DNA from: an uncultured Pelagibacteraceae bacterium | GTDB taxonomy: Bacteria > Pseudomonadota > Alphaproteobacteria > Pelagibacterales > Pelagibacteraceae | Direction of reading: 5' to 3' | NCBI GenBank assembly: GCA_902595465.1 | Contig: CACJQE010000001.1 | Coordinates: forward strand, 89,698-153,697 | Length of the DNA: 64,000 bases | Part shown: positions 1 to 64,000 of the stretch, one piece after another | Numbering within the stretch: position 1 is the stretch's first letter | How the letters are laid out: the number at the start of each line of letters is the position of its first letter | Notes under the pieces: model-generated | The model's database searches: none | What the model was told of the DNA's origin: nothing | The model's input: only the letters and a program-made list of their open reading frames with translations | Program-made: the position numbers and the translations under genes

Positions 1-4
1 GAAA

Positions 5-1267
5 TTATGCTGCTGAAGTCTTATCAGTTTTAGTTTTGTTCTTCGAATGAACAATAACAGGTGCCGATATACCTTTCGCCGCACCAGAATCGATTATAAC
101 TTCTTCAATGTTATCTTGACTTGGTAGATCAAACATTGTTTTTAATAATATGTTTTCCAGAATCGATCTAAGTCCTCTTGCTCCAGTTTTTTTAGATATA
201 GCCTTGTTAGCAATATCTTTTACTGATTGGTCTTTAAAGCTAAGTTTTACTCCTTCTAGTTTAAATAACTCTTGATATTGTTTTATTAGAGAATTTTTTG
301 GCTCTAGCAAAATTTTAACTAAAGATTTCTCGTCTAGATCATCTAATGTTGCAGTTATAGGTAATCTTCCAATAAATTCTGGTATCAATCCATATTTTAA
401 TAAGTCTTCAGGCTCAAGATTCTTCATCCACTCACCTACTTTTTTATCTTCTAAACTTTTAACCTCAGCACCAAAACCAATTGATGAACCTTTATCTCTT
501 TGAGAAATAATTTTATCTAAACCAGCAAACGCGCCACCACATATAAATAAAATATTAGTGGTATCTACTTGTAAAAATTCTTGTTGTGGATGTTTTCTTC
601 CACCTTGAGGAGGTACGCTAGCGACTGTTCCTTCCATTATTTTTAATAAAGCTTGTTGTACACCTTCACCCGAAACATCTCTTGTAATTGATGGGTTTTC
701 TGATTTTCTGCTAATTTTATCTACCTCATCAATGTAAACAATTCCTCTTTGTGCTTTTTCAACATTATAATCCGCTGCTTGTAATAATTTTAATATAATG
801 TTTTCTACATCTTCACCAACATAACCAGCTTCAGTTAATGTAGTTGCATCTGCCATTGTAAAAGGAACATCTAAAATTCTTGCTAAAGTTTGTGCTAATA
901 GAGTTTTTCCACATCCAGTTGGTCCGACTAACAAAATATTTGACTTTGAAAGTTCTACATTTTTACTAGTTTTATTTTCGTAATTTAATCTTTTATAATG
1001 ATTGTGAACAGCAACCGATAAAACTTTTTTTGCATGATCTTGACCGATTACATAATCATCTAGAACTGCACAAATCTCTTTTGGTGATGGTAATCCATCT
1101 TGATGTTTTACAAAAGTATCTTTGCTCTCTTCTTTGATGATGTCCATACATAATTCAACACACTCATCACAAATAAAAACAGTCGGGCCAGCAATTAATT
1201 TTCTGACTTCGTGTTGACTCTTTCCACAGAAAGAACAGTAAAGAATATTTTTATTATTGTTGCTCAT
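5..1267 (-). CDS. clpX: ATP-dependent Clp protease ATP-binding subunit ClpX
   Basis: N-terminal zinc finger ([19 protein letters not shown]), Walker [18 protein letters not shown], and adjacent clpP. Confidence 0.98.
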
Positions 1268-1356
1268 AGTTTTTTATAACGAATCAATTTGAATACTTTA
1301 TTACAAAGATTACTTCTTAATCAAGTGTAGGTTGTGAATAAACTATATATTGTTGT

Positions 1357-1968
1357 TTAGTCTCTTTTTTCTACTACTTTATCGATCAAACCAAAATCTT
1401 TAGCATTGTTTGGAGTCATAAAATTGTCTCTCTCCAATGCTTCTTTGATTTGATCAACTGACTTGCCTGTGTGTTTAGAATAAATTTCATTTAATCTTTT
1501 TTTCAAAGACATGACCTCATTAGCATGAATTTCTATATCAGTTGCTTGACCTTGAAAACCTGCAGATGGTTGATGAACCATTATTCTTGAATTTGGTAGT
1601 GATAATCTTTTTCCTTTAGATCCTGCAGCTAATAAAAATGATCCCATGCTTGCAGCTTGACCAATACACAATGTACTAACTTCAGGCTTGATATATTGCA
1701 TTGTATCATAAATTCCTAAACCAGCTGTAACCAAGCCACCTGGACTATTAATGTATAAAGAAATTTCTTTTTTTGGATCTTCAGACTCTAAAAATAATAA
1801 TTGAGCAGTCACCAAAGATGCAACTGCATCATTAATTGGTCCGACTACAAAAACAATTCTCTCTTTTAATAGTCTTGAATAAATATCATAAGCTCTTTCA
1901 CCACGGCTTGATTGTTCAACTACCATTGGTATTAAAGTACTAAGATGTTCAGGAATTTTTGTTGTCAT
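1357..1968 (-). CDS. clpP: ATP-dependent Clp protease proteolytic subunit ClpP
   Basis: Catalytic Ser motif GQAASMGS and MVHQPSAG; 203 aa; adjacent to clpX and tig. Confidence 0.98.
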
Positions 1969-1999
1969 AAGTGATTCGATTTATTTATACAACTTGTGA

Positions 2000-3469
2000 T
2001 TACTTTTTGCTAACTTTTTTTGTTGATTTAGTTTTTTTCGCTACTTTTTTTGGAGCTTTAGTTGGTTTAGCTGTTTTCTTTTCTTTTTTATCTTCTGACT
2101 TAACTTCTTTTTTCTCTTTTATTTTATCATGAGCGCTTTCAGATAGTTTTGCTAATTTTTCTTGTTCTTTTAGATTTTTTTCATTCTCTTCCTTTAATAT
2201 TTTTTCAGCTTCTTCTTTGGTAATTTCCTTTTTATTTACTTTTGCAATTTTTTTAAGTTCACCTATTATTTTTTCTTCATAAATTGAACCTCTTAAACTC
2301 TCTATAGCTCCTGGATTTTTCTCATAATACTCTTTAACCATTTTTTCTTGTCCAGGCATCATTCTAAATTGTTTTTGTATTTCTGCGTTTAATTCTTCTT
2401 GAGATACTTTAATTTTATTTTTCTCACCAAATGCATTTAGAATTAAACCAGTTTTAATTCTTTTTTTGGCTTGTTCCTCAAAGTATTTCATATTTTTTTT
2501 CTTTTCTTCTTCTTTCATACCTTGAGCTAATATATTTATTTCTTGTTCAATAAGATTAGCTGGTAACTGATCTATTTTTTGTTTTTCGATTTGTTCAAGA
2601 ATTTGTTTTTTTGAAATCATTTCTAATGAATTTTTAAACTCATCATTAATTTGTTTGGATATTAATTCTTTCAAATTATTTAGGTCTTTTGCGCCTAAAT
2701 TTTTTGCAAAGTTGTCATCAATTTTTGTTTCTTCTGGTTTTCTTACTGCTGTAATTTTACATTCAAAGACCGCAGATTTATTAGCTACTTCTTTTTCTGG
2801 AAAGTTTTCTGGTAGCTTAACTTCTACTTTTTTATCTTGTTTATTTTTGACACCTTCTAATTGCTTATCAAATCCTTTGATAAATAAATCTTTTCCAAGT
2901 TCTAGTTGAGTATTCTTTCCTTCATTTCCTTCAAAGTCTTTACCGTCAACTGTTGCTTTATAATCAAAAACAACTAAATCACCTACTTTAGCTGCATAAT
3001 TTTCTTCAGCATCTTTAAAATTTTTCTGAGTTTTGGCTATTTGATCAATTCTTTTATCTGTTTCTTTTGGGTCAATTTTAACAACGTGCTCGTCTACTTT
3101 TAAATCTTTTAATGATCCAACTTCAACATTGGGTAATTCTGTTACGGAAATTGTGTATTCAAGATCTTTTCCTTCACCAAATGACTTTAAATCAATTTTA
3201 GGTTGACCAGCTGGTTTAATTTTATTATCCTCAAGAGCTTTTGTTGTTGTATCTTTTAATACTTTATCTATTACTTCTCCGTATACAGCTTTTCCAAACT
3301 GTCTTTTTAAAATTTCTGTAGGAACTTTCCCTGGTCTAAATCCTTTTAAAACAACATCTTTTTTTATCTCTTCGTATTTTTCTTCGAGATATCCAGATAT
3401 AGTTTTTTTATCGATAAAAACTTTTATATCTTTTTCTAGACCTTTTTTATTTTCTACTGTTACTTTCAT
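2000..3469 (-). CDS. tig: Trigger factor (peptidyl-prolyl isomerase chaperone) with Lys-rich C-terminal tail
   Basis: GFRPGKVP ribosome-binding signature, PPIase region GDLVVFDYKATVDGKDFEG, gene order tig-clpP-clpX. Confidence 0.97.
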   Translation of the reverse strand: MKVTVENKKGLEKDIKVFIDKKTISGYLEEKYEEIKKDVVLKGFRPGKVPTEILKRQFGKAVYGEVIDKVLKDTTTKALEDNKIKPAGQPKIDLKSFGEGKDLEYTISVTELPNVEVGSLKDLKVDEHVVKIDPKETDKRIDQIAKTQKNFKDAEENYAAKVGDLVVFDYKATVDGKDFEGNEGKNTQLELGKDLFIKGFDKQLEGVKNKQDKKVEVKLPENFPEKEVANKSAVFECKITAVRKPEETKIDDNFAKNLGAKDLNNLKELISKQINDEFKNSLEMISKKQILEQIEKQKIDQLPANLIEQEINILAQGMKEEEKKKNMKYFEEQAKKRIKTGLILNAFGEKNKIKVSQEELNAEIQKQFRMMPGQEKMVKEYYEKNPGAIESLRGSIYEEKIIGELKKIAKVNKKEITKEEAEKILKEENEKNLKEQEKLAKLSESAHDKIKEKKEVKSEDKKEKKTAKPTKAPKKVAKKTKSTKKVSKK

Positions 3470-3475
3470 AAATTA

Positions 3476-3560
3476 TGGTAGGCGAGAAAGGACTCGAACC
3501 TTCACAGTTTGCACTATTGGTTCCTAAGACCAACGCGTCTACCAATTCCGCCACTCGCCC
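3476..3560 (-). tRNA. tRNA-Leu (anticodon UAG)
   Basis: Reverse complement GGGCGAGTGGCGGAATTGGTAGACGCG TTGGT CTTAGGA ACCAA ...GGTTCGAGTCC...CTCGCCTACCA: class II tRNA with long variable arm, TAG in the 7-nt anticodon loop, CCA encoded. Confidence 0.93.
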
Positions 3561-3637
3561 AAATTATTGGTGCTTTATATATGATTGTTTATAATTGTCC
3601 AATTAGAATAATAGTGTAAAACATTAGCTTAATTGAT

Positions 3638-3817
3638 ATGAGTAAAACAAATATTGCAATTGTCATTTATCTCGTGGGTCTTGCATTGGGTGCAATCTTT
3701 TTAGATATATGGAGTGCTGAAACAAGCCCAAAAGCTTTATTAGGAATTGGATGGACAACTTTATTTGCTATTGCTTTATACTTTGCTGAAAAAGAAAAAG
3801 AAGAAAAAAAAGATTAA
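3638..3817 (+). CDS. Small putative membrane protein (59 aa: MSKTNIAIVIYLVGLALGAIFLDIWSAETSPKALLGIGWTTLFAIALYFAEKEKEEKKD)
   Basis: Read directly from sequence; two hydrophobic segments and a charged tail; below the ORF-track size cut-off. Confidence 0.65.
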   Translation: MSKTNIAIVIYLVGLALGAIFLDIWSAETSPKALLGIGWTTLFAIALYFAEKEKEEKKD

Positions 3818-4668
3818 TTCTTCTTTATTAATTCACTTATAAAAAGTTCACCATCACCATCATCAACGGCTTTTTTATAAAATGATTTTGATAAATCAGA
3901 TAATTTTTCCGCATTATCCATGCCTTTTAGTAAATCTGTGATATACGTTAAATCTTTTAGTGTATTAGTCGCTGTAAACTTAAAACCTGTGTAATCATCC
4001 TCTAAAACATTATCAAAAATTCTCTTTAAAGCATTAGAATTACCTGATCCTAATTGTGCTACTTTATAAAGTTTATCTAAATCAATATCTAATTTTTTTG
4101 CAGCTTTTATTAATTCAATTACATAAGTAGCTGTTCCTAAAGATAGAAAATTATTTAATAATTTTGTTTTTGCACCATTTCCAATTCCACCAAAATGATA
4201 ATAATTTTTACAAAAGCACTTTAAAAGTTCTTCTGATCTTTTTAAATTTTCCTCAGATCCACCAACAATTCCTCCCAGTATTCCCTCTTCTGCTTGAACA
4301 GGGCCTCCCATTACAGGGCACTCTAAATAAGGAATGTTATTTGCATTTAATATTTGCTCCATTTCAATAGATCCATTTTGATTATGGGTTGTAATATCAA
4401 TTATGATTGTCTTATTGGTCAGTAATGAAACTATTTTTTTTCCAATTTCATGGGCAATAGGAGAATTCGTAACACATAAAAACAAGGCATCTAATCCACT
4501 TTTGCAAAGTTCTTCATAAGATTTAACTTCTTTTGCGCCCTCTCTAACTATTCTATCAATTGGCTTTCTGTTCTTGTTGGCAATTACAAATAATTCATGA
4601 TTATTTTTAAGAATGTTATTTGCGATACCAAATCCCATCCATCCGACACCTACAAATCCAATTTTCAT
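3814..4668 (-). CDS. NAD-binding 6-phosphogluconate / 3-hydroxyisobutyrate dehydrogenase-like protein
   Basis: N-terminal MKIGFVGVGWMGFGIANNIL (GxGxxG-type Rossmann) and GNGAKTKLLNNFL catalytic Lys region. Confidence 0.88.
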   Translation of the reverse strand: MKIGFVGVGWMGFGIANNILKNNHELFVIANKNRKPIDRIVREGAKEVKSYEELCKSGLDALFLCVTNSPIAHEIGKKIVSLLTNKTIIIDITTHNQNGSIEMEQILNANNIPYLECPVMGGPVQAEEGILGGIVGGSEENLKRSEELLKCFCKNYYHFGGIGNGAKTKLLNNFLSLGTATYVIELIKAAKKLDIDLDKLYKVAQLGSGNSNALKRIFDNVLEDDYTGFKFTATNTLKDLTYITDLLKGMDNAEKLSDLSKSFYKKAVDDGDGELFISELIKKN

Positions 4669-4676
4669 ACTTTAAA

Positions 4677-5729
4677 CTAATTATTGTTCAATAATTTATT
4701 TTTTAATAATTCAAATTCTTCTTTGCTTATTAATCCAGATTTATACATTTCATTAAGATCTTTGATCTTGGTCATTATATCATCGACACTTAATTCACTT
4801 TCGCTATTAACTTTCTTTTCTTTTTGTTCTGCAGCTTTCTTTGCTTTTTCGTCTTTAGCTTTTTGTTCTGCAGCTTTCTTTGCTTTTTCTTCTGTTATAA
4901 TATTTATCTTATCTTGTGTAATTTCAAAATTTGAAATTTTGTTTTTAAAATTATTTTTAAAATAACTCAAATCGATACTTGGATCAAAACCTTCATAAGT
5001 CAAATCAATTTTTCTTCTAATATTTAATTTATTTTGAAATTCTTGATGTCTTTTTAATGATAAATAAATCCAACTATTCATTTTATTATTAATATTTGGA
5101 TAATTTTCAATTATATTTGGATGAAACTTTGTTATTTTATCAATAAATATATTTTCTTTTAAGATTTCATTATAATTAAACATATGACCGACCCATATTA
5201 AATCACCGCCTTTAATATACACATGGTCTGATTTAATTACTCTCTCTGGTAATTGAACATTATGTTTTTTTTTTAATTTTTTTATTGCTCTTTTGAATTC
5301 AACGAAATCATCTTGTTGATTTAAATATTTAATCAAATCAAATTCTTTAATTACTAATCCATTTGTAAAACCTGAGTCATATAAATTGAAATTATTAATT
5401 TCATTTTCATAAAAAAGTGCTGTTTTCTTTTGTTTAAAGAAATAATCAATCCACCAATTTTTCATATAAGCTCCATATTTCATACCCTTGTATTGTACAG
5501 TGGTAACTATTGATTTTATTTGATTGTTATCGGTTTTTTCAGCATAAATTCTTATTTTAGCTTTTCCAAATCCTTCATCTATACTCCCACTTGATTTAAT
5601 TAATTTATCTTTTTCAAATAATTCAATTTCTAATTTGCCTATTTTCAAAATTTCTGCATTTGATGTGTTTATTAAAAAAAATAAATAAATTACTGAGTAA
5701 AAAAATAATTTCATGACAAATTTTAACAT
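4677..5729 (-). CDS. Putative exported protein with charged 13-aa repeat and SHOCT-like C-terminus
   Basis: Signal-peptide-like N-terminus; AEEKAKKAAEQKAKDEKAKKAAEQKEKK repeat; C-terminal DIMTKIKDLNEMYKSGLISKEEFELLKNKLL resembles SHOCT. Confidence 0.6.
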   Translation of the reverse strand: MLKFVMKLFFYSVIYLFFLINTSNAEILKIGKLEIELFEKDKLIKSSGSIDEGFGKAKIRIYAEKTDNNQIKSIVTTVQYKGMKYGAYMKNWWIDYFFKQKKTALFYENEINNFNLYDSGFTNGLVIKEFDLIKYLNQQDDFVEFKRAIKKLKKKHNVQLPERVIKSDHVYIKGGDLIWVGHMFNYNEILKENIFIDKITKFHPNIIENYPNINNKMNSWIYLSLKRHQEFQNKLNIRRKIDLTYEGFDPSIDLSYFKNNFKNKISNFEITQDKINIITEEKAKKAAEQKAKDEKAKKAAEQKEKKVNSESELSVDDIMTKIKDLNEMYKSGLISKEEFELLKNKLLNNN

Positions 5730-5850
5730 TCTGTTGTGTGTGTGTCGACAATTATGCTATTGAAAATTAATATTGAAAATTATTAAATATTTTCATTTTG
5801 ATTTACTTTTTATAATAAATATATCCATATTCGAGCCGTGTGTAGCAACG

Positions 5851-6414
5851 CTACATAGTTTCAATACTACCTATAAATTTATATTTCTTGTCTATAACAA
5901 CAATTTCACCAGATGAAGTACCAAAATTTAACATTTCAGAAATAACCACAAAATGAGTTACTAAAATAAGATTTTTCTCGCCATTCCAATTAGATATATA
6001 TTTTTTTAAACTTTTGATTTGTTCATCTTTATATTTATAAAACTTCTCTTGATAAAAAGAGTTTAAACCTTTGAAGGTTTTATAATTATTAAAAGCAAAT
6101 CTTGCAGTATCTTTGCATCTGCACCATTCACTAGATAAGACTTTATCAATTTTAATGTTATTTTCTTTAAATAGTTTTCCAATTTTTTTTGATTGCTCTA
6201 TGCCCTCTTGATTTAAATTTCTTTGAGTATCACATTTTGTTAAATCTATATTGTCAGGATCTCCATTTCCTGGTGCAAGTGAATGTCTTATAAATACAAT
6301 CTTTCCACCCTTCTGCAGTTCGCTTATTACTAAATCATTAGCCTGTGAATAATTTGAATTAAAAATACTTAGCAAAAATAAAAGAATAAAATTTATATAT
6401 TTCATAAACGACAA
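5851..6414 (-). CDS. Exported histidine phosphatase (phosphoglycerate mutase-like) family protein
   Basis: IVFIRHSLAPG (RH motif), SSEWCRCKDTA, LVTHFVVI. Confidence 0.8.
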   Translation of the reverse strand: MSFMKYINFILLFLLSIFNSNYSQANDLVISELQKGGKIVFIRHSLAPGNGDPDNIDLTKCDTQRNLNQEGIEQSKKIGKLFKENNIKIDKVLSSEWCRCKDTARFAFNNYKTFKGLNSFYQEKFYKYKDEQIKSLKKYISNWNGEKNLILVTHFVVISEMLNFGTSSGEIVVIDKKYKFIGSIETM

Positions 6415-6435
6415 TTAAATTTTTATCTGTATTTT

Positions 6436-7914
6436 TTATAATAGAGCTTTCTGAACTGATAATTTCCAACCATTTATTAAATCGTTCCTAACTTTTCGGT
6501 TTATTTTAGGCTTAAAAATTTTATCTTTTTTCCATTTCCTCTTGATTTGATATAATGATTTAAATAATCCAATTTGATATCCAGCTAGTAAAGCTACTCC
6601 TAAACCAGTTGTTTCTAATACCTTTGGTCTTTCTGTATTTATATTTATGATGTCAGATAAAAATTGCGAAAACCAGTTGTTTTTTACCATGCCTCCATCA
6701 ATCTTAAGTTTAGTTGGTTTTAAACCATCTTTTTTCATTGCATTAAATAAATCATTACTTTGATAGGCAACTGACTCTAATACTGCTCTAACTAAGGTTT
6801 TCCAATCACTATTTCTTGTTAAACCTGTTATTACCCCTCTTGCATCAGGCCTCCAATAAGGTGCTCCCATTCCACTGAAGGCAGGCACAACGTATACACC
6901 CTCATTATTTTTTTTTGATTGAGCAATTGTTTCCGTATCAAAAGCATTGTTAATAAATTTTAATTTATCTCTTAACCATTGTACACCTGCACCTGCAATA
7001 AAAATAGATCCTTCAAGAGCATAAGTATTTTTTCCATTCAATCTGTAACATATTGTTGTTAATAATTTATTTTTAGAATAAATTTTTTTTGAACCAGTAT
7101 TCATTATGACAAAGGCACCAGTTCCATATGTGCTTTTTACTGAACCTCTTTCAAAGCATGACTGTCCTACTGCAGCTGCTTGTTGGTCTCCTAGAACTGC
7201 TGATATTGGTATTTCACTGCCGACAATTCTCTTACTTGTTAAACCAAAATTATCAGCTGAATTTTTAACTTTTGGCAAAATATTTTCAGAAATTTTAAGT
7301 TTTTTTAAGATTTCTTTATCCCATTTATTATTATTAATGTTAAATAACATGGTCCTACAAGCATTAGTTGCTTCTGTTAAATGATGTTGCCCATTAGTAA
7401 GTTTCCAAATAAGGAAAGTATCAACAGTACCAAATAATAAATTATTTGATTTTAAAAGTTTCTTAACATTTTTTACGTTTTCTAGTATCCATTTAATTTT
7501 AGTTGCAGAAAAATATGGGTCAATAAATAATCCAGTTTTTTTTCTTAAAATTTTTTCATAATTTTTTTTCTTTAACTCTTCACAATAGTCTTGGGTTCTT
7601 CTATCTTGCCAAACAATTGCGTTGTAGACTGGTTTTCCTGTTTTCTTATTCCAAAGAATAGTTGTCTCTCTCTGGTTAGTTATTCCTATACTTAATATTT
7701 TTCCTCTTAATAGTGATGCTTTTTTTATTACTTTTTTCAACGCTTTTAGAGTTGTAAGCCAAATTTCGTTTGGATTATGCTCCACCCATCCATTTTTTGG
7801 AAAATATTGATTAAATTCAAACTGGGATGTAAATTTTATATTACCATCTAAATCAAAGAGAATTGCTCTAGTTGATGTTGTGCCTTGGTCAATAGCAACA
7901 AGAAATTTTTTCAC
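6436..7914 (-). CDS. glpK: Glycerol kinase
   Basis: AIDQGTTSTRAILFD, ITNQRETTILW, WQDRRT, YGTGAFVIMNTG, DGGMVKNNWFSQFLSD. Confidence 0.97.
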   Translation of the reverse strand: MKKFLVAIDQGTTSTRAILFDLDGNIKFTSQFEFNQYFPKNGWVEHNPNEIWLTTLKALKKVIKKASLLRGKILSIGITNQRETTILWNKKTGKPVYNAIVWQDRRTQDYCEELKKKNYEKILRKKTGLFIDPYFSATKIKWILENVKNVKKLLKSNNLLFGTVDTFLIWKLTNGQHHLTEATNACRTMLFNINNNKWDKEILKKLKISENILPKVKNSADNFGLTSKRIVGSEIPISAVLGDQQAAAVGQSCFERGSVKSTYGTGAFVIMNTGSKKIYSKNKLLTTICYRLNGKNTYALEGSIFIAGAGVQWLRDKLKFINNAFDTETIAQSKKNNEGVYVVPAFSGMGAPYWRPDARGVITGLTRNSDWKTLVRAVLESVAYQSNDLFNAMKKDGLKPTKLKIDGGMVKNNWFSQFLSDIININTERPKVLETTGLGVALLAGYQIGLFKSLYQIKRKWKKDKIFKPKINRKVRNDLINGWKLSVQKALL

Positions 7915-7988
7915 AATTTAAGTCTATACCTAAATTTTTTTTTCTAAAAGTAAAAACTAATACAAGCTGGAAGGATATGAAATTTAAA

Positions 7989-9752
7989 TTATTTAGTGAA
8001 AGATTGAGTTGAATATTCTGACAAGGGAAGTTTTGATAAAGTTTTTATCTTTTTGACATAATCTACAAAAGATTGAGCATAGCCGAGATATGTATTTACT
8101 ACTCTTCCTTGCTTAGATATAATTCCAAAAGTTTTATATCCATCTTTACCAGCTGCAATATAGTTATTTGTTGCTACTGTATAAGTCTTACTTGGATTTA
8201 TCTTTACCCAACTCTTGTCTGTTCTACCCTTAAACTCTAAATTTATCACTCTATTTCCTTTACTATTGCTTGCTTGAACATCCCATCTCAATCCAGCAGC
8301 ATATGGATAGGCTCCTGTAGAACCATCTGGAGTTAAAGCATAATCAATTGAGTCTTCCAAAACATTTTTAATTTCTTCTCCACTCATTTTCAATTCTACA
8401 ATAGTATTACTGAAAGGTAATAAAGTATACGCGTCCCCAATTGTAATATTGCCTTCTTTTATATCTATTCTTGTTCCACCACCATTTTGAATTGCAATAT
8501 CACTTAATTTGGACATTTCTCTGAAGGCGTGTGCTACAATATTCGAAATATCGGATCCATTTTTTTCAGTTTTTGATACATCACAAAGTTTTGACTTTCC
8601 TTGTCCAGGAATTCTTTCAAGACATAAATCATCAGTTACTCTGCCAATTACTTCACTGCTTTTTTCTTTAACTTCATTTTTGTATTTTTCTAATATTTTT
8701 GATGCTTGTGCGTCAGCCTCTACGATTGAAATATTTGGATTAACTTCGATAGCCTTGTATACGGCTTCTCTATAATTACCATCTATCTCAACTCTTTTTC
8801 CATTTGAATCTTTTCTCTTAAAGGAATCATCTAACATTATATGTGGTATTCCATCACATGACTTGATGGTGCCATCGTTATTAAACTCGATATTAAGTTC
8901 TCCAACAATTTGAGAATATTCCCATGCTGTAACTATACAAACATCTTCCTCATTTTTATTTTTGACTACAGTTGGGTAGGCCCCATTAGAATTTAGTCCT
9001 ACATTATCGAAATCTCCAGTTAGACTATGAGAATCACCTCCAACTATAACATCAACATCTGTGAGAAGTTTAGCCATGTTAATCTCATTTTTATATCCAT
9101 AATGAGTTAAAAGAATTATCTTATTGATTCCTTGTTGTTTAAGCTTATTTATATTTTCTTGTGCTGAATTAATTTCATCTAAAAATAAAGTTGTGTCGTC
9201 TGGATTTGATGACTCTCTCGTTTTTTTTGAGATCACAATTCCAATTACTCCAATTTTTTGATTTCCTTTATTGATTATAGTGTAAGGTTTAATTTTTTTT
9301 GACAAAGGTGAGTTTATTTTTGCTTTAATGTTTGCTGACAAAACTGGAGTCTTACACTTATCAGTATGAAGATAATCTAAAAACTCAACTAAACTCTTAT
9401 CACCATCATCAAATTCATGATTTCCTATAGCGAAAGCATCAAAACAAATTTGATTCATCATTTCTGCATCTGCTTTGCCCTTGAAAAGAGTGTAATATAA
9501 TGTCCCTGTAATAGCATCACCCGCATGAAGCTTGATAACATTTTCATTTTTTAATTTTAATTCTTTAAATTTTGCTACGACAGATGGAAAACCGCCTGAT
9601 ACAACTCTCGTCTTTTCACCATCTAAATTTAAATCAAGTCTTTTATTTGGTTCCAAATGAGAGTGATGATCATTTATATGTAAAATGGTAATTTTATCTG
9701 CTAAAGCTGATGAACTTAAAATAAGTGAAAAAATAATTAAAAATAATTTCAT
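7989..9752 (-). CDS. 5'-nucleotidase / UDP-sugar hydrolase family metallophosphoesterase (exported)
   Basis: Signal peptide; ILHINDHHSHLEP, GNHEFDDG, LLTHYGY, AIQNGGGTRIDI, AGKDGYKTF. Confidence 0.92.
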   Translation of the reverse strand: MKLFLIIFSLILSSSALADKITILHINDHHSHLEPNKRLDLNLDGEKTRVVSGGFPSVVAKFKELKLKNENVIKLHAGDAITGTLYYTLFKGKADAEMMNQICFDAFAIGNHEFDDGDKSLVEFLDYLHTDKCKTPVLSANIKAKINSPLSKKIKPYTIINKGNQKIGVIGIVISKKTRESSNPDDTTLFLDEINSAQENINKLKQQGINKIILLTHYGYKNEINMAKLLTDVDVIVGGDSHSLTGDFDNVGLNSNGAYPTVVKNKNEEDVCIVTAWEYSQIVGELNIEFNNDGTIKSCDGIPHIMLDDSFKRKDSNGKRVEIDGNYREAVYKAIEVNPNISIVEADAQASKILEKYKNEVKEKSSEVIGRVTDDLCLERIPGQGKSKLCDVSKTEKNGSDISNIVAHAFREMSKLSDIAIQNGGGTRIDIKEGNITIGDAYTLLPFSNTIVELKMSGEEIKNVLEDSIDYALTPDGSTGAYPYAAGLRWDVQASNSKGNRVINLEFKGRTDKSWVKINPSKTYTVATNNYIAAGKDGYKTFGIISKQGRVVNTYLGYAQSFVDYVKKIKTLSKLPLSEYSTQSFTK

Positions 9753-9951
9753 GACGGGATAATCGTTATAAAATATGAAAGTATTTTTACTAAAAAGTGA
9801 AAGATTTATTAAAAAAATTTAAACTAATTATTACTTATGCTCGATAAAAAACAATTTTAAATTTAATGAAAATTTTAATAATAAGAAATAATCATATCTA
9901 TTATGAGCTGATTGAGTTTGGGGCTTAAAGAATATTTAGAATTAAAAACTG

Positions 9952-10671
9952 TTACAGACTGGAAGGATTAACACTTTTAAATTCTAACATGTTCTCAAAA
10001 GTACACATTTCAGGTTTTGAAAAAGTAATTTTTGGAAATTTTTTACTAAAGTCTAAAAATAGTTTTTTATTAAATTCAATTAAATTACTTATTTCAATCT
10101 CACTAAGCTCTCTTAAGATATATGCCAAAGTAATATGAAAAGTATATCTTTGATGGTTTTCAAATTTAATTTTTAATAAGCTACTTAGTTCATCTCTACA
10201 ATTTCTTAATATTTTTTCATCCTTTTCAGAATATGGTTCTAAAATAATACTGTATCCTCCAAAAAACATTTTTAGTTTAAGATTGAATTCTTTTGGAAAG
10301 ATATAGTTCTGAATTCTTCTATTTAATTCAACAGCTATATCTTTATAATCCATATCAGGATCTATATCTGATGGCCAATAATTAGTGTCTTTTGTATTAA
10401 AATTACAACAATCAAATAATGTCATATGAAAACTGGATGGAGGTAAATAGAAGTAAGTTTTTTTGGGGTTAAAATTCTCTATATTTTTTTGAAAACTAAT
10501 AATTTGATCAGATAAATTAGTATTAAGAGGAATATTGCAAATTATTGTGCAGCCTGGAAATGGTAAAGGATTTCCTCTATCATCAAATTTATTTTCTGCA
10601 CCTTTTAAAGTATATCCTTCAAGTTTTCCTGCTAAAAATTTCTCTTGGTTATTAACTATATTTAAATCCAT
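9952..10671 (-). CDS. 2H phosphoesterase superfamily protein (DUF1868 / RNA-ligase-like)
   Basis: Two HxTx motifs: SSFHMTLFDCC and YTFHITLAYIL. Confidence 0.7.
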   Translation of the reverse strand: MDLNIVNNQEKFLAGKLEGYTLKGAENKFDDRGNPLPFPGCTIICNIPLNTNLSDQIISFQKNIENFNPKKTYFYLPPSSFHMTLFDCCNFNTKDTNYWPSDIDPDMDYKDIAVELNRRIQNYIFPKEFNLKLKMFFGGYSIILEPYSEKDEKILRNCRDELSSLLKIKFENHQRYTFHITLAYILRELSEIEISNLIEFNKKLFLDFSKKFPKITFSKPEMCTFENMLEFKSVNPSSL

Positions 10672-10680
10672 TAAGATAAA

Positions 10681-11601
10681 CTAAAACCATTTTATATTTT
10701 CTTTCTCACAAAGTTCTTTCAACCTTAATGGATAATCTGTCATAATACCATCTACACCGTACTCAACCATCTTTAACATTTCGTACTCTTTGTTTACTGT
10801 CCATACATTTACTGGCAATTCTTCTTGATGAGAAATATCGACAAGTTTTTTTGTAATGTCTTTTCGGTATGGATGCCAAGCTTTTCCACCTTGTGACTTT
10901 ATAATTTTTGGCAATTCATGATCTTCATAATAAGGCAAAAAACTCAACCATGGAGATCTGTTGTAAATAGTTTGATTAATATTAATTCCTGTCAAATGTT
11001 GAGTTAAGTAAGCTCTTGGAATTTCAGGATACTGATTTTTAATTACTGATAAAGTTCTCCAATCAAATGATGAAACGATTATTTTATCTTTTAAAGATGA
11101 TTCATTTATATCGTTCATAATTAATTTTACTGTATCTTCTGGTTCTGGTGTCAAATTTTCTTCCTCTGGTGTAGATTTAATTTCTAAATTTATTAATAAT
11201 TTTTCAGATTTATTTTTTGAAGACATTTCTAATAATTCAGAAAGTTTTGGTATTCTTTGGTTTTCTAATTTTTTTTGATTAATAAATCTTCTTCCGTATC
11301 TGGATAATTTATTTACTGAACCTACATCAAACTTTGAAAGTTCTGCATAAGTTAAATCAAATATTTTTAAATTTTCATCCTCTATCCAATTCCCCTCATT
11401 ATCTTTTGTTCTGCTTGGATCTAATCTAAAATCATGAGCAATAACTGGTACAAGATCCTTAGAAATTAATATATCTGTTTCGTATGCATTAATATTGTTT
11501 TCAAATAAGTATTTAAAACTTTCTAGAGTGTTTTCGGGAAGATCTCCTCTTGCTCCTCGGTGACCATAAATTTTTATATGATTTGGTTTGCTTAAAATCA
11601 A
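10681..11601 (-). CDS. Glycerophosphodiester phosphodiesterase
   Basis: YGHRGARGDLPENTLESF, ETDILISKD, PVIAHDF, GVDGIMTDYP. Confidence 0.95.
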   Translation of the reverse strand: MILSKPNHIKIYGHRGARGDLPENTLESFKYLFENNINAYETDILISKDLVPVIAHDFRLDPSRTKDNEGNWIEDENLKIFDLTYAELSKFDVGSVNKLSRYGRRFINQKKLENQRIPKLSELLEMSSKNKSEKLLINLEIKSTPEEENLTPEPEDTVKLIMNDINESSLKDKIIVSSFDWRTLSVIKNQYPEIPRAYLTQHLTGININQTIYNRSPWLSFLPYYEDHELPKIIKSQGGKAWHPYRKDITKKLVDISHQEELPVNVWTVNKEYEMLKMVEYGVDGIMTDYPLRLKELCEKENIKWF

Positions 11602-11603
11602 AA

Positions 11604-12656
11604 TTAATTAACTCTTTTGCCAGTGCTTTTATCAAAAATATAATATTTATTGTTCTCAATATTAAGACTTAGATCAGCACCTTTTTCAATAGTTAGATTT
11701 CCCGGACACCTATAACAAAAGTCTTTTTTGTCTTTTAATTGACCATAAACAAGATTATCCGAACCAAGTTGTTCCACTAAGTCTACTTTTAAATTAATTA
11801 AACTATTTTCACTTTGACTTAAATGTTCAGGTCTTATTCCTAATTTTACTTCTCCCTCAAAGTCACTATCAATATCTTTAATTTCAAAACCTTCTGCAGA
11901 TAATGTTTTATTTTTTATATTACCATCTAAAAAATTCATTTGAGGTGAGCCAATAAAACCAGCAACAAATAATGATTTTGGATTATCATATATCTCAATA
12001 GGAGTTCCAAGCTGTTCAATAATTCCATTGTTAATAACTGCTAATCTATCAGCAAGTGTCATGGCCTCTACTTGATCATGCGTAACAAATATGCTTGTTA
12101 CTCCAACTTTCTGTTGAAGTTTTTTGATTTCAAGTCTCATCTGAATTCTTAATTTTGCATCTAAATTTGAAAGAGGTTCATCAAATAAGAATATTTTTGG
12201 ATTTCTAACAATTGCTCTACCCATTGCAACCCTTTGCCTTTGACCTCCGGATAACATTGAAGGTTTTCTCTGTAAATAATCTGAAATTTGTAACAGCTTA
12301 GCTGCATCATTTACTTTTTGCTCGATTGTTTCTTTGTCAATTCCTCTGTTTTTTAGACCATAAGCCAAGTTATTATAAACATTCATATGTGGGTATAATG
12401 CATAGTTCTGAAACACCATTGCTACATCTCTTTCAGACGGATCTACCTCATTAATTAATTTTCCATCAAGATTAATATCACCCTCTGTAATATCCTCTAA
12501 GCCTGCAACCATTCTTAATAAAGTTGATTTTCCACATCCACTAGGTCCTACAAAAACCATAAACTCACCTTCATCAACACTTAATGAAGTTTCATGAACA
12601 GCCTTAGTTCCATTTGGGTAAATCTTAGTCACATTTTTTAAATCTAAAAAGCTCAT
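11604..12656 (-). CDS. ugpC: sn-Glycerol-3-phosphate ABC transporter ATP-binding protein
   Basis: Walker A GPSGCGKST, LSGGQRQRVAMGRAI, Walker B, TOBE-type C-terminus, operon context. Confidence 0.93.
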   Translation of the reverse strand: MSFLDLKNVTKIYPNGTKAVHETSLSVDEGEFMVFVGPSGCGKSTLLRMVAGLEDITEGDINLDGKLINEVDPSERDVAMVFQNYALYPHMNVYNNLAYGLKNRGIDKETIEQKVNDAAKLLQISDYLQRKPSMLSGGQRQRVAMGRAIVRNPKIFLFDEPLSNLDAKLRIQMRLEIKKLQQKVGVTSIFVTHDQVEAMTLADRLAVINNGIIEQLGTPIEIYDNPKSLFVAGFIGSPQMNFLDGNIKNKTLSAEGFEIKDIDSDFEGEVKLGIRPEHLSQSENSLINLKVDLVEQLGSDNLVYGQLKDKKDFCYRCPGNLTIEKGADLSLNIENNKYYIFDKSTGKRVN

Positions 12657-13508
12657 TTATTTCTCCGTTTGAATTAATCCTTTTATGAACCATTTTTGTA
12701 AAAATACTACCACTAAAACTGGTGGGATCATTGACAAAATGATATACGCAAATCTTTCTGCAGTTCTTGGCAGAGCAACTCCTTCATAGCTTTCTGTGTA
12801 AATAATCTTCATTCCCATTACAACAGTCCAGTATTCTTCTGCAGTTGTCATTATTAGTGGCCATAAATATTGGCTGTATCCATATACAAACATAAAGATA
12901 AACATTGCTGCTATCATGGTTTTAGATAATGGAACCAAGAAATCTATGAAAAAACTCCAAGCATTTGCTCCGTCTAATTTTGCTGACTCCAAGAGTTCAT
13001 CTGGAATTGTTTTATAAAATTGTCTGAAGAAAAATGTTGCTGTAGCTGAAGCAACTAATGGAAGGATAAGGCCTGTATATGAATTTGTTAAACCTAAATC
13101 AGATACAATTTTATAGCTTGGAAAAATCCTTACCTCCAAAGGAACAAGTAGAGTAATAAAGATTAACCAAAAAATTGGTACAGCTAATTTAAATCTATAA
13201 TAAACCAAAGCATATGCTGACATTGCTGAAATAACTACCTTAAGTGTTGCAATTCCTAATGCCATTATAAAACTATTAATAAACATTTTTGCAGCAGTCA
13301 CTTCTTCTGACCAACCACCTTTTTCATTTAAAACTTCGTTATAGTTTCTTGCTAGCTGATCACCTAAATGAAACTTCATACCTTCGGTTAATATAGTTAC
13401 AGAGTCATGCGAAGAACTTGCAAAAGATATCCAAATAGGAACTACCATTAACAAGACTCCTAGTATTAAAATAATATGAGCAATTATTTGAAGTGGTTTA
13501 ATTTTCAT
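12657..13508 (-). CDS. ugpE: sn-Glycerol-3-phosphate ABC transporter permease, UgpE-like copy 1
   Basis: EAA loop DELLESAKLDGAN; operon with ugpC/ugpA/ugpB. Confidence 0.9.
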   Translation of the reverse strand: MKIKPLQIIAHIILILGVLLMVVPIWISFASSSHDSVTILTEGMKFHLGDQLARNYNEVLNEKGGWSEEVTAAKMFINSFIMALGIATLKVVISAMSAYALVYYRFKLAVPIFWLIFITLLVPLEVRIFPSYKIVSDLGLTNSYTGLILPLVASATATFFFRQFYKTIPDELLESAKLDGANAWSFFIDFLVPLSKTMIAAMFIFMFVYGYSQYLWPLIMTTAEEYWTVVMGMKIIYTESYEGVALPRTAERFAYIILSMIPPVLVVVFLQKWFIKGLIQTEK

Positions 13509-14326
13509 TTATCTTGAAAAACCCCCTTAATAAAATATTTCTGCAACACAATTATAATTAAAATTGGTGGCACCATAGACATCATCACGAAAGCAAAACG
13601 ATGAACAATTGAACCCGACATCATTTTTAATCCCATAACCACTGTCCAATATTGTTCTGAAGTTGTTACCAATAATGGCCATAGATACTGATTGTAGCCA
13701 AAAACAAACATAAATATTAACATCGCTACAATCATTGTTTTTGACAAAGGAATTAAAAAATCAACAAAAAATCTCCAGGTATTTGCTCCATCAAGTTTTG
13801 CGGATTCAAGTAATTCATCTGGAACGGTTTTATAAAATTGGCGAAAGAATAATGTTGCTATAGCTGATGCTGAAATAGGAACTATTAATCCAAAGTAAGA
13901 ATTCACTAGATTAAGCTCAGCCATTACTGAATAAGTGGGGAAAATTCTTAACTCTAATGGTACTAAAATTGTAATAAATATAATCCAAAACAATAATGTT
14001 GCATATTTTATTCTGTAATAAACCAACGCGTAAGCAGCCATTAAAGATGTAACAACGGATAATATTGCAACTCCTGTAGCCATGATAAAACTATTAAAAA
14101 ACATTTTTAATGCTGTTATCTCTTTAAAAAAACCACCCTGATATAATAAAACTCGTAAGTAATTTTCATAAAAGCTATCTCCTAAAAACATTTGGAGACC
14201 ATTCATATTAATCATTGAACTCGTGTGCGTAGAGCTAGCAAAAATCATCCATACAGGAACTACCATGATTAGTATTCCAATGAGTAAAATTAAATGTGAA
14301 AAACTTGATGTGATAAATCTAGTCAT
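13505..14326 (-). CDS. ugpE: sn-Glycerol-3-phosphate ABC transporter permease, UgpE-like copy 2
   Basis: Co-linear with the preceding permease (AYALVYYR..FW.IFIT.LVPLE.RIFP; FFRQFYKT.PDELLESAKLDGAN); 4-nt overlap. Confidence 0.9.
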   Translation of the reverse strand: MTRFITSSFSHLILLIGILIMVVPVWMIFASSTHTSSMINMNGLQMFLGDSFYENYLRVLLYQGGFFKEITALKMFFNSFIMATGVAILSVVTSLMAAYALVYYRIKYATLLFWIIFITILVPLELRIFPTYSVMAELNLVNSYFGLIVPISASAIATLFFRQFYKTVPDELLESAKLDGANTWRFFVDFLIPLSKTMIVAMLIFMFVFGYNQYLWPLLVTTSEQYWTVVMGLKMMSGSIVHRFAFVMMSMVPPILIIIVLQKYFIKGVFQDK

Positions 14327-15204
14327 TAATTATAATGTATTTTCCCTTCGATATATCTAAATTGAAAAATCGTAATTACTAATACAATCAACATCATCAT
14401 TATTGATTGAGCTCCTGCACTTCCTAAATCCAGTCCTCTAAATCCATCCATGTAAGCTTTATAAACTAGAGTTCTTGTTTCACCAGAAGGAGCACCTATT
14501 GTTGTGGTATCAATAATTCCAAATGTATCAAAGAAAGCATACGTTATATTAATAATTATTAAAAAGAATGTAGTTGGCATTAATAATGGGAATGTAATTG
14601 TCCAAAATCTTCTAAAACTATTTTTACAGTCAATCATTGATGCTTCAATTACAGATTTTTGTATAGCTTGAAGTCCAGCCAAGAAGAAAATAAAATTAGC
14701 ACTGATTTGCTTCCAAGAACCAGCTATGATTACGTAAATATAAGAGTCGAACACACTTTCGTACCAATTAAATCCCCACAGTTCGTGAAATAAATGATAA
14801 AGAAGACCAAATCTTTCACTAAAAAAATAATTTGCCATTACACCGACTACCGCAGGCGCAATTGCATAAGGCCAAATTAAAAGTGTTTTGTAAGTGCTTT
14901 TACCATGCATTACATTATTAGCCTGAACGGCAAGTAATAATCCAATTGAGCCTGTAATTAACGTAATAACAAAACTATAAATAATAGTAAATTTGAAAGC
15001 TATGAAATAAGCTGGATCATCAAAAATAAATAAAAAATTGTCAAACCATACAAACTTCGATCCAAATCCAAAAGCATCTTGCATTGTAAATGCATCTCTA
15101 AAGGTTTGTATGATTGGCCAATATAAAAAAATTAACAATATACCTAGCTGCGGAGCTAAGAAAAGATATTGTGAATAGCTAGATTTGAATTGGACTTTTT
15201 TCAT
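14326..15204 (-). CDS. ugpA: sn-Glycerol-3-phosphate ABC transporter permease UgpA
   Basis: Binding-protein-dependent permease with IEASMIDCKNSFRRFWTITFPLL loop; operon position. Confidence 0.92.
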   Translation of the reverse strand: MKKVQFKSSYSQYLFLAPQLGILLIFLYWPIIQTFRDAFTMQDAFGFGSKFVWFDNFLFIFDDPAYFIAFKFTIIYSFVITLITGSIGLLLAVQANNVMHGKSTYKTLLIWPYAIAPAVVGVMANYFFSERFGLLYHLFHELWGFNWYESVFDSYIYVIIAGSWKQISANFIFFLAGLQAIQKSVIEASMIDCKNSFRRFWTITFPLLMPTTFFLIIINITYAFFDTFGIIDTTTIGAPSGETRTLVYKAYMDGFRGLDLGSAGAQSIMMMLIVLVITIFQFRYIEGKIHYN

Positions 15205-15219
15205 ACTTTTGTAAAAATA

Positions 15220-15251
15220 AATAAGGAGGGTAAATTAATACCCTCCTTATT
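15220..15251 (-). terminator. Intercistronic hairpin between ugpB and ugpA
   Basis: Perfect 11-bp inverted repeat aataaggaggg / ccctccttatt, 10-nt loop. Confidence 0.75.
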
Positions 15252-15264
15252 GTTTTAATTATTC

Positions 15265-16572
15265 TTACAAAGTTTTAGCAAATTGCTTTAACAATTTAGC
15301 TGCACCTTTGTCCATATTCTGCAATCCTTTTTCGATTGATATTTTGCCGTTTAACATTGGCTCAATATTTTCGTAAATTACTTCACGAATTTGGGGCCAA
15401 TTACCAGCTCTATATCCACCAGGAATAGTTGAACCTTCTAAGCTTAATTGTTCACCAACTGCTTTATGATATGGAGAAGCTCTATAGAAATTTATAGTTT
15501 CAGCTAACTCTATACCACCTTTAGTCACTGCAGAGTAACCAGTCATATTGTGATAATACAGATCCATTTCTGGAGAACCCATAAATTCTATAAATTTAGC
15601 AAGTCCTTTGTACTCTTCCTCAGTATGACCATTTAAGATCCAGTTAGCAGCACCACCTATAAAAGTTGGATACTCTTTTCCTTTGGTTACTGAATCCCAG
15701 TAAGGAATATGATTAACTGTAAAGTTTGGAACAACACCTTTCATTCCACCAAATGATGCAGCAGAACCAAACCAAAATGCAGCTTCACCTGCTATAAATG
15801 GTGCTTGATTGTCTCCCCACGCTCTTCCTTTATAGCCATATAAACCTTTATCATACCATTCTTTAACTTTCTTCCAATGATAGACAAATGCATCAGTTTC
15901 AGCGAATAAAGTTTTTGTAGGAACAGCATCGTAACCATTATTTCCATCTAACATTAATAAATTATGTCTAGAAAAGAAATTTTCAGTCCAAATCCATGGA
16001 CTATGACTTTGAACTAAAGGAATGTATCCAGCAGCTTTGATTTTTGGAGCCATGGCCTCAAATTCTTCATAAGTTTTTGGCACAGATTCAATTCCAACCT
16101 CTTTCAAAATGTCCATGTTTGCATACATCAAACAAGTTGAACTATTGAAAGGTACACCAATCATTTTTCCATCAGAGTCGGCATAGAAATTTTTAATGCC
16201 TGGAATATAGTTGTCAGCATCTACATCAATGCCATATTTCTTAGCCATTTCTTCAAAACCGATAACAACACCATTTTTTACTTGAGCTACCATGATTGCA
16301 GCACCAGCATCATAAACCTGTGAATAGTGTGGTTGGTCGCCTGCTCTAAATGCAGCAATAGTTGCCGCCATGTTATCTTCATAACTTCCTTTTCCTGTAG
16401 GAATGACCGTATATTGATCTTGTGAAGCGTTAAATCTATTTGCAATTTCAATAATTACATCACCAAGAAAACCACTGTTTCCGTACCACCAATGAATTTC
16501 TGTTTTTGAATAACTGTGTGATGTAAAAGAGAAAGTAAATAGAATTGTTAAAACACTAAGTATTTTTTTCAT
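15265..16572 (-). CDS. ugpB: sn-Glycerol-3-phosphate ABC transporter substrate-binding protein
   Basis: Signal peptide; TEIHWWYGNSGFLGDVIIEIANRFN; operon position. Confidence 0.94.
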   Translation of the reverse strand: MKKILSVLTILFTFSFTSHSYSKTEIHWWYGNSGFLGDVIIEIANRFNASQDQYTVIPTGKGSYEDNMAATIAAFRAGDQPHYSQVYDAGAAIMVAQVKNGVVIGFEEMAKKYGIDVDADNYIPGIKNFYADSDGKMIGVPFNSSTCLMYANMDILKEVGIESVPKTYEEFEAMAPKIKAAGYIPLVQSHSPWIWTENFFSRHNLLMLDGNNGYDAVPTKTLFAETDAFVYHWKKVKEWYDKGLYGYKGRAWGDNQAPFIAGEAAFWFGSAASFGGMKGVVPNFTVNHIPYWDSVTKGKEYPTFIGGAANWILNGHTEEEYKGLAKFIEFMGSPEMDLYYHNMTGYSAVTKGGIELAETINFYRASPYHKAVGEQLSLEGSTIPGGYRAGNWPQIREVIYENIEPMLNGKISIEKGLQNMDKGAAKLLKQFAKTL

Positions 16573-16712
16573 ATCTATCCTTCTGTTAAGTTTATTTAAT
16601 TTTTTATTAATAATTTATTAATGTTAAGATATTATGAAATTGTAAATAATTGCATTTAAAAATTTTAAATTTCTAAAAGAGGTTGTATATTTTAAAACAA
16701 ATCATAATTTAA

Positions 16713-17864
16713 ATGTCTAAAAAATTTGATTTATTCATAATAGGTGGCGGTATAAACGGTGCAGGTATTGCAAGAGATGCTGCAGGTAGAGGTTTATCAG
16801 TTTGTTTAGCTGACAAAGGTGAGATTGGAGGAGCAACCTCATCTTGGTCGACGAAATTAGTACATGGTGGTCTTCGTTATTTAGAAAATTATGAATTCAA
16901 ACTAGTTAGAGAATCTCTGAAAGAAAGAGAAATAGTTTATAAAATTGCCAGACATATTTCCAAACCGATTCCTTTTATAATTCCTTATGCAGATAAAATT
17001 CGACCAGCCTGGTTAATTAAAATTGGTTTATTTTTGTATGATAATTTAGGTGGCAAAAGCAATATACCAAAATCAAAAACGTTTGATCTTACAAAAAAAT
17101 TTTCAAATATTCTTAAGCAAAAATACAAAACTGGTTTTCAATATTTTGACATACAAATTGACGATAAAAAATTAACGAAACTAAATGCTAAAGATGCAAA
17201 AAGAAATAAAGCTAAAATACTAGAATATAACAAAGTTAAAAAAGCTGAAATTATTGGCAATGAATGGATTATTAGTCTTGAAAAAGGTGAAAAAGTAAAA
17301 TCAAAAATTTTAATTAATGCATCTGGACCATGGATAAACGAAACCTTAAATAAAAATATAAAAATTAAATCTAAGAAAAAAATAAGATTAGTTAAAGGAA
17401 GTCATATTATTACAAAAAAATTGTACAAAGAAAATGTTGCATTCACATTTCAAAATACTGATAAAAGAATAATATTTGTGATACCTTATAAAGGGAAGTT
17501 TTCTTTAATTGGAACTACAGAAGTTGAGGTTAAATCACCAGAAAATAAAGGAATATCAAAAAAAGAAATTACATATTTAATTCGTTCAGTAAATAATTAC
17601 TTAAAAAAACAAATCAGAACAAAGGACATTGTAGATACTTATTCAGGGATAAGACCTCTAATTGAAGATTTTAATACAGCTTCAAAAGTCACAAGAGATT
17701 ATGTTTTTGATTTAAAAATTATAAAAAAATTACCTTTATTGAATATATATGGAGGAAAACTAACCACCTACAGAAAATTGTCTGAAAAAGTCATTTTTGA
17801 CCTTAGAAAGTTTTTACCTAAAACAATAAAAGGTCCATGGACACACAAAAAGAAGCTTCTCTAA
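16713..17864 (+). CDS. glpD: Glycerol-3-phosphate dehydrogenase (FAD), short form
   Basis: FIIGGGINGAGIARDAAGRGLSV, SSWSTKLVHGGLRYLE, YSGIRPL, YGGKLTTYRKL; ends at GPWTHKKKLL. Confidence 0.93.
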   Translation: MSKKFDLFIIGGGINGAGIARDAAGRGLSVCLADKGEIGGATSSWSTKLVHGGLRYLENYEFKLVRESLKEREIVYKIARHISKPIPFIIPYADKIRPAWLIKIGLFLYDNLGGKSNIPKSKTFDLTKKFSNILKQKYKTGFQYFDIQIDDKKLTKLNAKDAKRNKAKILEYNKVKKAEIIGNEWIISLEKGEKVKSKILINASGPWINETLNKNIKIKSKKKIRLVKGSHIITKKLYKENVAFTFQNTDKRIIFVIPYKGKFSLIGTTEVEVKSPENKGISKKEITYLIRSVNNYLKKQIRTKDIVDTYSGIRPLIEDFNTASKVTRDYVFDLKIIKKLPLLNIYGGKLTTYRKLSEKVIFDLRKFLPKTIKGPWTHKKKLL

Positions 17865-17869
17865 ACTTA

Positions 17870-18544
17870 ATGACCGTTAAATTTGAAAAATTAAAAAAAA
17901 CAATAATTAAATGTAATAAATGCCCTAGACTTGTGAGGTTTAGAAAAAAAATATCTACGGAAAAAAGAAAACAATATATGGACCAAACTTATTGGGGAAA
18001 ACCAGTTACAGGTTTTGGAGATATAAATGGAAAAATAATGATTGTTGGTCTAGCACCAGCTGCTCATGGTGGAACAAGAACAGGCAGAGTATTTACAGGC
18101 GATAAATCCTCAGATTTTTTATATAAATGTTTACACAATGTAAAAATTGCCAATCAAAGTAATTCAGATCATATAAATGATGGATTAAAAATAAAAAATA
18201 CCTTTATAACACCAGCTCTAAAGTGCGTTCCTCCAGGAGATAAACCATTAAATGAAGAGTTAAAAAATTGCTTTGGTTATTTTAAATCTGAATTTGAAAT
18301 ACTTAAAAATCTTAAAATAATTGTGGCTTTAGGAAAAATTGCCTTTGATACTTGTGTAAAATTTTATAGAGAAAATTTTGATTACACTGAGAGAGTAAAA
18401 TTTAGTCATGGAACATATTTTAAATTACCTAACAATGTGTTGTTAATGGGGTGTTATCATCCAAGTCCAAGAAATGTAAATACTGGACGAATAAATGAAA
18501 AACAAATGACTAAACTATTTAAAAAAGTAAAAGAACTAGTTTAA
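17870..18544 (+). CDS. Uracil-DNA glycosylase family protein (type 5-like)
   Basis: CPRLVRFRKK, IMIVGLAPAAHGGTRTGRVFTGDKS, GCYHPSPRN; ORF-track start 17837 overlaps glpD, so the internal ATG at 17870 is preferred. Confidence 0.85.
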   Translation: MTVKFEKLKKTIIKCNKCPRLVRFRKKISTEKRKQYMDQTYWGKPVTGFGDINGKIMIVGLAPAAHGGTRTGRVFTGDKSSDFLYKCLHNVKIANQSNSDHINDGLKIKNTFITPALKCVPPGDKPLNEELKNCFGYFKSEFEILKNLKIIVALGKIAFDTCVKFYRENFDYTERVKFSHGTYFKLPNNVLLMGCYHPSPRNVNTGRINEKQMTKLFKKVKELV

Positions 18545-18931
18545 TTTGTTAATAAGTGCTACTGGAAGTTTTACTGGTTTTCCAAACTTATTTAGAGATA
18601 CTAATTTAATCTCTGCATCACATAAAGTATCTGATTTTCTTTTAATTACTTGTGACATTGTAATTGTAGTCAAAGTATTAGATTTTACTTTTGTGAAAAC
18701 AGTAATTTTATCCTCAAATTTTGCCGGTTTTTTAAAATCTACATTGCAAGTTTTTACTGCTATTAAAACATTATGTTTATCTAATAACTTTTTATTCGAA
18801 TATCCCAGGTAATAAATAAGCTCAGATCTTGCTCTTTCAAAGTACTTTAAATAATTTGCGTGGTAAACAATTCCACCAAAATCAGTATCCTCATAGTATA
18901 CTTTTAAATTATACTTAAATACTTTCATCAA
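18536..18931 (-). CDS. ybgC: Acyl-CoA thioesterase, YbgC/4-hydroxybenzoyl-CoA thioesterase family
   Basis: Hotdog-fold signature YYEDTDFGGIVYHANYLKYFERARSE. Confidence 0.92.
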   Translation of the reverse strand: MMKVFKYNLKVYYEDTDFGGIVYHANYLKYFERARSELIYYLGYSNKKLLDKHNVLIAVKTCNVDFKKPAKFEDKITVFTKVKSNTLTTITMSQVIKRKSDTLCDAEIKLVSLNKFGKPVKLPVALINKLN

Positions 18932-18947
18932 TTGATATTAATAAAAT

Positions 18948-19601
18948 TTATTGAGAAGAAAAATAGATATTTTGATAGTAAGTAATTGATTTTTTCTTTG
19001 AATTATCTGTATCTGACATGATCGCTATACCATCTAGCTCATTAACATCTAAATTATGGAATTTCTTGAAATCTTCTTTAACGTTTGCTTTAACAGTTAC
19101 CCATTCATTTAAATTTGTTTTGGTAGTAGCAAGTACATTATCTATGGACTTTTTAGTATATGGGCTTGGAAAGTTGCTTCCAACTTCTTGATTGCTTGAA
19201 AAAACATAATTTATTGCTCTATTGGATAAAGGTGTTGCTCCAGTTTTTTTAATGACGAATACTCTTCCTGCAAAGTCATGACCCTTTTTAGCTGTCTCAT
19301 CTATCCCAGGTATGTCTTTCTCAATTTTCCAAGTTATATTTATGAAAGGTGTTTCATTAAGATCAATTTTAATCTCCTTACCTAAGCCAGAAGCGGCATT
19401 ATCAGCAATAGCTTTGAGGTAATTACCATTTTCATCAGAGCCAACAGAATATTCAGTTTTATTATCTGCCCCTCTTACTTTTCTAACTGTCAATTCTGAT
19501 AGTTCTTTCTCTGTAAACTCAAATACTTTTACTTCCTCAGAATACAAAGTAGTTTGAAATAACGTTGTAACTAAAATTAATTTAAATAAAAATCTGAACA
19601 T
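18948..19601 (-). CDS. DUF3047-like exported protein
   Basis: ITWKIEKDIPG..KGHDFAGRVFVI, internal Met start giving a signal peptide (MFRFLFKLILVTTLF). Confidence 0.75.
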   Translation of the reverse strand: MFRFLFKLILVTTLFQTTLYSEEVKVFEFTEKELSELTVRKVRGADNKTEYSVGSDENGNYLKAIADNAASGLGKEIKIDLNETPFINITWKIEKDIPGIDETAKKGHDFAGRVFVIKKTGATPLSNRAINYVFSSNQEVGSNFPSPYTKKSIDNVLATTKTNLNEWVTVKANVKEDFKKFHNLDVNELDGIAIMSDTDNSKKKSITYYQNIYFSSQ

Positions 19602-19699
19602 GTCATCTCCTCTATACAAAAGATAAAATAATTTTCAAATTCAAAATTTTGACATTATTTAAACATGCATAAATCATTATTGTTCTCTATTTAGATGAT

Positions 19700-19831
19700 A
19701 TGAAATTAACAGTTCTTTTTGGTTTGATGATTTATTGGTCTATAATTATAACTGCACCTGTAATTTCAAAAAATTCTGAAAAATTTGGAGAAAAAAAGGT
19801 ATTAATACCTATTAAAAAACCAAGAATTTAA
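19700..19831 (+). CDS. Small hydrophobic-N-terminus peptide (43 aa: MKLTVLFGLMIYWSIIITAPVISKNSEKFGEKKVLIPIKKPRI)
   Basis: Read directly; ends convergently with the Zn-ADH, sharing the stop-codon region. Confidence 0.45.
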   Translation: MKLTVLFGLMIYWSIIITAPVISKNSEKFGEKKVLIPIKKPRI

Positions 19832-20832
19832 GGCAGAAGCACAATCTTTGGAGCCGAACAGGTTCCATCATGAATTTCTTTAAAAGCTCCCCACCCATCT
19901 TTAAGATTTCTGTACTCAATCCACTCTATCTTGCCTAGTTTGTTATTGGTTAAAATATCAATAGTTTCTCCAAACTCTTTATTTGTATAACAATAAGTCC
20001 CAATAAAAGTGACTTCTTGAAGAGTTGCTTTTCTAAAATTAAAAGATCCTGCAGGCTGAGTTAGTCCAATATGAACTATTATTCCACCTGGTTTTACTAC
20101 ACTGATTGCCTGTTGTCGTGAAACTTCAAGTCCAACAGTATCAAAAACTAAATCAAAGCTGCTCTCTTTAATATCCTTATGATCTGGTGACACTGTTTTT
20201 GCATCTACATATTTAGAGCATTCATTTAATCTTTTTTGATTAGGATCAGAAATTGTTAGATTAGTATTTCCTTGGATCTTGGATAAAATTAATGCACACA
20301 AAAGTCCAATTGCTCCACCACCCTGAACAAGCGTTCTACATTCATTTAATGGTTTTTTTGATGCTTCTACTGCTAATAATACTGCATGATATGAAACTGC
20401 TGTTGGTTCTGCAACCGCAGCTTCTTTTACATCAAGCTTTTCAGGAACTTTGAAAATATTATGATCTGGAACTGTAATGAGTTCAGCAAACGCACCTTGT
20501 CTTTCATAAGGTCTATTCATTCCTAAAAGAACTCTATCTGGACATAAATGTTCTCTTCCACTCTTGCAGTATTCACAATTTCTACAAGTTAATAATGGAT
20601 TAAGAACTGAAATTTGATCTTTAAGCTTTCCGTTAATTATTTGACCACTAACTTCATGACCTAAAATTAACGGTGGTATTCTTCTCTCATCTTTTCCGTG
20701 GTAGGCATGCATATCTGAGCCACAGATACCTGATGCATGAACTTTAAGAATACTTTCTCCAGGTTTTTCAGAAGGTTCTTTTTCCTCCCTAAATTCCATC
20801 TCCTCAACACCAGTGTAGACAAGCGCTTTCAT
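19828..20832 (-). CDS. Zinc-dependent alcohol/sorbitol-type dehydrogenase (MDR family)
   Basis: GICGSDMHAYHG, GHEVSGQII, CRNCEYCKSGREHLC structural Zn motif. Confidence 0.92.
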   Translation of the reverse strand: MKALVYTGVEEMEFREEKEPSEKPGESILKVHASGICGSDMHAYHGKDERRIPPLILGHEVSGQIINGKLKDQISVLNPLLTCRNCEYCKSGREHLCPDRVLLGMNRPYERQGAFAELITVPDHNIFKVPEKLDVKEAAVAEPTAVSYHAVLLAVEASKKPLNECRTLVQGGGAIGLLCALILSKIQGNTNLTISDPNQKRLNECSKYVDAKTVSPDHKDIKESSFDLVFDTVGLEVSRQQAISVVKPGGIIVHIGLTQPAGSFNFRKATLQEVTFIGTYCYTNKEFGETIDILTNNKLGKIEWIEYRNLKDGWGAFKEIHDGTCSAPKIVLLP

Positions 20833-20834
20833 TA

Positions 20835-22289
20835 CTATTTATTATTCAATAAATAATATACTAAATAAGATGCGAATGCTCCAATAATCCATCCAAAAGA
20901 TTGATATTGTATTAAATTTTCATTTAGCAGAGATGATAAAGAAAATATTGATCCAATTAAAAGAGCATACAATGCTTTGAGGTTCCAACCGTTACTGTAA
21001 ATATATTCTGTATGTTCTTTAGGATAAAAAAGCTCTTTATGATTAATTTGTTGTTTTTTAAACAAGTAATAATCTGCAACTAATACACCAAAAATTGGCC
21101 CAAAAGTCGTCGCTACGGCTTCAACAAATATCAAAACATTAGCTTTACTGAAAATTGAAAGCCAAAATGTTGAAATAATTAATCCAATAATTGATATTAC
21201 AATTCCTGTTTTTTTTAACGTTAAAGAGTTCGGGAAAAAATTTATCAATGTATTTTGCGAAGGAATATAATTTGCTATCAAATTAGTTGATAACGAAGAG
21301 ATAATAATAAATATCAAACAAAAGAAAGTTAAAAAATTATTATTAAATTTACCGACTATGTCATTTGGATTTGTAAGTAGACTTGAAGCGTTTAATCCTT
21401 TACTGGTGAGAATAATATCTGAACCTAAAGTGATCAAAACAGAGAAAAAAGAAAAGAATATTAAATTTAATATTATACTTAAGTTTCCTTTGGTCATCTC
21501 TTTATAATTCATTGAGTATCTAGAAAAATCACCAAATGTGAGGAGAACTATAGCAAAATAAGCAAATAAAGTTCCTGTGATTGATATTATTGGAGCGATA
21601 TTTGACTGAATTGCAAAATTGCTAAAAACTAAACTAAGTTTTATTCCATTTAGGAGTTCATTGTAATACTCAGATAAAATAACAATTAATAATACAGATA
21701 ACCCCAAATATATTGAAAGACCTGAAAAATTAATAAATGATTTTAGAAAATTCTGTCCTTTTGTAAAAAGGATGTATTGAAAAATTAAAGTTAAGAATAA
21801 ACAAACCCAATCGATTAAATTTAAGCCAAAAAAGAATAATAAAAATATTTCATTCTGTAACAGTTGATTGTCAATTTTAAATATTATGATCCTAGCAATG
21901 TAACCTAGTGATTTTGATATAAAAAATGTTTGTACACCAAACATGAATAAGCCAACTAATCCTCTGATCATCCCTACATATCTGGCACCAGTAAAACCCA
22001 TTGAAAGTCTAAGAATTGTTGGAAAACTTAATCCGCTACTTTGAGAAATTTTTCCAATGATGTTAGCAAAAAAGAATACTAATAATCCTGCTAGTAATGA
22101 TCCTGTTAAGACAACAAAAAAATTAAGATCATAGAATAAATATAAAGCTGATATTAAAGAGAATCCAACTATTGTTTGAATATTTATTGCCCAAAAGTTA
22201 AAATAATTCTTCCAACTCCAGTCTCTATTATTAGGATTTATTGAAACTAATTCCCAATTCCTTAATTGAAATTTTTCGCTTTGATTCAC
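20835..22289 (-). CDS. NCS1 family nucleobase:cation symporter-like permease
   Basis: N-terminal NRDWSWKNYFNFWAINIQTIVGFS, about 12 hydrophobic segments, GTLFAYFAIVLLTFGDFSRY. Confidence 0.85.
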   Translation of the reverse strand: MNQSEKFQLRNWELVSINPNNRDWSWKNYFNFWAINIQTIVGFSLISALYLFYDLNFFVVLTGSLLAGLLVFFFANIIGKISQSSGLSFPTILRLSMGFTGARYVGMIRGLVGLFMFGVQTFFISKSLGYIARIIIFKIDNQLLQNEIFLLFFFGLNLIDWVCLFLTLIFQYILFTKGQNFLKSFINFSGLSIYLGLSVLLIVILSEYYNELLNGIKLSLVFSNFAIQSNIAPIISITGTLFAYFAIVLLTFGDFSRYSMNYKEMTKGNLSIILNLIFFSFFSVLITLGSDIILTSKGLNASSLLTNPNDIVGKFNNNFLTFFCLIFIIISSLSTNLIANYIPSQNTLINFFPNSLTLKKTGIVISIIGLIISTFWLSIFSKANVLIFVEAVATTFGPIFGVLVADYYLFKKQQINHKELFYPKEHTEYIYSNGWNLKALYALLIGSIFSLSSLLNENLIQYQSFGWIIGAFASYLVYYLLNNK

Positions 22290-22311
22290 TTAAATGATAT
22301 TAATCAATTAT

Positions 22312-23649
22312 TTACTGCTGTCCATATAAGAGAGTTGGCAACCACAGTACTATTTTTGGATACGCTATGATTATAATTAATCCAATTATCTGCAATACCA
22401 TGAACTGCATCATTCCAAGATAAATATCTTTTAAATCCCAACTTGGAACTACACCTTTTAAGAAATAAGCAGATAACGCTACGGGGGGTGAGAGCCAGGC
22501 GGTTTGCAAATTAACAGCAACAAGAATTGCAAACCAAGTTAAATTAAATCCTAATGCTTCTACCAATGGTAAAATTATAGGAACAACTATCATAACAATA
22601 GGTACCCACTCTAATGGCCATCCTAAAAGAAAAATCATAATCATGATTATTCCTAAAATTAAATATTTGTTCATCTCAAGAGATAAAAGAAAATCTGTTA
22701 AAACCATTGGAGTTCCTAATCTTGCAAACACTGCTCCAAAGAAATTAGAAGCAGCAACTAAAACCATAATTAATGCAGAAATTTCTAAAGTTTTAACTAA
22801 AGCATCTTGTAATTTTTTTAATGTTAATTTTTTGTAAGCTAATGAAAGCAATAATGCACCACCTGCTCCACATCCTGCAGCTTCTGTTGGTGTAGCAAAT
22901 CCAAATAGAATACTACCTAATGCAGCAAATACTAATGCTGCTGGTGGCACTAATCCTAAGAAAAATTCTAGCCATAATTTTTTTAAATCTGTTGTTCTTA
23001 ATTCTTCAGGTATGGGTGGACCTAATTTTGGGTTCATCATACATCTAAATGTAGTGTATGCAGCATATAAACATGCCAATAGAATTCCTGGAACAATTGC
23101 TGCAGCAAATAAATCAGTTACTGGAATTTCCATAATTGGACCCATAACTACAAGCATAATACTTGGAGGAATTAAAATACCCAAGGTTCCTCCAGCAGTA
23201 ATCGTGCCTGCAGCTAATTTTACATCATAATTTGATCTATTCATTGATTTTGCTGCCATAATTCCAAGAATTGTAACTGATGCACCAACTATTCCAGTTG
23301 CAGCTGCGAATATTACCGAAACAAATAAAACAGCATAATATAAAGAGCCCCTAACTCTTGCTAGCATCATTTGGAAAGCTGAGAATAATCTTTCCATTAA
23401 ACCTGCTTGTTCCATCATTATTCCCATAAATACAAATAAGGGGACGGCGGCGAGAGTTTGTTCGGTCATTACCATCGAAAATTGAAGTGTCATTAAATAG
23501 AAAACTAATTTTCCAAAACCTAAGTATCCAAAAACGAAACCTAAAAAAATAAGAGTAAATGAAATTGGAAATCCTATAAATATTGCAAACAACATCACAC
23601 CAATAAGTATGAAACCTAAAATTGCTGGGTCTATTAAATTTGAAAGCAT
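22312..23649 (-). CDS. dctM: TRAP transporter large permease DctM-like
   Basis: DctM signatures (GILIPPSIMLVVMG, LGWPLEWVPIVMIVVPIILP); adjacent dctQ and dctP. Confidence 0.94.
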   Translation of the reverse strand: MLSNLIDPAILGFILIGVMLFAIFIGFPISFTLIFLGFVFGYLGFGKLVFYLMTLQFSMVMTEQTLAAVPLFVFMGIMMEQAGLMERLFSAFQMMLARVRGSLYYAVLFVSVIFAAATGIVGASVTILGIMAAKSMNRSNYDVKLAAGTITAGGTLGILIPPSIMLVVMGPIMEIPVTDLFAAAIVPGILLACLYAAYTTFRCMMNPKLGPPIPEELRTTDLKKLWLEFFLGLVPPAALVFAALGSILFGFATPTEAAGCGAGGALLLSLAYKKLTLKKLQDALVKTLEISALIMVLVAASNFFGAVFARLGTPMVLTDFLLSLEMNKYLILGIIMIMIFLLGWPLEWVPIVMIVVPIILPLVEALGFNLTWFAILVAVNLQTAWLSPPVALSAYFLKGVVPSWDLKDIYLGMMQFMVLQIIGLIIIIAYPKIVLWLPTLLYGQQ

Positions 23650-24254
23650 TAACTACCTGGCCATTTACCTTTGACGGCTGCGTAATAACTTTTAAAAAGT
23701 TCTGAAATACCTTGGATTAGAAGGAAGACAATACCAATCCACAGACAAGATTTTATTGGCCACATATATGGCATCCATGTTGTATCCATCCCTCTTTCGT
23801 TTCTCATTATACTTTCTTGGACAAAGCCTGTTGTCATATATAAAAAGACTATTAATCCTGGAAAATAAAATAATAAGTAAAGCCAAAAATCTATTCTGCC
23901 TTGAGTTTTAACTTTAAAATTTCTATATAAAAAATCTGCTCTAATATGAACACCTTTTGAAAGAGCGTATCCTGCTCCTAACATAAATAATGCTCCATAA
24001 AAAAATCTACTCATATCATAAGCCCAGATTGTAGGAGCTAAAAATAATTTTCTTGCTAAAACTTCATAAACCATCCCAAGCATTAATGGGATTGTAATCC
24101 AGCAAACTATGTTTCCTATTAATTTACTAAATCTATCTATGTTAACTATAGTTTTAGCCATCCAAGTTGGCATATCATCAGGCATCTTTCCAGATCCTGA
24201 TCGCCTTTCGGCTATCATTTCATCTGAAATATCTAACTTTGGATTATCCGACAT
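23649..24254 (-). CDS. dctQ: TRAP transporter small permease DctQ-like
   Basis: Small 4-TM protein between DctM and DctP; GVHIRADFLY. Confidence 0.9.
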   Translation of the reverse strand: MSDNPKLDISDEMIAERRSGSGKMPDDMPTWMAKTIVNIDRFSKLIGNIVCWITIPLMLGMVYEVLARKLFLAPTIWAYDMSRFFYGALFMLGAGYALSKGVHIRADFLYRNFKVKTQGRIDFWLYLLFYFPGLIVFLYMTTGFVQESIMRNERGMDTTWMPYMWPIKSCLWIGIVFLLIQGISELFKSYYAAVKGKWPGS

Positions 24255-24272
24255 ATAAATTTTAGAAAAAAA

Positions 24273-24296
24273 AAGCGGGCTTATAAAAGCCCGCTT
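24273..24296 (-). terminator. Intercistronic hairpin between dctP and dctQ
   Basis: Perfect 10-bp inverted repeat aagcgggctt / aagcccgctt, ataa loop; reverse-complement stem followed by a T-rich run. Confidence 0.8.
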
Positions 24297-24307
24297 AATA
24301 ACTTTAT

Positions 24308-25405
24308 TTATTTCTTCAACGAATTAGCATAAGCCATTCCTAGCTTAGCATTCGATGTTTGTGCACCAGACCAGAATGGTACAGCAGTATTAGCAAAGCT
24401 TATCATTGAATCATAAACTTCTTTAAAGAATGCGTTTTCTTTTGCATTTTTCTCTAAAGTTGCTTTCGCTGCAGCCATATAAGCTGGGAAATAATCAGCT
24501 GGTGTATCTTCAAGTATCACACCATGATTTTCAGTTAGATCTTTAAGTGCCAATCCATTAGTGTTGATTCTGTAAGCTAAAGCTCTCATCAACGATGCAT
24601 CAGCAGCCATCTTCATTGAAAATTTCTCATGGTCAGTGAACTTATCGTAAGTGCTTTTATTTAAGTAAAAGTCAGCATTTACGACTACTTGGTGTAAACC
24701 TTGTAGATAGTAGTGTTTTAATACTTTATGTATACCAAACACTTTATCTGGTTGAGGACAACACCACTCAGCAGCATCAATAGTTCCTGCTTCCAATGCT
24801 GGAAGAATATCTCCACCACCCATTGCAACTGAAGCTATTCCAATGTCTTTGTAAGTTTGACCTGGAATTCCTGGAGGAGTTCTGAACTTAAATGTTCTGA
24901 AATCATCCATATCTTTGATTTTTCTTGGGAACCATCCTAAAGCTTCTGGACCAACTGGTTGAAGCATGAAACCTTTAATGTCTCTTTTCATTTCTCCCCA
25001 AAGTCTGTCATATAGTTGTTCTCCACCACCATATAAAAACCATGATAAGAATGCGATGTTATCAATTCCTACACCACCACCTGCTACTGGCGAACCAAAC
25101 AACATAGCAGCTGGATGTTCTCCAGACCAATAGTGAGTCCAAGCAAATCCACAATCAATCAAACCTTTATCAACAGCATCAAGAGTTTCTTTAACTCCAA
25201 CTACTGTTCCTGCTGGCATAATTTCAAATTTTAGAGATCCACCTGTTAGTTTTGTTACGTTGTCAGTAAAGTCTTTTAACATTACCGCTTCATCACCTTT
25301 AGCGCTAATAACCGTCTGACACTTTAACGTTTTTGCAGCATTCGCATTTGAAATAAATCCAAATACTAGAAAAGCAGCAAACAACGCTGAAACGATTTTT
25401 TTCAT
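24308..25405 (-). CDS. dctP: TRAP transporter solute-binding protein, TakP-like
   Basis: Signal peptide; LEAGTIDAAEWCCPQPDKVFGIHKVLKHYYLQGLHQ. Confidence 0.92.
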   Translation of the reverse strand: MKKIVSALFAAFLVFGFISNANAAKTLKCQTVISAKGDEAVMLKDFTDNVTKLTGGSLKFEIMPAGTVVGVKETLDAVDKGLIDCGFAWTHYWSGEHPAAMLFGSPVAGGGVGIDNIAFLSWFLYGGGEQLYDRLWGEMKRDIKGFMLQPVGPEALGWFPRKIKDMDDFRTFKFRTPPGIPGQTYKDIGIASVAMGGGDILPALEAGTIDAAEWCCPQPDKVFGIHKVLKHYYLQGLHQVVVNADFYLNKSTYDKFTDHEKFSMKMAADASLMRALAYRINTNGLALKDLTENHGVILEDTPADYFPAYMAAAKATLEKNAKENAFFKEVYDSMISFANTAVPFWSGAQTSNAKLGMAYANSLKK

Positions 25406-25540
25406 TATATCCCTCTCTTTTTATTTATAATGTGAAGATCCTCTCAAAAATCTAAGGCAGATACAAGCGTCATTTCGAGGTATTTATGAGAAAAATGTTT
25501 AAAATCATTAAATATTCATTAAAAATTATTAATAAAAAAT

Positions 25541-27145
25541 ATGGATAAATTTGATTACATAATTATTGGCGCTGGTTCAGCTGGATGTGTTTTAGCTAAT
25601 AGATTAACAGCAAATCCTGATACTAAAGTTCTTTTACTTGAAGCTGGTGGTAAAGATACCAATCCTTGGATCCATATCCCAGGGGGTTATTTTAAAACCA
25701 TGCACAATCCAGATACCGACTGGTGTTTTAATACTGAAAAAGAACCAAACTGTGATAACAGACAAATGGTTTATCCTAGAGGTAAAACACTTGGTGGAAG
25801 CTCATCTATTAATGGAATGCTTTATATTAGAGGTCAATCTAATGATTATAATTATTGGAGACAACTAGGTAATGTTGGTTGGTCATGGGATGATGTTCTA
25901 CCCTATTTTAAAAAGTCTGAAGATTTTCAATTTGGAGAAAATGAATTTCATGGTTCTGGAGGGCCTATTGCAGTTGAGAAAATTAGAGCAACATTTAAAG
26001 TTCTCGATCTATTTTTAGAGGCTGCTGAAGAGCATGGCTATAAAAGAACCGATGATTTTAACAACGGTGATAATGAAGGAATGGGATATTTTCCCTTTAC
26101 AATTAAAAATGGATTTAGATGTAGTACAGCTGTAGGTTATTTAAATCCAGTTAAAAGTAGAAAAAATTTAAAAATCATAACTAAAGCACATATTAAAAAT
26201 ATAGAGTTCGAAAATAATAAAGCAAAAAAAATAAATTATTGGATAGATGGAAAAGAATTTTCTGTTGAAACTAATAAAGAAATTATATTAAGCGCAGGTA
26301 CAATTGGTTCGCCTCATATATTACAAGCATCAGGAATTGGTCCAGGAGAACTTCTAAAAGAAAACAATATTAATGTTTTAAAAGATCACCAAGGAGTTGG
26401 AAGAAATCTAACTGATCATTTAATGCTAAGACCTGTTTACAAAATTAAAAATTTAGAAACTTTAAATGATATATACTATAGTTTTACTAAGAAAATGTTA
26501 TCTGGTTTAAAGTTTCTTCTTTTAAGAAAAGGACCTTTAACAGTTGGTGCCAGTTATGTTTGTGGATTTGTTAAGAGTGATGAACATTTAGAAACGCCAA
26601 ATCTTCAATTTCATATTTCACCAGCAAGCACTGATCTTTTAGGAAAATCTGCTTTACATAAATTTCCAGCGTTTACTCCAACAATTACAAATGTAAGACC
26701 AACAAGTAGAGGATCTATAGAATTAAAATCTCCTGACACCAGAGTTTCACCAAAAATAAAAATGAATTATTTATCAACCGATGAAGATCGTGAGATTGCT
26801 GGAAAAGCATTAAAGATTGTAAGAAAAATTGTTATGGAATCTAAAGCTTATAAAGATTATCAACCTGAAGAGCTTAGACCGGGAATCAATATTACTGATA
26901 ATGAAGAATTAGCAACTGAAGCTGGAAAATTTGCGAATACTATATTCCATCCGGTTAGCACATGTAGAATGGGTAAAGATGAAAATGCTGTTGTTAACGA
27001 CCGATTAGTCGCTCATGGATTAGAAAATTTAAGGGTTGTAGATGCCTCTGTTATGCCTCATATCACATCAGGAAATACAAATGCACCGACAATAATGATT
27101 GCGGAAAAAGCAGCTGATATGATAATTGAGGATAGTAGAAGATGA
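25541..27145 (+). CDS. GMC family FAD oxidoreductase (choline/alcohol dehydrogenase-like)
   Basis: YIIIGAGSAGCVLANRL, GKTLGGSSSINGMLYIRGQ, C-terminal VVDASVMPHITSGNTNAPTIMIAEKAADMI. Confidence 0.95.
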   Translation: MDKFDYIIIGAGSAGCVLANRLTANPDTKVLLLEAGGKDTNPWIHIPGGYFKTMHNPDTDWCFNTEKEPNCDNRQMVYPRGKTLGGSSSINGMLYIRGQSNDYNYWRQLGNVGWSWDDVLPYFKKSEDFQFGENEFHGSGGPIAVEKIRATFKVLDLFLEAAEEHGYKRTDDFNNGDNEGMGYFPFTIKNGFRCSTAVGYLNPVKSRKNLKIITKAHIKNIEFENNKAKKINYWIDGKEFSVETNKEIILSAGTIGSPHILQASGIGPGELLKENNINVLKDHQGVGRNLTDHLMLRPVYKIKNLETLNDIYYSFTKKMLSGLKFLLLRKGPLTVGASYVCGFVKSDEHLETPNLQFHISPASTDLLGKSALHKFPAFTPTITNVRPTSRGSIELKSPDTRVSPKIKMNYLSTDEDREIAGKALKIVRKIVMESKAYKDYQPEELRPGINITDNEELATEAGKFANTIFHPVSTCRMGKDENAVVNDRLVAHGLENLRVVDASVMPHITSGNTNAPTIMIAEKAADMIIEDSRR

Positions 27146-27720
27146 CCGAACAAATAGTAATTTTTTTTCAAATAGTTTTTATCGATTTAGTTTTAGCAGG
27201 AGATAATGCAATTATAATTGGAATGGTTGCTTCTCAATTTCCAACAGAGCAAAGAAAAAAAATTATTTTTTGGGGAATTGGTGCAGCGGTAGTTTTAAGA
27301 ATTATATTTACACTAATAACTGCTTATCTATTACAAATCACAGGACTTAGACTTATAGGTGGAATTTTACTACTTTATATATGTTACAGACTTTATGTGG
27401 ATGTGATTAAAATGAATAGTAACGCTGAAGAAAATATCAAAAAAGTAGATAACTCATCATTTATGAAAGCTATAACAACTGTAATTCTAGCAGATGTAAC
27501 AATGAGTTTAGATAATGTATTAGGAGTAGCGGGTGCAGCTAGAGATCACTACATGTTATTAATATTTGGTCTTGTTTTATCAATAGTTTTAATGGCTACT
27601 GCAGCAACATTGATATCTGGCTGGATTAAAAAGTATAAATGGATAGGATGGGTTGGATTATTAGCAATATTATTTGTTGCAATAGAGCTAATATATACAG
27701 ACGTAAAACTATTTTTATAA
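27142..27720 (+). CDS. TerC/YjbE family integral membrane protein
   Basis: DLVLAGDNAIIIGMV and DVTMSLDNVLGVAG paired motifs. Confidence 0.92.
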   Translation: MTEQIVIFFQIVFIDLVLAGDNAIIIGMVASQFPTEQRKKIIFWGIGAAVVLRIIFTLITAYLLQITGLRLIGGILLLYICYRLYVDVIKMNSNAEENIKKVDNSSFMKAITTVILADVTMSLDNVLGVAGAARDHYMLLIFGLVLSIVLMATAATLISGWIKKYKWIGWVGLLAILFVAIELIYTDVKLFL

Positions 27721-28479
27721 ATGTATTTAAAAAAAATTAATTTAAAAAATAAAGTTGCTTTAGTAACAGGTGCGGGAAAAGGTATTGGTAGAGCCTGTTC
27801 TATTGCACTTGCAGAAGCTGGCGCAACAATAATTGGAGTGAGCAGAACTGGTTCTGATCTTGATAAACTTCAAAAAGATATAAAAAAAGTTAAAGGAAAA
27901 TTAACTAAAATAACTTGCGATATAATGGATTATGAAGATCTTTCTTCTAAATTAAAAAAAATTAAGAAAGTTGATATACTTGTAAACAACGCAGGTACAA
28001 ATATTCCTGAACCTTTTGAAAAAATAAAACAAACAAGTATGAATTATCTTGTAGATTTAAATATGAAAGCAGCATTCAATGTTGCGCAATTAGTAGTCCT
28101 TAAAATGCTAAAAAATAAAAAAAAAGGTGGGTCTATAATTAACATGTCTTCACAATTAGGGCATGTCGGTATGTCAGGTAGAAATATTTACAATATGACA
28201 AAATTTGGGATTGAAGGGTTAACAAAGGGAATGGGTGTTGAACTTGCAACAAAAAATATCAGAGTAAACACTGTTGCGCCAACATTTGTTGAAACTCCAA
28301 TGGTTAAAAAATTCTTTAAAAATAAAAAATTTAAACAGCTTGCTTTAAGTAATATTCCAATGGGAAAAGTTGCAACAGAAGCTGATGTAGCTACAGCAGT
28401 ATGTTTTTTGGCTTCAGATGCAGCGAGTATGATAACCGGGACATCAATTGTAATTGATGGGGGTTGGACAGCAAAATAA
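27721..28479 (+). CDS. Short-chain dehydrogenase/reductase
   Basis: TGAGKGIGRA, NNAG, YNMTKFG, GTSIVIDGGWTAK. Confidence 0.94.
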   Translation: MYLKKINLKNKVALVTGAGKGIGRACSIALAEAGATIIGVSRTGSDLDKLQKDIKKVKGKLTKITCDIMDYEDLSSKLKKIKKVDILVNNAGTNIPEPFEKIKQTSMNYLVDLNMKAAFNVAQLVVLKMLKNKKKGGSIINMSSQLGHVGMSGRNIYNMTKFGIEGLTKGMGVELATKNIRVNTVAPTFVETPMVKKFFKNKKFKQLALSNIPMGKVATEADVATAVCFLASDAASMITGTSIVIDGGWTAK

Positions 28480-29267
28480 TGAAAAAATTGTTGCTTTCTC
28501 TAGCAATTATATTTTCTACACACTCTCATGCTTTAGAGTTTAAAGGTAAATTTTTACAAGGACATTTTATTTTAGGTAAAGCAGAAACTGGATCAAAGGT
28601 ATTTGTAGACAAAACACAAGTTAAAGTATCTGAGGATGGATATTTTGTATTCGGTATAGATAGAGATCGAAAATTCGATGTAGCCATTACTGAAATAAAT
28701 AATGGTAAAAAAAATAGAATTATAAAAAAAGTTTTTAAGAGAAAATATAATATTCAAAGAATAGATGGTCTGCCTGAAAATAAAGTTACACCACCAGAAT
28801 CTGTTTATAAAAGAATTAAAGAAGAAAATGGAAGAATTGGAAAAGCAAGAGCCATAAATTCAGATTTAACTTTCTTTACTGAACAATTTATTATGCCAGT
28901 TAAAGGAATAATTAGCGGAGTTTACGGTAGCCAAAGAATTCTTAATGGTAAACCAAAATGGCCTCACTATGGAATTGATATTGCAGCTAAACAGGGAACT
29001 GAAATAAAATCATCTGGAACTGGAGTAGTCACAATGGCGGAAGATGATCTTTATTATACAGGTGGTACTGTAATAATGGATCACGGACACGGAATTTCAA
29101 CAATATATTCACATCTAGAAAATGTAATGGTTAAAGTTGGTGATGAAGTTAAACAAGGAGAAATTATTGGAACTGTTGGATCTACAGGAAGATCAACTGG
29201 GCCTCATTTAGATTTTAGGATAAATTGGTTTCAAACTAGACTTGATCCTATGAGTATTCTTCAATAA
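28479..29267 (+). CDS. M23 family metallopeptidase (LysM-free), exported
   Basis: HYGIDIAAKQGTEIKSSGTG, GPHLDFRINWF; start at 28479 gives a signal peptide MKKLLLSLAIIFSTHSHA. Confidence 0.9.
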   Translation: MKKLLLSLAIIFSTHSHALEFKGKFLQGHFILGKAETGSKVFVDKTQVKVSEDGYFVFGIDRDRKFDVAITEINNGKKNRIIKKVFKRKYNIQRIDGLPENKVTPPESVYKRIKEENGRIGKARAINSDLTFFTEQFIMPVKGIISGVYGSQRILNGKPKWPHYGIDIAAKQGTEIKSSGTGVVTMAEDDLYYTGGTVIMDHGHGISTIYSHLENVMVKVGDEVKQGEIIGTVGSTGRSTGPHLDFRINWFQTRLDPMSILQ

Positions 29268-29276
29268 GTTCTGGCT

Positions 29277-30050
29277 ATGAAAAATGAAATTAATCGTATC
29301 GCTGGAAGACTTGTAAAAGCTTTCAACACAAATACAGTCATCAATCCTATCCCAGTAAAATATTGTAAAAATATTAATTTAGCCAACAAACTTAGAAAAT
29401 TGTGTGAAGATCAAATTAAAGATGAAACTATAGGTGTAAAAGCTGGCGGAACTGGAATTCAAGCTTTAAAAAAATTAAAAGAAAAAGAACCTTTTACAGC
29501 AAAAGTATTTAAAAAAAGATTAGTTAAATCTGGTCAAAAAGTAAAAATAAATCAGCACACCAAAGGTATAGAGGTTGAAGTTTATTACTTTATTAAGAAA
29601 TCTTTCTTTGATTTTAAAGGAAAAGTTACAAAATCAAATGTCACTAAATTTATTAAGTTTATGGGACCTTGTTTTGAAATAGTTGGATTTAGACAAAGAA
29701 ACAAAAAATTTACATATTTGGGAGACATTTGTGGGGATTTTGGATTTAACATCAAATTTGTTGTTGGAAGAAAAACAAAATTTAAAAAATTAAACTTAAA
29801 TAATTTAAAAACTTCACTAGTTAGCAAAAAGAATGGAGTAAAAGTAAATGGTAATACAAATATTGTTTATATTAACCCATTAAATTCTTTAAGATTTGTT
29901 TTAAATAAAGTTAAGAAAGAAAAGATTAACTTAAATAAAGATTTTTATGTTTTCACAGGCTCAACTGTGGGAGTAGTTCCATTTAAAGGAAAAGGATTAT
30001 ACAAAGGAACAGTTAATAAAATTGGTTCTGTTAGTGTTAACATTCGTTAA
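29277..30050 (+). CDS. Conserved hypothetical protein
   Basis: Full-length ORF packed between M23 and M24 genes; no family recognised. Confidence 0.7.
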   Translation: MKNEINRIAGRLVKAFNTNTVINPIPVKYCKNINLANKLRKLCEDQIKDETIGVKAGGTGIQALKKLKEKEPFTAKVFKKRLVKSGQKVKINQHTKGIEVEVYYFIKKSFFDFKGKVTKSNVTKFIKFMGPCFEIVGFRQRNKKFTYLGDICGDFGFNIKFVVGRKTKFKKLNLNNLKTSLVSKKNGVKVNGNTNIVYINPLNSLRFVLNKVKKEKINLNKDFYVFTGSTVGVVPFKGKGLYKGTVNKIGSVSVNIR

Positions 30051-31201
30051 TGGGTCTTCATTTTAGTAAAGAAGAAATCTCAAATAGAAAAAAAAAGACA
30101 CTAAACTCAATGAAAAATGAGGGTCTAGATGCTCTTATCATGTTTAGACAAGAGTCTATGTATTGGCTCACTGGTTACGACACATTTGGATATGTTTTTT
30201 TTCAAGCATTAGTTTTAGATCAAAAAGGTAATGTAATATTATTAACTAGAGCCCCTGATCTAAGGCAAGCTCAAAACACGTCCAATATTAGTGATATAAG
30301 AATTTGGGTTGATAAAGATGGTGCTAATCCTGCTGATGATCTCAAAATAATTTTAGATGAATTAAATTTAAAGGGAAAAAAAATTGGAGTTGAATATGAA
30401 GCATACGGTCTTACAGGAAGAAATGCATTAAGACTTAATTCAGTTTTACAAAACTATTGCTCAATTGAAGATAAGTCAGAATTAATTACAAAACTAAGAG
30501 TAATTAAATCTAATGAAGAAATTAATTATGTAAAAAAAGCAGCAAATTTAGCTGACAAAGCTTTAGATGAAGTTTGGAAGCATGCAAAAGCAGGAGTAAG
30601 TGAGTCTAAAATTTTAGCTGAAATGAACAGAGTTATATTTGAAGGAGGTGGAGATTATCCCGCTAATGAATTTATTATAGGGTCTGGAAAGAATGCCCTA
30701 CTCTGTCGATATCAAGCAGAAAAGCAAATACTTAATAATCAAGATCAATTAACCATTGAATGGGCTGGTACTTATAGGCACTATCATTCAGCGATGTTTA
30801 GAACAATACCAATAGGAAAAGCAGATCCAAGACATCATAAAATGCATGAAGCATGCGTTGAGGCTCTTGCAAATTGTGAAAAGAAATTAAAGCCTGGAAA
30901 TAAAATTGGAGAAGTTTTTGATGTTCATGCAAAAACTTTTGATGATCATGGTTTTAAAAATTCCAGAATGAATGCATGTGGATATTCTTTAGGAGCAACT
31001 TTTTCTCCTAATTGGATGGATTGGCCAATGTTATACACAGGTAATTCTTACGTTATAGAACCAGGCAACGTCTTCTTCATGCACATGATTTTAATGGATT
31101 CTGATCATCAATTAGCAATGAACTTAGGCGAAACTTATCTTGTTACTGAAAATGGTAATGAAAGATTAGGTCAACAAAAATTAGATCTTACAATTCTTTA
31201 G
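30050..31201 (+). CDS. M24 family Xaa-Pro peptidase/creatinase-like
   Basis: N-terminal creatinase fold (FRQESMYWLTGYDTFGY), pita-bread domain with YHSAMFRT. Confidence 0.92.
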   Translation: MGLHFSKEEISNRKKKTLNSMKNEGLDALIMFRQESMYWLTGYDTFGYVFFQALVLDQKGNVILLTRAPDLRQAQNTSNISDIRIWVDKDGANPADDLKIILDELNLKGKKIGVEYEAYGLTGRNALRLNSVLQNYCSIEDKSELITKLRVIKSNEEINYVKKAANLADKALDEVWKHAKAGVSESKILAEMNRVIFEGGGDYPANEFIIGSGKNALLCRYQAEKQILNNQDQLTIEWAGTYRHYHSAMFRTIPIGKADPRHHKMHEACVEALANCEKKLKPGNKIGEVFDVHAKTFDDHGFKNSRMNACGYSLGATFSPNWMDWPMLYTGNSYVIEPGNVFFMHMILMDSDHQLAMNLGETYLVTENGNERLGQQKLDLTIL

Positions 31202-31646
31202 TGCAACCAAAGAAAGAAATATATTTTTCATTGTCTTTAGTATTCATATTTTTTGTAACTTCGTGAATTAATTCACCAGTTGATCGATTTAAAAATACTG
31301 ATTCCGAGTATTTTTTTTCTTTATCTATATTTTTAAATAAAATGGTATCGTTTTTAGCAATTCTAACATCATCTTTACTAATATTTGAATAAGTATCTAT
31401 AAATTCTGATAAACCATTAATAGTAAGTTTGCTTGGTTGTGCTGCTACAACTTTTAAAACTTTGTTTTTATCAACTTCAATATTGTCTGCAGTAAAAGTT
31501 TGATAATTAAAATCTTTATTTTTGATCATTATTTTTTCTAATTTACAATCAAAAGTAATTTTAAAGTCATGGATAATATCAGTATTTTTAGAAAAACTAA
31601 TTGATGATGAAAAAAGTAAAATTACTATCGAAAATATAATTTTCAT
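31188..31646 (-). CDS. Hypothetical exported protein
   Basis: Signal-peptide-like N-terminus; convergent overlap with M24 gene. Confidence 0.6.
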   Translation of the reverse strand: MKIIFSIVILLFSSSISFSKNTDIIHDFKITFDCKLEKIMIKNKDFNYQTFTADNIEVDKNKVLKVVAAQPSKLTINGLSEFIDTYSNISKDDVRIAKNDTILFKNIDKEKKYSESVFLNRSTGELIHEVTKNMNTKDNEKYISFFGCTKEL

Positions 31647-32624
31647 TTATTTACCATATCGTATTTTACTGTGTAAATCGTGTGCACTTTGCCACCCATT
31701 TTCTAATCTTGGTCCTCCAAAATAATCACCGCATAAACCTAATTTTAAAGACTTATTCCATAAAGATAATTGTTTGAGTGGCTTTGAATTGGATGAATAC
31801 ATCCAGCCATGAATTCTTGAGTGATGAATTTTTTTGATTTTTAACTTTGTTAATTTTTCAAATTTTTTAACTAGTTGATTTGTGTAGTATTTTCTTTTGT
31901 TTCTATAATCTTTAGTGAATTTATTACCATATTTGTATGTGCTTTGAAGTGTCCATAAATCATACTTAAATTTAAATCTTTTCTTACTATTTTCGTATGC
32001 AGCCCAACCAAGCATATCATCATTAAAAAAATAACTACTATTTGATTGTTTAAGCTTATTAGTGACAATCATGACTGTTAAATTAGCATCCATTTTAACT
32101 TTTTGATTTAAATAGGATTTATTTAAATATTTTTGTCCTAATTTCTTACTTTGAGGAAATGGACAAGTCAAAATAAGATTTTTACAAATTTGTTTTACAT
32201 CATTTTTAAATGTTAATTCCCAATGATCATTTAATCTCTTTATATTTGTAAGTTCATGTTCAAAATTACATTCAATTTTCTTTAATAAATGTTTGCTAAT
32301 AGAGTTGTTTCCTTTTGTTCCAATTAATTTTAAATGATTTTTTATTTCTTTAACCGTTTTATGCAGAAATAAATGATTTCCTTCCCACTTTTTTAAAACT
32401 TTTTTCTTAATAAGTTGATTAGTAAATGTTTTAAATTTTTTAGATTTTGGAGAGATATATTGAAGTCCATGATCAAATCCAACTTTATCTTTGTATTTTT
32501 TAAATGAACTTCTTCCACCATAACCTCTTGCTTTATCATAAACTGCAACAGAATATTTTTTATTTAATAAGTTTGCTATCGTTGATCCAGAAATTCCCGA
32601 TCCTATGATGCAAAAATCAAGCAT
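31647..32624 (-). CDS. FAD/NAD(P)-dependent amine oxidoreductase (renalase-like)
   Basis: FCIIGSGISGSTIANLLNKKYSVAVYDKARGYGGRSS, GLCGDYFGGPRLENGWQSAHDL. Confidence 0.85.
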   Translation of the reverse strand: MLDFCIIGSGISGSTIANLLNKKYSVAVYDKARGYGGRSSFKKYKDKVGFDHGLQYISPKSKKFKTFTNQLIKKKVLKKWEGNHLFLHKTVKEIKNHLKLIGTKGNNSISKHLLKKIECNFEHELTNIKRLNDHWELTFKNDVKQICKNLILTCPFPQSKKLGQKYLNKSYLNQKVKMDANLTVMIVTNKLKQSNSSYFFNDDMLGWAAYENSKKRFKFKYDLWTLQSTYKYGNKFTKDYRNKRKYYTNQLVKKFEKLTKLKIKKIHHSRIHGWMYSSNSKPLKQLSLWNKSLKLGLCGDYFGGPRLENGWQSAHDLHSKIRYGK

Positions 32625-32642
32625 GATTTATAACTTGATTGA

Positions 32643-33815
32643 TTAACAAAGATACTCAAGTGCCTTAAGTATTCCACCTTTTTTATAAGGTATTTTAGAT
32701 TTCATTAAACCCATTTCAACACCTGCCAATGTTCCAGCTAACATTAGTTCATTAAAATCACCCAAGTGGCCAATTCTAAAAATTTTTCCCGCAACTTTTG
32801 CAAGTCCTGTTCCTAATGACATATTGTAATGATCTAAAATAGTTTTTCTTAAAAAATCAGCATCATGACCATCTGGAACCATTACTGCTGTTAATGAGTC
32901 TGAGTATTCTTCTGGATTTTTACAAAGTATTTCTAATCCCCACGAGTTAACTGCAACTCTTGTGGCTTCTGCAAATCTTTTGTGTCTTTTGAAAACATTA
33001 TCTAAACCCTCTTCAGTAAGCATATTGATTGCTTCATCCAAACCATAGAATAAATTTGTTGCTGGTGTGTAAGGAAAGTAACCTTTTTTATTGTTTTCTA
33101 ACATCGGTCCCCAATCCCAATATGATTTTGGTAATTCAGATGTTTTATATGCCTCTAAAGCTTTAGAACTTATTGCATTAAAAGAAAGTCCTGGTGGTAA
33201 TAGTAATCCTTTTTGAGAACCACCAACAGTTACGTCAACTTTCCACTCTTCATGTCTATAATCAATAGAGCCTAATGAAGATATCGTATCAACAAATAAT
33301 AAAGCTGGATGTTCCGCATTATCCATAGCTTTTCTAATTTCTCCAATTCTACTTGTAACACCAGTAGAAGTTTCATTATGTACAGCGCAAACTGCTTTAA
33401 TTTTTTTATCTTTGTCTTCTTTTAGTTTTTGTTCAACGATGTTTGGATCAACACCTGTTCTCCAATCACCTTCAACAAAATCTACTTCAATTTTAAATTT
33501 TTGAGCAATATCCCACCAAAGAGTTGAGAAATGTCCAGTTTCAAACATCAAGATTTTATCACCAGCACTTAAAGTGTTTACAAGTGCAGCTTCCCAAGCA
33601 CCTGTTCCTGAAGCTGGAAAAATTATTACAGGTTCAGAAGTTTTGAAAATTAATTTTATTCGATCTAAAACTCTTAGTCCTAATTCAGCAAAGTCAGGAC
33701 CTCTATGATCTATAGTTGGATAATCCATAGCTCTTAGAACTCTATCTGGAACGTTTGTTGGTCCTGGAATTTGTAAAAAATGTCGACCAGGTCTTATATT
33801 ATTTGAAATTGCCAT
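32643..33815 (-). CDS. Class V aminotransferase (serine/alanine/aspartate-glyoxylate type)
   Basis: IPGPTNVPDRVLRAMDYPTIDHRGPDF, VDTISSLGSIDYRHEEWKVDVTVGGSQKGLLLPPGL (Schiff-base Lys). Confidence 0.93.
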   Translation of the reverse strand: MAISNNIRPGRHFLQIPGPTNVPDRVLRAMDYPTIDHRGPDFAELGLRVLDRIKLIFKTSEPVIIFPASGTGAWEAALVNTLSAGDKILMFETGHFSTLWWDIAQKFKIEVDFVEGDWRTGVDPNIVEQKLKEDKDKKIKAVCAVHNETSTGVTSRIGEIRKAMDNAEHPALLFVDTISSLGSIDYRHEEWKVDVTVGGSQKGLLLPPGLSFNAISSKALEAYKTSELPKSYWDWGPMLENNKKGYFPYTPATNLFYGLDEAINMLTEEGLDNVFKRHKRFAEATRVAVNSWGLEILCKNPEEYSDSLTAVMVPDGHDADFLRKTILDHYNMSLGTGLAKVAGKIFRIGHLGDFNELMLAGTLAGVEMGLMKSKIPYKKGGILKALEYLC

Positions 33816-33860
33816 ACCGCTGTATATGCTAAAGAAATTATATAAGCAAATTTATAATGT

Positions 33861-35015
33861 ATGACAAATGGTAGTAATTTAATTGATAACCTAGAAGTTT
33901 ATGTTCTTAATAATCCAGATGAAGTAAAACCACATTGGGTTAGTCACTTCATTGTACCAACAGCTAATGAACTCTTAATTAAAATTAAAACTAAAGATGG
34001 TCATTCAGGATTTGGTTTAGCAACAAGCTACACTGATATTACTCCAATCATCAAACCATTTTCAAATGGCTTACAAGATTTAATAATTGGAGAAGATCCG
34101 TTTTGCCCTGAAAAAATTTATGAAAAAATTTTCAAATTAACTGATACTCGAACCAGTAGCGAAAAAGGTTGGAGCAGAGAAGCATTAATCAGAATTTCAG
34201 CAGCTTTAGATATTGCTTGTTGGGATTTAATAGGAAAGGCATCAAACATCCCATTGTACAAATTATTTGGAGGATACAGAAATAAAATTCCTGTTTATGT
34301 TACATGTGCTTACTACAGAGATGGTAAAGATGAAAAAGAATTAAGAGATGAAATTAAAAAATTAGTAAATATTGGTCATCAAAGTTTTAAAGTTAAAGTT
34401 GGAGGACTTAGTATCAAAGAAGACGCTAAGAGATTAGAAATTATTAGAGATGAAATTGGAGATCAAAAAGGTTTAATGATTGATGTCAATAGAGCATGGG
34501 ATCTAAAAACTGCAATTGAAGGTGTAAAAGAATTTGAGAGATTTAATCCTACATGGATTGAAGAACCAGTTAGATGGGAAGATGATAGAAGGACTTTAAA
34601 ACTTTTATCAAAGCAAACCAAAATTCCATTATCAGGTGGTGAAAGTGAAATAACTATTTATGGATGTAGGTCCATGATTGAAGAAGAGGCAATACAAATT
34701 TTACAATTTGATTGTACAATGTTTGGTGGTTTTACTAATGGAAAAAAACTTTCTGCACTGTGTGAATTAAATCATATAGATGTAGCTCCACATCATGATT
34801 GTTATATTCATGCACCATTAGTAGCATCAACTCCAGCAGGAAGAATTGTTGAGTCATTTGATGATGAAAGAGATCCTCTTCAAGCTCAATTATTTGAAAA
34901 TTCACACAAAATGAGTGATGGATGGATACATTTAAATGAAAAACCTGGTTTAGGTTTAGAGATTTCAGAGGCCGCGTTAAAAAAGTTCGGTAAACTGGTT
35001 TACAAAAATAAATAA
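33861..35015 (+). CDS. Enolase superfamily, mandelate racemase/muconate lactonizing enzyme-like
   Basis: FKVKVGG (KxK), DVNRAW, EEPVRWED, SGGESE, APHHDCYIHAPL. Confidence 0.9.
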   Translation: MTNGSNLIDNLEVYVLNNPDEVKPHWVSHFIVPTANELLIKIKTKDGHSGFGLATSYTDITPIIKPFSNGLQDLIIGEDPFCPEKIYEKIFKLTDTRTSSEKGWSREALIRISAALDIACWDLIGKASNIPLYKLFGGYRNKIPVYVTCAYYRDGKDEKELRDEIKKLVNIGHQSFKVKVGGLSIKEDAKRLEIIRDEIGDQKGLMIDVNRAWDLKTAIEGVKEFERFNPTWIEEPVRWEDDRRTLKLLSKQTKIPLSGGESEITIYGCRSMIEEEAIQILQFDCTMFGGFTNGKKLSALCELNHIDVAPHHDCYIHAPLVASTPAGRIVESFDDERDPLQAQLFENSHKMSDGWIHLNEKPGLGLEISEAALKKFGKLVYKNK

Positions 35016-35032
35016 ACCTTTAATTAAGTTTT

Positions 35033-37936
35033 ATGCGGTTTAATTCAGATCAGATACAAAAAATTGGTAAAGAAATTAGTAGTAAAGTTGATGGAAAAAC
35101 TTTATTCGATGAATTCTCACGTGGAAGATACAGTACCGATGCTTCTGTTTATCAAATTAAACCACTTGGTGTAGTTCTGCCAAAAGATACCAATGATGTT
35201 TTAAGTTTAATGGAATATTCGCAAAAGAATTCCGTTCCTCTATTAGCTAGAGGTGGTGGAAGTTCACAATGTGGTCAGACTGTTGGAGAGAGTGTTGTAT
35301 TAGATTACAGCAAACATCAAAATAAAATTTTAGAACTTAATGTTGAAGAAAAATATGTATGGGTTCAACCAGGTGTCGTATTAGATCATCTAAATGCTTA
35401 TTTGAAGCCTCATGGACTTTGGTTTCCAGTAGACGTTTCAACGAGTAGTAGAGCAACAATTGGAGGAATGTCAGCTAACAATTCCTGTGGATCAAGATCT
35501 TTGTATTATGGCAACATGGTTCATAACGTATTAGCAATTGAAGCAATATTAGATGATGGCTCTATATTTAATTTTGACCATATAAATAAGAATTATTTAG
35601 CAACAAAGAATAACCAAGACAGACTTTATAAAATCATAGATAAATTCATAGATGTGAGACAACAGGTTGGAAGCGAAATTGATGCTAATTGGCCAACAAC
35701 ACAAAGAAGAGTTGGAGGATATAACATTGATTTAATTGATCCAGAAGGATTTAACTCATCCAATCTTCTTGTTGGCTCTGAAGGAACATTGTCTTTATTC
35801 AATAAAATAAAATTAAAGTTATCCGAAATACCAAAGAATAAAATTTTAGGTGTCTGCTACTTTGATAATTTTCATCAAGCAATGGAATTATCAAAAGAGA
35901 TTGTAAAATTAAAACCAACTTGTGTTGAGTTGATGGACCAAAATTTATTAAATTTGGCAAAAGAAATCCCGATGTATGCTGGGGGTATCAAAAAATACAT
36001 CAAAGGAAATCCTGAAGCAGTTTTGATGGTTGAATTTATTGATACAGAGAAAAGTGTATATGAAAAGAAAATAAAGGATCTAGAATACTTAGTTTTAAAC
36101 CAAAACAAAAAAAATGAGTTTTCATATTATTCAGATCTATCAGAGCAGAAAGAAGTTTTTGAAATAAGAAAAGCAGGATTAAATATTTTGATGTCAATGA
36201 AAGGTGATAAAAAACCAGTTGCCTTCATTGAAGATTGTGCAGTTTCTTTAGAACACCTAGCTGATTACACAGCAAGATTAAAAGAAATATTTAAAAAATA
36301 TGGGACAAGTGGAATGTTTTATGCTCATGCATCTGTTGGAACTCTTCACGTAAGACCAGTTTTAAATATGAAATCTGACAAAGATATACAAAATATGAGA
36401 TCTATATCTGAAGAGGCTTTTGAAATGGTTAAAGATTATAAAGGTTCTCATTCTGGTGAGCATGGTGATGGAATTGTTAGATCAGAATTTCATGAGATGA
36501 TGTTTGGAAAAAAAATCACAAATGCATTTGAAGAAATAAAAGATACATTCGATAGTAAAAACCTTTTAAATCCTGGAAAAATTGTTCGACCATTTAAATC
36601 AAATGATAGATCTCTAATGAGATACAAATCAGGTTATCAAACAGAAAATATAGATACACATTATGATTGGTCTAATTGGGGTCAATTCTCTGATGCTGTT
36701 GAGATGTGTAATAACAATGGAGCTTGTAGAAAGTTAGACTCTGGTGTGATGTGTCCATCATACAGAGTAACTAAAGAAGAAAAAGATTTAGTCCGAGGTA
36801 GAGCAAATACTTTAAGATTAGCTTTATCTAACCAGCTTCCAGAAGGTTCATTTGCATCTAAAGAAATGTATGAAACTATGGAGTTATGTGTGAGCTGTAA
36901 AGCTTGTCAAAGAGAATGTCCTATGTCGGTTGATATGGCTAAGATGAAATCTGAGTTTCTTTCTCATTACTATAAAAAATTTAGTATGCGAATTAAAGAT
37001 AGAGTTATCTCAGATATGCCAAGACTTATTTGGTTATTAAAGATTGTTGCTCCTATATTTAATAAGATCAAAAATATACCATTAATCTCAACAATTGTTG
37101 AAAAGTTCGGCTTTGCAACTGCAAGGACTATGCCTGAAGTTCAAAACCAGAACGCGTTACGAGAGATTTATGAAAGTCAGACAGTATCAGAAAACAAAGT
37201 AATTTTATTTGCAGATACATTTAATATTAATTTTGAAAATGAAAATTTAGTTTATGCAATTAAAGTACTAAATAAATTTGGTTATCAGGCAATTATACCA
37301 AGTTTTGGTAAAGATAAATTAAAGAGACCCCTTTGCTGTGGCAGAACTTATATATCTTATGGTCAATTAGACAAAGCGTCTGAAGAACTAAATAGATTTA
37401 ATGATTACGTTATACAAAATAATTATGTAGATTTACCAGTTGTAGGTATTGAACCATCCTGTTTATTAACATTTAATGATGAGTATCAGACTTTAAAGAA
37501 TGTAAATAATAAAGAACAAATTAAAAATAAATTTTATCTACTTGAGGAATTTATTTTAGAACAAATAAGAAATAATAATAAAATTAAAGCAAATAAGTTT
37601 GATCAAAATGTATTAATTCATGGACACTGTCATCAAAAATCACAGGATAGAATGAAAGGGCTAACTAATCTTTTATCAGAATTAAATATTAATAATAAAA
37701 TGATAGATTCTAGTTGTTGTGGTATGGCTGGTTCATTTGGATATGACAGTAAGACTTACGATGTCTCCAAAAAAATGGCAAATCTTTCTTTAATACCTGC
37801 AATCAATAATAGTAGTGAAAAAGACTTTATTGTTGCAAATGGTACAAGCTGTAGACATCAAATATCTGATTTATCTGAGAAAAAAGGTAAGCATGTCTCA
37901 GAATTATTATTTAAAATTTTTGAGACTGTTAATTAA
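35033..37936 (+). CDS. FAD-linked oxidase / Fe-S / CCG-domain D-2-hydroxyacid dehydrogenase (YdiJ/GlpC-like architecture)
   Basis: FAD-binding RGGGSSQCGQTVG, HSGEHGDGIVRSEF, 4Fe-4S CVSCKACQRECP, C-terminal CCG motifs (HCHQKS, CCGMAG). Confidence 0.92.
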   Translation: MRFNSDQIQKIGKEISSKVDGKTLFDEFSRGRYSTDASVYQIKPLGVVLPKDTNDVLSLMEYSQKNSVPLLARGGGSSQCGQTVGESVVLDYSKHQNKILELNVEEKYVWVQPGVVLDHLNAYLKPHGLWFPVDVSTSSRATIGGMSANNSCGSRSLYYGNMVHNVLAIEAILDDGSIFNFDHINKNYLATKNNQDRLYKIIDKFIDVRQQVGSEIDANWPTTQRRVGGYNIDLIDPEGFNSSNLLVGSEGTLSLFNKIKLKLSEIPKNKILGVCYFDNFHQAMELSKEIVKLKPTCVELMDQNLLNLAKEIPMYAGGIKKYIKGNPEAVLMVEFIDTEKSVYEKKIKDLEYLVLNQNKKNEFSYYSDLSEQKEVFEIRKAGLNILMSMKGDKKPVAFIEDCAVSLEHLADYTARLKEIFKKYGTSGMFYAHASVGTLHVRPVLNMKSDKDIQNMRSISEEAFEMVKDYKGSHSGEHGDGIVRSEFHEMMFGKKITNAFEEIKDTFDSKNLLNPGKIVRPFKSNDRSLMRYKSGYQTENIDTHYDWSNWGQFSDAVEMCNNNGACRKLDSGVMCPSYRVTKEEKDLVRGRANTLRLALSNQLPEGSFASKEMYETMELCVSCKACQRECPMSVDMAKMKSEFLSHYYKKFSMRIKDRVISDMPRLIWLLKIVAPIFNKIKNIPLISTIVEKFGFATARTMPEVQNQNALREIYESQTVSENKVILFADTFNINFENENLVYAIKVLNKFGYQAIIPSFGKDKLKRPLCCGRTYISYGQLDKASEELNRFNDYVIQNNYVDLPVVGIEPSCLLTFNDEYQTLKNVNNKEQIKNKFYLLEEFILEQIRNNNKIKANKFDQNVLIHGHCHQKSQDRMKGLTNLLSELNINNKMIDSSCCGMAGSFGYDSKTYDVSKKMANLSLIPAINNSSEKDFIVANGTSCRHQISDLSEKKGKHVSELLFKIFETVN

Positions 37937-39126
37937 AGAATTACTTTTCTATTATAAAAATCTACAATCTGGTCATCTTTGTAACCAAAAATTTGCATAA
38001 TTTCTTTTGTATGCTCTCCTAAGTTTGGAGCACCTTTTGATTTTTCAGTTTTACTTTTTGAAAATTTAATTGGCATACCAATAGCTGTACTTTTACCAGC
38101 TTTTTTATTATCTACTTCTATAACCATTTCTCTTTCAATTGTTTGAGGATCTTTAAACATGTCTGTTATCGAGTTAATAGGTCCGCATGGTAATCCATTA
38201 TCATCAAAGATTTTTAACCATTCACTAGAGGTTTTTTTAATTAGTTCTTCGTTAAGAATATCAACTAGTTCTTTTAAATTTTGTTTTCTATTTAAATTAG
38301 ATGAAAACTTTTCATTTTCTTGCAAATCTTCACGACCAATTGCTTTGAGTAACATAAGCCAAGTGTTTTGATTTGAAGCACCTACCGTAATCCATTTATC
38401 TTTTGTTTTAAAAGCTTGATAAGGTGCTGTTAAAGGATGTGCTGATCCTAATGGACCAGGCGACTCTCCTGTTGCACCTGCAATAGCAGACTGCCAGTAA
38501 GTATGAACAATACCCGCTTCATACAAAGAAGTATCAACTTTTTGCCCTTCACCCGTTTTTTCTCTATGAACTAATGCAGCTAAAATTCCACTAGCCGCAA
38601 GTAAACCAGCTGTTATATCTGTAATAGGTGCACCTACTTTCATTGGTGGTTTATCTTTGCTTTCGCCGGTAATACTCATTAATCCACTCATTCCCTGAGC
38701 GACTAAATCAAATCCTCCTTTATCTGCGTAAGGACCCGTTCTACCGTATCCAGAAATTTCACATAAAATGATTTTAGGATTAATTTCTGACATAACATCA
38801 TAACCAACTCCTAATTTTTCTAATGTCCCTTTTCTAAAATTCTCTAAAACTACATCAGAATTTTTTACCATCGTTTTAAATATCTCTATACCATCTTTAT
38901 CTTTTAAATTTAATGCGATACCTTTCTTATTTCTATTCATCATCATAAAAGCTGCTGACTCTCCATTAATTTCTGGTGGTAAGAAGTTTCTGGTATCATC
39001 TCCTCCGGGTGTCTTTTCTATTTTAATTACTTCTGCGCCAAGATCAGCTAATAATAGTCCACAAGTCGGACCAGCCATTATTTGTGCCATCTCAAGTACA
39101 CGAATGCCTTTTAATGATGCGGTCAT
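37933..39126 (-). CDS. CaiB/BaiF family CoA-transferase
   Basis: GIRVLEMAQIMAGPTCGLLLADLGAEVIKIE, VVLENFRKGTLEKLG. Confidence 0.95.
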   Translation of the reverse strand: MTASLKGIRVLEMAQIMAGPTCGLLLADLGAEVIKIEKTPGGDDTRNFLPPEINGESAAFMMMNRNKKGIALNLKDKDGIEIFKTMVKNSDVVLENFRKGTLEKLGVGYDVMSEINPKIILCEISGYGRTGPYADKGGFDLVAQGMSGLMSITGESKDKPPMKVGAPITDITAGLLAASGILAALVHREKTGEGQKVDTSLYEAGIVHTYWQSAIAGATGESPGPLGSAHPLTAPYQAFKTKDKWITVGASNQNTWLMLLKAIGREDLQENEKFSSNLNRKQNLKELVDILNEELIKKTSSEWLKIFDDNGLPCGPINSITDMFKDPQTIEREMVIEVDNKKAGKSTAIGMPIKFSKSKTEKSKGAPNLGEHTKEIMQIFGYKDDQIVDFYNRKVIL

Positions 39127-39129
39127 CTA

Positions 39130-39912
39130 TTACTTATTTTTGAATTTTGGTTTTGTTTTATTTAAAAAAGATTGATATCCAATTTTAAAGTCTTGGGTAT
39201 CGTAACATTTGTAACCTAGATTATTTATTTTTTCTGTGACTTTTCCATTTTTTAAGATGTTTCTTGCAAATTGCTTATGCCACCTTGCAACTTTTGGAGC
39301 ACCTTCACATATTAATTCAGCTGATTTATAAGCTTCTTTTTCAACATCTTTATCATTAACTACTCTATTAACTAGCCTCTTCTGAAATGCTTCATCAGCA
39401 CCAAATACTCTTCCTTCAAATAATATTTCCATTGCAGTTGTGTAATTTGTTACTTTTAAAAGTACTTCTAATTCTTTTGCAGCCATTGTTAGGCCTAATC
39501 TTTTAATTGGAACTCCAAACCTAGAACTTTTACCACAAATTCTAATGTCACAACATCCTGCTATTTCCAATCCTCCACCAACACATATACCTTCTATCAA
39601 AGCAATTGTTGGTATTGGACAATCAAAAATTGCTCCGAGTGTTCCGTGTAAAAATTTACCGTAAGATTTTGCTAATTTTGATGAAGATCTTTGTTTTTTA
39701 AATTCTCCAATATCATTTCCTGGTGAAAAAGATTTACCACCCTGTCCCCTTATAATTATACATCTTAAATTTTTATTCTTAGATAACTTTTTAAAGACCT
39801 TACCAAGTTCAATCCACATTGGCTTAGTCATTGCATTTAATTTTTCAGGTCTATTGATAACAACTTCGACTAAATGTTTATTTTTTTTATTTAATTTAAT
39901 TAATTTGGTCAT
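39130..39912 (-). CDS. Enoyl-CoA hydratase/isomerase family protein
   Basis: NRPEKLNAMTKPMW, GRGxxFSPGNDIGEF, EGICVGGGLEIAGCCDIRI. Confidence 0.94.
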   Translation of the reverse strand: MTKLIKLNKKNKHLVEVVINRPEKLNAMTKPMWIELGKVFKKLSKNKNLRCIIIRGQGGKSFSPGNDIGEFKKQRSSSKLAKSYGKFLHGTLGAIFDCPIPTIALIEGICVGGGLEIAGCCDIRICGKSSRFGVPIKRLGLTMAAKELEVLLKVTNYTTAMEILFEGRVFGADEAFQKRLVNRVVNDKDVEKEAYKSAELICEGAPKVARWHKQFARNILKNGKVTEKINNLGYKCYDTQDFKIGYQSFLNKTKPKFKNK

Positions 39913-41196
39913 CTAGCTCCTGTAAAAATATTCTACCAGTGTCATTGGTATAGCTGGTACATAAGTTACCAACATTAACAATACTAATAATACACATATA
40001 AAAGATATATTTGATCTTGTGACATCCCATATATCAGCTTTTGCTACAGAGCATGCTGTAACTAGAACACTTGCAACTGGTGGTGTTTGTTGGCCAATTG
40101 CTAAATTTAAAGTTACAATTATTCCAAAGTGAACTGGATCAATACCTACTGCATTAACTAGTGGCATAACAATTGGTACAGTCAAAATTATTGCAGCGAC
40201 TGAATGTAAAAAGAAACCTATAATTAATAGAAATACATTTAGTATTCCTAACACTGCATATTTATTATTTGTAAAATCAATAATTGATTCAGCAACTTTT
40301 TGTGGAATTTGTTCAATTGTTAAAAATTCACCAAGTAATACAGATGCAGCTACTAATAACATTACTGAAGCAGTTTGAATTGCTCCCTCACAAGCTGACT
40401 CGTATAATCTTTTAAAATCTATTTCTTTATAAATAAATCCAATAACTAATGATGCTACAACTGCTAAACCTGCACCTTCTGTTGCGGTAACAACTCCTCC
40501 AAATATTCCACCTAAAATAATAACTGGTAATAAAAATGCTAATGCTGCATCTTTTGCTGTTTTCTTTACATTTGGAATATTAAATGTTTCCTCAACAGGG
40601 AAGTTTTTACGTCTTGCAGTAATATATGCTGCTAACATTAAAAAAAAGCCACCTATTACTCCTGGTACAATTCCTGCTACAAACAATTGTACTACTGAAC
40701 TTTGAGCCATTACCGCATAAACAATCATCGGTATTGAAGGCGGAATGATAATTGCCAAAGACGCTGAAGATGAAGTGACGGCTGCAGCAAATGGTCCAGG
40801 ATAGCCTTTTTTCTTCATCGCTGGAATTAATATTGATCCCAGTGCAGCAACATCAGCTACAGCTGAGCCAGAAATTTCAGCAAAAAACATAGAAGTAGCA
40901 ATGTTGATCATGCTTAGGCCGCCCTTAATAAATCCTACAAGCGCTGAAGCAAAAGCAATTAATCTTCTAGAAATACCCGCACTATTCATTATTGAACCAG
41001 CGAGGATAAATAAAGGAATAGCAATCAATGGGAATTTCATCGATCCATCAAACATTACAATTGCTGTATCAATTAAAAAACTTGTTCCAGTTTTCAATAC
41101 CATTGCAATAATTGTTGTTACTGCAAGGCCAATAGCGATAGGTACATTGATTGATAAAAGAAGTAGAAGGACTGCAAACATTGTAAGAATTATCAT
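39913..41196 (-). CDS. dctM: TRAP transporter large permease DctM-like
   Basis: DctM signatures; FAEISGSAVADVAALGSILIPAM, IIIPPSIPMIVYAV. Confidence 0.95.
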   Translation of the reverse strand: MIILTMFAVLLLLLSINVPIAIGLAVTTIIAMVLKTGTSFLIDTAIVMFDGSMKFPLIAIPLFILAGSIMNSAGISRRLIAFASALVGFIKGGLSMINIATSMFFAEISGSAVADVAALGSILIPAMKKKGYPGPFAAAVTSSSASLAIIIPPSIPMIVYAVMAQSSVVQLFVAGIVPGVIGGFFLMLAAYITARRKNFPVEETFNIPNVKKTAKDAALAFLLPVIILGGIFGGVVTATEGAGLAVVASLVIGFIYKEIDFKRLYESACEGAIQTASVMLLVAASVLLGEFLTIEQIPQKVAESIIDFTNNKYAVLGILNVFLLIIGFFLHSVAAIILTVPIVMPLVNAVGIDPVHFGIIVTLNLAIGQQTPPVASVLVTACSVAKADIWDVTRSNISFICVLLVLLMLVTYVPAIPMTLVEYFYRS

Positions 41197-41705
41197 TAAA
41201 TATCTCCTGTTTGCTCGTCGCCTGTTGTTTGAAGAACTAAATTTTTATAGTCTTCGGGAATTCTTAAGGTTTCAGATAAAATAAATAAACATGATGCAAT
41301 TGGAATAACTGATTGCACAAAAGGTTGCGGAACCCACTCTAATGTTACTAAGGTTTCTCCTGTTATAAGAGTTAAAACTAAATATCCATAGTAAGCCAAT
41401 AATATTAAAAAACCATATACAACTAATTTTGACACTACAAAGAAAATTTTTCTAAGTGCTAATGGAAAAGCTTTAAAAATACTTGGAACACTTATATGAG
41501 AACCTTTTAAAGCTGCATAGGCTGAACCATAATATGTTATCCAAGCAAGTTGAACAGCTGCAACCTCGTCATACCAAACTAAAGCACTACCAGCAAAACG
41601 AAAAGTAACACCAAGTAAAACTGTTACTGCTAATGCAACCATCATTATAAACAGAACTAGTTTTAATATTTTTTCGTAGATATTTATAAACTTTTGCAAT
41701 GTCAT
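41196..41705 (-). CDS. dctQ: TRAP transporter small permease DctQ-like
   Basis: 4-TM small permease adjacent to DctM; LKGSHISVPSIF. Confidence 0.92.
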   Translation of the reverse strand: MTLQKFINIYEKILKLVLFIMMVALAVTVLLGVTFRFAGSALVWYDEVAAVQLAWITYYGSAYAALKGSHISVPSIFKAFPLALRKIFFVVSKLVVYGFLILLAYYGYLVLTLITGETLVTLEWVPQPFVQSVIPIASCLFILSETLRIPEDYKNLVLQTTGDEQTGDI

Positions 41706-41713
41706 TTTTTTTT

Positions 41714-41736
41714 CAGGCCCTCTGGTCGAGGGCCTG
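41714..41736 (-). terminator. Intercistronic hairpin between dctP and dctQ
   Basis: Perfect 9-bp inverted repeat caggccctc / gagggcctg, tggtc loop; followed on the minus strand by a run of A's in the DNA (AAAAAAAAATG at the dctQ start) rather than T's. Confidence 0.7.
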
Positions 41737-41748
41737 TTACAAATTAAA

Positions 41749-42723
41749 TTAATTTGCTAAAGATGATACTTTATCAATTAATGCACCACCAGTTGGTACT
41801 TCTGATGCAAATTGATCGTATATTCCTTTACTTGCACTAATGAAAGCACCTTTATCAGCTTCGTTAACTTGAACTCCAGCTGATTTTATTACTCCCAATA
41901 AAGATTTTTCAAGATTAGCAGCTTCAGCGTACACAAATTTTTGTGTATCTTTAGCAGCTTGCTCTAAAATACTTTGTACATCTGCAGGTAATTTGCTCCA
42001 ATGGTCGTTATGTACGGTTACATAAGCAGGAGTGTAAACGTGACCTGTGATTGACAAATATTTTTGTACTTCTTGGAATTTAGCACTAGCGATCTGTGCA
42101 TATGGGTTTTCTTGTCCATCCATCGTTCCTGTTTTCAAAGCAGTAAATACTTCAGAGAATGACATTGGAGTTGGGTTTGCACCATATGATTGGAACATTT
42201 TAACTCTCCATTTTGATTTAGGAGTTCTTAATTTAATTCCTTTTAAATCACCTGGAGTGTTAATTGGTCTAGTATTATTAGTTATATGTCTAAATCCATT
42301 TTCCCAAACAGCGATTACTTTGTATCCAGTTTTAGCTTCAAGATTCTTAAACATTCCTGGTAAAACTTGACTTTCAACTTTATTCATATGTGTTCTATCT
42401 TTTATGATAAACGGCATATCAAATACACCAAACTCATCATGGATAGACGCCATTACTGATGAAGGTAACCACATATTAACAGTACCTAATTTTAGTTTTT
42501 GCATTCCTTGTTTATCTTTTCCAAGTTGCGAAGAACCAAAAACAGTTACTTTTCCTTTGCTGCCTAATCTTTCATTTGCAAGTTTAGCAAAATGATCAAC
42601 TGATGCAGAAAATAAAGATCCAGGTTTACCTACATGTCCAAATTTAACTTCAGTTGAATTTGCTGCAAAACTTAAAAACAAAGATGAAAATAAGACAACA
42701 ATTATTTTACAAAATTTACTCAT
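41749..42723 (-). CDS. dctP: TRAP transporter solute-binding protein, DctP family
   Basis: Signal peptide; LRTPKSKWRVKMFQSYGANPTPMSFSEVFTALKTGTMDGQENPYAQI. Confidence 0.95.
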   Translation of the reverse strand: MSKFCKIIVVLFSSLFLSFAANSTEVKFGHVGKPGSLFSASVDHFAKLANERLGSKGKVTVFGSSQLGKDKQGMQKLKLGTVNMWLPSSVMASIHDEFGVFDMPFIIKDRTHMNKVESQVLPGMFKNLEAKTGYKVIAVWENGFRHITNNTRPINTPGDLKGIKLRTPKSKWRVKMFQSYGANPTPMSFSEVFTALKTGTMDGQENPYAQIASAKFQEVQKYLSITGHVYTPAYVTVHNDHWSKLPADVQSILEQAAKDTQKFVYAEAANLEKSLLGVIKSAGVQVNEADKGAFISASKGIYDQFASEVPTGGALIDKVSSLAN

Positions 42724-42809
42724 ATTTTCCCTCTTTAGTTTATTTTTTCAGAAAGCTTATAGAAAATATGGATACAGTTCTAGGGATTAAATTGGCTTAT
42801 TGGAAAAAA

Positions 42810-43079
42810 TTATCGATCTTTAAATTCCAGATTTCCTCGGGAGTCTACACTCTTTTTTACATGCTGATAATAGGTAGGATTATCAATTAGCCTGGTCATA
42901 TCAATACCCTTGTTTTCGTAACGTCTTTTTATTGTCATTCTTGGAATTATAACAAGGTTCATATTATCTATGAAGTCCTCAGTCCATTCTTTCTCTATTT
43001 TATCCTTGACCAATTTTTTCAAAAATACTCTCAGATCAGAGCAACTAAGATGTTTAATTTTTTCGTTATATAGTACCAT
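42810..43079 (-). CDS. Hypothetical protein (89 aa)
   Basis: ORF of plausible composition in a gene gap. Confidence 0.45.
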   Translation of the reverse strand: MVLYNEKIKHLSCSDLRVFLKKLVKDKIEKEWTEDFIDNMNLVIIPRMTIKRRYENKGIDMTRLIDNPTYYQHVKKSVDSRGNLEFKDR

Positions 43080-43103
43080 TCCAATGAATATATAATCTTA
43101 GTA

Positions 43104-43805
43104 TTATCTTGCAAGTTTAATGAATATATCACCCATACCAGATTGAAGCTGATCTAATGGAGTATTATTTCTAAGTGTGCAATATCTACCTGTCACTTGG
43201 TGTCTATCTATGGCATTAACATTATATTGAGTGCAGGTTTTGGCTTTATGTAATAGACCAATGACCAATTTTCCACCTACTACTGAAACTTGTTTCGTAT
43301 CTAAGTCGTTGCCATTACAAAAATATTTTTTATTTACCCTTTCGGGGAAATCTATTTTCCCGCATGGATTTTCAATTGTAAATACATAAAATTCTTTTTC
43401 TATACCTTTAAATTTATGTTTCATTTTAGTTGTTTTTGAATATTTCATTAAATCACAGGAGCACGGGATGCAGCATCTATAATATTCACCACATATCTTC
43501 TTACCCGTATTGTTTTCACTCAAATAAACATATTCGGGTACTGCATTTGGACTTATTAAAGAACCTGATACCGCACAGTATAGTTTGTTATATTCTACAA
43601 AATCTTCATAAGAGATATCTTTATCTATTATATATTTAAAAAATTTAGGACCTGCTGCATTTCTATTTCTGTCTGGGAAAATTTTATTCCAGTCATTAAC
43701 AATATCTTGATAATAATTTTTTTCTTGAGAATTTGCTGAATTTATTGGAATTGAAAAAAAAATTACAAATATAATTAGACTAATTATATTTTTAATACTG
43801 TACAT
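43104..43805 (-). CDS. Hypothetical exported Cys-rich protein
   Basis: Signal-peptide-like N-terminus; CGEYYRCCIPCSCDLMKY cluster. Confidence 0.6.
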   Translation of the reverse strand: MYSIKNIISLIIFVIFFSIPINSANSQEKNYYQDIVNDWNKIFPDRNRNAAGPKFFKYIIDKDISYEDFVEYNKLYCAVSGSLISPNAVPEYVYLSENNTGKKICGEYYRCCIPCSCDLMKYSKTTKMKHKFKGIEKEFYVFTIENPCGKIDFPERVNKKYFCNGNDLDTKQVSVVGGKLVIGLLHKAKTCTQYNVNAIDRHQVTGRYCTLRNNTPLDQLQSGMGDIFIKLAR

Positions 43806-43816
43806 TAATTAATGAT

Positions 43817-43960
43817 TTAAAAACCCATATTTGACCAGTCACTTCGGTCTTGGGTTTTGCTATTGAATTTTTTAATTTCTTCCTCTGATGGCTCTCTAAA
43901 GAGATACATTACAATTCCTGATACAAATAATGCTAATAATGATAAAGAACAAATAGTCAT
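43817..43960 (-). CDS. Small membrane peptide (47 aa: MTICSLSLLALFVSGIVMYLFREPSEEEIKKFNSKTQDRSDWSNMGF)
   Basis: Read directly from minus strand; single hydrophobic helix plus polar tail; fills the gap between flanking genes. Confidence 0.5.
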   Translation of the reverse strand: MTICSLSLLALFVSGIVMYLFREPSEEEIKKFNSKTQDRSDWSNMGF

Positions 43961-44018
43961 TTGACTGATATATAAAAGCTTTATAATTTTTCAACACTAT
44001 ATAATGAGCAGTATTGTC

Positions 44019-45452
44019 CTATAATTTTTGTCTAAATTGGTAAGTTTTATTTAATTCATCAATATCAAATGATTCTATTGATCCATCGGTCCATTTAATT
44101 TCAACTTTAAAGTCTTTTTCGCCTTTTCTTATTCCATAATGAGCTACTGGTTCCATCTGACAAAGATAACCAGATCCTGCATCTATTGTTTTTGAATGAA
44201 TTCTTTTATTTGATTTAATTGTTACTGTTGCACCTCTTGCAGGAGCTCCATACTGATTAAGTGGTTTAATACGTAGATAATTAAATTTTTTAATATCTGC
44301 TTTATATAAAGTTAAAGGTTGAAAGCCTGACTCTCCGTGAGAAACTAATAACTCTAAAATTCCATCGCCATCAACGTCTGCAACAGCTGCTCCAGTTCCA
44401 AGACCAACAGTCTCTAAACCATTTTCCATTTTAATTTCTTTAAATTCTCCACCTTCTAAAACTTTAAAAAGTTTATTTGGTTCTCCAATATTATTCATGA
44501 AAATTTCATCATATCCATCATTATCAAAATCAGCTGAAATAACTGTTCTTATTTTTGTAGGATCATTGTACGGAGATGTTGATATATCTTTAAATTTGTC
44601 ACCATCTAAAACATATGCTCTATGCATTCCATCCCAGTTTGAAGATAAAATATCTAATCTTCCTCTATATAAAAGATCGCTTAAAGCTGTGCCTCTACCA
44701 TTTTCAAATCTATCTTGAACTGCATACTCTTCAGCAACATCTTGGAAAGATCCTTTAGAATTATAGTATAAAAAGTTATCTCCTCTTTCATTTGCAGCAA
44801 AAATATCTGATCGGTCTGAAAGAATGTGTCCAGATACTATGGCTCTACCTCCAGTAATTTTATCGATAGATAACAATTTTGCCTGGTCTTTTATTCGATC
44901 TCTAATTAATTCATAAAATCGAGTTGGACCACCATAATTTGCAACATAAATACCGTATGCACCATCACCATTTCTATCTACACAAACAACTGACCTACCT
45001 GCAGTTAAGTTTAATTCACTTTGATTGATTTCTTTTTCAAATAAATCTTCGAATCTATTGTTATTTAAATCTATTAGTCGATCAGAATAAATTTTTGATC
45101 CACTGTATGTATCAGTATTTAAAAAATATATTTCCTCATAGCCATCTTGATCGATATCACATGCGGCAACACCAATTGTTCTTCTCTCTTCGTCTGTAAA
45201 TATTTTTTCGTTTACTATATTGATTAACTTTCCATCTTTATAAGAAAGCGCTAAATTTTTGAAACCAAAGCCTGTTACCACAAAATCATATTTATTATCT
45301 TTGTTAACATCAGTAACTGAAACTCCATAGCTTAATCGAAACTCATTTTCTACTATTTGATCAGTTATATTTAAGAAAAAATCTTTAGCGTTTGCATAAT
45401 TAAATATTGATAAAATACTGAGAAAAATGAAGATAATTTTTTTCATAATCAA
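44019..45452 (-). CDS. FG-GAP/VCBS repeat protein with ASPIC/UnbV-like C-terminus (CRTAC1-like)
   Basis: Repeated D-x-(D/N)-x-D-G motifs (DVNKDNKYDF, DIDQDGYEE, DRNGDGAYG, DFDNDGYDE, DVDGDGILE); GAPARGATVTIKSNKR..DAGSGYLCQMEPVAHYGI. Confidence 0.85.
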   Translation of the reverse strand: MIMKKIIFIFLSILSIFNYANAKDFFLNITDQIVENEFRLSYGVSVTDVNKDNKYDFVVTGFGFKNLALSYKDGKLINIVNEKIFTDEERRTIGVAACDIDQDGYEEIYFLNTDTYSGSKIYSDRLIDLNNNRFEDLFEKEINQSELNLTAGRSVVCVDRNGDGAYGIYVANYGGPTRFYELIRDRIKDQAKLLSIDKITGGRAIVSGHILSDRSDIFAANERGDNFLYYNSKGSFQDVAEEYAVQDRFENGRGTALSDLLYRGRLDILSSNWDGMHRAYVLDGDKFKDISTSPYNDPTKIRTVISADFDNDGYDEIFMNNIGEPNKLFKVLEGGEFKEIKMENGLETVGLGTGAAVADVDGDGILELLVSHGESGFQPLTLYKADIKKFNYLRIKPLNQYGAPARGATVTIKSNKRIHSKTIDAGSGYLCQMEPVAHYGIRKGEKDFKVEIKWTDGSIESFDIDELNKTYQFRQKL

Positions 45453-45496
45453 GCTCTTTATTAGAATTTAAAAATTATAATATGAGATAAATTAGC

Positions 45497-45694
45497 TTAC
45501 TCTAGTAAGCCTATTATTGAATAAATAACTAACCCTATAATTGCAGCAAAGAAAATTAAAAATGAAATTTGACTAAAAATATTATTCTTTGATCTAATTT
45601 CTCCCTTTTTGTACTTTCTAATCTGAATTATACCAAACCTAATTACTATTAAACCAAGGATTAAAAGCGATACTTTAAATAAAAATTCAATCAT
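45497..45694 (-). CDS. Small two-TM hypothetical protein (65 aa)
   Basis: Two hydrophobic segments; 4-nt overlap with upstream gene. Confidence 0.6.
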   Translation of the reverse strand: MIEFLFKVSLLILGLIVIRFGIIQIRKYKKGEIRSKNNIFSQISFLIFFAAIIGLVIYSIIGLLE

Positions 45695-46236
45695 TTTTTT
45701 TTATTTTTCTTATAATTTTCCATCCATTTGTTAAATAAAATTATTGCATCATTCATGTCTTTTGTTTTATTTGGATGATTCTTAGCTCTGCCTAGCATAG
45801 TTGCAATAACATTTACTTGATATTTTATTGGTCTCTTTTTTATGGCTGAAACAGTAAACAATGCTTTTTCTTTATCTTTAAATCCTAAGCCCTTTAAGGT
45901 TGTCTCTGGTTTATAATCTGAAAATAAAGAAAGATTTAATGGTTTAAATTTTTTATCTTTAATTAGTTTATTCATTGGCATTTTATCAACTATATCAAAG
46001 ATTTTTTTTGTATATACTTTATCTAACTCAATTTTTTTTGTGCCATCAAAACCAATTAAAGTAACTTTAAATTTTTTTGTTTTATCTAATTTTGTAACTA
46101 ATTTTATATATCTTTTGTGGAAGCCTTTAATTTCTTTTTGATACAAATCTTTTGATCTTTTATATTCTGGATGACTGTAATTAGGCGTATTTAGGACTAA
46201 CAATCTACATTTCCATAGATATTTTTTAAAACTCAT
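45691..46236 (-). CDS. Hypothetical protein with DUF4174-like segment
   Basis: VTLIGFDGTKKIELDKVYTKKIFDIVDKMPMN resembles the DUF4174 core. Confidence 0.45.
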   Translation of the reverse strand: MSFKKYLWKCRLLVLNTPNYSHPEYKRSKDLYQKEIKGFHKRYIKLVTKLDKTKKFKVTLIGFDGTKKIELDKVYTKKIFDIVDKMPMNKLIKDKKFKPLNLSLFSDYKPETTLKGLGFKDKEKALFTVSAIKKRPIKYQVNVIATMLGRAKNHPNKTKDMNDAIILFNKWMENYKKNKKK

Positions 46237-46244
46237 TAAAAATA

Positions 46245-48836
46245 TTAATTGTAAATTTTATCTCTTACAAGCTTACTTAATAAACTATATCCAAGTTCGT
46301 TCATATGTAGTGGATCTTCATCGTAAAACTTATCATAACCTGCATTTATCATGGGTGTTGTAATATCAATATAATCCCACATTTTTAAATTGGTTAAGTG
46401 TTTTTTTATCTTTGAATTAGCATCTAAAATTGTTGTCATAAGATCTCTCCTAAAAGGACTAGGCTTAATAGATATAAAAAAACATTTCGCTCTTGGTAGT
46501 TTTTCTTCAACTTGATTAGAAAATAATAAAAATTCTTTTAACAATTCATCGCTATCCATTCCATAACCAATGTCATTATCTCCGGCATAAAAGAAAAGAC
46601 TAGATGGGTTTAAAGGAGCGACCAATCTATCAAAATATCTTCTACAAGAGACTAAAGTTGAACCACCAAAACCTAAATTATAAAGATTATTTATTGATAA
46701 ATCGTTTTTGGCATTATCCCACATTTTAAAAGTTGAACTACCATACAAAGCAACACTGTTATTTGTTTTTGTCTGTTGAAAAGAATTATGTTCCAATTCT
46801 CTCACATCTAATTCAAACTCTTCTTCAACTGGACTCACTAAATTTACATTAGTTTTCAAATTCTCTATTTTATCTATGTTGTCTTGAACATTTTTAGATA
46901 AATCAATAGCTTCTTCTACATAGGATCTAAATTTGGTTCTGTAATTATCTAAGAAGCTTTTCATTTCATCTTGATTTTCTGGATCTTTCACATGATCACT
47001 TATAGTTATTGGCTCCTTAATAACTGCTGAATATATTGTTTTAGAAACTGGATAATCAAAATTAGCAAGGGCAATTGGAATGAGTTTTGGTTTTGGACTA
47101 AGCTTAAAAGCAAGGTTAAATGCTCCTGCTTTAAATGGTCCTGGCGAAGTTATTGTTTTATTATCTTCTGTTTCTGATGTTCCTTCGGGGGCAATTACAA
47201 TCGGTTGTTTTTGATTAAATACTTTTTGAGCTTCATCAAAAAGCTTTTGTTTTCTCTCTTGCTTTTCCTTTTCACTTTCTTCCAACATATCAGACTCTGG
47301 GGTATGAACAAAAATATAATCTAAATTTTCATAATAATTATATCTCCAAAATTCTGTGTTCCGACTTGTTCTAACGATACGTTGACCTCCATCATTATAT
47401 TTTGGATATAATATTTTTGAACTGATGAAATGACTATCTATTGAAAATGAATGTCCATTTGCAAGTTGATTGTCATCTATAGCTGCTAAATGATTGTAAA
47501 AAAAAATATTTGTTGGTTCATCTGGTAAATTTTCCCAACCCTTTATTACATATTTAACATTATCAAAAGCTTTGGTGAAATTAGAATTGGTTAACTCTCT
47601 CAATTTTGTTTTATTAGAATTGTTAGAAGAATTCGATACTCTGTTATAAATTATATTTAATTGATTATGAAAACGGGACTCTCTTTCTAAATTATTTAAG
47701 GTATCTTTTATCAGACTGGATAACGATTTTTCTATCTCATTTCCTTTAATAATTAATTCATAAACAACATCAAATGCCATTGCATACGTATGAGGACTCT
47801 TCAATAAATGTGGTATAGTATATAACTTAGAACTAGCAGGTATTCTTGCTGTATTATCTTTTAATAATAAATTAACAAATTCTAATTCATTTTCTGCAGA
47901 ATACTTGGTTAAACCTGTAGCGCTTTGCTGGAAACGACCTAGTTGCCATAATTGTCTCCTGAAAATTTTTATAGCCATTTGAGGATCTGAAATTGTTAAA
48001 TTTTCAAGTGCCTCATTAGAAATATGAAGAACTTTTGTGTCTCTAGTAGACTTTATCGTATAAGGATTAAAGAAATCTCCTTTTCCAGATGATAAAGTTA
48101 AAGCGATTCCAGCTCTAGTTAAAGTTCTGAAATTTCGTCTTATTTTTCCATTAATGAAATTATGAAATAAACCATCAACTTTACCACTCAATAATATCTT
48201 TAAACCTTTAGAAACATCTCCTTCTTTAACTATATATTGATTTGATGAATACATCTTTATATTACCTAATTTAATAAATTTTTCTAAGTCATCATCAGTA
48301 AGAGTTGAAAAAAAAGTAGCCGATTTAATTCTTTGTATATTTGTTATACTTTTTTCTGATGGGGTACCTGGAGAAATTTGTATTTCATCATCTTTATACA
48401 AAGTGTTTAAATTTCTTGAAGAGACAAGCAGTTGGAAAGAAAAAAACGAAATGGCTGAGTATAATGTAGATATAAGTTTACTATTTTTTTGTTGTAAATC
48501 TATTAAATCATCTAGTTTTATCGAGATATATTCTGTTCCACCTTCAATAAATATTTCACCCATAAATCTATTGGGTTGATTAAGTCCAGATATACCTAAT
48601 GGTGTTGCAGGCTTTGTTATTTTTGCAAAGGTTATAGATTTTGTTTCAAAATACTTGGTAAATGTAGCTTTGCCTTTAATTAAAAAATAAATGTTTTCTG
48701 AAATTTGATGCTGCTTTGCTAAAACTTCATCACTTTCAGCTATTATATGTTCTGATATTCCATCTATTAATCCAAAGGATTCTTTTAGATTTCCTAAATC
48801 AAAGCCATTTTGCTCAAATAATTCAGATAATTTCAT
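46245..48836 (-). CDS. Multidomain protein: cyclic-nucleotide-binding-like domains + PlsC-like acyltransferase + C-terminal SGNH hydrolase
   Basis: Crp-like KQHQISENIYFLIKGKATF and SSNQYIVKEGDVSKGLKILLSGKVDGLF; NHLAAIDD..IVIAPEGTSETED..PGPFKAGAFNLAF; GSSTFKMWDN..NLGFGGSTL..YAGDNDIGYG..DPLHMNELGY. Confidence 0.8.
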   Translation of the reverse strand: MKLSELFEQNGFDLGNLKESFGLIDGISEHIIAESDEVLAKQHQISENIYFLIKGKATFTKYFETKSITFAKITKPATPLGISGLNQPNRFMGEIFIEGGTEYISIKLDDLIDLQQKNSKLISTLYSAISFFSFQLLVSSRNLNTLYKDDEIQISPGTPSEKSITNIQRIKSATFFSTLTDDDLEKFIKLGNIKMYSSNQYIVKEGDVSKGLKILLSGKVDGLFHNFINGKIRRNFRTLTRAGIALTLSSGKGDFFNPYTIKSTRDTKVLHISNEALENLTISDPQMAIKIFRRQLWQLGRFQQSATGLTKYSAENELEFVNLLLKDNTARIPASSKLYTIPHLLKSPHTYAMAFDVVYELIIKGNEIEKSLSSLIKDTLNNLERESRFHNQLNIIYNRVSNSSNNSNKTKLRELTNSNFTKAFDNVKYVIKGWENLPDEPTNIFFYNHLAAIDDNQLANGHSFSIDSHFISSKILYPKYNDGGQRIVRTSRNTEFWRYNYYENLDYIFVHTPESDMLEESEKEKQERKQKLFDEAQKVFNQKQPIVIAPEGTSETEDNKTITSPGPFKAGAFNLAFKLSPKPKLIPIALANFDYPVSKTIYSAVIKEPITISDHVKDPENQDEMKSFLDNYRTKFRSYVEEAIDLSKNVQDNIDKIENLKTNVNLVSPVEEEFELDVRELEHNSFQQTKTNNSVALYGSSTFKMWDNAKNDLSINNLYNLGFGGSTLVSCRRYFDRLVAPLNPSSLFFYAGDNDIGYGMDSDELLKEFLLFSNQVEEKLPRAKCFFISIKPSPFRRDLMTTILDANSKIKKHLTNLKMWDYIDITTPMINAGYDKFYDEDPLHMNELGYSLLSKLVRDKIYN

Positions 48837-48947
48837 AAGTAAAATGAATAGATATACTTAATTTGAATTTATTGATTAAGAATAAATGCATATCTGGGTT
48901 GAAAAGTTATCAATAGTTTACCTAATTTTTTTTAGTATTTGTAAAAC

Positions 48948-49085
48948 GTGAAAAATAAATCAAAAAAAAATAAATCAATAATTAAATCTAAAACACTATC
49001 AAAAAAGCCAAAGGTAATAAATCCAAACTATTTTTATTTTTATAATGAAAATGGAAAATTAGTTGGAATACCTTACGGTAATTAA
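48948..49085 (+). CDS. Small basic protein (45 aa, GTG start; ...KPKVINPNYFYFYNENGKLVGIPYGN)
   Basis: Read directly; non-random Tyr/Phe-rich C-terminus; convergent with photolyase gene. Confidence 0.45.
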   Translation: MKNKSKKNKSIIKSKTLSKKPKVINPNYFYFYNENGKLVGIPYGN

Positions 49086-49088
49086 ATT

Positions 49089-50546
49089 TTATCTTCTTTG
49101 AGATAAACTCGCGTGTTTGTTTAATATTTCAGCTGAAATAATTTTTGCTTCTGTTGTTTTCTTAACATTCCAGATTTTTTCCTTAGCAATTTTAGTCGAT
49201 ATTTTATTATCAACTATTGGTGATGGATAATCTTTACCAATTTCTAAATTAGTTCCTTTTTGTTCAATGAATGTCAATTTCCATGGTTCATGAATTAATT
49301 TTCCTGGAACATTTTTTAATTCTGGAACCCATTTTTTGATAAAATCTCCAGTGGGATCTTGATCAATTGATTGTTTAATTGGATTGTAAATTCTTATTGA
49401 ATTTATTCCTGTTGTTCCTGATTGCATTTGAAATTGTGAATAATGAATACCTGGCTCATAATCTGTAAATAATTTTGCCAAGTGTTTTGATGTTTTTTTC
49501 CAATCTAGCCACAATTGATAAGACGCAAATGAAACTAACATTGCTCTCATTCTAAAATTAATCCATCCATTAGTTCTAAGATACCTCATACAAGCATCAA
49601 CAAACGGATAACCAGTAGTTCCATTTTTCCATGCTAAATGATAATCTTCATTAAAATCATTTTCTCTTATTCCATTATAAGCGCTATTCATATTTCTAAA
49701 TTCAATTTCTGGTTCATCATATAACTTTTGAATAAAATGACAGTGCCAGGCTAATCGACTTTTAAAAGCAATTAAGGATTTCTTTTTTGAAAAAGATAAA
49801 TTGGATTTTAACTTATCATTAGTTTTATTAAAAATTTCTTTAATAGAAATATTTCCAAATGCAATATGAGGACTTAATCTAGAACAAGAAGTTTCTCCTG
49901 TTATCGGCGAAGACATTTCTTTTTGGTAATTTTCTGATCTGTCATTAAGGAAAGAATCTAATAGTTGAAGTGCGTTTTGTCTTCCACCAATTTGAATTTT
50001 TCCATTTTCTAAATTATTTGTTTCTACTTTCGATAAATCTTCTAAATAATTATCTGAAATAAACTCGCAATTTAAATTTGAATGAACACTTTCACTATTT
50101 ATGAATTTATTCCAATTATATGACCATTTATTTCTAATTCTATGATTTAATTGAACGCCAAATTGATTTGATATTTTCCAGTTAATATTTTTTTCTTTAA
50201 ATAAAAAACTAACTTCTTTATCTAAGTTAGTTATATACATGTTCTTGAATATTATATTTGAATAAACCTCATTTATTTTAAATTTATTAGTTAAATGACT
50301 TAAAATTTCTAATGTATCTCCATAATATATATTGAGTTTAGCATTATATTTTTCACTTAGTGTTTTTGATAATTCGTATAATGATGATTTTAAAAAATCT
50401 AAATGGAATGAACTTGATGTAGGTAATTTGAGATACTCTTTATCAAATATGTAAATTGGTAAAATCTTTCCTGATTTTGCCGCTTCATTAAATGCATCAT
50501 TATTAGATACACGTAGATCGTTCCTGAACCATACGATTTTGTTCAT
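49089..50546 (-). CDS. phrB: Deoxyribodipyrimidine photolyase (cryptochrome/photolyase family)
   Basis: [62 protein letters not shown]. Confidence 0.94.
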
Positions 50547-50554
50547 TTTAATAA

Positions 50555-50746
50555 TTAAAGACTAATTTTGAAAGTTCTTGAAGTTTTGTCGTCTGATACT
50601 TTTAAAATTTTAAATTTTGAAGTTTTTTCAAGCTTTTGACCTTTGTTTGTAACAAAAGATTTCATTTTCTTAACTTCACCTTCAGGCATTTTTCTTGTGT
50701 ACTTCAGTGTATGTTTTTTTGATCCAATAACAAATATCGTCTTCAT
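50555..50746 (-). CDS. Small hypothetical protein (63 aa, basic)
   Basis: ORF just upstream of the photolyase gene in the same direction. Confidence 0.5.
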
Positions 50747-50853
50747 GAAATTTTAATTACAAATATATTTATTATTTGTCTCTGTGACATAAGTTTCATT
50801 TAAGAGTTTGGGAATATTTAAATTATTTTGATATCGAGAATCTACTAAAGAGC

Positions 50854-51050
50854 TAGGTTGTATTCAAATAATATATTTATAAAAAATAGAAATAAATTTG
50901 TTGAATACAACCTACCTAAAACTTATTTTATAAGTGAAGGAGGTGAAAATGCTTAGAATAACGCCACCTGACACTTAGCTGGTGAGATATCACATATTAA
51001 AAATAACACAAACTAAATCCATTTGATGGATTTGGCCAAAATGGCATAAA
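50854..51050 (+). ncRNA. Candidate structured RNA / leader region (series of hairpins)
   Basis: 14-bp inverted repeat taggttgtattcaa/ttgaatacaaccta (50854-50867/50901-50914); acttat-ttt-ataagt (50921-50935); aaatcca-tttga-tggattt (51016-51034); gcca-aaa-tggc (51036-51046). Confidence 0.4.
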
Positions 51051-51096
51051 AATGGGGAGCTCTTTTGGTAATAACCAATTGAGCTGACCCCATTTA
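51051..51096 (-). terminator. Long hairpin at the 3' end of the class I aminotransferase gene, possibly bidirectional
   Basis: aaatgggg-a-gctc-tt-ttggt-aata-accaa-tt-gagc-tga-ccccattt; T-run follows on the minus strand. Confidence 0.7.
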
Positions 51097-52242
51097 ATAA
51101 TTTTTAGACATAAAATCTTTAATTCTCTTAGCACCTTCAATTATATCTTTTGTGCTTCTGGCATATGAGAATCGAATAGTAGAATTTCCTCTTTTTTGAT
51201 CAAAATCAATTCCTGGTGTTATAGCAACATTTGCTTCATCTAAAACTTTTTTACAAAAAGCTAAGCTATCATTTGAATATTCAGATATATCAACATAAAT
51301 GTAAAAAGCACCATCTGGTGGTGAAAACTTTTTTAATCCTGCCTTCGGTAATTCTTCCAAAAGTATCTCTCTATTTTTTTTATATACTTCAACATTTGAT
51401 TGTAACTCTTCGGTTGCATCCAATGAAGCAAGAGCTGTAACTTGACTTGCGTGTGGAGGACAAACAAACAAATTTTGTGAAAGCCTTTCTACTTGTCTAA
51501 CATGATCATCTGGTACAACCATCCACCCTATTCTCCAACCGGTCATAGAAAAGTATTTTGAGAAAGAATTAATTACATAGCAATTATCTGTAATCTCTAG
51601 AGCTGAAGTCGGATTATTTTCATATTGAATTCCGTGATAAATTTCATCACTAATAAAGCTAACATTATTCTCATTTGCAGTATTAATTAAATTTTCTAAA
51701 GCTTGTTTATCCAACATTGACCCAGTTGGATTTGCAGGTGATGCAACAAGAATTCCATTTAAATTATTATTTGTAATATCATCTGGTACTGGTTGAAATC
51801 TATTTTGAAGTTTGGTTTGAATATCTACGGTTTCCAAACTTAATGATTTTAGTATTTGTCTATAGCTAGGATAACTTGGAGATCCAATTCCAACTCTATC
51901 TCCACTATCAAACAGTGCAGAAAAGGATAATATAAAAGCTCCAGAAGAGCCTGTTGTAACTACTATTCTATTTGGATTAAGATCTAAATTGTACCAATCT
52001 CCATATAACTTTGAAATTTTTGATCTTAGAGCTGGTAGACCAAGTGATACTGTATAGCCTAGATTGTTTTTATTTATCTCATTGGTAATATAGTCTTTTG
52101 CAATCTTAGGTGCTGGTGTTCCTGGCTGCCCTACCTCCATATGAATTATATCTTTTCCTTTTTCCTCTGCAATTCTTGCTGATTCCATTACATCCATTAC
52201 TATAAATGGATCAACATCTGATCTTTTTGATTTTTTCATCAT
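51094..52242 (-). CDS. Class I/II PLP-dependent aminotransferase
   Basis: VASPANPTGSMLD, FISDEIYHGI, NSFSKYFSMTGWRIGWMVVP (PLP Lys). Confidence 0.93.
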   Translation of the reverse strand: MMKKSKRSDVDPFIVMDVMESARIAEEKGKDIIHMEVGQPGTPAPKIAKDYITNEINKNNLGYTVSLGLPALRSKISKLYGDWYNLDLNPNRIVVTTGSSGAFILSFSALFDSGDRVGIGSPSYPSYRQILKSLSLETVDIQTKLQNRFQPVPDDITNNNLNGILVASPANPTGSMLDKQALENLINTANENNVSFISDEIYHGIQYENNPTSALEITDNCYVINSFSKYFSMTGWRIGWMVVPDDHVRQVERLSQNLFVCPPHASQVTALASLDATEELQSNVEVYKKNREILLEELPKAGLKKFSPPDGAFYIYVDISEYSNDSLAFCKKVLDEANVAITPGIDFDQKRGNSTIRFSYARSTKDIIEGAKRIKDFMSKNY

Positions 52243-52445
52243 TTTATTTGATCTTCACAAAATTTTTTAACTTCATCAGCAGAGAGTCTTTCGCTCTCAG
52301 GTTTATTCGAATCTAATTCAGCTTTTCCAATTATACACGCTTTAATAGTTTTGCTTTTATTAAAACCTGAATAATACTGAGTTGATATATACAATGCTAT
52401 AACTCCAAGTATTATAATTATTGAAACTTTTAAATTATTACTCAT
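52239..52445 (-). CDS. Small single-TM hypothetical protein (68 aa)
   Basis: Translationally overlaps both neighbours by 4 nt; N-terminal hydrophobic helix. Confidence 0.6.
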   Translation of the reverse strand: MSNNLKVSIIIILGVIALYISTQYYSGFNKSKTIKACIIGKAELDSNKPESERLSADEVKKFCEDQIK

Positions 52446-53299
52446 TTATGAATTATTTCATCCTCAACAGTGTTAGACAAAACTCCAATATTTGAGATTT
52501 CAACTTCAACATTGTCTCCAGGTTTCATATATACAGGTGGATTTCTTTTTGATCCTACTCCTCCGGGAGTTCCTGTTACTAAAACATCTCCTGCTCGCCA
52601 AGACATAGCTTTAGATACGTAAGAAATTAAAATTGGCAAATCGAAAATTAATTGACTTAATTTAGCATTTTGCATCACTTCACCATTAAGCCTCGTCTCT
52701 ATTGTTAAACTTTTATAATCTGGAATATCTTCTGCTAAAACCATATGAGGACCAAAACTTCCTGTATTTTCAAAATTTTTTCCCATACCGAATTGTCTAG
52801 TATGTCTTTGCCACTCTCTAATTGTTGCCTCGTTATAACATGAAAAACCAACAATGTGTTTTAAAGCATTCTCTGGTTTGATATGTTTGCCACCTTCATC
52901 CATAATAACTGCCATTTCACCTTCAAAGTCTAAACTTTTGGATACAGATGGTCTTTGGATTGCCTGCATATGAGCTGTTTGACTTTCTGGAAATCTGTGA
53001 AATATAACTGGGTTTTCTTCAACAGTACGATTGGTTTCTTTTGCATGTTCAATGTAATTCAAACCTACACATATAATTTTACCTGGATTAGGAATCAGGG
53101 GTAAGTATTCAATTTCCTCAGTTTTTATGGAACCGGGATTGCTTACTACATATTCTTTTGCTTCTTTGATTTTTTTAATCTTTATTAATTCTTTTAAATT
53201 TGAAGCTCCACCTATCTTTCCAGTTAGATCGGTGATGAGATTATTTTCAATTATTCCAAACTTTTCAACATTATCGTGTTTGTAAGAGACAAATTTCAT
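52442..53299 (-). CDS. Fumarylacetoacetate hydrolase family protein
   Basis: ICVGLNYIEHAKET, DFEGEMAVIMDEGG, GDVLVTGTPGGVGSKRNPPVYMKPGD. Confidence 0.94.
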   Translation of the reverse strand: MKFVSYKHDNVEKFGIIENNLITDLTGKIGGASNLKELIKIKKIKEAKEYVVSNPGSIKTEEIEYLPLIPNPGKIICVGLNYIEHAKETNRTVEENPVIFHRFPESQTAHMQAIQRPSVSKSLDFEGEMAVIMDEGGKHIKPENALKHIVGFSCYNEATIREWQRHTRQFGMGKNFENTGSFGPHMVLAEDIPDYKSLTIETRLNGEVMQNAKLSQLIFDLPILISYVSKAMSWRAGDVLVTGTPGGVGSKRNPPVYMKPGDNVEVEISNIGVLSNTVEDEIIHK

Positions 53300-53323
53300 A
53301 TCTATTATGAAATTTTATTAATA

Positions 53324-55108
53324 TCAACTAACAAGAGACTTTTGAGGTCTCATATCACTCTTGCTTATACCAGCTACTTTAACTGGTTTTTTCATAGCAT
53401 CTCTTCTGAATGGCTCACCTAATTCTTGATTTAGAATTATTTCTATAAATGTAGTAATGCCCTTTTTCTGATCTTCACATGATTGTTTAATAGCTTTAGT
53501 GGTTTCTTCCATTGTATTTGCAATAATACCTTTTAAACCACATGCATTAGCAACTTTTGCATAACTTAATTCTGGATCTAACTCTGTTCCAACAAAATTA
53601 TCATCAAACCACAATATTGAATTTCTTTTTTCAGCACCCCATTGATAATTTCTAAAAATTACCATTGTTATTGCAGGCCATTCTTCTCTTGCACACGAAC
53701 TCATTTCATTCATGCTTATTCCAAAAGCTCCATCACCAGCAAAACCTATGACTGGAGTATTTGGGCATCCAATTTTTGCTCCAAGAATAGATGGAAATCC
53801 ATAACCACATGGTCCAAATAAACCTGGAGCCAAATATTTTCTTGGTTTTTCGAATGTTGGGTATGCATTACCAATTGCACAATTATTTCCAATATCGCTT
53901 GAAATTATAACATCTTCTGGCATTCCAGCTTGAATAGCTCTCCATGCTTGTCTTGGAGACATTCTATCTTTATCTCTTTCTCTTGCTTCTTTGTTCCATA
54001 CGGTGCCTGGATCATCATCCTCATGATCTAAACTTGTAAGAGTTTGCAACCATGCAGATTTAGTTTGATGAATTAGATTTTTTCTATCTTCTCTACCATT
54101 ATCTCCTGCGTTTGATGAAAGTTTTTCTAATATCTGTTGAGCTACCATTTTAGCATCACCGCAAATACCAACTGTAACTTTCTTAGTTAAACCAATACGA
54201 TCGGGATTCATATCTACTTGAATAATTGTTGCATCTTTTGGCCAGTAATCAATTCCATATCCTGGCAATGTTGAAAATGGATTTAATCTTGTTCCTAATG
54301 CTAAAACTACATCAGCTTTTGAAATTAATTCCATTGCAGCTTTAGATCCATTATAACCTAATGGGCCAACAGCTAATGGATGACTTCCTGGAAAGCTATC
54401 GTTATGTTGATAACCATTACACACAGGTGCATCCAATTTTTCTGCTAATTTTTTACAATCATCAATGGCATCGCCTATAACAACTCCAGCACCAGATAAA
54501 ATTACTGGAAATTTTGCTTCTGATAATAATTTCGCAGCTCTATCAACAGCATCTTTTCCACCACCTTGTCTTTCAAATCTTACAATTGGAGGTAACTCTA
54601 TATCTATAACTTGTGTCCAAAAATCTCTTGGTACATTTATTTGTGCAGGCGCTGACCCTCTAAATGCTTTTTCTATTACTCTGTTTAAAACTTCTGCCAT
54701 TCTTGATGGGTCTCTAACTTCTTCTTGATAACACACCATGTCTTTAAATAAATTCATTTGCTCTACTTCTTGAAAACCACCTTGGCCCATAGTTTTGTTT
54801 GCAGCTTGTGGTGTAACTAAAAGTAGTGGAGTATGATTCCAGTAAGCAGTTTTTATTGGTGTAACAAGTCCTGTAATACCTGGACCATTTTGAGCAATCA
54901 CCATTGACATTTTTCCAGTTGCTCTCGTGTAACCATCAGCAATCAATCCACCATTTGTTTCATGAGCAACGTCCCAAAAAGTTATTCCAGCTTCTGGGAA
55001 AAGATCAGAAATAGGCATGAATGCAGAACCGATAATACCAAACGAATGTTCGATACCATGCATTTGTAAAACTTTTACAAAAGCTTCTTCGGTTGTCATT
55101 TTAGCCAT
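53324..55108 (-). CDS. xsc: Sulfoacetaldehyde acetyltransferase (TPP-dependent)
   Basis: Full-length TPP enzyme with Xsc-like N-terminus MAKMTTEEAFVKVLQMHGIEHSFGIIGSAFMPISDLFPEAGITFWDVAHE; next to suyAB. Confidence 0.9.
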   Translation of the reverse strand: MAKMTTEEAFVKVLQMHGIEHSFGIIGSAFMPISDLFPEAGITFWDVAHETNGGLIADGYTRATGKMSMVIAQNGPGITGLVTPIKTAYWNHTPLLLVTPQAANKTMGQGGFQEVEQMNLFKDMVCYQEEVRDPSRMAEVLNRVIEKAFRGSAPAQINVPRDFWTQVIDIELPPIVRFERQGGGKDAVDRAAKLLSEAKFPVILSGAGVVIGDAIDDCKKLAEKLDAPVCNGYQHNDSFPGSHPLAVGPLGYNGSKAAMELISKADVVLALGTRLNPFSTLPGYGIDYWPKDATIIQVDMNPDRIGLTKKVTVGICGDAKMVAQQILEKLSSNAGDNGREDRKNLIHQTKSAWLQTLTSLDHEDDDPGTVWNKEARERDKDRMSPRQAWRAIQAGMPEDVIISSDIGNNCAIGNAYPTFEKPRKYLAPGLFGPCGYGFPSILGAKIGCPNTPVIGFAGDGAFGISMNEMSSCAREEWPAITMVIFRNYQWGAEKRNSILWFDDNFVGTELDPELSYAKVANACGLKGIIANTMEETTKAIKQSCEDQKKGITTFIEIILNQELGEPFRRDAMKKPVKVAGISKSDMRPQKSLVS

Positions 55109-55149
55109 ATCAAATCTTTCTTAATTCTATTTTTTAATTGTCAAAGTGC

Positions 55150-55169
55150 CCAATTCATATATAAATTGG
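55150..55169. promoter_or_regulatory. Dyad element in the xsc/suyA divergent intergenic region
   Basis: CCAATT-CATATATA-AATTGG inverted repeat. Confidence 0.3.
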
Positions 55170-55198
55170 ATCGAATTTCAAACAAAGAAATCGTCACA

Positions 55199-55486
55199 AT
55201 GGCTGGCACAGATATTATAATCCACGATGAAAAAGACAATGTAGGTGTTGTAGTTATTGAAAAAATTACTCCTAAACAAGACTGTGATTGCTGGATTATG
55301 GAAAATGATAAATCAGTAAAAATTCAATCGATGGATGAAATACCTTTGGGTCATAAAATTGCAATGACTGATCTTAACGAGGGAGATACAATATTAAAGT
55401 ACGGGCATGATATTGGCAAAGTAGTAAAATCAATTAAAAAAGGTGAGCATGTACATGTTCACAACGTAAAAACTAAAAAGTGGTAA
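55199..55486 (+). CDS. suyA: (2R)-sulfolactate sulfo-lyase subunit alpha-like (SAF domain)
   Basis: Small SAF/UxaA N-terminal protein ([37 protein letters not shown]) directly before suyB; ATG 55199 preferred over the TTG start at 55166. Confidence 0.82.
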
Positions 55487-55487
55487 A

Positions 55488-56654
55488 ATGGAAATTCCAA
55501 AAACGTTTTTAGGATATAAAAGAGAAGATGGAAGAACAGGTACAAGAAATCACGTAATAATTCTTCCTGTTGATGATATTTCAAATGCTTGCGCTGAAGC
55601 TGTAGCTAATAATATTAAAGGTACGATTGCACTTCCACATTCTTATGGAAGATTGCAATTTGGAGCAGACTTAGAGCTTCATTTTAGAACAATGATTGGA
55701 ACAGGGAAAAATCCAAATGTTGCAGCAGTTATAGTTATAGGTATTGAACCTAAATGGACAAAAAGAATTGTTGATGCAATTGCAACAACTGGAAAACCAG
55801 TTGAAGGTTTTAGTATAGAAGGTGTAGGAGATATAGACACTATAGCAAGAGTTTCAAAGAAAGCTCAAGAATTTTCAATTTGGGCATCTGAGAAACAAAG
55901 AGAAGAGCGTCCTATAAGTGATTTATGGATTTCAGTTAAATGCGGAGAGTCTGATACAACATCAGGATTAGCCTCAAATCCTACAGTTGGAAATTTAATG
56001 GATAAATTAGAGCCCCTTGGTGTTCATTTATGTTTTGGTGAAACATCTGAGCTGACGGGTGCTGAAACTGTATGTGAAAAAAGAGGAAAAACTCCTGAAG
56101 CTCAAGAAAAGTTTAGAAAAACTTGGAGTTCGTATAATGATTTTATCTTAAAAGAAGCAACAGACGATCTTTCAGAAAGTCAACCAACGGCCGGAAATAT
56201 AGCAGGTGGACTTACTACAATTGAAGAAAAAGCTTTTGGAAACTTTCAAAAAATTGGTGGATGTAAATTTATTGATGTACTAGAACCAGCAGAAGAACCA
56301 ACTAAAGGTCCAGGTTTATACTTTATGGATACCTCATCAGCTGCTGCAGAATGTGTAACTTTACAAGCTGCAGGAGGATTTAATCTTCATCTATTTCCAA
56401 CTGGACAAGGAAATATAATTGGAAACCCGATTGAACCAGTTGTTAAACTAACAGCTAATCCTTTAACTGCTAGAACTATGAGTGAGCATATTGATGTTGA
56501 TGTTTCTAAAATTTTATCAAGAGAAATGAATTTAGATGAAGCTGGTGATGAATTAATTAAAGCTACAATAAGAGTTGCAAACGGAAGATTAACTTGTGCT
56601 GAAGCATTAGGTCATAGAGAATTTGTTATGACTAAATTATACAGAAGTGCCTAA
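55488..56654 (+). CDS. suyB: (2R)-sulfolactate sulfo-lyase subunit beta-like (UxaA/altronate dehydratase family)
   Basis: [71 protein letters not shown]. Confidence 0.82.
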
Positions 56655-57736
56655 GCTTTAAGCTTAGCTTCTCTTGCTTTGTTCCACTTAGAAATATAAT
56701 TTCTTAAAATTGCAGCTCCAATTCCAAGAACCACTGCTAATACAACTGATGTAAGTCCATAAAAAACTGGAAGGTCTTTAGAATAATCTAAAATAAACTG
56801 TGCAATGTTACCAAGGTTTTTAGTTCCATTTGCTACTGTTTCAACGATTACGTCCTCTTTAATAAAAGTGTCATAAGCAATTGCAATTCCAACTAATAAT
56901 AAAAGTACTGCTAAGATTGTTTTAAATTCTGAGCTATCAACTTTTTCACCAATTTTTTGACCAAACTGAACTCCAATAATTGAGCCAAGTATAAGTACAA
57001 AAACTAAAACAAGATCAATTGTTCCGTAATTAAAAGCATGAAGAACTGTTACGATTGCACTTACAAATATTGTAACAAACAAAGATGTGCCAGGAATTAG
57101 TTTAGTTGGCATTCCAATAATATAAATCATTGCAGGAACCAATATAAATGCACCACCCACTCCCATAATTGCTGCAATATATCCGACAATTAAACCAATA
57201 ATAATTGGAGTAAATGCACTTTCATAAACTTTTGATTTTTTAAAACGCATTCTAAAAGGTAGTCCATGTATCCAATAATGAGTATGTAATTTTTTTCTAA
57301 CAACAATTTTTTTTCTTGCCTTATCAATTTCAGATACTCCTTGAATAAGCATTAAAGTTCCAAGTATAGCTAAGATGTACATGTAGGCTAAAGAGATAAC
57401 GATATTTATTTTTCCAATATCTTGAAAATAAGAAAAAGTTAAGATCCCAAGTAAAGTTCCAATAGTTCCTCCGACTACAATCATCAATCCCATTTTATAA
57501 TCTAATGTACCTTTTAAATAATGAGTAGTTGAACCAGATACCGATGTACCTAAAATATTGCTTGCTTCATTTGGAACTGCATAAGCAGGTGGAATACCTA
57601 AAAATATTAAAAACGGTGTCATTAAAAATCCTCCGCCTACACCAAATAATCCTGAAAGAATACCAACTGCTAAACTTAAACCAAATATAAAGAGTATGTT
57701 AATCTCGACTTGAGCTATTGGAAGAAAATATTCCAT
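56651..57736 (-). CDS. TSUP/TauE-SafE family sulfite/organosulfur exporter-like permease
   Basis: [22 protein letters not shown] and [33 protein letters not shown] repeats. Confidence 0.92.
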
Positions 57737-57787
57737 ATAATCTAACTATTCCTCTCATAATCTAAAGTCAATGATTATAAGAATAAA

Positions 57788-57934
57788 TTAAATAAAATTT
57801 TGAAATGTTCCTAAGATTATAATTGCCCAAGTAAAAAATATAAAAAGATATAGAAAAGATTTAATAATTTTTGAAAGCTGATTTGAAACTAATAAAGGGA
57901 TTTTCTTAATATTTTGATTAAAAGCTTGAAGCAT
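57788..57934 (-). CDS. Small single-TM peptide (48 aa: MLQAFNQNIKKIPLLVSNQLSKIIKSFLYLFIFFTWAIIILGTFQNFI)
   Basis: Read directly; C-terminal hydrophobic helix. Confidence 0.35.
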   Translation of the reverse strand: MLQAFNQNIKKIPLLVSNQLSKIIKSFLYLFIFFTWAIIILGTFQNFI

Positions 57935-57985
57935 ACCCGCGAAATACCACAAGTTTTATTAAATGCAAATAATATTTAATTAAAT

Positions 57986-58336
57986 TTAAAAAATAGTTGC
58001 CCCGAAGACTTTGACCTCATCTCCCTCTTCTCCAAGGACAAGTCGACCTAAAAAGTCTCCTGGTATCTCTGTACTGTTTTGTTTATAGATAACAGTTACG
58101 TACAAGCCTCTTCTTAGACAGCCTATAGCCTTACACCCCTCTTTAAGGCTTGAGATCAGCTTATTGCTTGCCCATTGCTTGCCTAGCTCTACTTCGTTGG
58201 CCCCGTAAAGCATTTGTGATGATAAATCCTTGGTAAAACCACCATAGTCTTTCATGTTGGAACATCTAACCATGTTATCCCAGATAGGATCAGCAATTTT
58301 AATGATTTCTTCGTCTGATTTGTCGACAATACTCAT
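57986..58336 (-). CDS. Conserved hypothetical protein in apr cluster (116 aa)
   Basis: ORF immediately downstream of aprA in same direction; atypically G+C-rich codons. Confidence 0.7.
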   Translation of the reverse strand: MSIVDKSDEEIIKIADPIWDNMVRCSNMKDYGGFTKDLSSQMLYGANEVELGKQWASNKLISSLKEGCKAIGCLRRGLYVTVIYKQNSTEIPGDFLGRLVLGEEGDEVKVFGATIF

Positions 58337-58345
58337 CTAAAATGG

Positions 58346-60205
58346 TTAGGAAGCTTGCTTCTTCTCTTTATCATCAACTATATGATAAACAGGCTTTTTC
58401 TCCATTTCAAATTTTCCAGTTTCAGGATCTCTTCTAGAAACAGTTAAACAATGCCAGTTTTCATCATCAAGTTTCATATGATCGCCTCTGTAATAATAGC
58501 CTGGCCAACGAGTTTCTTCTCTAAATAGTGTATGATGAGCAACACATTCTGATGTTACAGCTCTATGCTTAAGTTCCCATGCTCTCATCAATTGGTGATA
58601 ATCTTCAGCTCCGACATGATCTAAGTCTTCTTGAAGTAATTGTAGCTGTTCTAGGCCTTTTTTAAGTAGATTATCGTTTGTCATGTAATTATTTGTTAAT
58701 CCACCACAATATTCATCCATAATTTTTTGTAGTCTTTGTAGTCCTTGTATAGGTAAAATATAGCTTGGAGAAACAGTTCCTCCAGTAATTTCATTTCTAC
58801 CCACTGTATAATTTTCAATTGGTTTAAATATTTCTTCTTTAAGCTTCTCTAATTGTGCATCAGAAACTTCAATATCATCAGCTTTTTTATCTTGAATATA
58901 TTTAACAGCAGCTTTAGACGCTAACCTTCCTTCTGTGAATGAACCAGATGAAAACTTATGAGCACTTCCACCAACTGCATCTCCTGCTCCAAATAATCCA
59001 TCGATAGTCATCATTCTATTGTATCCCCAGAAATATTCATCAGGTGCTATATCTTCTGGTCCACTAACCCATGCTCCTGAACATGTAGCATGAGATCCCA
59101 TTACATATGGTTCTGAAGTTGTTAATTCAGGGTTTGTGTATTTTGGATCAATATTTTGAGATGCCCAAACTACCGCTTGTCCAACTGTCATTCCTAAGAA
59201 ATTTTCCCATCCAACTGTTTCTAAGTGTGGATCTTGGAATGCTTCTTTTGTGACCATATGGATTGGTCCACCACCTGCAGCTGTTTCTTGAATAAATGCA
59301 TGATTTCTTAAACAAGTTGGTGTTGGATGATGGTCTATATACTCTCCTACTAATTCTTTAGTAGCTTCATACCATTTCTTCTCATAGTTTTCGCCATTAG
59401 CGTTTTGAGTATATGTTTTTAAATGAAGGAAATATGCTCCAACTGGACCATAACCATCTTTAAATCTACAAAGTACAATTCTATTTTCCATTTGAGTCAT
59501 TTTTGCACCTGCTTGAATAGGTAGTGCATAAGCAGATCCATTACTCCAAGGTGCATACCATGTTCTACCCATACCTTCACCAACTGCTCTTGGTTTAAAT
59601 ATGTGTGATGCTCCTCCAGCAGAAACAACTACTGTTCTAGATTTAAATACGTGAAAATTTCCGGTTCTAACATTAAAACCAACTGCACCAGCTATTCGAT
59701 TTGGATTTTTTTCATCTTTTAAAAGATGAGTAATCATTATTCTATTATAAATTTTATCAGCAGATTTTTTTGCAGCCTCAGCTACAATCGGCTTGTAACT
59801 CTCACCGTGTATCATAATTTGCCACTTACCTTCTCTTTGATATCTTCCAGTTTCTTTATTTTTCATCATTGGAAGACCCCATTCATCAAACATGTGTACA
59901 GTTGAGTCTACATGACGTGCCATGTCATAACCTAAGTCTTCTCTAACAAGACCCATCAAATCATTTCTAGCGTACCTTACATGGTCTTCTGGCATATTCT
60001 CGCCCCACTGCATTCCCATATAACAGTTAATAGCGTAAAGACCTTGTGCAACAGCACCACTTCTATCTATATTTGCTTTTTCAACACAGATTATTTTTAA
60101 ATCTCTTCCCCAGTGTCTTGCTTCAAAAGTAGCCCCTGTTCCAGCCATACCTCCACCGACAACTAGTACGTCACATTCTTCGATGATAGTTTTGTGCTTA
60201 GCCAT
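58346..60205 (-). CDS. aprA: Adenylylsulfate reductase alpha subunit
   Basis: FAD flavoprotein N-terminus CDVLVVGGGMAGTGATFEARHWG; TRWPGYYYRGDHMKLDDENWHCLTVSRRD; adjacent aprB. Confidence 0.95.
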   Translation of the reverse strand: MAKHKTIIEECDVLVVGGGMAGTGATFEARHWGRDLKIICVEKANIDRSGAVAQGLYAINCYMGMQWGENMPEDHVRYARNDLMGLVREDLGYDMARHVDSTVHMFDEWGLPMMKNKETGRYQREGKWQIMIHGESYKPIVAEAAKKSADKIYNRIMITHLLKDEKNPNRIAGAVGFNVRTGNFHVFKSRTVVVSAGGASHIFKPRAVGEGMGRTWYAPWSNGSAYALPIQAGAKMTQMENRIVLCRFKDGYGPVGAYFLHLKTYTQNANGENYEKKWYEATKELVGEYIDHHPTPTCLRNHAFIQETAAGGGPIHMVTKEAFQDPHLETVGWENFLGMTVGQAVVWASQNIDPKYTNPELTTSEPYVMGSHATCSGAWVSGPEDIAPDEYFWGYNRMMTIDGLFGAGDAVGGSAHKFSSGSFTEGRLASKAAVKYIQDKKADDIEVSDAQLEKLKEEIFKPIENYTVGRNEITGGTVSPSYILPIQGLQRLQKIMDEYCGGLTNNYMTNDNLLKKGLEQLQLLQEDLDHVGAEDYHQLMRAWELKHRAVTSECVAHHTLFREETRWPGYYYRGDHMKLDDENWHCLTVSRRDPETGKFEMEKKPVYHIVDDKEKKQAS

Positions 60206-60675
60206 TAATAATAAACGCCTTGCTTAAATGAATTCTTGTCTAAAGTTGGTAAATCTTTTTCAGTGTTTAAACCATGTGGCTCATTATATAAAATTTGTGA
60301 ATTAATCTCTCCTTGATTAGGAGTATCAGCTTCAGCTAATTTTGGTATAAATTTTCCCCAAGGTTTTGTTGTTATTGGTGATACAAAATTCTTCTCTGTA
60401 CCGTTTCTAAATTTAATTCTCCAAGAAATAGTTCCTTTTTCTTCTTCTCTTCTAACTCTAACACTATGACCCATTGGAGCAAAGTCAGCATATCCTCTTA
60501 CATCAATTGCATGATTAGGACATGCCTTTACGCATGAATAGCATTCCCAACAAAAATTTGGTTCTATATTTTTTGCTCTTCTAATAGTTTCGTCAATGTG
60601 CATGATATCTGATGGGCATATATCTACGCAATGACCGCAACCATCACATCTTGTCATGTATACAAAAGTTGACAT
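60205..60675 (-). CDS. aprB: Adenylylsulfate reductase beta subunit (ferredoxin-type)
   Basis: CDGCGHCVDICPSDIM and CWECYSCVKACP Fe-S motifs; adjacent aprA. Confidence 0.95.
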   Translation of the reverse strand: MSTFVYMTRCDGCGHCVDICPSDIMHIDETIRRAKNIEPNFCWECYSCVKACPNHAIDVRGYADFAPMGHSVRVRREEEKGTISWRIKFRNGTEKNFVSPITTKPWGKFIPKLAEADTPNQGEINSQILYNEPHGLNTEKDLPTLDKNSFKQGVYY

Positions 60676-60714
60676 ATCTACTTATTACCTTTCTTTAAAA
60701 TTTTATCAATCATA

Positions 60715-61509
60715 TTAATAGTGCTTTGGTGCCTCACGTTTAATTCCAAGTCCAAATTGTTCTGGAGCATCTGCGGGTGGAGGTAAATTATCTCTAGAAC
60801 CATCTGCTTCTGCTAAATTTTTTTGGATTGCAGCACCTGGTTTGTAGAACATATGAGCAAATTTAGACCAGTAAACTCCTCCAAATAAAACTATGTTAGC
60901 AACCGCAAACAAAATTAAAAATAAAATACTTAAACCAGTAGATCCTGAATATTGAAAATACGACCAAGCTAAACCAAACGTAGAAGATAATACTAAAGCT
61001 AAAACAAATAAATCTGCTTTTATGATTCTAAAAACTGAGTGAGCTTCAGCAGATACATCTACTCTTAAAAAAAACCAAAACCAATATGCTCCAAGGCAAG
61101 TTAAAATTGCACCAGCATGCCAAATGATTGGCCATATAGATGGAGTTACCGCATTAGGAGAAGAATATCCAAATATCATAACACCTGACCCGATCCAAAA
61201 TAATATTGTTCCATACATTCCTAATACATGTGCAAACCTTCTTTTACCCAATCCTAATTCAGATGTAGTTCCAATATCATGAACTACAGTTTTAGAAATT
61301 ATCGCTGTTTTCTCGCCAAGACTTAATACTTTACTTGCTGCTTTTTTTGCTTTTTTAGCATTATTAAAAAAATATTTTACATTCTTCTTATGAATAATAT
61401 CCATCAGTGTTCCAATCACTACTAATGCCAACATCAACAAAACAAATGCTTGCAAAGCAATTGAAGGAACTGTTGAAGAAAGTACAGCAAATGGATTTGT
61501 TGTGAACAT
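60715..61509 (-). CDS. aprM: AprM-like membrane protein of APS reductase cluster
   Basis: Multi-TM protein immediately upstream of aprBA. Confidence 0.75.
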   Translation of the reverse strand: MFTTNPFAVLSSTVPSIALQAFVLLMLALVVIGTLMDIIHKKNVKYFFNNAKKAKKAASKVLSLGEKTAIISKTVVHDIGTTSELGLGKRRFAHVLGMYGTILFWIGSGVMIFGYSSPNAVTPSIWPIIWHAGAILTCLGAYWFWFFLRVDVSAEAHSVFRIIKADLFVLALVLSSTFGLAWSYFQYSGSTGLSILFLILFAVANIVLFGGVYWSKFAHMFYKPGAAIQKNLAEADGSRDNLPPPADAPEQFGLGIKREAPKHY

Positions 61510-61615
61510 ATTATTATCTCCGCTAAATATAATACTAATCTAAGCTCTTAATCTATAAAAAATATTAGTTCAACTGACTAATAATCTCATCTCAATAAAA
61601 AAATGTTAATAAAAG

Positions 61616-62014
61616 TTACTTTTTCCTTACATAATGCTGTTTAGCAGAAATTACAGCTCGAACACCACCTTGAGGATTTTTAACATCATTTTTTCGTCTT
61701 GGAATCAGATGAATATGACAATGATTAATAGATTGTCCAGCAACCTTGCCTGAATTGGTACCAATATTAAAACCTTTTACAGATTTATCGTTCATTTCAA
61801 TTTTTTTTTTTAGTTTCTTTATTAATCTATCGCACGCTAAGATTTCTTTTGAAGTAAGATCAAAATAATTTTTAACACACCGCTTTGGAATTATAAGAGA
61901 ATGAAATTTTGATACAGGGTAAGTATCAGTAGTTGCATAAGCTAGTTCATTTTCAAAAAGATATTCCTTTTTCTTTGTAAAACAGAATATGCAAGGGTTA
62001 TTTAGATTTTTCAT
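61616..62014 (-). CDS. HIT family protein
   Basis: CIFCFTKKK, INHCHIHLIPRR (HxHxHxx). Confidence 0.95.
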   Translation of the reverse strand: MKNLNNPCIFCFTKKKEYLFENELAYATTDTYPVSKFHSLIIPKRCVKNYFDLTSKEILACDRLIKKLKKKIEMNDKSVKGFNIGTNSGKVAGQSINHCHIHLIPRRKNDVKNPQGGVRAVISAKQHYVRKK

Positions 62015-62787
62015 AAATAATTACTCAATTTTTTTTGTTTTAGTATTTGAGTTTTATATTTACTTATAAAAGCATCATATGATTTATATTTTTTTCTATT
62101 CCAGTTTTTCTCTTTTATAGATGAAACAGTGGAAACTCCTTTTCCAGATCCAATTAAAAGTATTTCATCGTATTGATTTAATTTATTTATATTAATATTA
62201 GTTTTTTTTATTTTAAATTGCTTTTCAAAAAATTTTAGATTAACTCCTCGATAAAATTTCCTGATAGGTGAATAATATTTATTATCTTTTATAAAAATTA
62301 TATTTGAAGTTCCTGTTTCTAGAATTTTTCCATTTGAACAAAGAGCTATATCTGATTTTGTATTATCCATTTTAGATAAATTTTTTAAAATAAATTTATA
62401 CTTTAGATTTTTGTGCTCAGGCTTAATTCTATTGTAATTGACTAGCTTTAATTGAAGATTTTTTTTAATTTTTAATTTATCTCTTAAAGAAATAGAAATT
62501 AAATTTTTGGTTACTGCAATTCTCAATAAATGATTATAATTTTTTTGTTTATTTAAATTAGATTTAATTATTTTAAATATATTTATTTTTAAATTTCGAT
62601 CATAAATTTTATAATTTTTTGTAGACTTAATAAGATTTGATATGTGTTCTTTAAAAAATAAAATCTTTTGAGGCTTTCCATAGATCCACATAGTTGTAAA
62701 TACCCCATGGGCATTCCATAGATCTTTAAATTCTTTTTCTTTAAGATCTTTTCGACTGTAAGATTTTTTTAATAAGAATTTTACCAT
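62011..62787 (-). CDS. pabC: Class IV aminotransferase, probable aminodeoxychorismate lyase
   Basis: NAHGVFTTMWIYGK, LETGTSNIIFIKDNKYYSP; adjacent pabA/pabB. Confidence 0.85.
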   Translation of the reverse strand: MVKFLLKKSYSRKDLKEKEFKDLWNAHGVFTTMWIYGKPQKILFFKEHISNLIKSTKNYKIYDRNLKINIFKIIKSNLNKQKNYNHLLRIAVTKNLISISLRDKLKIKKNLQLKLVNYNRIKPEHKNLKYKFILKNLSKMDNTKSDIALCSNGKILETGTSNIIFIKDNKYYSPIRKFYRGVNLKFFEKQFKIKKTNININKLNQYDEILLIGSGKGVSTVSSIKEKNWNRKKYKSYDAFISKYKTQILKQKKLSNYL

Positions 62788-63307
62788 TTGTTGTTAAAAA
62801 AGATTCTGGATGAAATTGAAAACCATATACATCATCTCTTTTGTTTTCAAAAGCCATAGCAATATTAGTTTTAGCGCATCTCATAGTAATATCAAAATTT
62901 TCTTTAATAAATGGCTCTTTAAGCTTAAGTGAATGATATCTTCCTACTTTAAATTTAGAATTCTTTCTAAAGATAGATTTATTCGAAACAACTTTTACTT
63001 CAGATTGATAACCATGAAATATTCTCCTTTGTTGAATAATTTTGGCATTTTCACAATGTAATATTTGCTGATACCCTAAGCAAATTCCTATGATTTTTTT
63101 TCTTCCTTTAAATTTATTATAAATTTTTGAAGTATTAGGATAATCTTTGGGTGAACCGGGTCCAGGAGATAATACAATTGTATTAGATTTATTTAATAAA
63201 CTGTTATTTATTTCAAAATAATTTGAACAATAAACTTTATCAAACTGAGAGAATTGATGAACTACATTCCATGTGAATGAATCTTGGTGATCTATTATAT
63301 AAATCAT
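62741..63307 (-). CDS. pabA: Glutamine amidotransferase, aminodeoxychorismate/anthranilate synthase component II
   Basis: IDHQDSFTWNVV, LSPGPGSPKDYP, GICLGYQQI, GFQFHPES. Confidence 0.93.
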   Translation of the reverse strand: MIYIIDHQDSFTWNVVHQFSQFDKVYCSNYFEINNSLLNKSNTIVLSPGPGSPKDYPNTSKIYNKFKGRKKIIGICLGYQQILHCENAKIIQQRRIFHGYQSEVKVVSNKSIFRKNSKFKVGRYHSLKLKEPFIKENFDITMRCAKTNIAMAFENKRDDVYGFQFHPESFLTTNGKILIKKILQSKRS

Positions 63308-64000
63308 TTAAATAATTCTAATAATGATTTTGCTTTTATAAAGTTTTCATTAAATTCTTTTTTTGCTGCACTATCTAATACAACTCCAGATGCCGCGGAT
63401 ATTTCTGATGTATTTTTATAATTTAATATAGATCTTATTATTATGTTGAATCTCATATCTTTATTAAATTTTATATAGCCAAAACTACCTGTAAAAATAT
63501 TTCTATTCTCTTTTTCTTGTTGATTTAATAATTCCAAAGTTCGGATTTTAGGACAGCCTATAACTGATCCGCCAGGCATCATAGATTTGATAATATTTTT
63601 TATCGTCATACCCTTTAATAGGCTTCCAGATATAGTTGTAACATAATGAAATAAGTGCCTGTATTCCTCGACATACTTTTCTTTATCAATTTTTACTGTT
63701 CCTGGAATACAAACTCTGGATAAATCACTTCTTTCCATATCAACAATCATATTATGTTCTTTAGTCTCTTTAGAATTATTTCTAAAAAACTTTAAGGCAC
63801 TAGATCTATTCGTTTTTTTACTTTTTCTTAATGTACCAGCAATAGGCTTGGTAATGATTTTGTTACCTTTTTTTAATAATAAAGTTTCAGGTGAGCAACT
63901 TACAATAGAATAGTTTTTATCTCTTATCATAAAAGATTCTGGTGAAGCATTTGACTTCATTAATCTCCAAAAAAAATTAATTGGATTTATTGAAGATTTA
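63304..64000 (-). CDS. pabB: Aminodeoxychorismate synthase component I (5' end beyond window)
   Basis: VSCSPETLL, KPIAGTLRKSK, MIVDMERSDLSRVC, MMPGGSVIGCPKIRTLELL; frame is open from 63960 to the window edge (..SSINPINFFWRLMKSNASPESF..). Confidence 0.92.
   Translation of the reverse strand, partial: KSSINPINFFWRLMKSNASPESFMIRDKNYSIVSCSPETLLLKKGNKIITKPIAGTLRKSKKTNRSSALKFFRNNSKETKEHNMIVDMERSDLSRVCIPGTVKIDKEKYVEEYRHLFHYVTTISGSLLKGMTIKNIIKSMMPGGSVIGCPKIRTLELLNQQEKENRNIFTGSFGYIKFNKDMRFNIIIRSILNYKNTSEISAASGVVLDSAAKKEFNENFIKAKSLLELFK

Follow-up and report, generated by a model that had tools for sequence, protein, structure and literature searches.

The pairing of a CNB-acyltransferase protein with a hydrolase is conserved even where the two are not fused, which is the main new result of our analysis. 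The window (the whole stretch of DNA analysed, 64,000 nt from an uncultured Pelagibacteraceae bacterium) carries a gene, present in a single copy in the genome, in which two cyclic-nucleotide-binding-type (CNB) domains, a helical region, a PlsC/GPAT-type acyltransferase domain and an SGNH hydrolase domain follow each other in one chain. In relatives the esterase is either fused in the same way, encoded by an adjacent SGNH gene or represented by a nearby AXE1 gene, which supports the view that the CNB-acyltransferase and an esterase are functional partners. Each of the domain families is already known. A search of open-access literature, which leaves out most subscription papers, gave no description of the fusion with this domain order, nor of its split forms, of those with a substituted esterase, of the exchange of hydrolases or of the non-canonical motif in the acyltransferase.

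Domain architecture and occurrence

The fusion gene and its parts are located as follows (homologue counts refer to the relatives described below).

46245..48836 (-): gene for the CNB-CNB-helical-acyltransferase-SGNH protein, 863 aa, ATG start
48417..48779 (-): CNB1, Crp-type, residues about 20-140, cassette G81-I-S-G-L-N-Q-P-N-R90-F without Glu, Arg kept
47937..48338 (-): CNB2, Crp-type with degenerate cassette, residues about 167-300, PF00027 at residues 195-281
47562..47936 (-): helical region preceding the acyltransferase, residues 301-425, fold match from a model of modest confidence
46887..47561 (-): PlsC/GPAT-type acyltransferase domain, residues about 426-650, PF01553 and profile match to PlsC
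47490..47495 (-): acyltransferase motif I, Asn448 (117/117 homologues) and His449 (114/117)
47436..47438 (-): Asp467, acidic residue co-occurring with His449 (114/117)
47178..47186 (-): acyltransferase motif III, Glu551-Gly552 (117/117) and Thr553 (93/117)
46248..46760 (-): SGNH/GDSL hydrolase, residues 693-863, with GSS (Ser701), GFGGS, GDND (Asn754) and DPLH (Asp841/His844)

A first-pass annotation of this DNA had proposed the order CNB-CNB / PlsC-like / SGNH. This assignment is backed by Pfam, by fold searches and by its recurrence in relatives, and the motifs quoted for it (cNMP-like segments, NHLAAIDD, PGPFKAGAF and the SGNH blocks) are all found in the window protein. In the domain search, which was combined with structure prediction, both the cNMP-binding and the acyltransferase match lie above the Pfam cut-off: cNMP_binding (PF00027) reaches 35.2 bits versus 27.5 in two stretches, the best at residues 195-281, and Acyltransferase (PF01553) 31.8 bits versus 23 at residues 502-590. 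Lipase_GDSL_2 (PF13472) is 0.2 bits short in the window protein (32.7 versus 32.9 bits, residues 715-851) and well above the cut-off in the relatives L104, L112 and L083 (40.5-56.6 bits). PDB sequence matches comprise the CNB protein 3mdp and the SGNH esterases 7pzg, 6njc and 3p94. In the SGNH domain, each of the 111 aligned members that bear it has Ser701, Asn754, Asp841 and His844, and the block II glycine (724/725) is nearly invariant among them as well; the retention of the Ser/Asp/His residues, as read from the single sequence before, thus extends to the whole set.

A locus search found 117 relatives of the window protein, and nearly all of the 80 loci fetched from these show the full-length order. 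Close relatives among the fetched loci belong to uncultured Pelagibacteraceae (85-100% identity) and to another uncultured alphaproteobacterial group (55-57%). Within the SAR11 family the gene occurs in 17 of 197 genomes and 2 of 12 genera and is therefore an accessory gene there; a survey across SAR11, as suggested in the first-pass annotation, found the order conserved where the gene is present. Fused full-length relatives of ~28-30% identity exist in the alphaproteobacterial f118 (3/3 genomes examined) and the gammaproteobacterial f203. In one f203 genus the acyltransferase region is found in 50/50 genomes, almost always in frames of 867-933 aa. The f203 genome G1128 carries two copies, and the divergent second one (L163) groups near the SAR11/f142 lineage in the trees of both domains, which suggests horizontal transfer. 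Phage relatives of the f203 protein were looked for and none were found, and a scan of IMG/VR with the family profile gave no match. SGNH-less CNB-CNB-acyltransferase proteins of about 646-706 aa are encoded by two members of f177, a family in another Pseudomonadota class, and by the gammaproteobacterium G1079. The alphaproteobacterium G184 has two adjacent ORFs, one for a single CNB domain and the other for CNB plus acyltransferase.

All domains of the fusion are under purifying selection in SAR11: dN/dS between the window gene and L040 (85% identical) is 0.06-0.11 in every domain by a simple Nei-Gojobori calculation, for which synonymous sites are near saturation.

Hydrolase partners in split and SGNH-less relatives

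On a plasmid of Persicobacter sp. JZB09 (Bacteroidota) the protein is split into a CNB-CNB-acyltransferase gene (L128:5926-7893) and an SGNH gene (7895-8524) separated by only 1 bp. All four SGNH-less members examined have an esterase gene of the AXE1 family (PF05448) within one gene, in varying orientation:

L134:6937-7959: AXE1 gene, convergent, overlapping the CNB-acyltransferase gene
L133:5202-6263: AXE1 gene, divergent, overlapping the CNB-acyltransferase gene
L136:about 4084-5052: AXE1 gene, divergent, beyond the split CNB gene
L135:11903-12853: AXE1 gene, one gene away from the CNB-acyltransferase gene

The varying orientation argues against passive synteny. In each of these four genomes (3.8-5.5 Mb) the AXE1 gene is the sole one, and 8 of the 9 SGNH-bearing genomes covered by the same search have none; the ninth has a partial match of 24 bits in a 721-aa frame elsewhere. 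We estimate the chance for a sole AXE1 gene to lie within about 5 kb in a genome of 4-5 Mb at ~1 in 500 per genome, with the caveat that the two f177 genomes are partly dependent on each other. The AXE1 neighbours in SGNH-less members and the Persicobacter split speak for a functional pairing of CNB-acyltransferase and esterase, and the earlier suggestion of a link between acyl transfer and acyl hydrolysis gains support from genomes in which they are separate genes.

Conservation of the acyltransferase and CNB motifs

The acyltransferase assignment holds across the family: PF01553 is matched at E below 1 by 9 of 9 diverse members, and motifs I and III are recovered when the profile is aligned with PlsC (E about 1e-5); the gap of this alignment falls after the HX4D position. 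The motifs themselves are non-canonical. The first-pass annotation had stated that the acyltransferase His (NH..DD) appears retained. This is true for the window protein, in which the HX4D motif is present (His449 and Asp454), and for His across the family (114/117); it does not apply to the Asp, whose position is D/E in 93 of 117 homologues, the other 24 having P, T, M, S or A there. An insertion might have shifted the HX4D Asp to position 467; with the gap of the PlsC alignment lying after the HX4D position, we take this as no more than one possibility. The Arg of the canonical EGTR is absent as well, with Ser554 in the window protein and Ser in 112/117 homologues. Arg486 is found in 114/117 homologues and Arg489 is also conserved. 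Since the HX4D Asp is not conserved and the EGTR Arg is missing, the acyltransferase may have an unusual activity or substrate.

In the f118 proteins L083, L084 and L147, His449 is replaced by Ser, Asp467 by Cys and Arg486 by Trp, and an 18-residue block holding Glu495 is missing, while the SGNH catalytic residues are intact. Their acyltransferase domain is likely a pseudo-acyltransferase. With the acyltransferase site lost and the SGNH domain kept, acyl transfer seems dispensable in some members and bifunctionality is thus apparently not universal.

An AlphaFold model of the helical region and acyltransferase domain was built from 43 sequences, close homologues only, and has a low mean pLDDT of 53. 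Its top Foldseek matches are 1iuq, 1k30 and 8ia1 (E 5e-5 to 1e-4, TM about 0.43-0.46). According to this weak model, both regions would be closest in fold to soluble glycerol-3-phosphate acyltransferases, to which a PDB search gave no sequence-level match. Elsewhere in the genome of the window a separate, stronger PlsC (82 bits) is encoded; hence the fusion protein cannot be equated with the housekeeping LPA acyltransferase. As a side observation, the housekeeping PlsC at the SAR11 loci L172, L177, L179, L180, L183, L185 and L186 reads PQGTR instead of PEGTR and seemingly has Glu at the HX4D Asp position.

The full-length AlphaFold model is likewise of low confidence (mean pLDDT 52-53 for the two models) and was used for the CNB part alone, a better-predicted portion. 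Here the tandem CNB fold matches PKG and the regulatory subunits of PKA with E about 1e-11. The first-pass annotation had proposed to check the residues of the phosphate-binding cassette. The equivalent of the CNB1 cassette reads G-[IWV]-S-x-x-x-x-P-x-R across homologues. Arg90 is kept in 115/115 of them; the Glu responsible for the contact to the cNMP ribose is missing from 115/115, with I, W or V after G81 instead, and the cassette of CNB2 is degenerate and also devoid of Glu. No class III cyclase was detected in 59 SAR11 genomes of the genus, in a search in which the controls (Caulobacter and others) were positive. Owing to the missing Glu and the missing class III cyclases, the CNB pair is probably no cNMP sensor, and a reading as cyclic-nucleotide sensor is not supported. 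The ligand is probably neither cAMP nor cGMP.

Proposed function, alternatives and known systems

We propose that the fusion protein is a paired acyl-addition and acyl-removal enzyme for a glycerolipid-type substrate, equipped with a CNB-like regulatory or targeting module, and give this reading an even chance. The protein would be a soluble or peripheral-membrane acyl-turnover enzyme, whose PlsC/GPAT-type domain would place an acyl group on an acceptor and whose SGNH domain would strip an ester-linked one. In this way one chain could run a Lands-like cycle of deacylation and reacylation on the same or related glycerolipid-type molecules, with lipid repair as a possible role. The tandem CNB module may act as a regulatory or targeting domain, most likely not cyclic-nucleotide-binding, in which binding of a ligand or partner would set the balance of both reactions or place the enzyme at the membrane. 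We infer catalysis by either domain, the shared substrate, the lipid identity, the coupling and the CNB regulation; membrane sensing and switchability, as envisaged in the first-pass annotation, and the identity of the CNB ligand are of the same kind. More tentative, and rather doubtful at present, is the wider idea of a CNB-gated acyl editing in abundant marine bacteria, in which a GPAT/PlsC-type acyltransferase would be obligately partnered with an interchangeable esterase and respond to a non-cyclic-nucleotide ligand in order to drive deacylation and reacylation.

The acceptor might be no phospholipid at all. In this case a small molecule or glycan-like lipid would be O-acylated and deacylated, the SGNH or AXE1 enzyme serving as short-chain deacylase. 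Both the name of AXE1 enzymes and the known biology of their family point to acetyl esterases, the AXE1 family and the GDSL subfamily of the fusion often being short-chain (acetyl) esterases unlike a classical phospholipase. In the PDB, the SGNH domain finds its best sequence matches among lysophospholipase-L1/sialate-acetylesterase types. In PlsC-type enzymes the EGTR Arg serves the acceptor phosphate, and precisely this residue is missing from motif III. However, Arg486 and Arg489 could stand in for it, and the profile matches PlsC and the fold of the weak model glycerol-3-phosphate acyltransferases. We take a non-phospholipid acceptor to be unlikely, if the strongest of the competing explanations. 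Somewhat less credible is a CNB-gated hydrolase in which catalysis would fall to the SGNH/AXE1 esterase, with the acyltransferase-like domain serving mainly as a platform for structure or lipid binding. This would be in line with f118, which kept the SGNH domain and lost the acyltransferase site, with the loss of the HX4D Asp in 24/117 homologues and with the precedent of NTE/PNPLA6, a lipid hydrolase that carries CNB domains (PMC9319352). Yet His449, Asp467, Arg486 and the EG of motif III hardly vary elsewhere (114-117 of 117), purifying selection acts on the acyltransferase of SAR11, and SGNH-less members keep the CNB domains covalently attached to the acyltransferase and not to the hydrolase.

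The genomic neighbourhood bears on another alternative. It contains the following genes next to the fusion gene:

45691..46236 (-): gene for a 181-aa DUF4174 protein, 8 bp downstream of the fusion gene
49089..50546 (-): photolyase/cryptochrome gene (FAD_binding_7 and DNA_photolyase), 252 bp upstream of the fusion gene

The DUF4174 neighbour is restricted to the SAR11 g1 lineage, including L040, and the C-terminal half of its protein has no domain assignment. An FG-GAP / ASPIC-UnbV repeat protein (window 44019-45452) is conserved downstream in g1. As to the photolyase, one may imagine a photo-oxidative lipid repair in sunlit SAR11, in which acyl chains that are oxidised or truncated would be cut out by the SGNH domain, like by a PAF-acetylhydrolase, and the acyltransferase would refill the position, alongside photolyases. 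Photolyase-family genes are indeed nearby in three SAR11-side contexts: the upstream photolyase is linked to the fusion gene in g1, a photolyase-related DPRP gene and an FAD_binding_7-only gene lie close to it on either side in g226, and DPRP and a flavin amine oxidoreductase are found a few genes away in f142. Moreover, the 10 sampled g1 genomes with the fusion gene are exactly those that have the close photolyase orthologue. These 10 genomes, however, are near-identical in the fusion protein and probably reflect one event, L040 has no photolyase upstream in spite of 85% identity, and no such neighbour is seen at the loci examined from Gammaproteobacteria, f118, f177 and Persicobacter. The co-occurrence in g1 thus amounts to one clade, with other lineages being without the link, and the linkage was rejected as proof of photo-oxidative repair, an explanation that we rank just behind the CNB-gated hydrolase. 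The g226 gene beside the fusion gene at L143:6358-7494 has the FAD_binding_7 part only and no DNA_photolyase match. A lipid remodelling switched by cAMP or cGMP, finally, would be the literal reading of the CNB domains. The Pfam score above cut-off and the universal cassette Arg would agree with it, but the universal lack of the CNB1 Glu, the degenerate CNB2 cassette and the lack of cyclases in the 59 genomes (a search for class III only) render it highly improbable.

Bacteria usually use separate enzymes with little connection for the deacylation and the reacylation of their lipids. If the paired acyl-addition and acyl-removal reading is true, a single chain with both reactions under a sensor-like module, kept in the streamlined genomes of SAR11, would offer a direct handle on how abundant ocean bacteria edit or repair acyl chains without cyclic-nucleotide signalling. 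The replacement of SGNH by an unrelated neighbouring AXE1 esterase provides a gene-neighbourhood test that anyone can extend, and the coupling hypothesis is testable in the gammaproteobacterial genus, in which every sampled species has the gene.

Among known systems, NTE/PNPLA6 and its relatives resemble the fusion by bearing tandem CNB-like domains on a lipid deacylase. Three CNB domains accompany the phospholipase there; cAMP binding is undemonstrated, cAMP has no effect on activity in vitro, and the domains affect localisation (PMC9319352). Another group takes CNB mutations of NTE/PNPLA6 as evidence for regulation by cNMPs (PMC6852622). The differences are a patatin catalytic domain, for which Pfam gives no match in the window protein, a transmembrane anchor, the number of three CNB domains, the lack of an acyltransferase and the eukaryotic origin. 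The PKA regulatory subunit and PKG share two consecutive CNB domains of matching fold, whereas the phosphate-binding cassette of the fusion has no Glu and no kinase is involved. With the PlsC/LPLAT superfamily (PF01553) the protein shares acyltransferase homology by HMM, and its weak model suggests a helical-plus-acyltransferase fold as in the soluble plastid GPAT (1iuq, 1k30); unlike in PlsC/LPLAT enzymes the HX4D Asp and EGTR Arg are not conserved in its family, and the protein is fused to CNB and SGNH domains and exists in a host with a separate canonical PlsC. The Ser, Gly, Asn and Asp-x-x-His blocks of GDSL_2/SGNH esterases (PF13472) are conserved, but here they form the C-terminal part of a large multidomain protein with no N-terminal export signal by eye. 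Acyltransferase and SGNH hydrolase are also combined in one chain in the Acyltransferase_3-SGNH fusions of OatA/OafA type. These use the integral-membrane AT3, which has another fold, whereas the acyltransferase of the fusion described here is of PlsC/GPAT type and not membrane-spanning.
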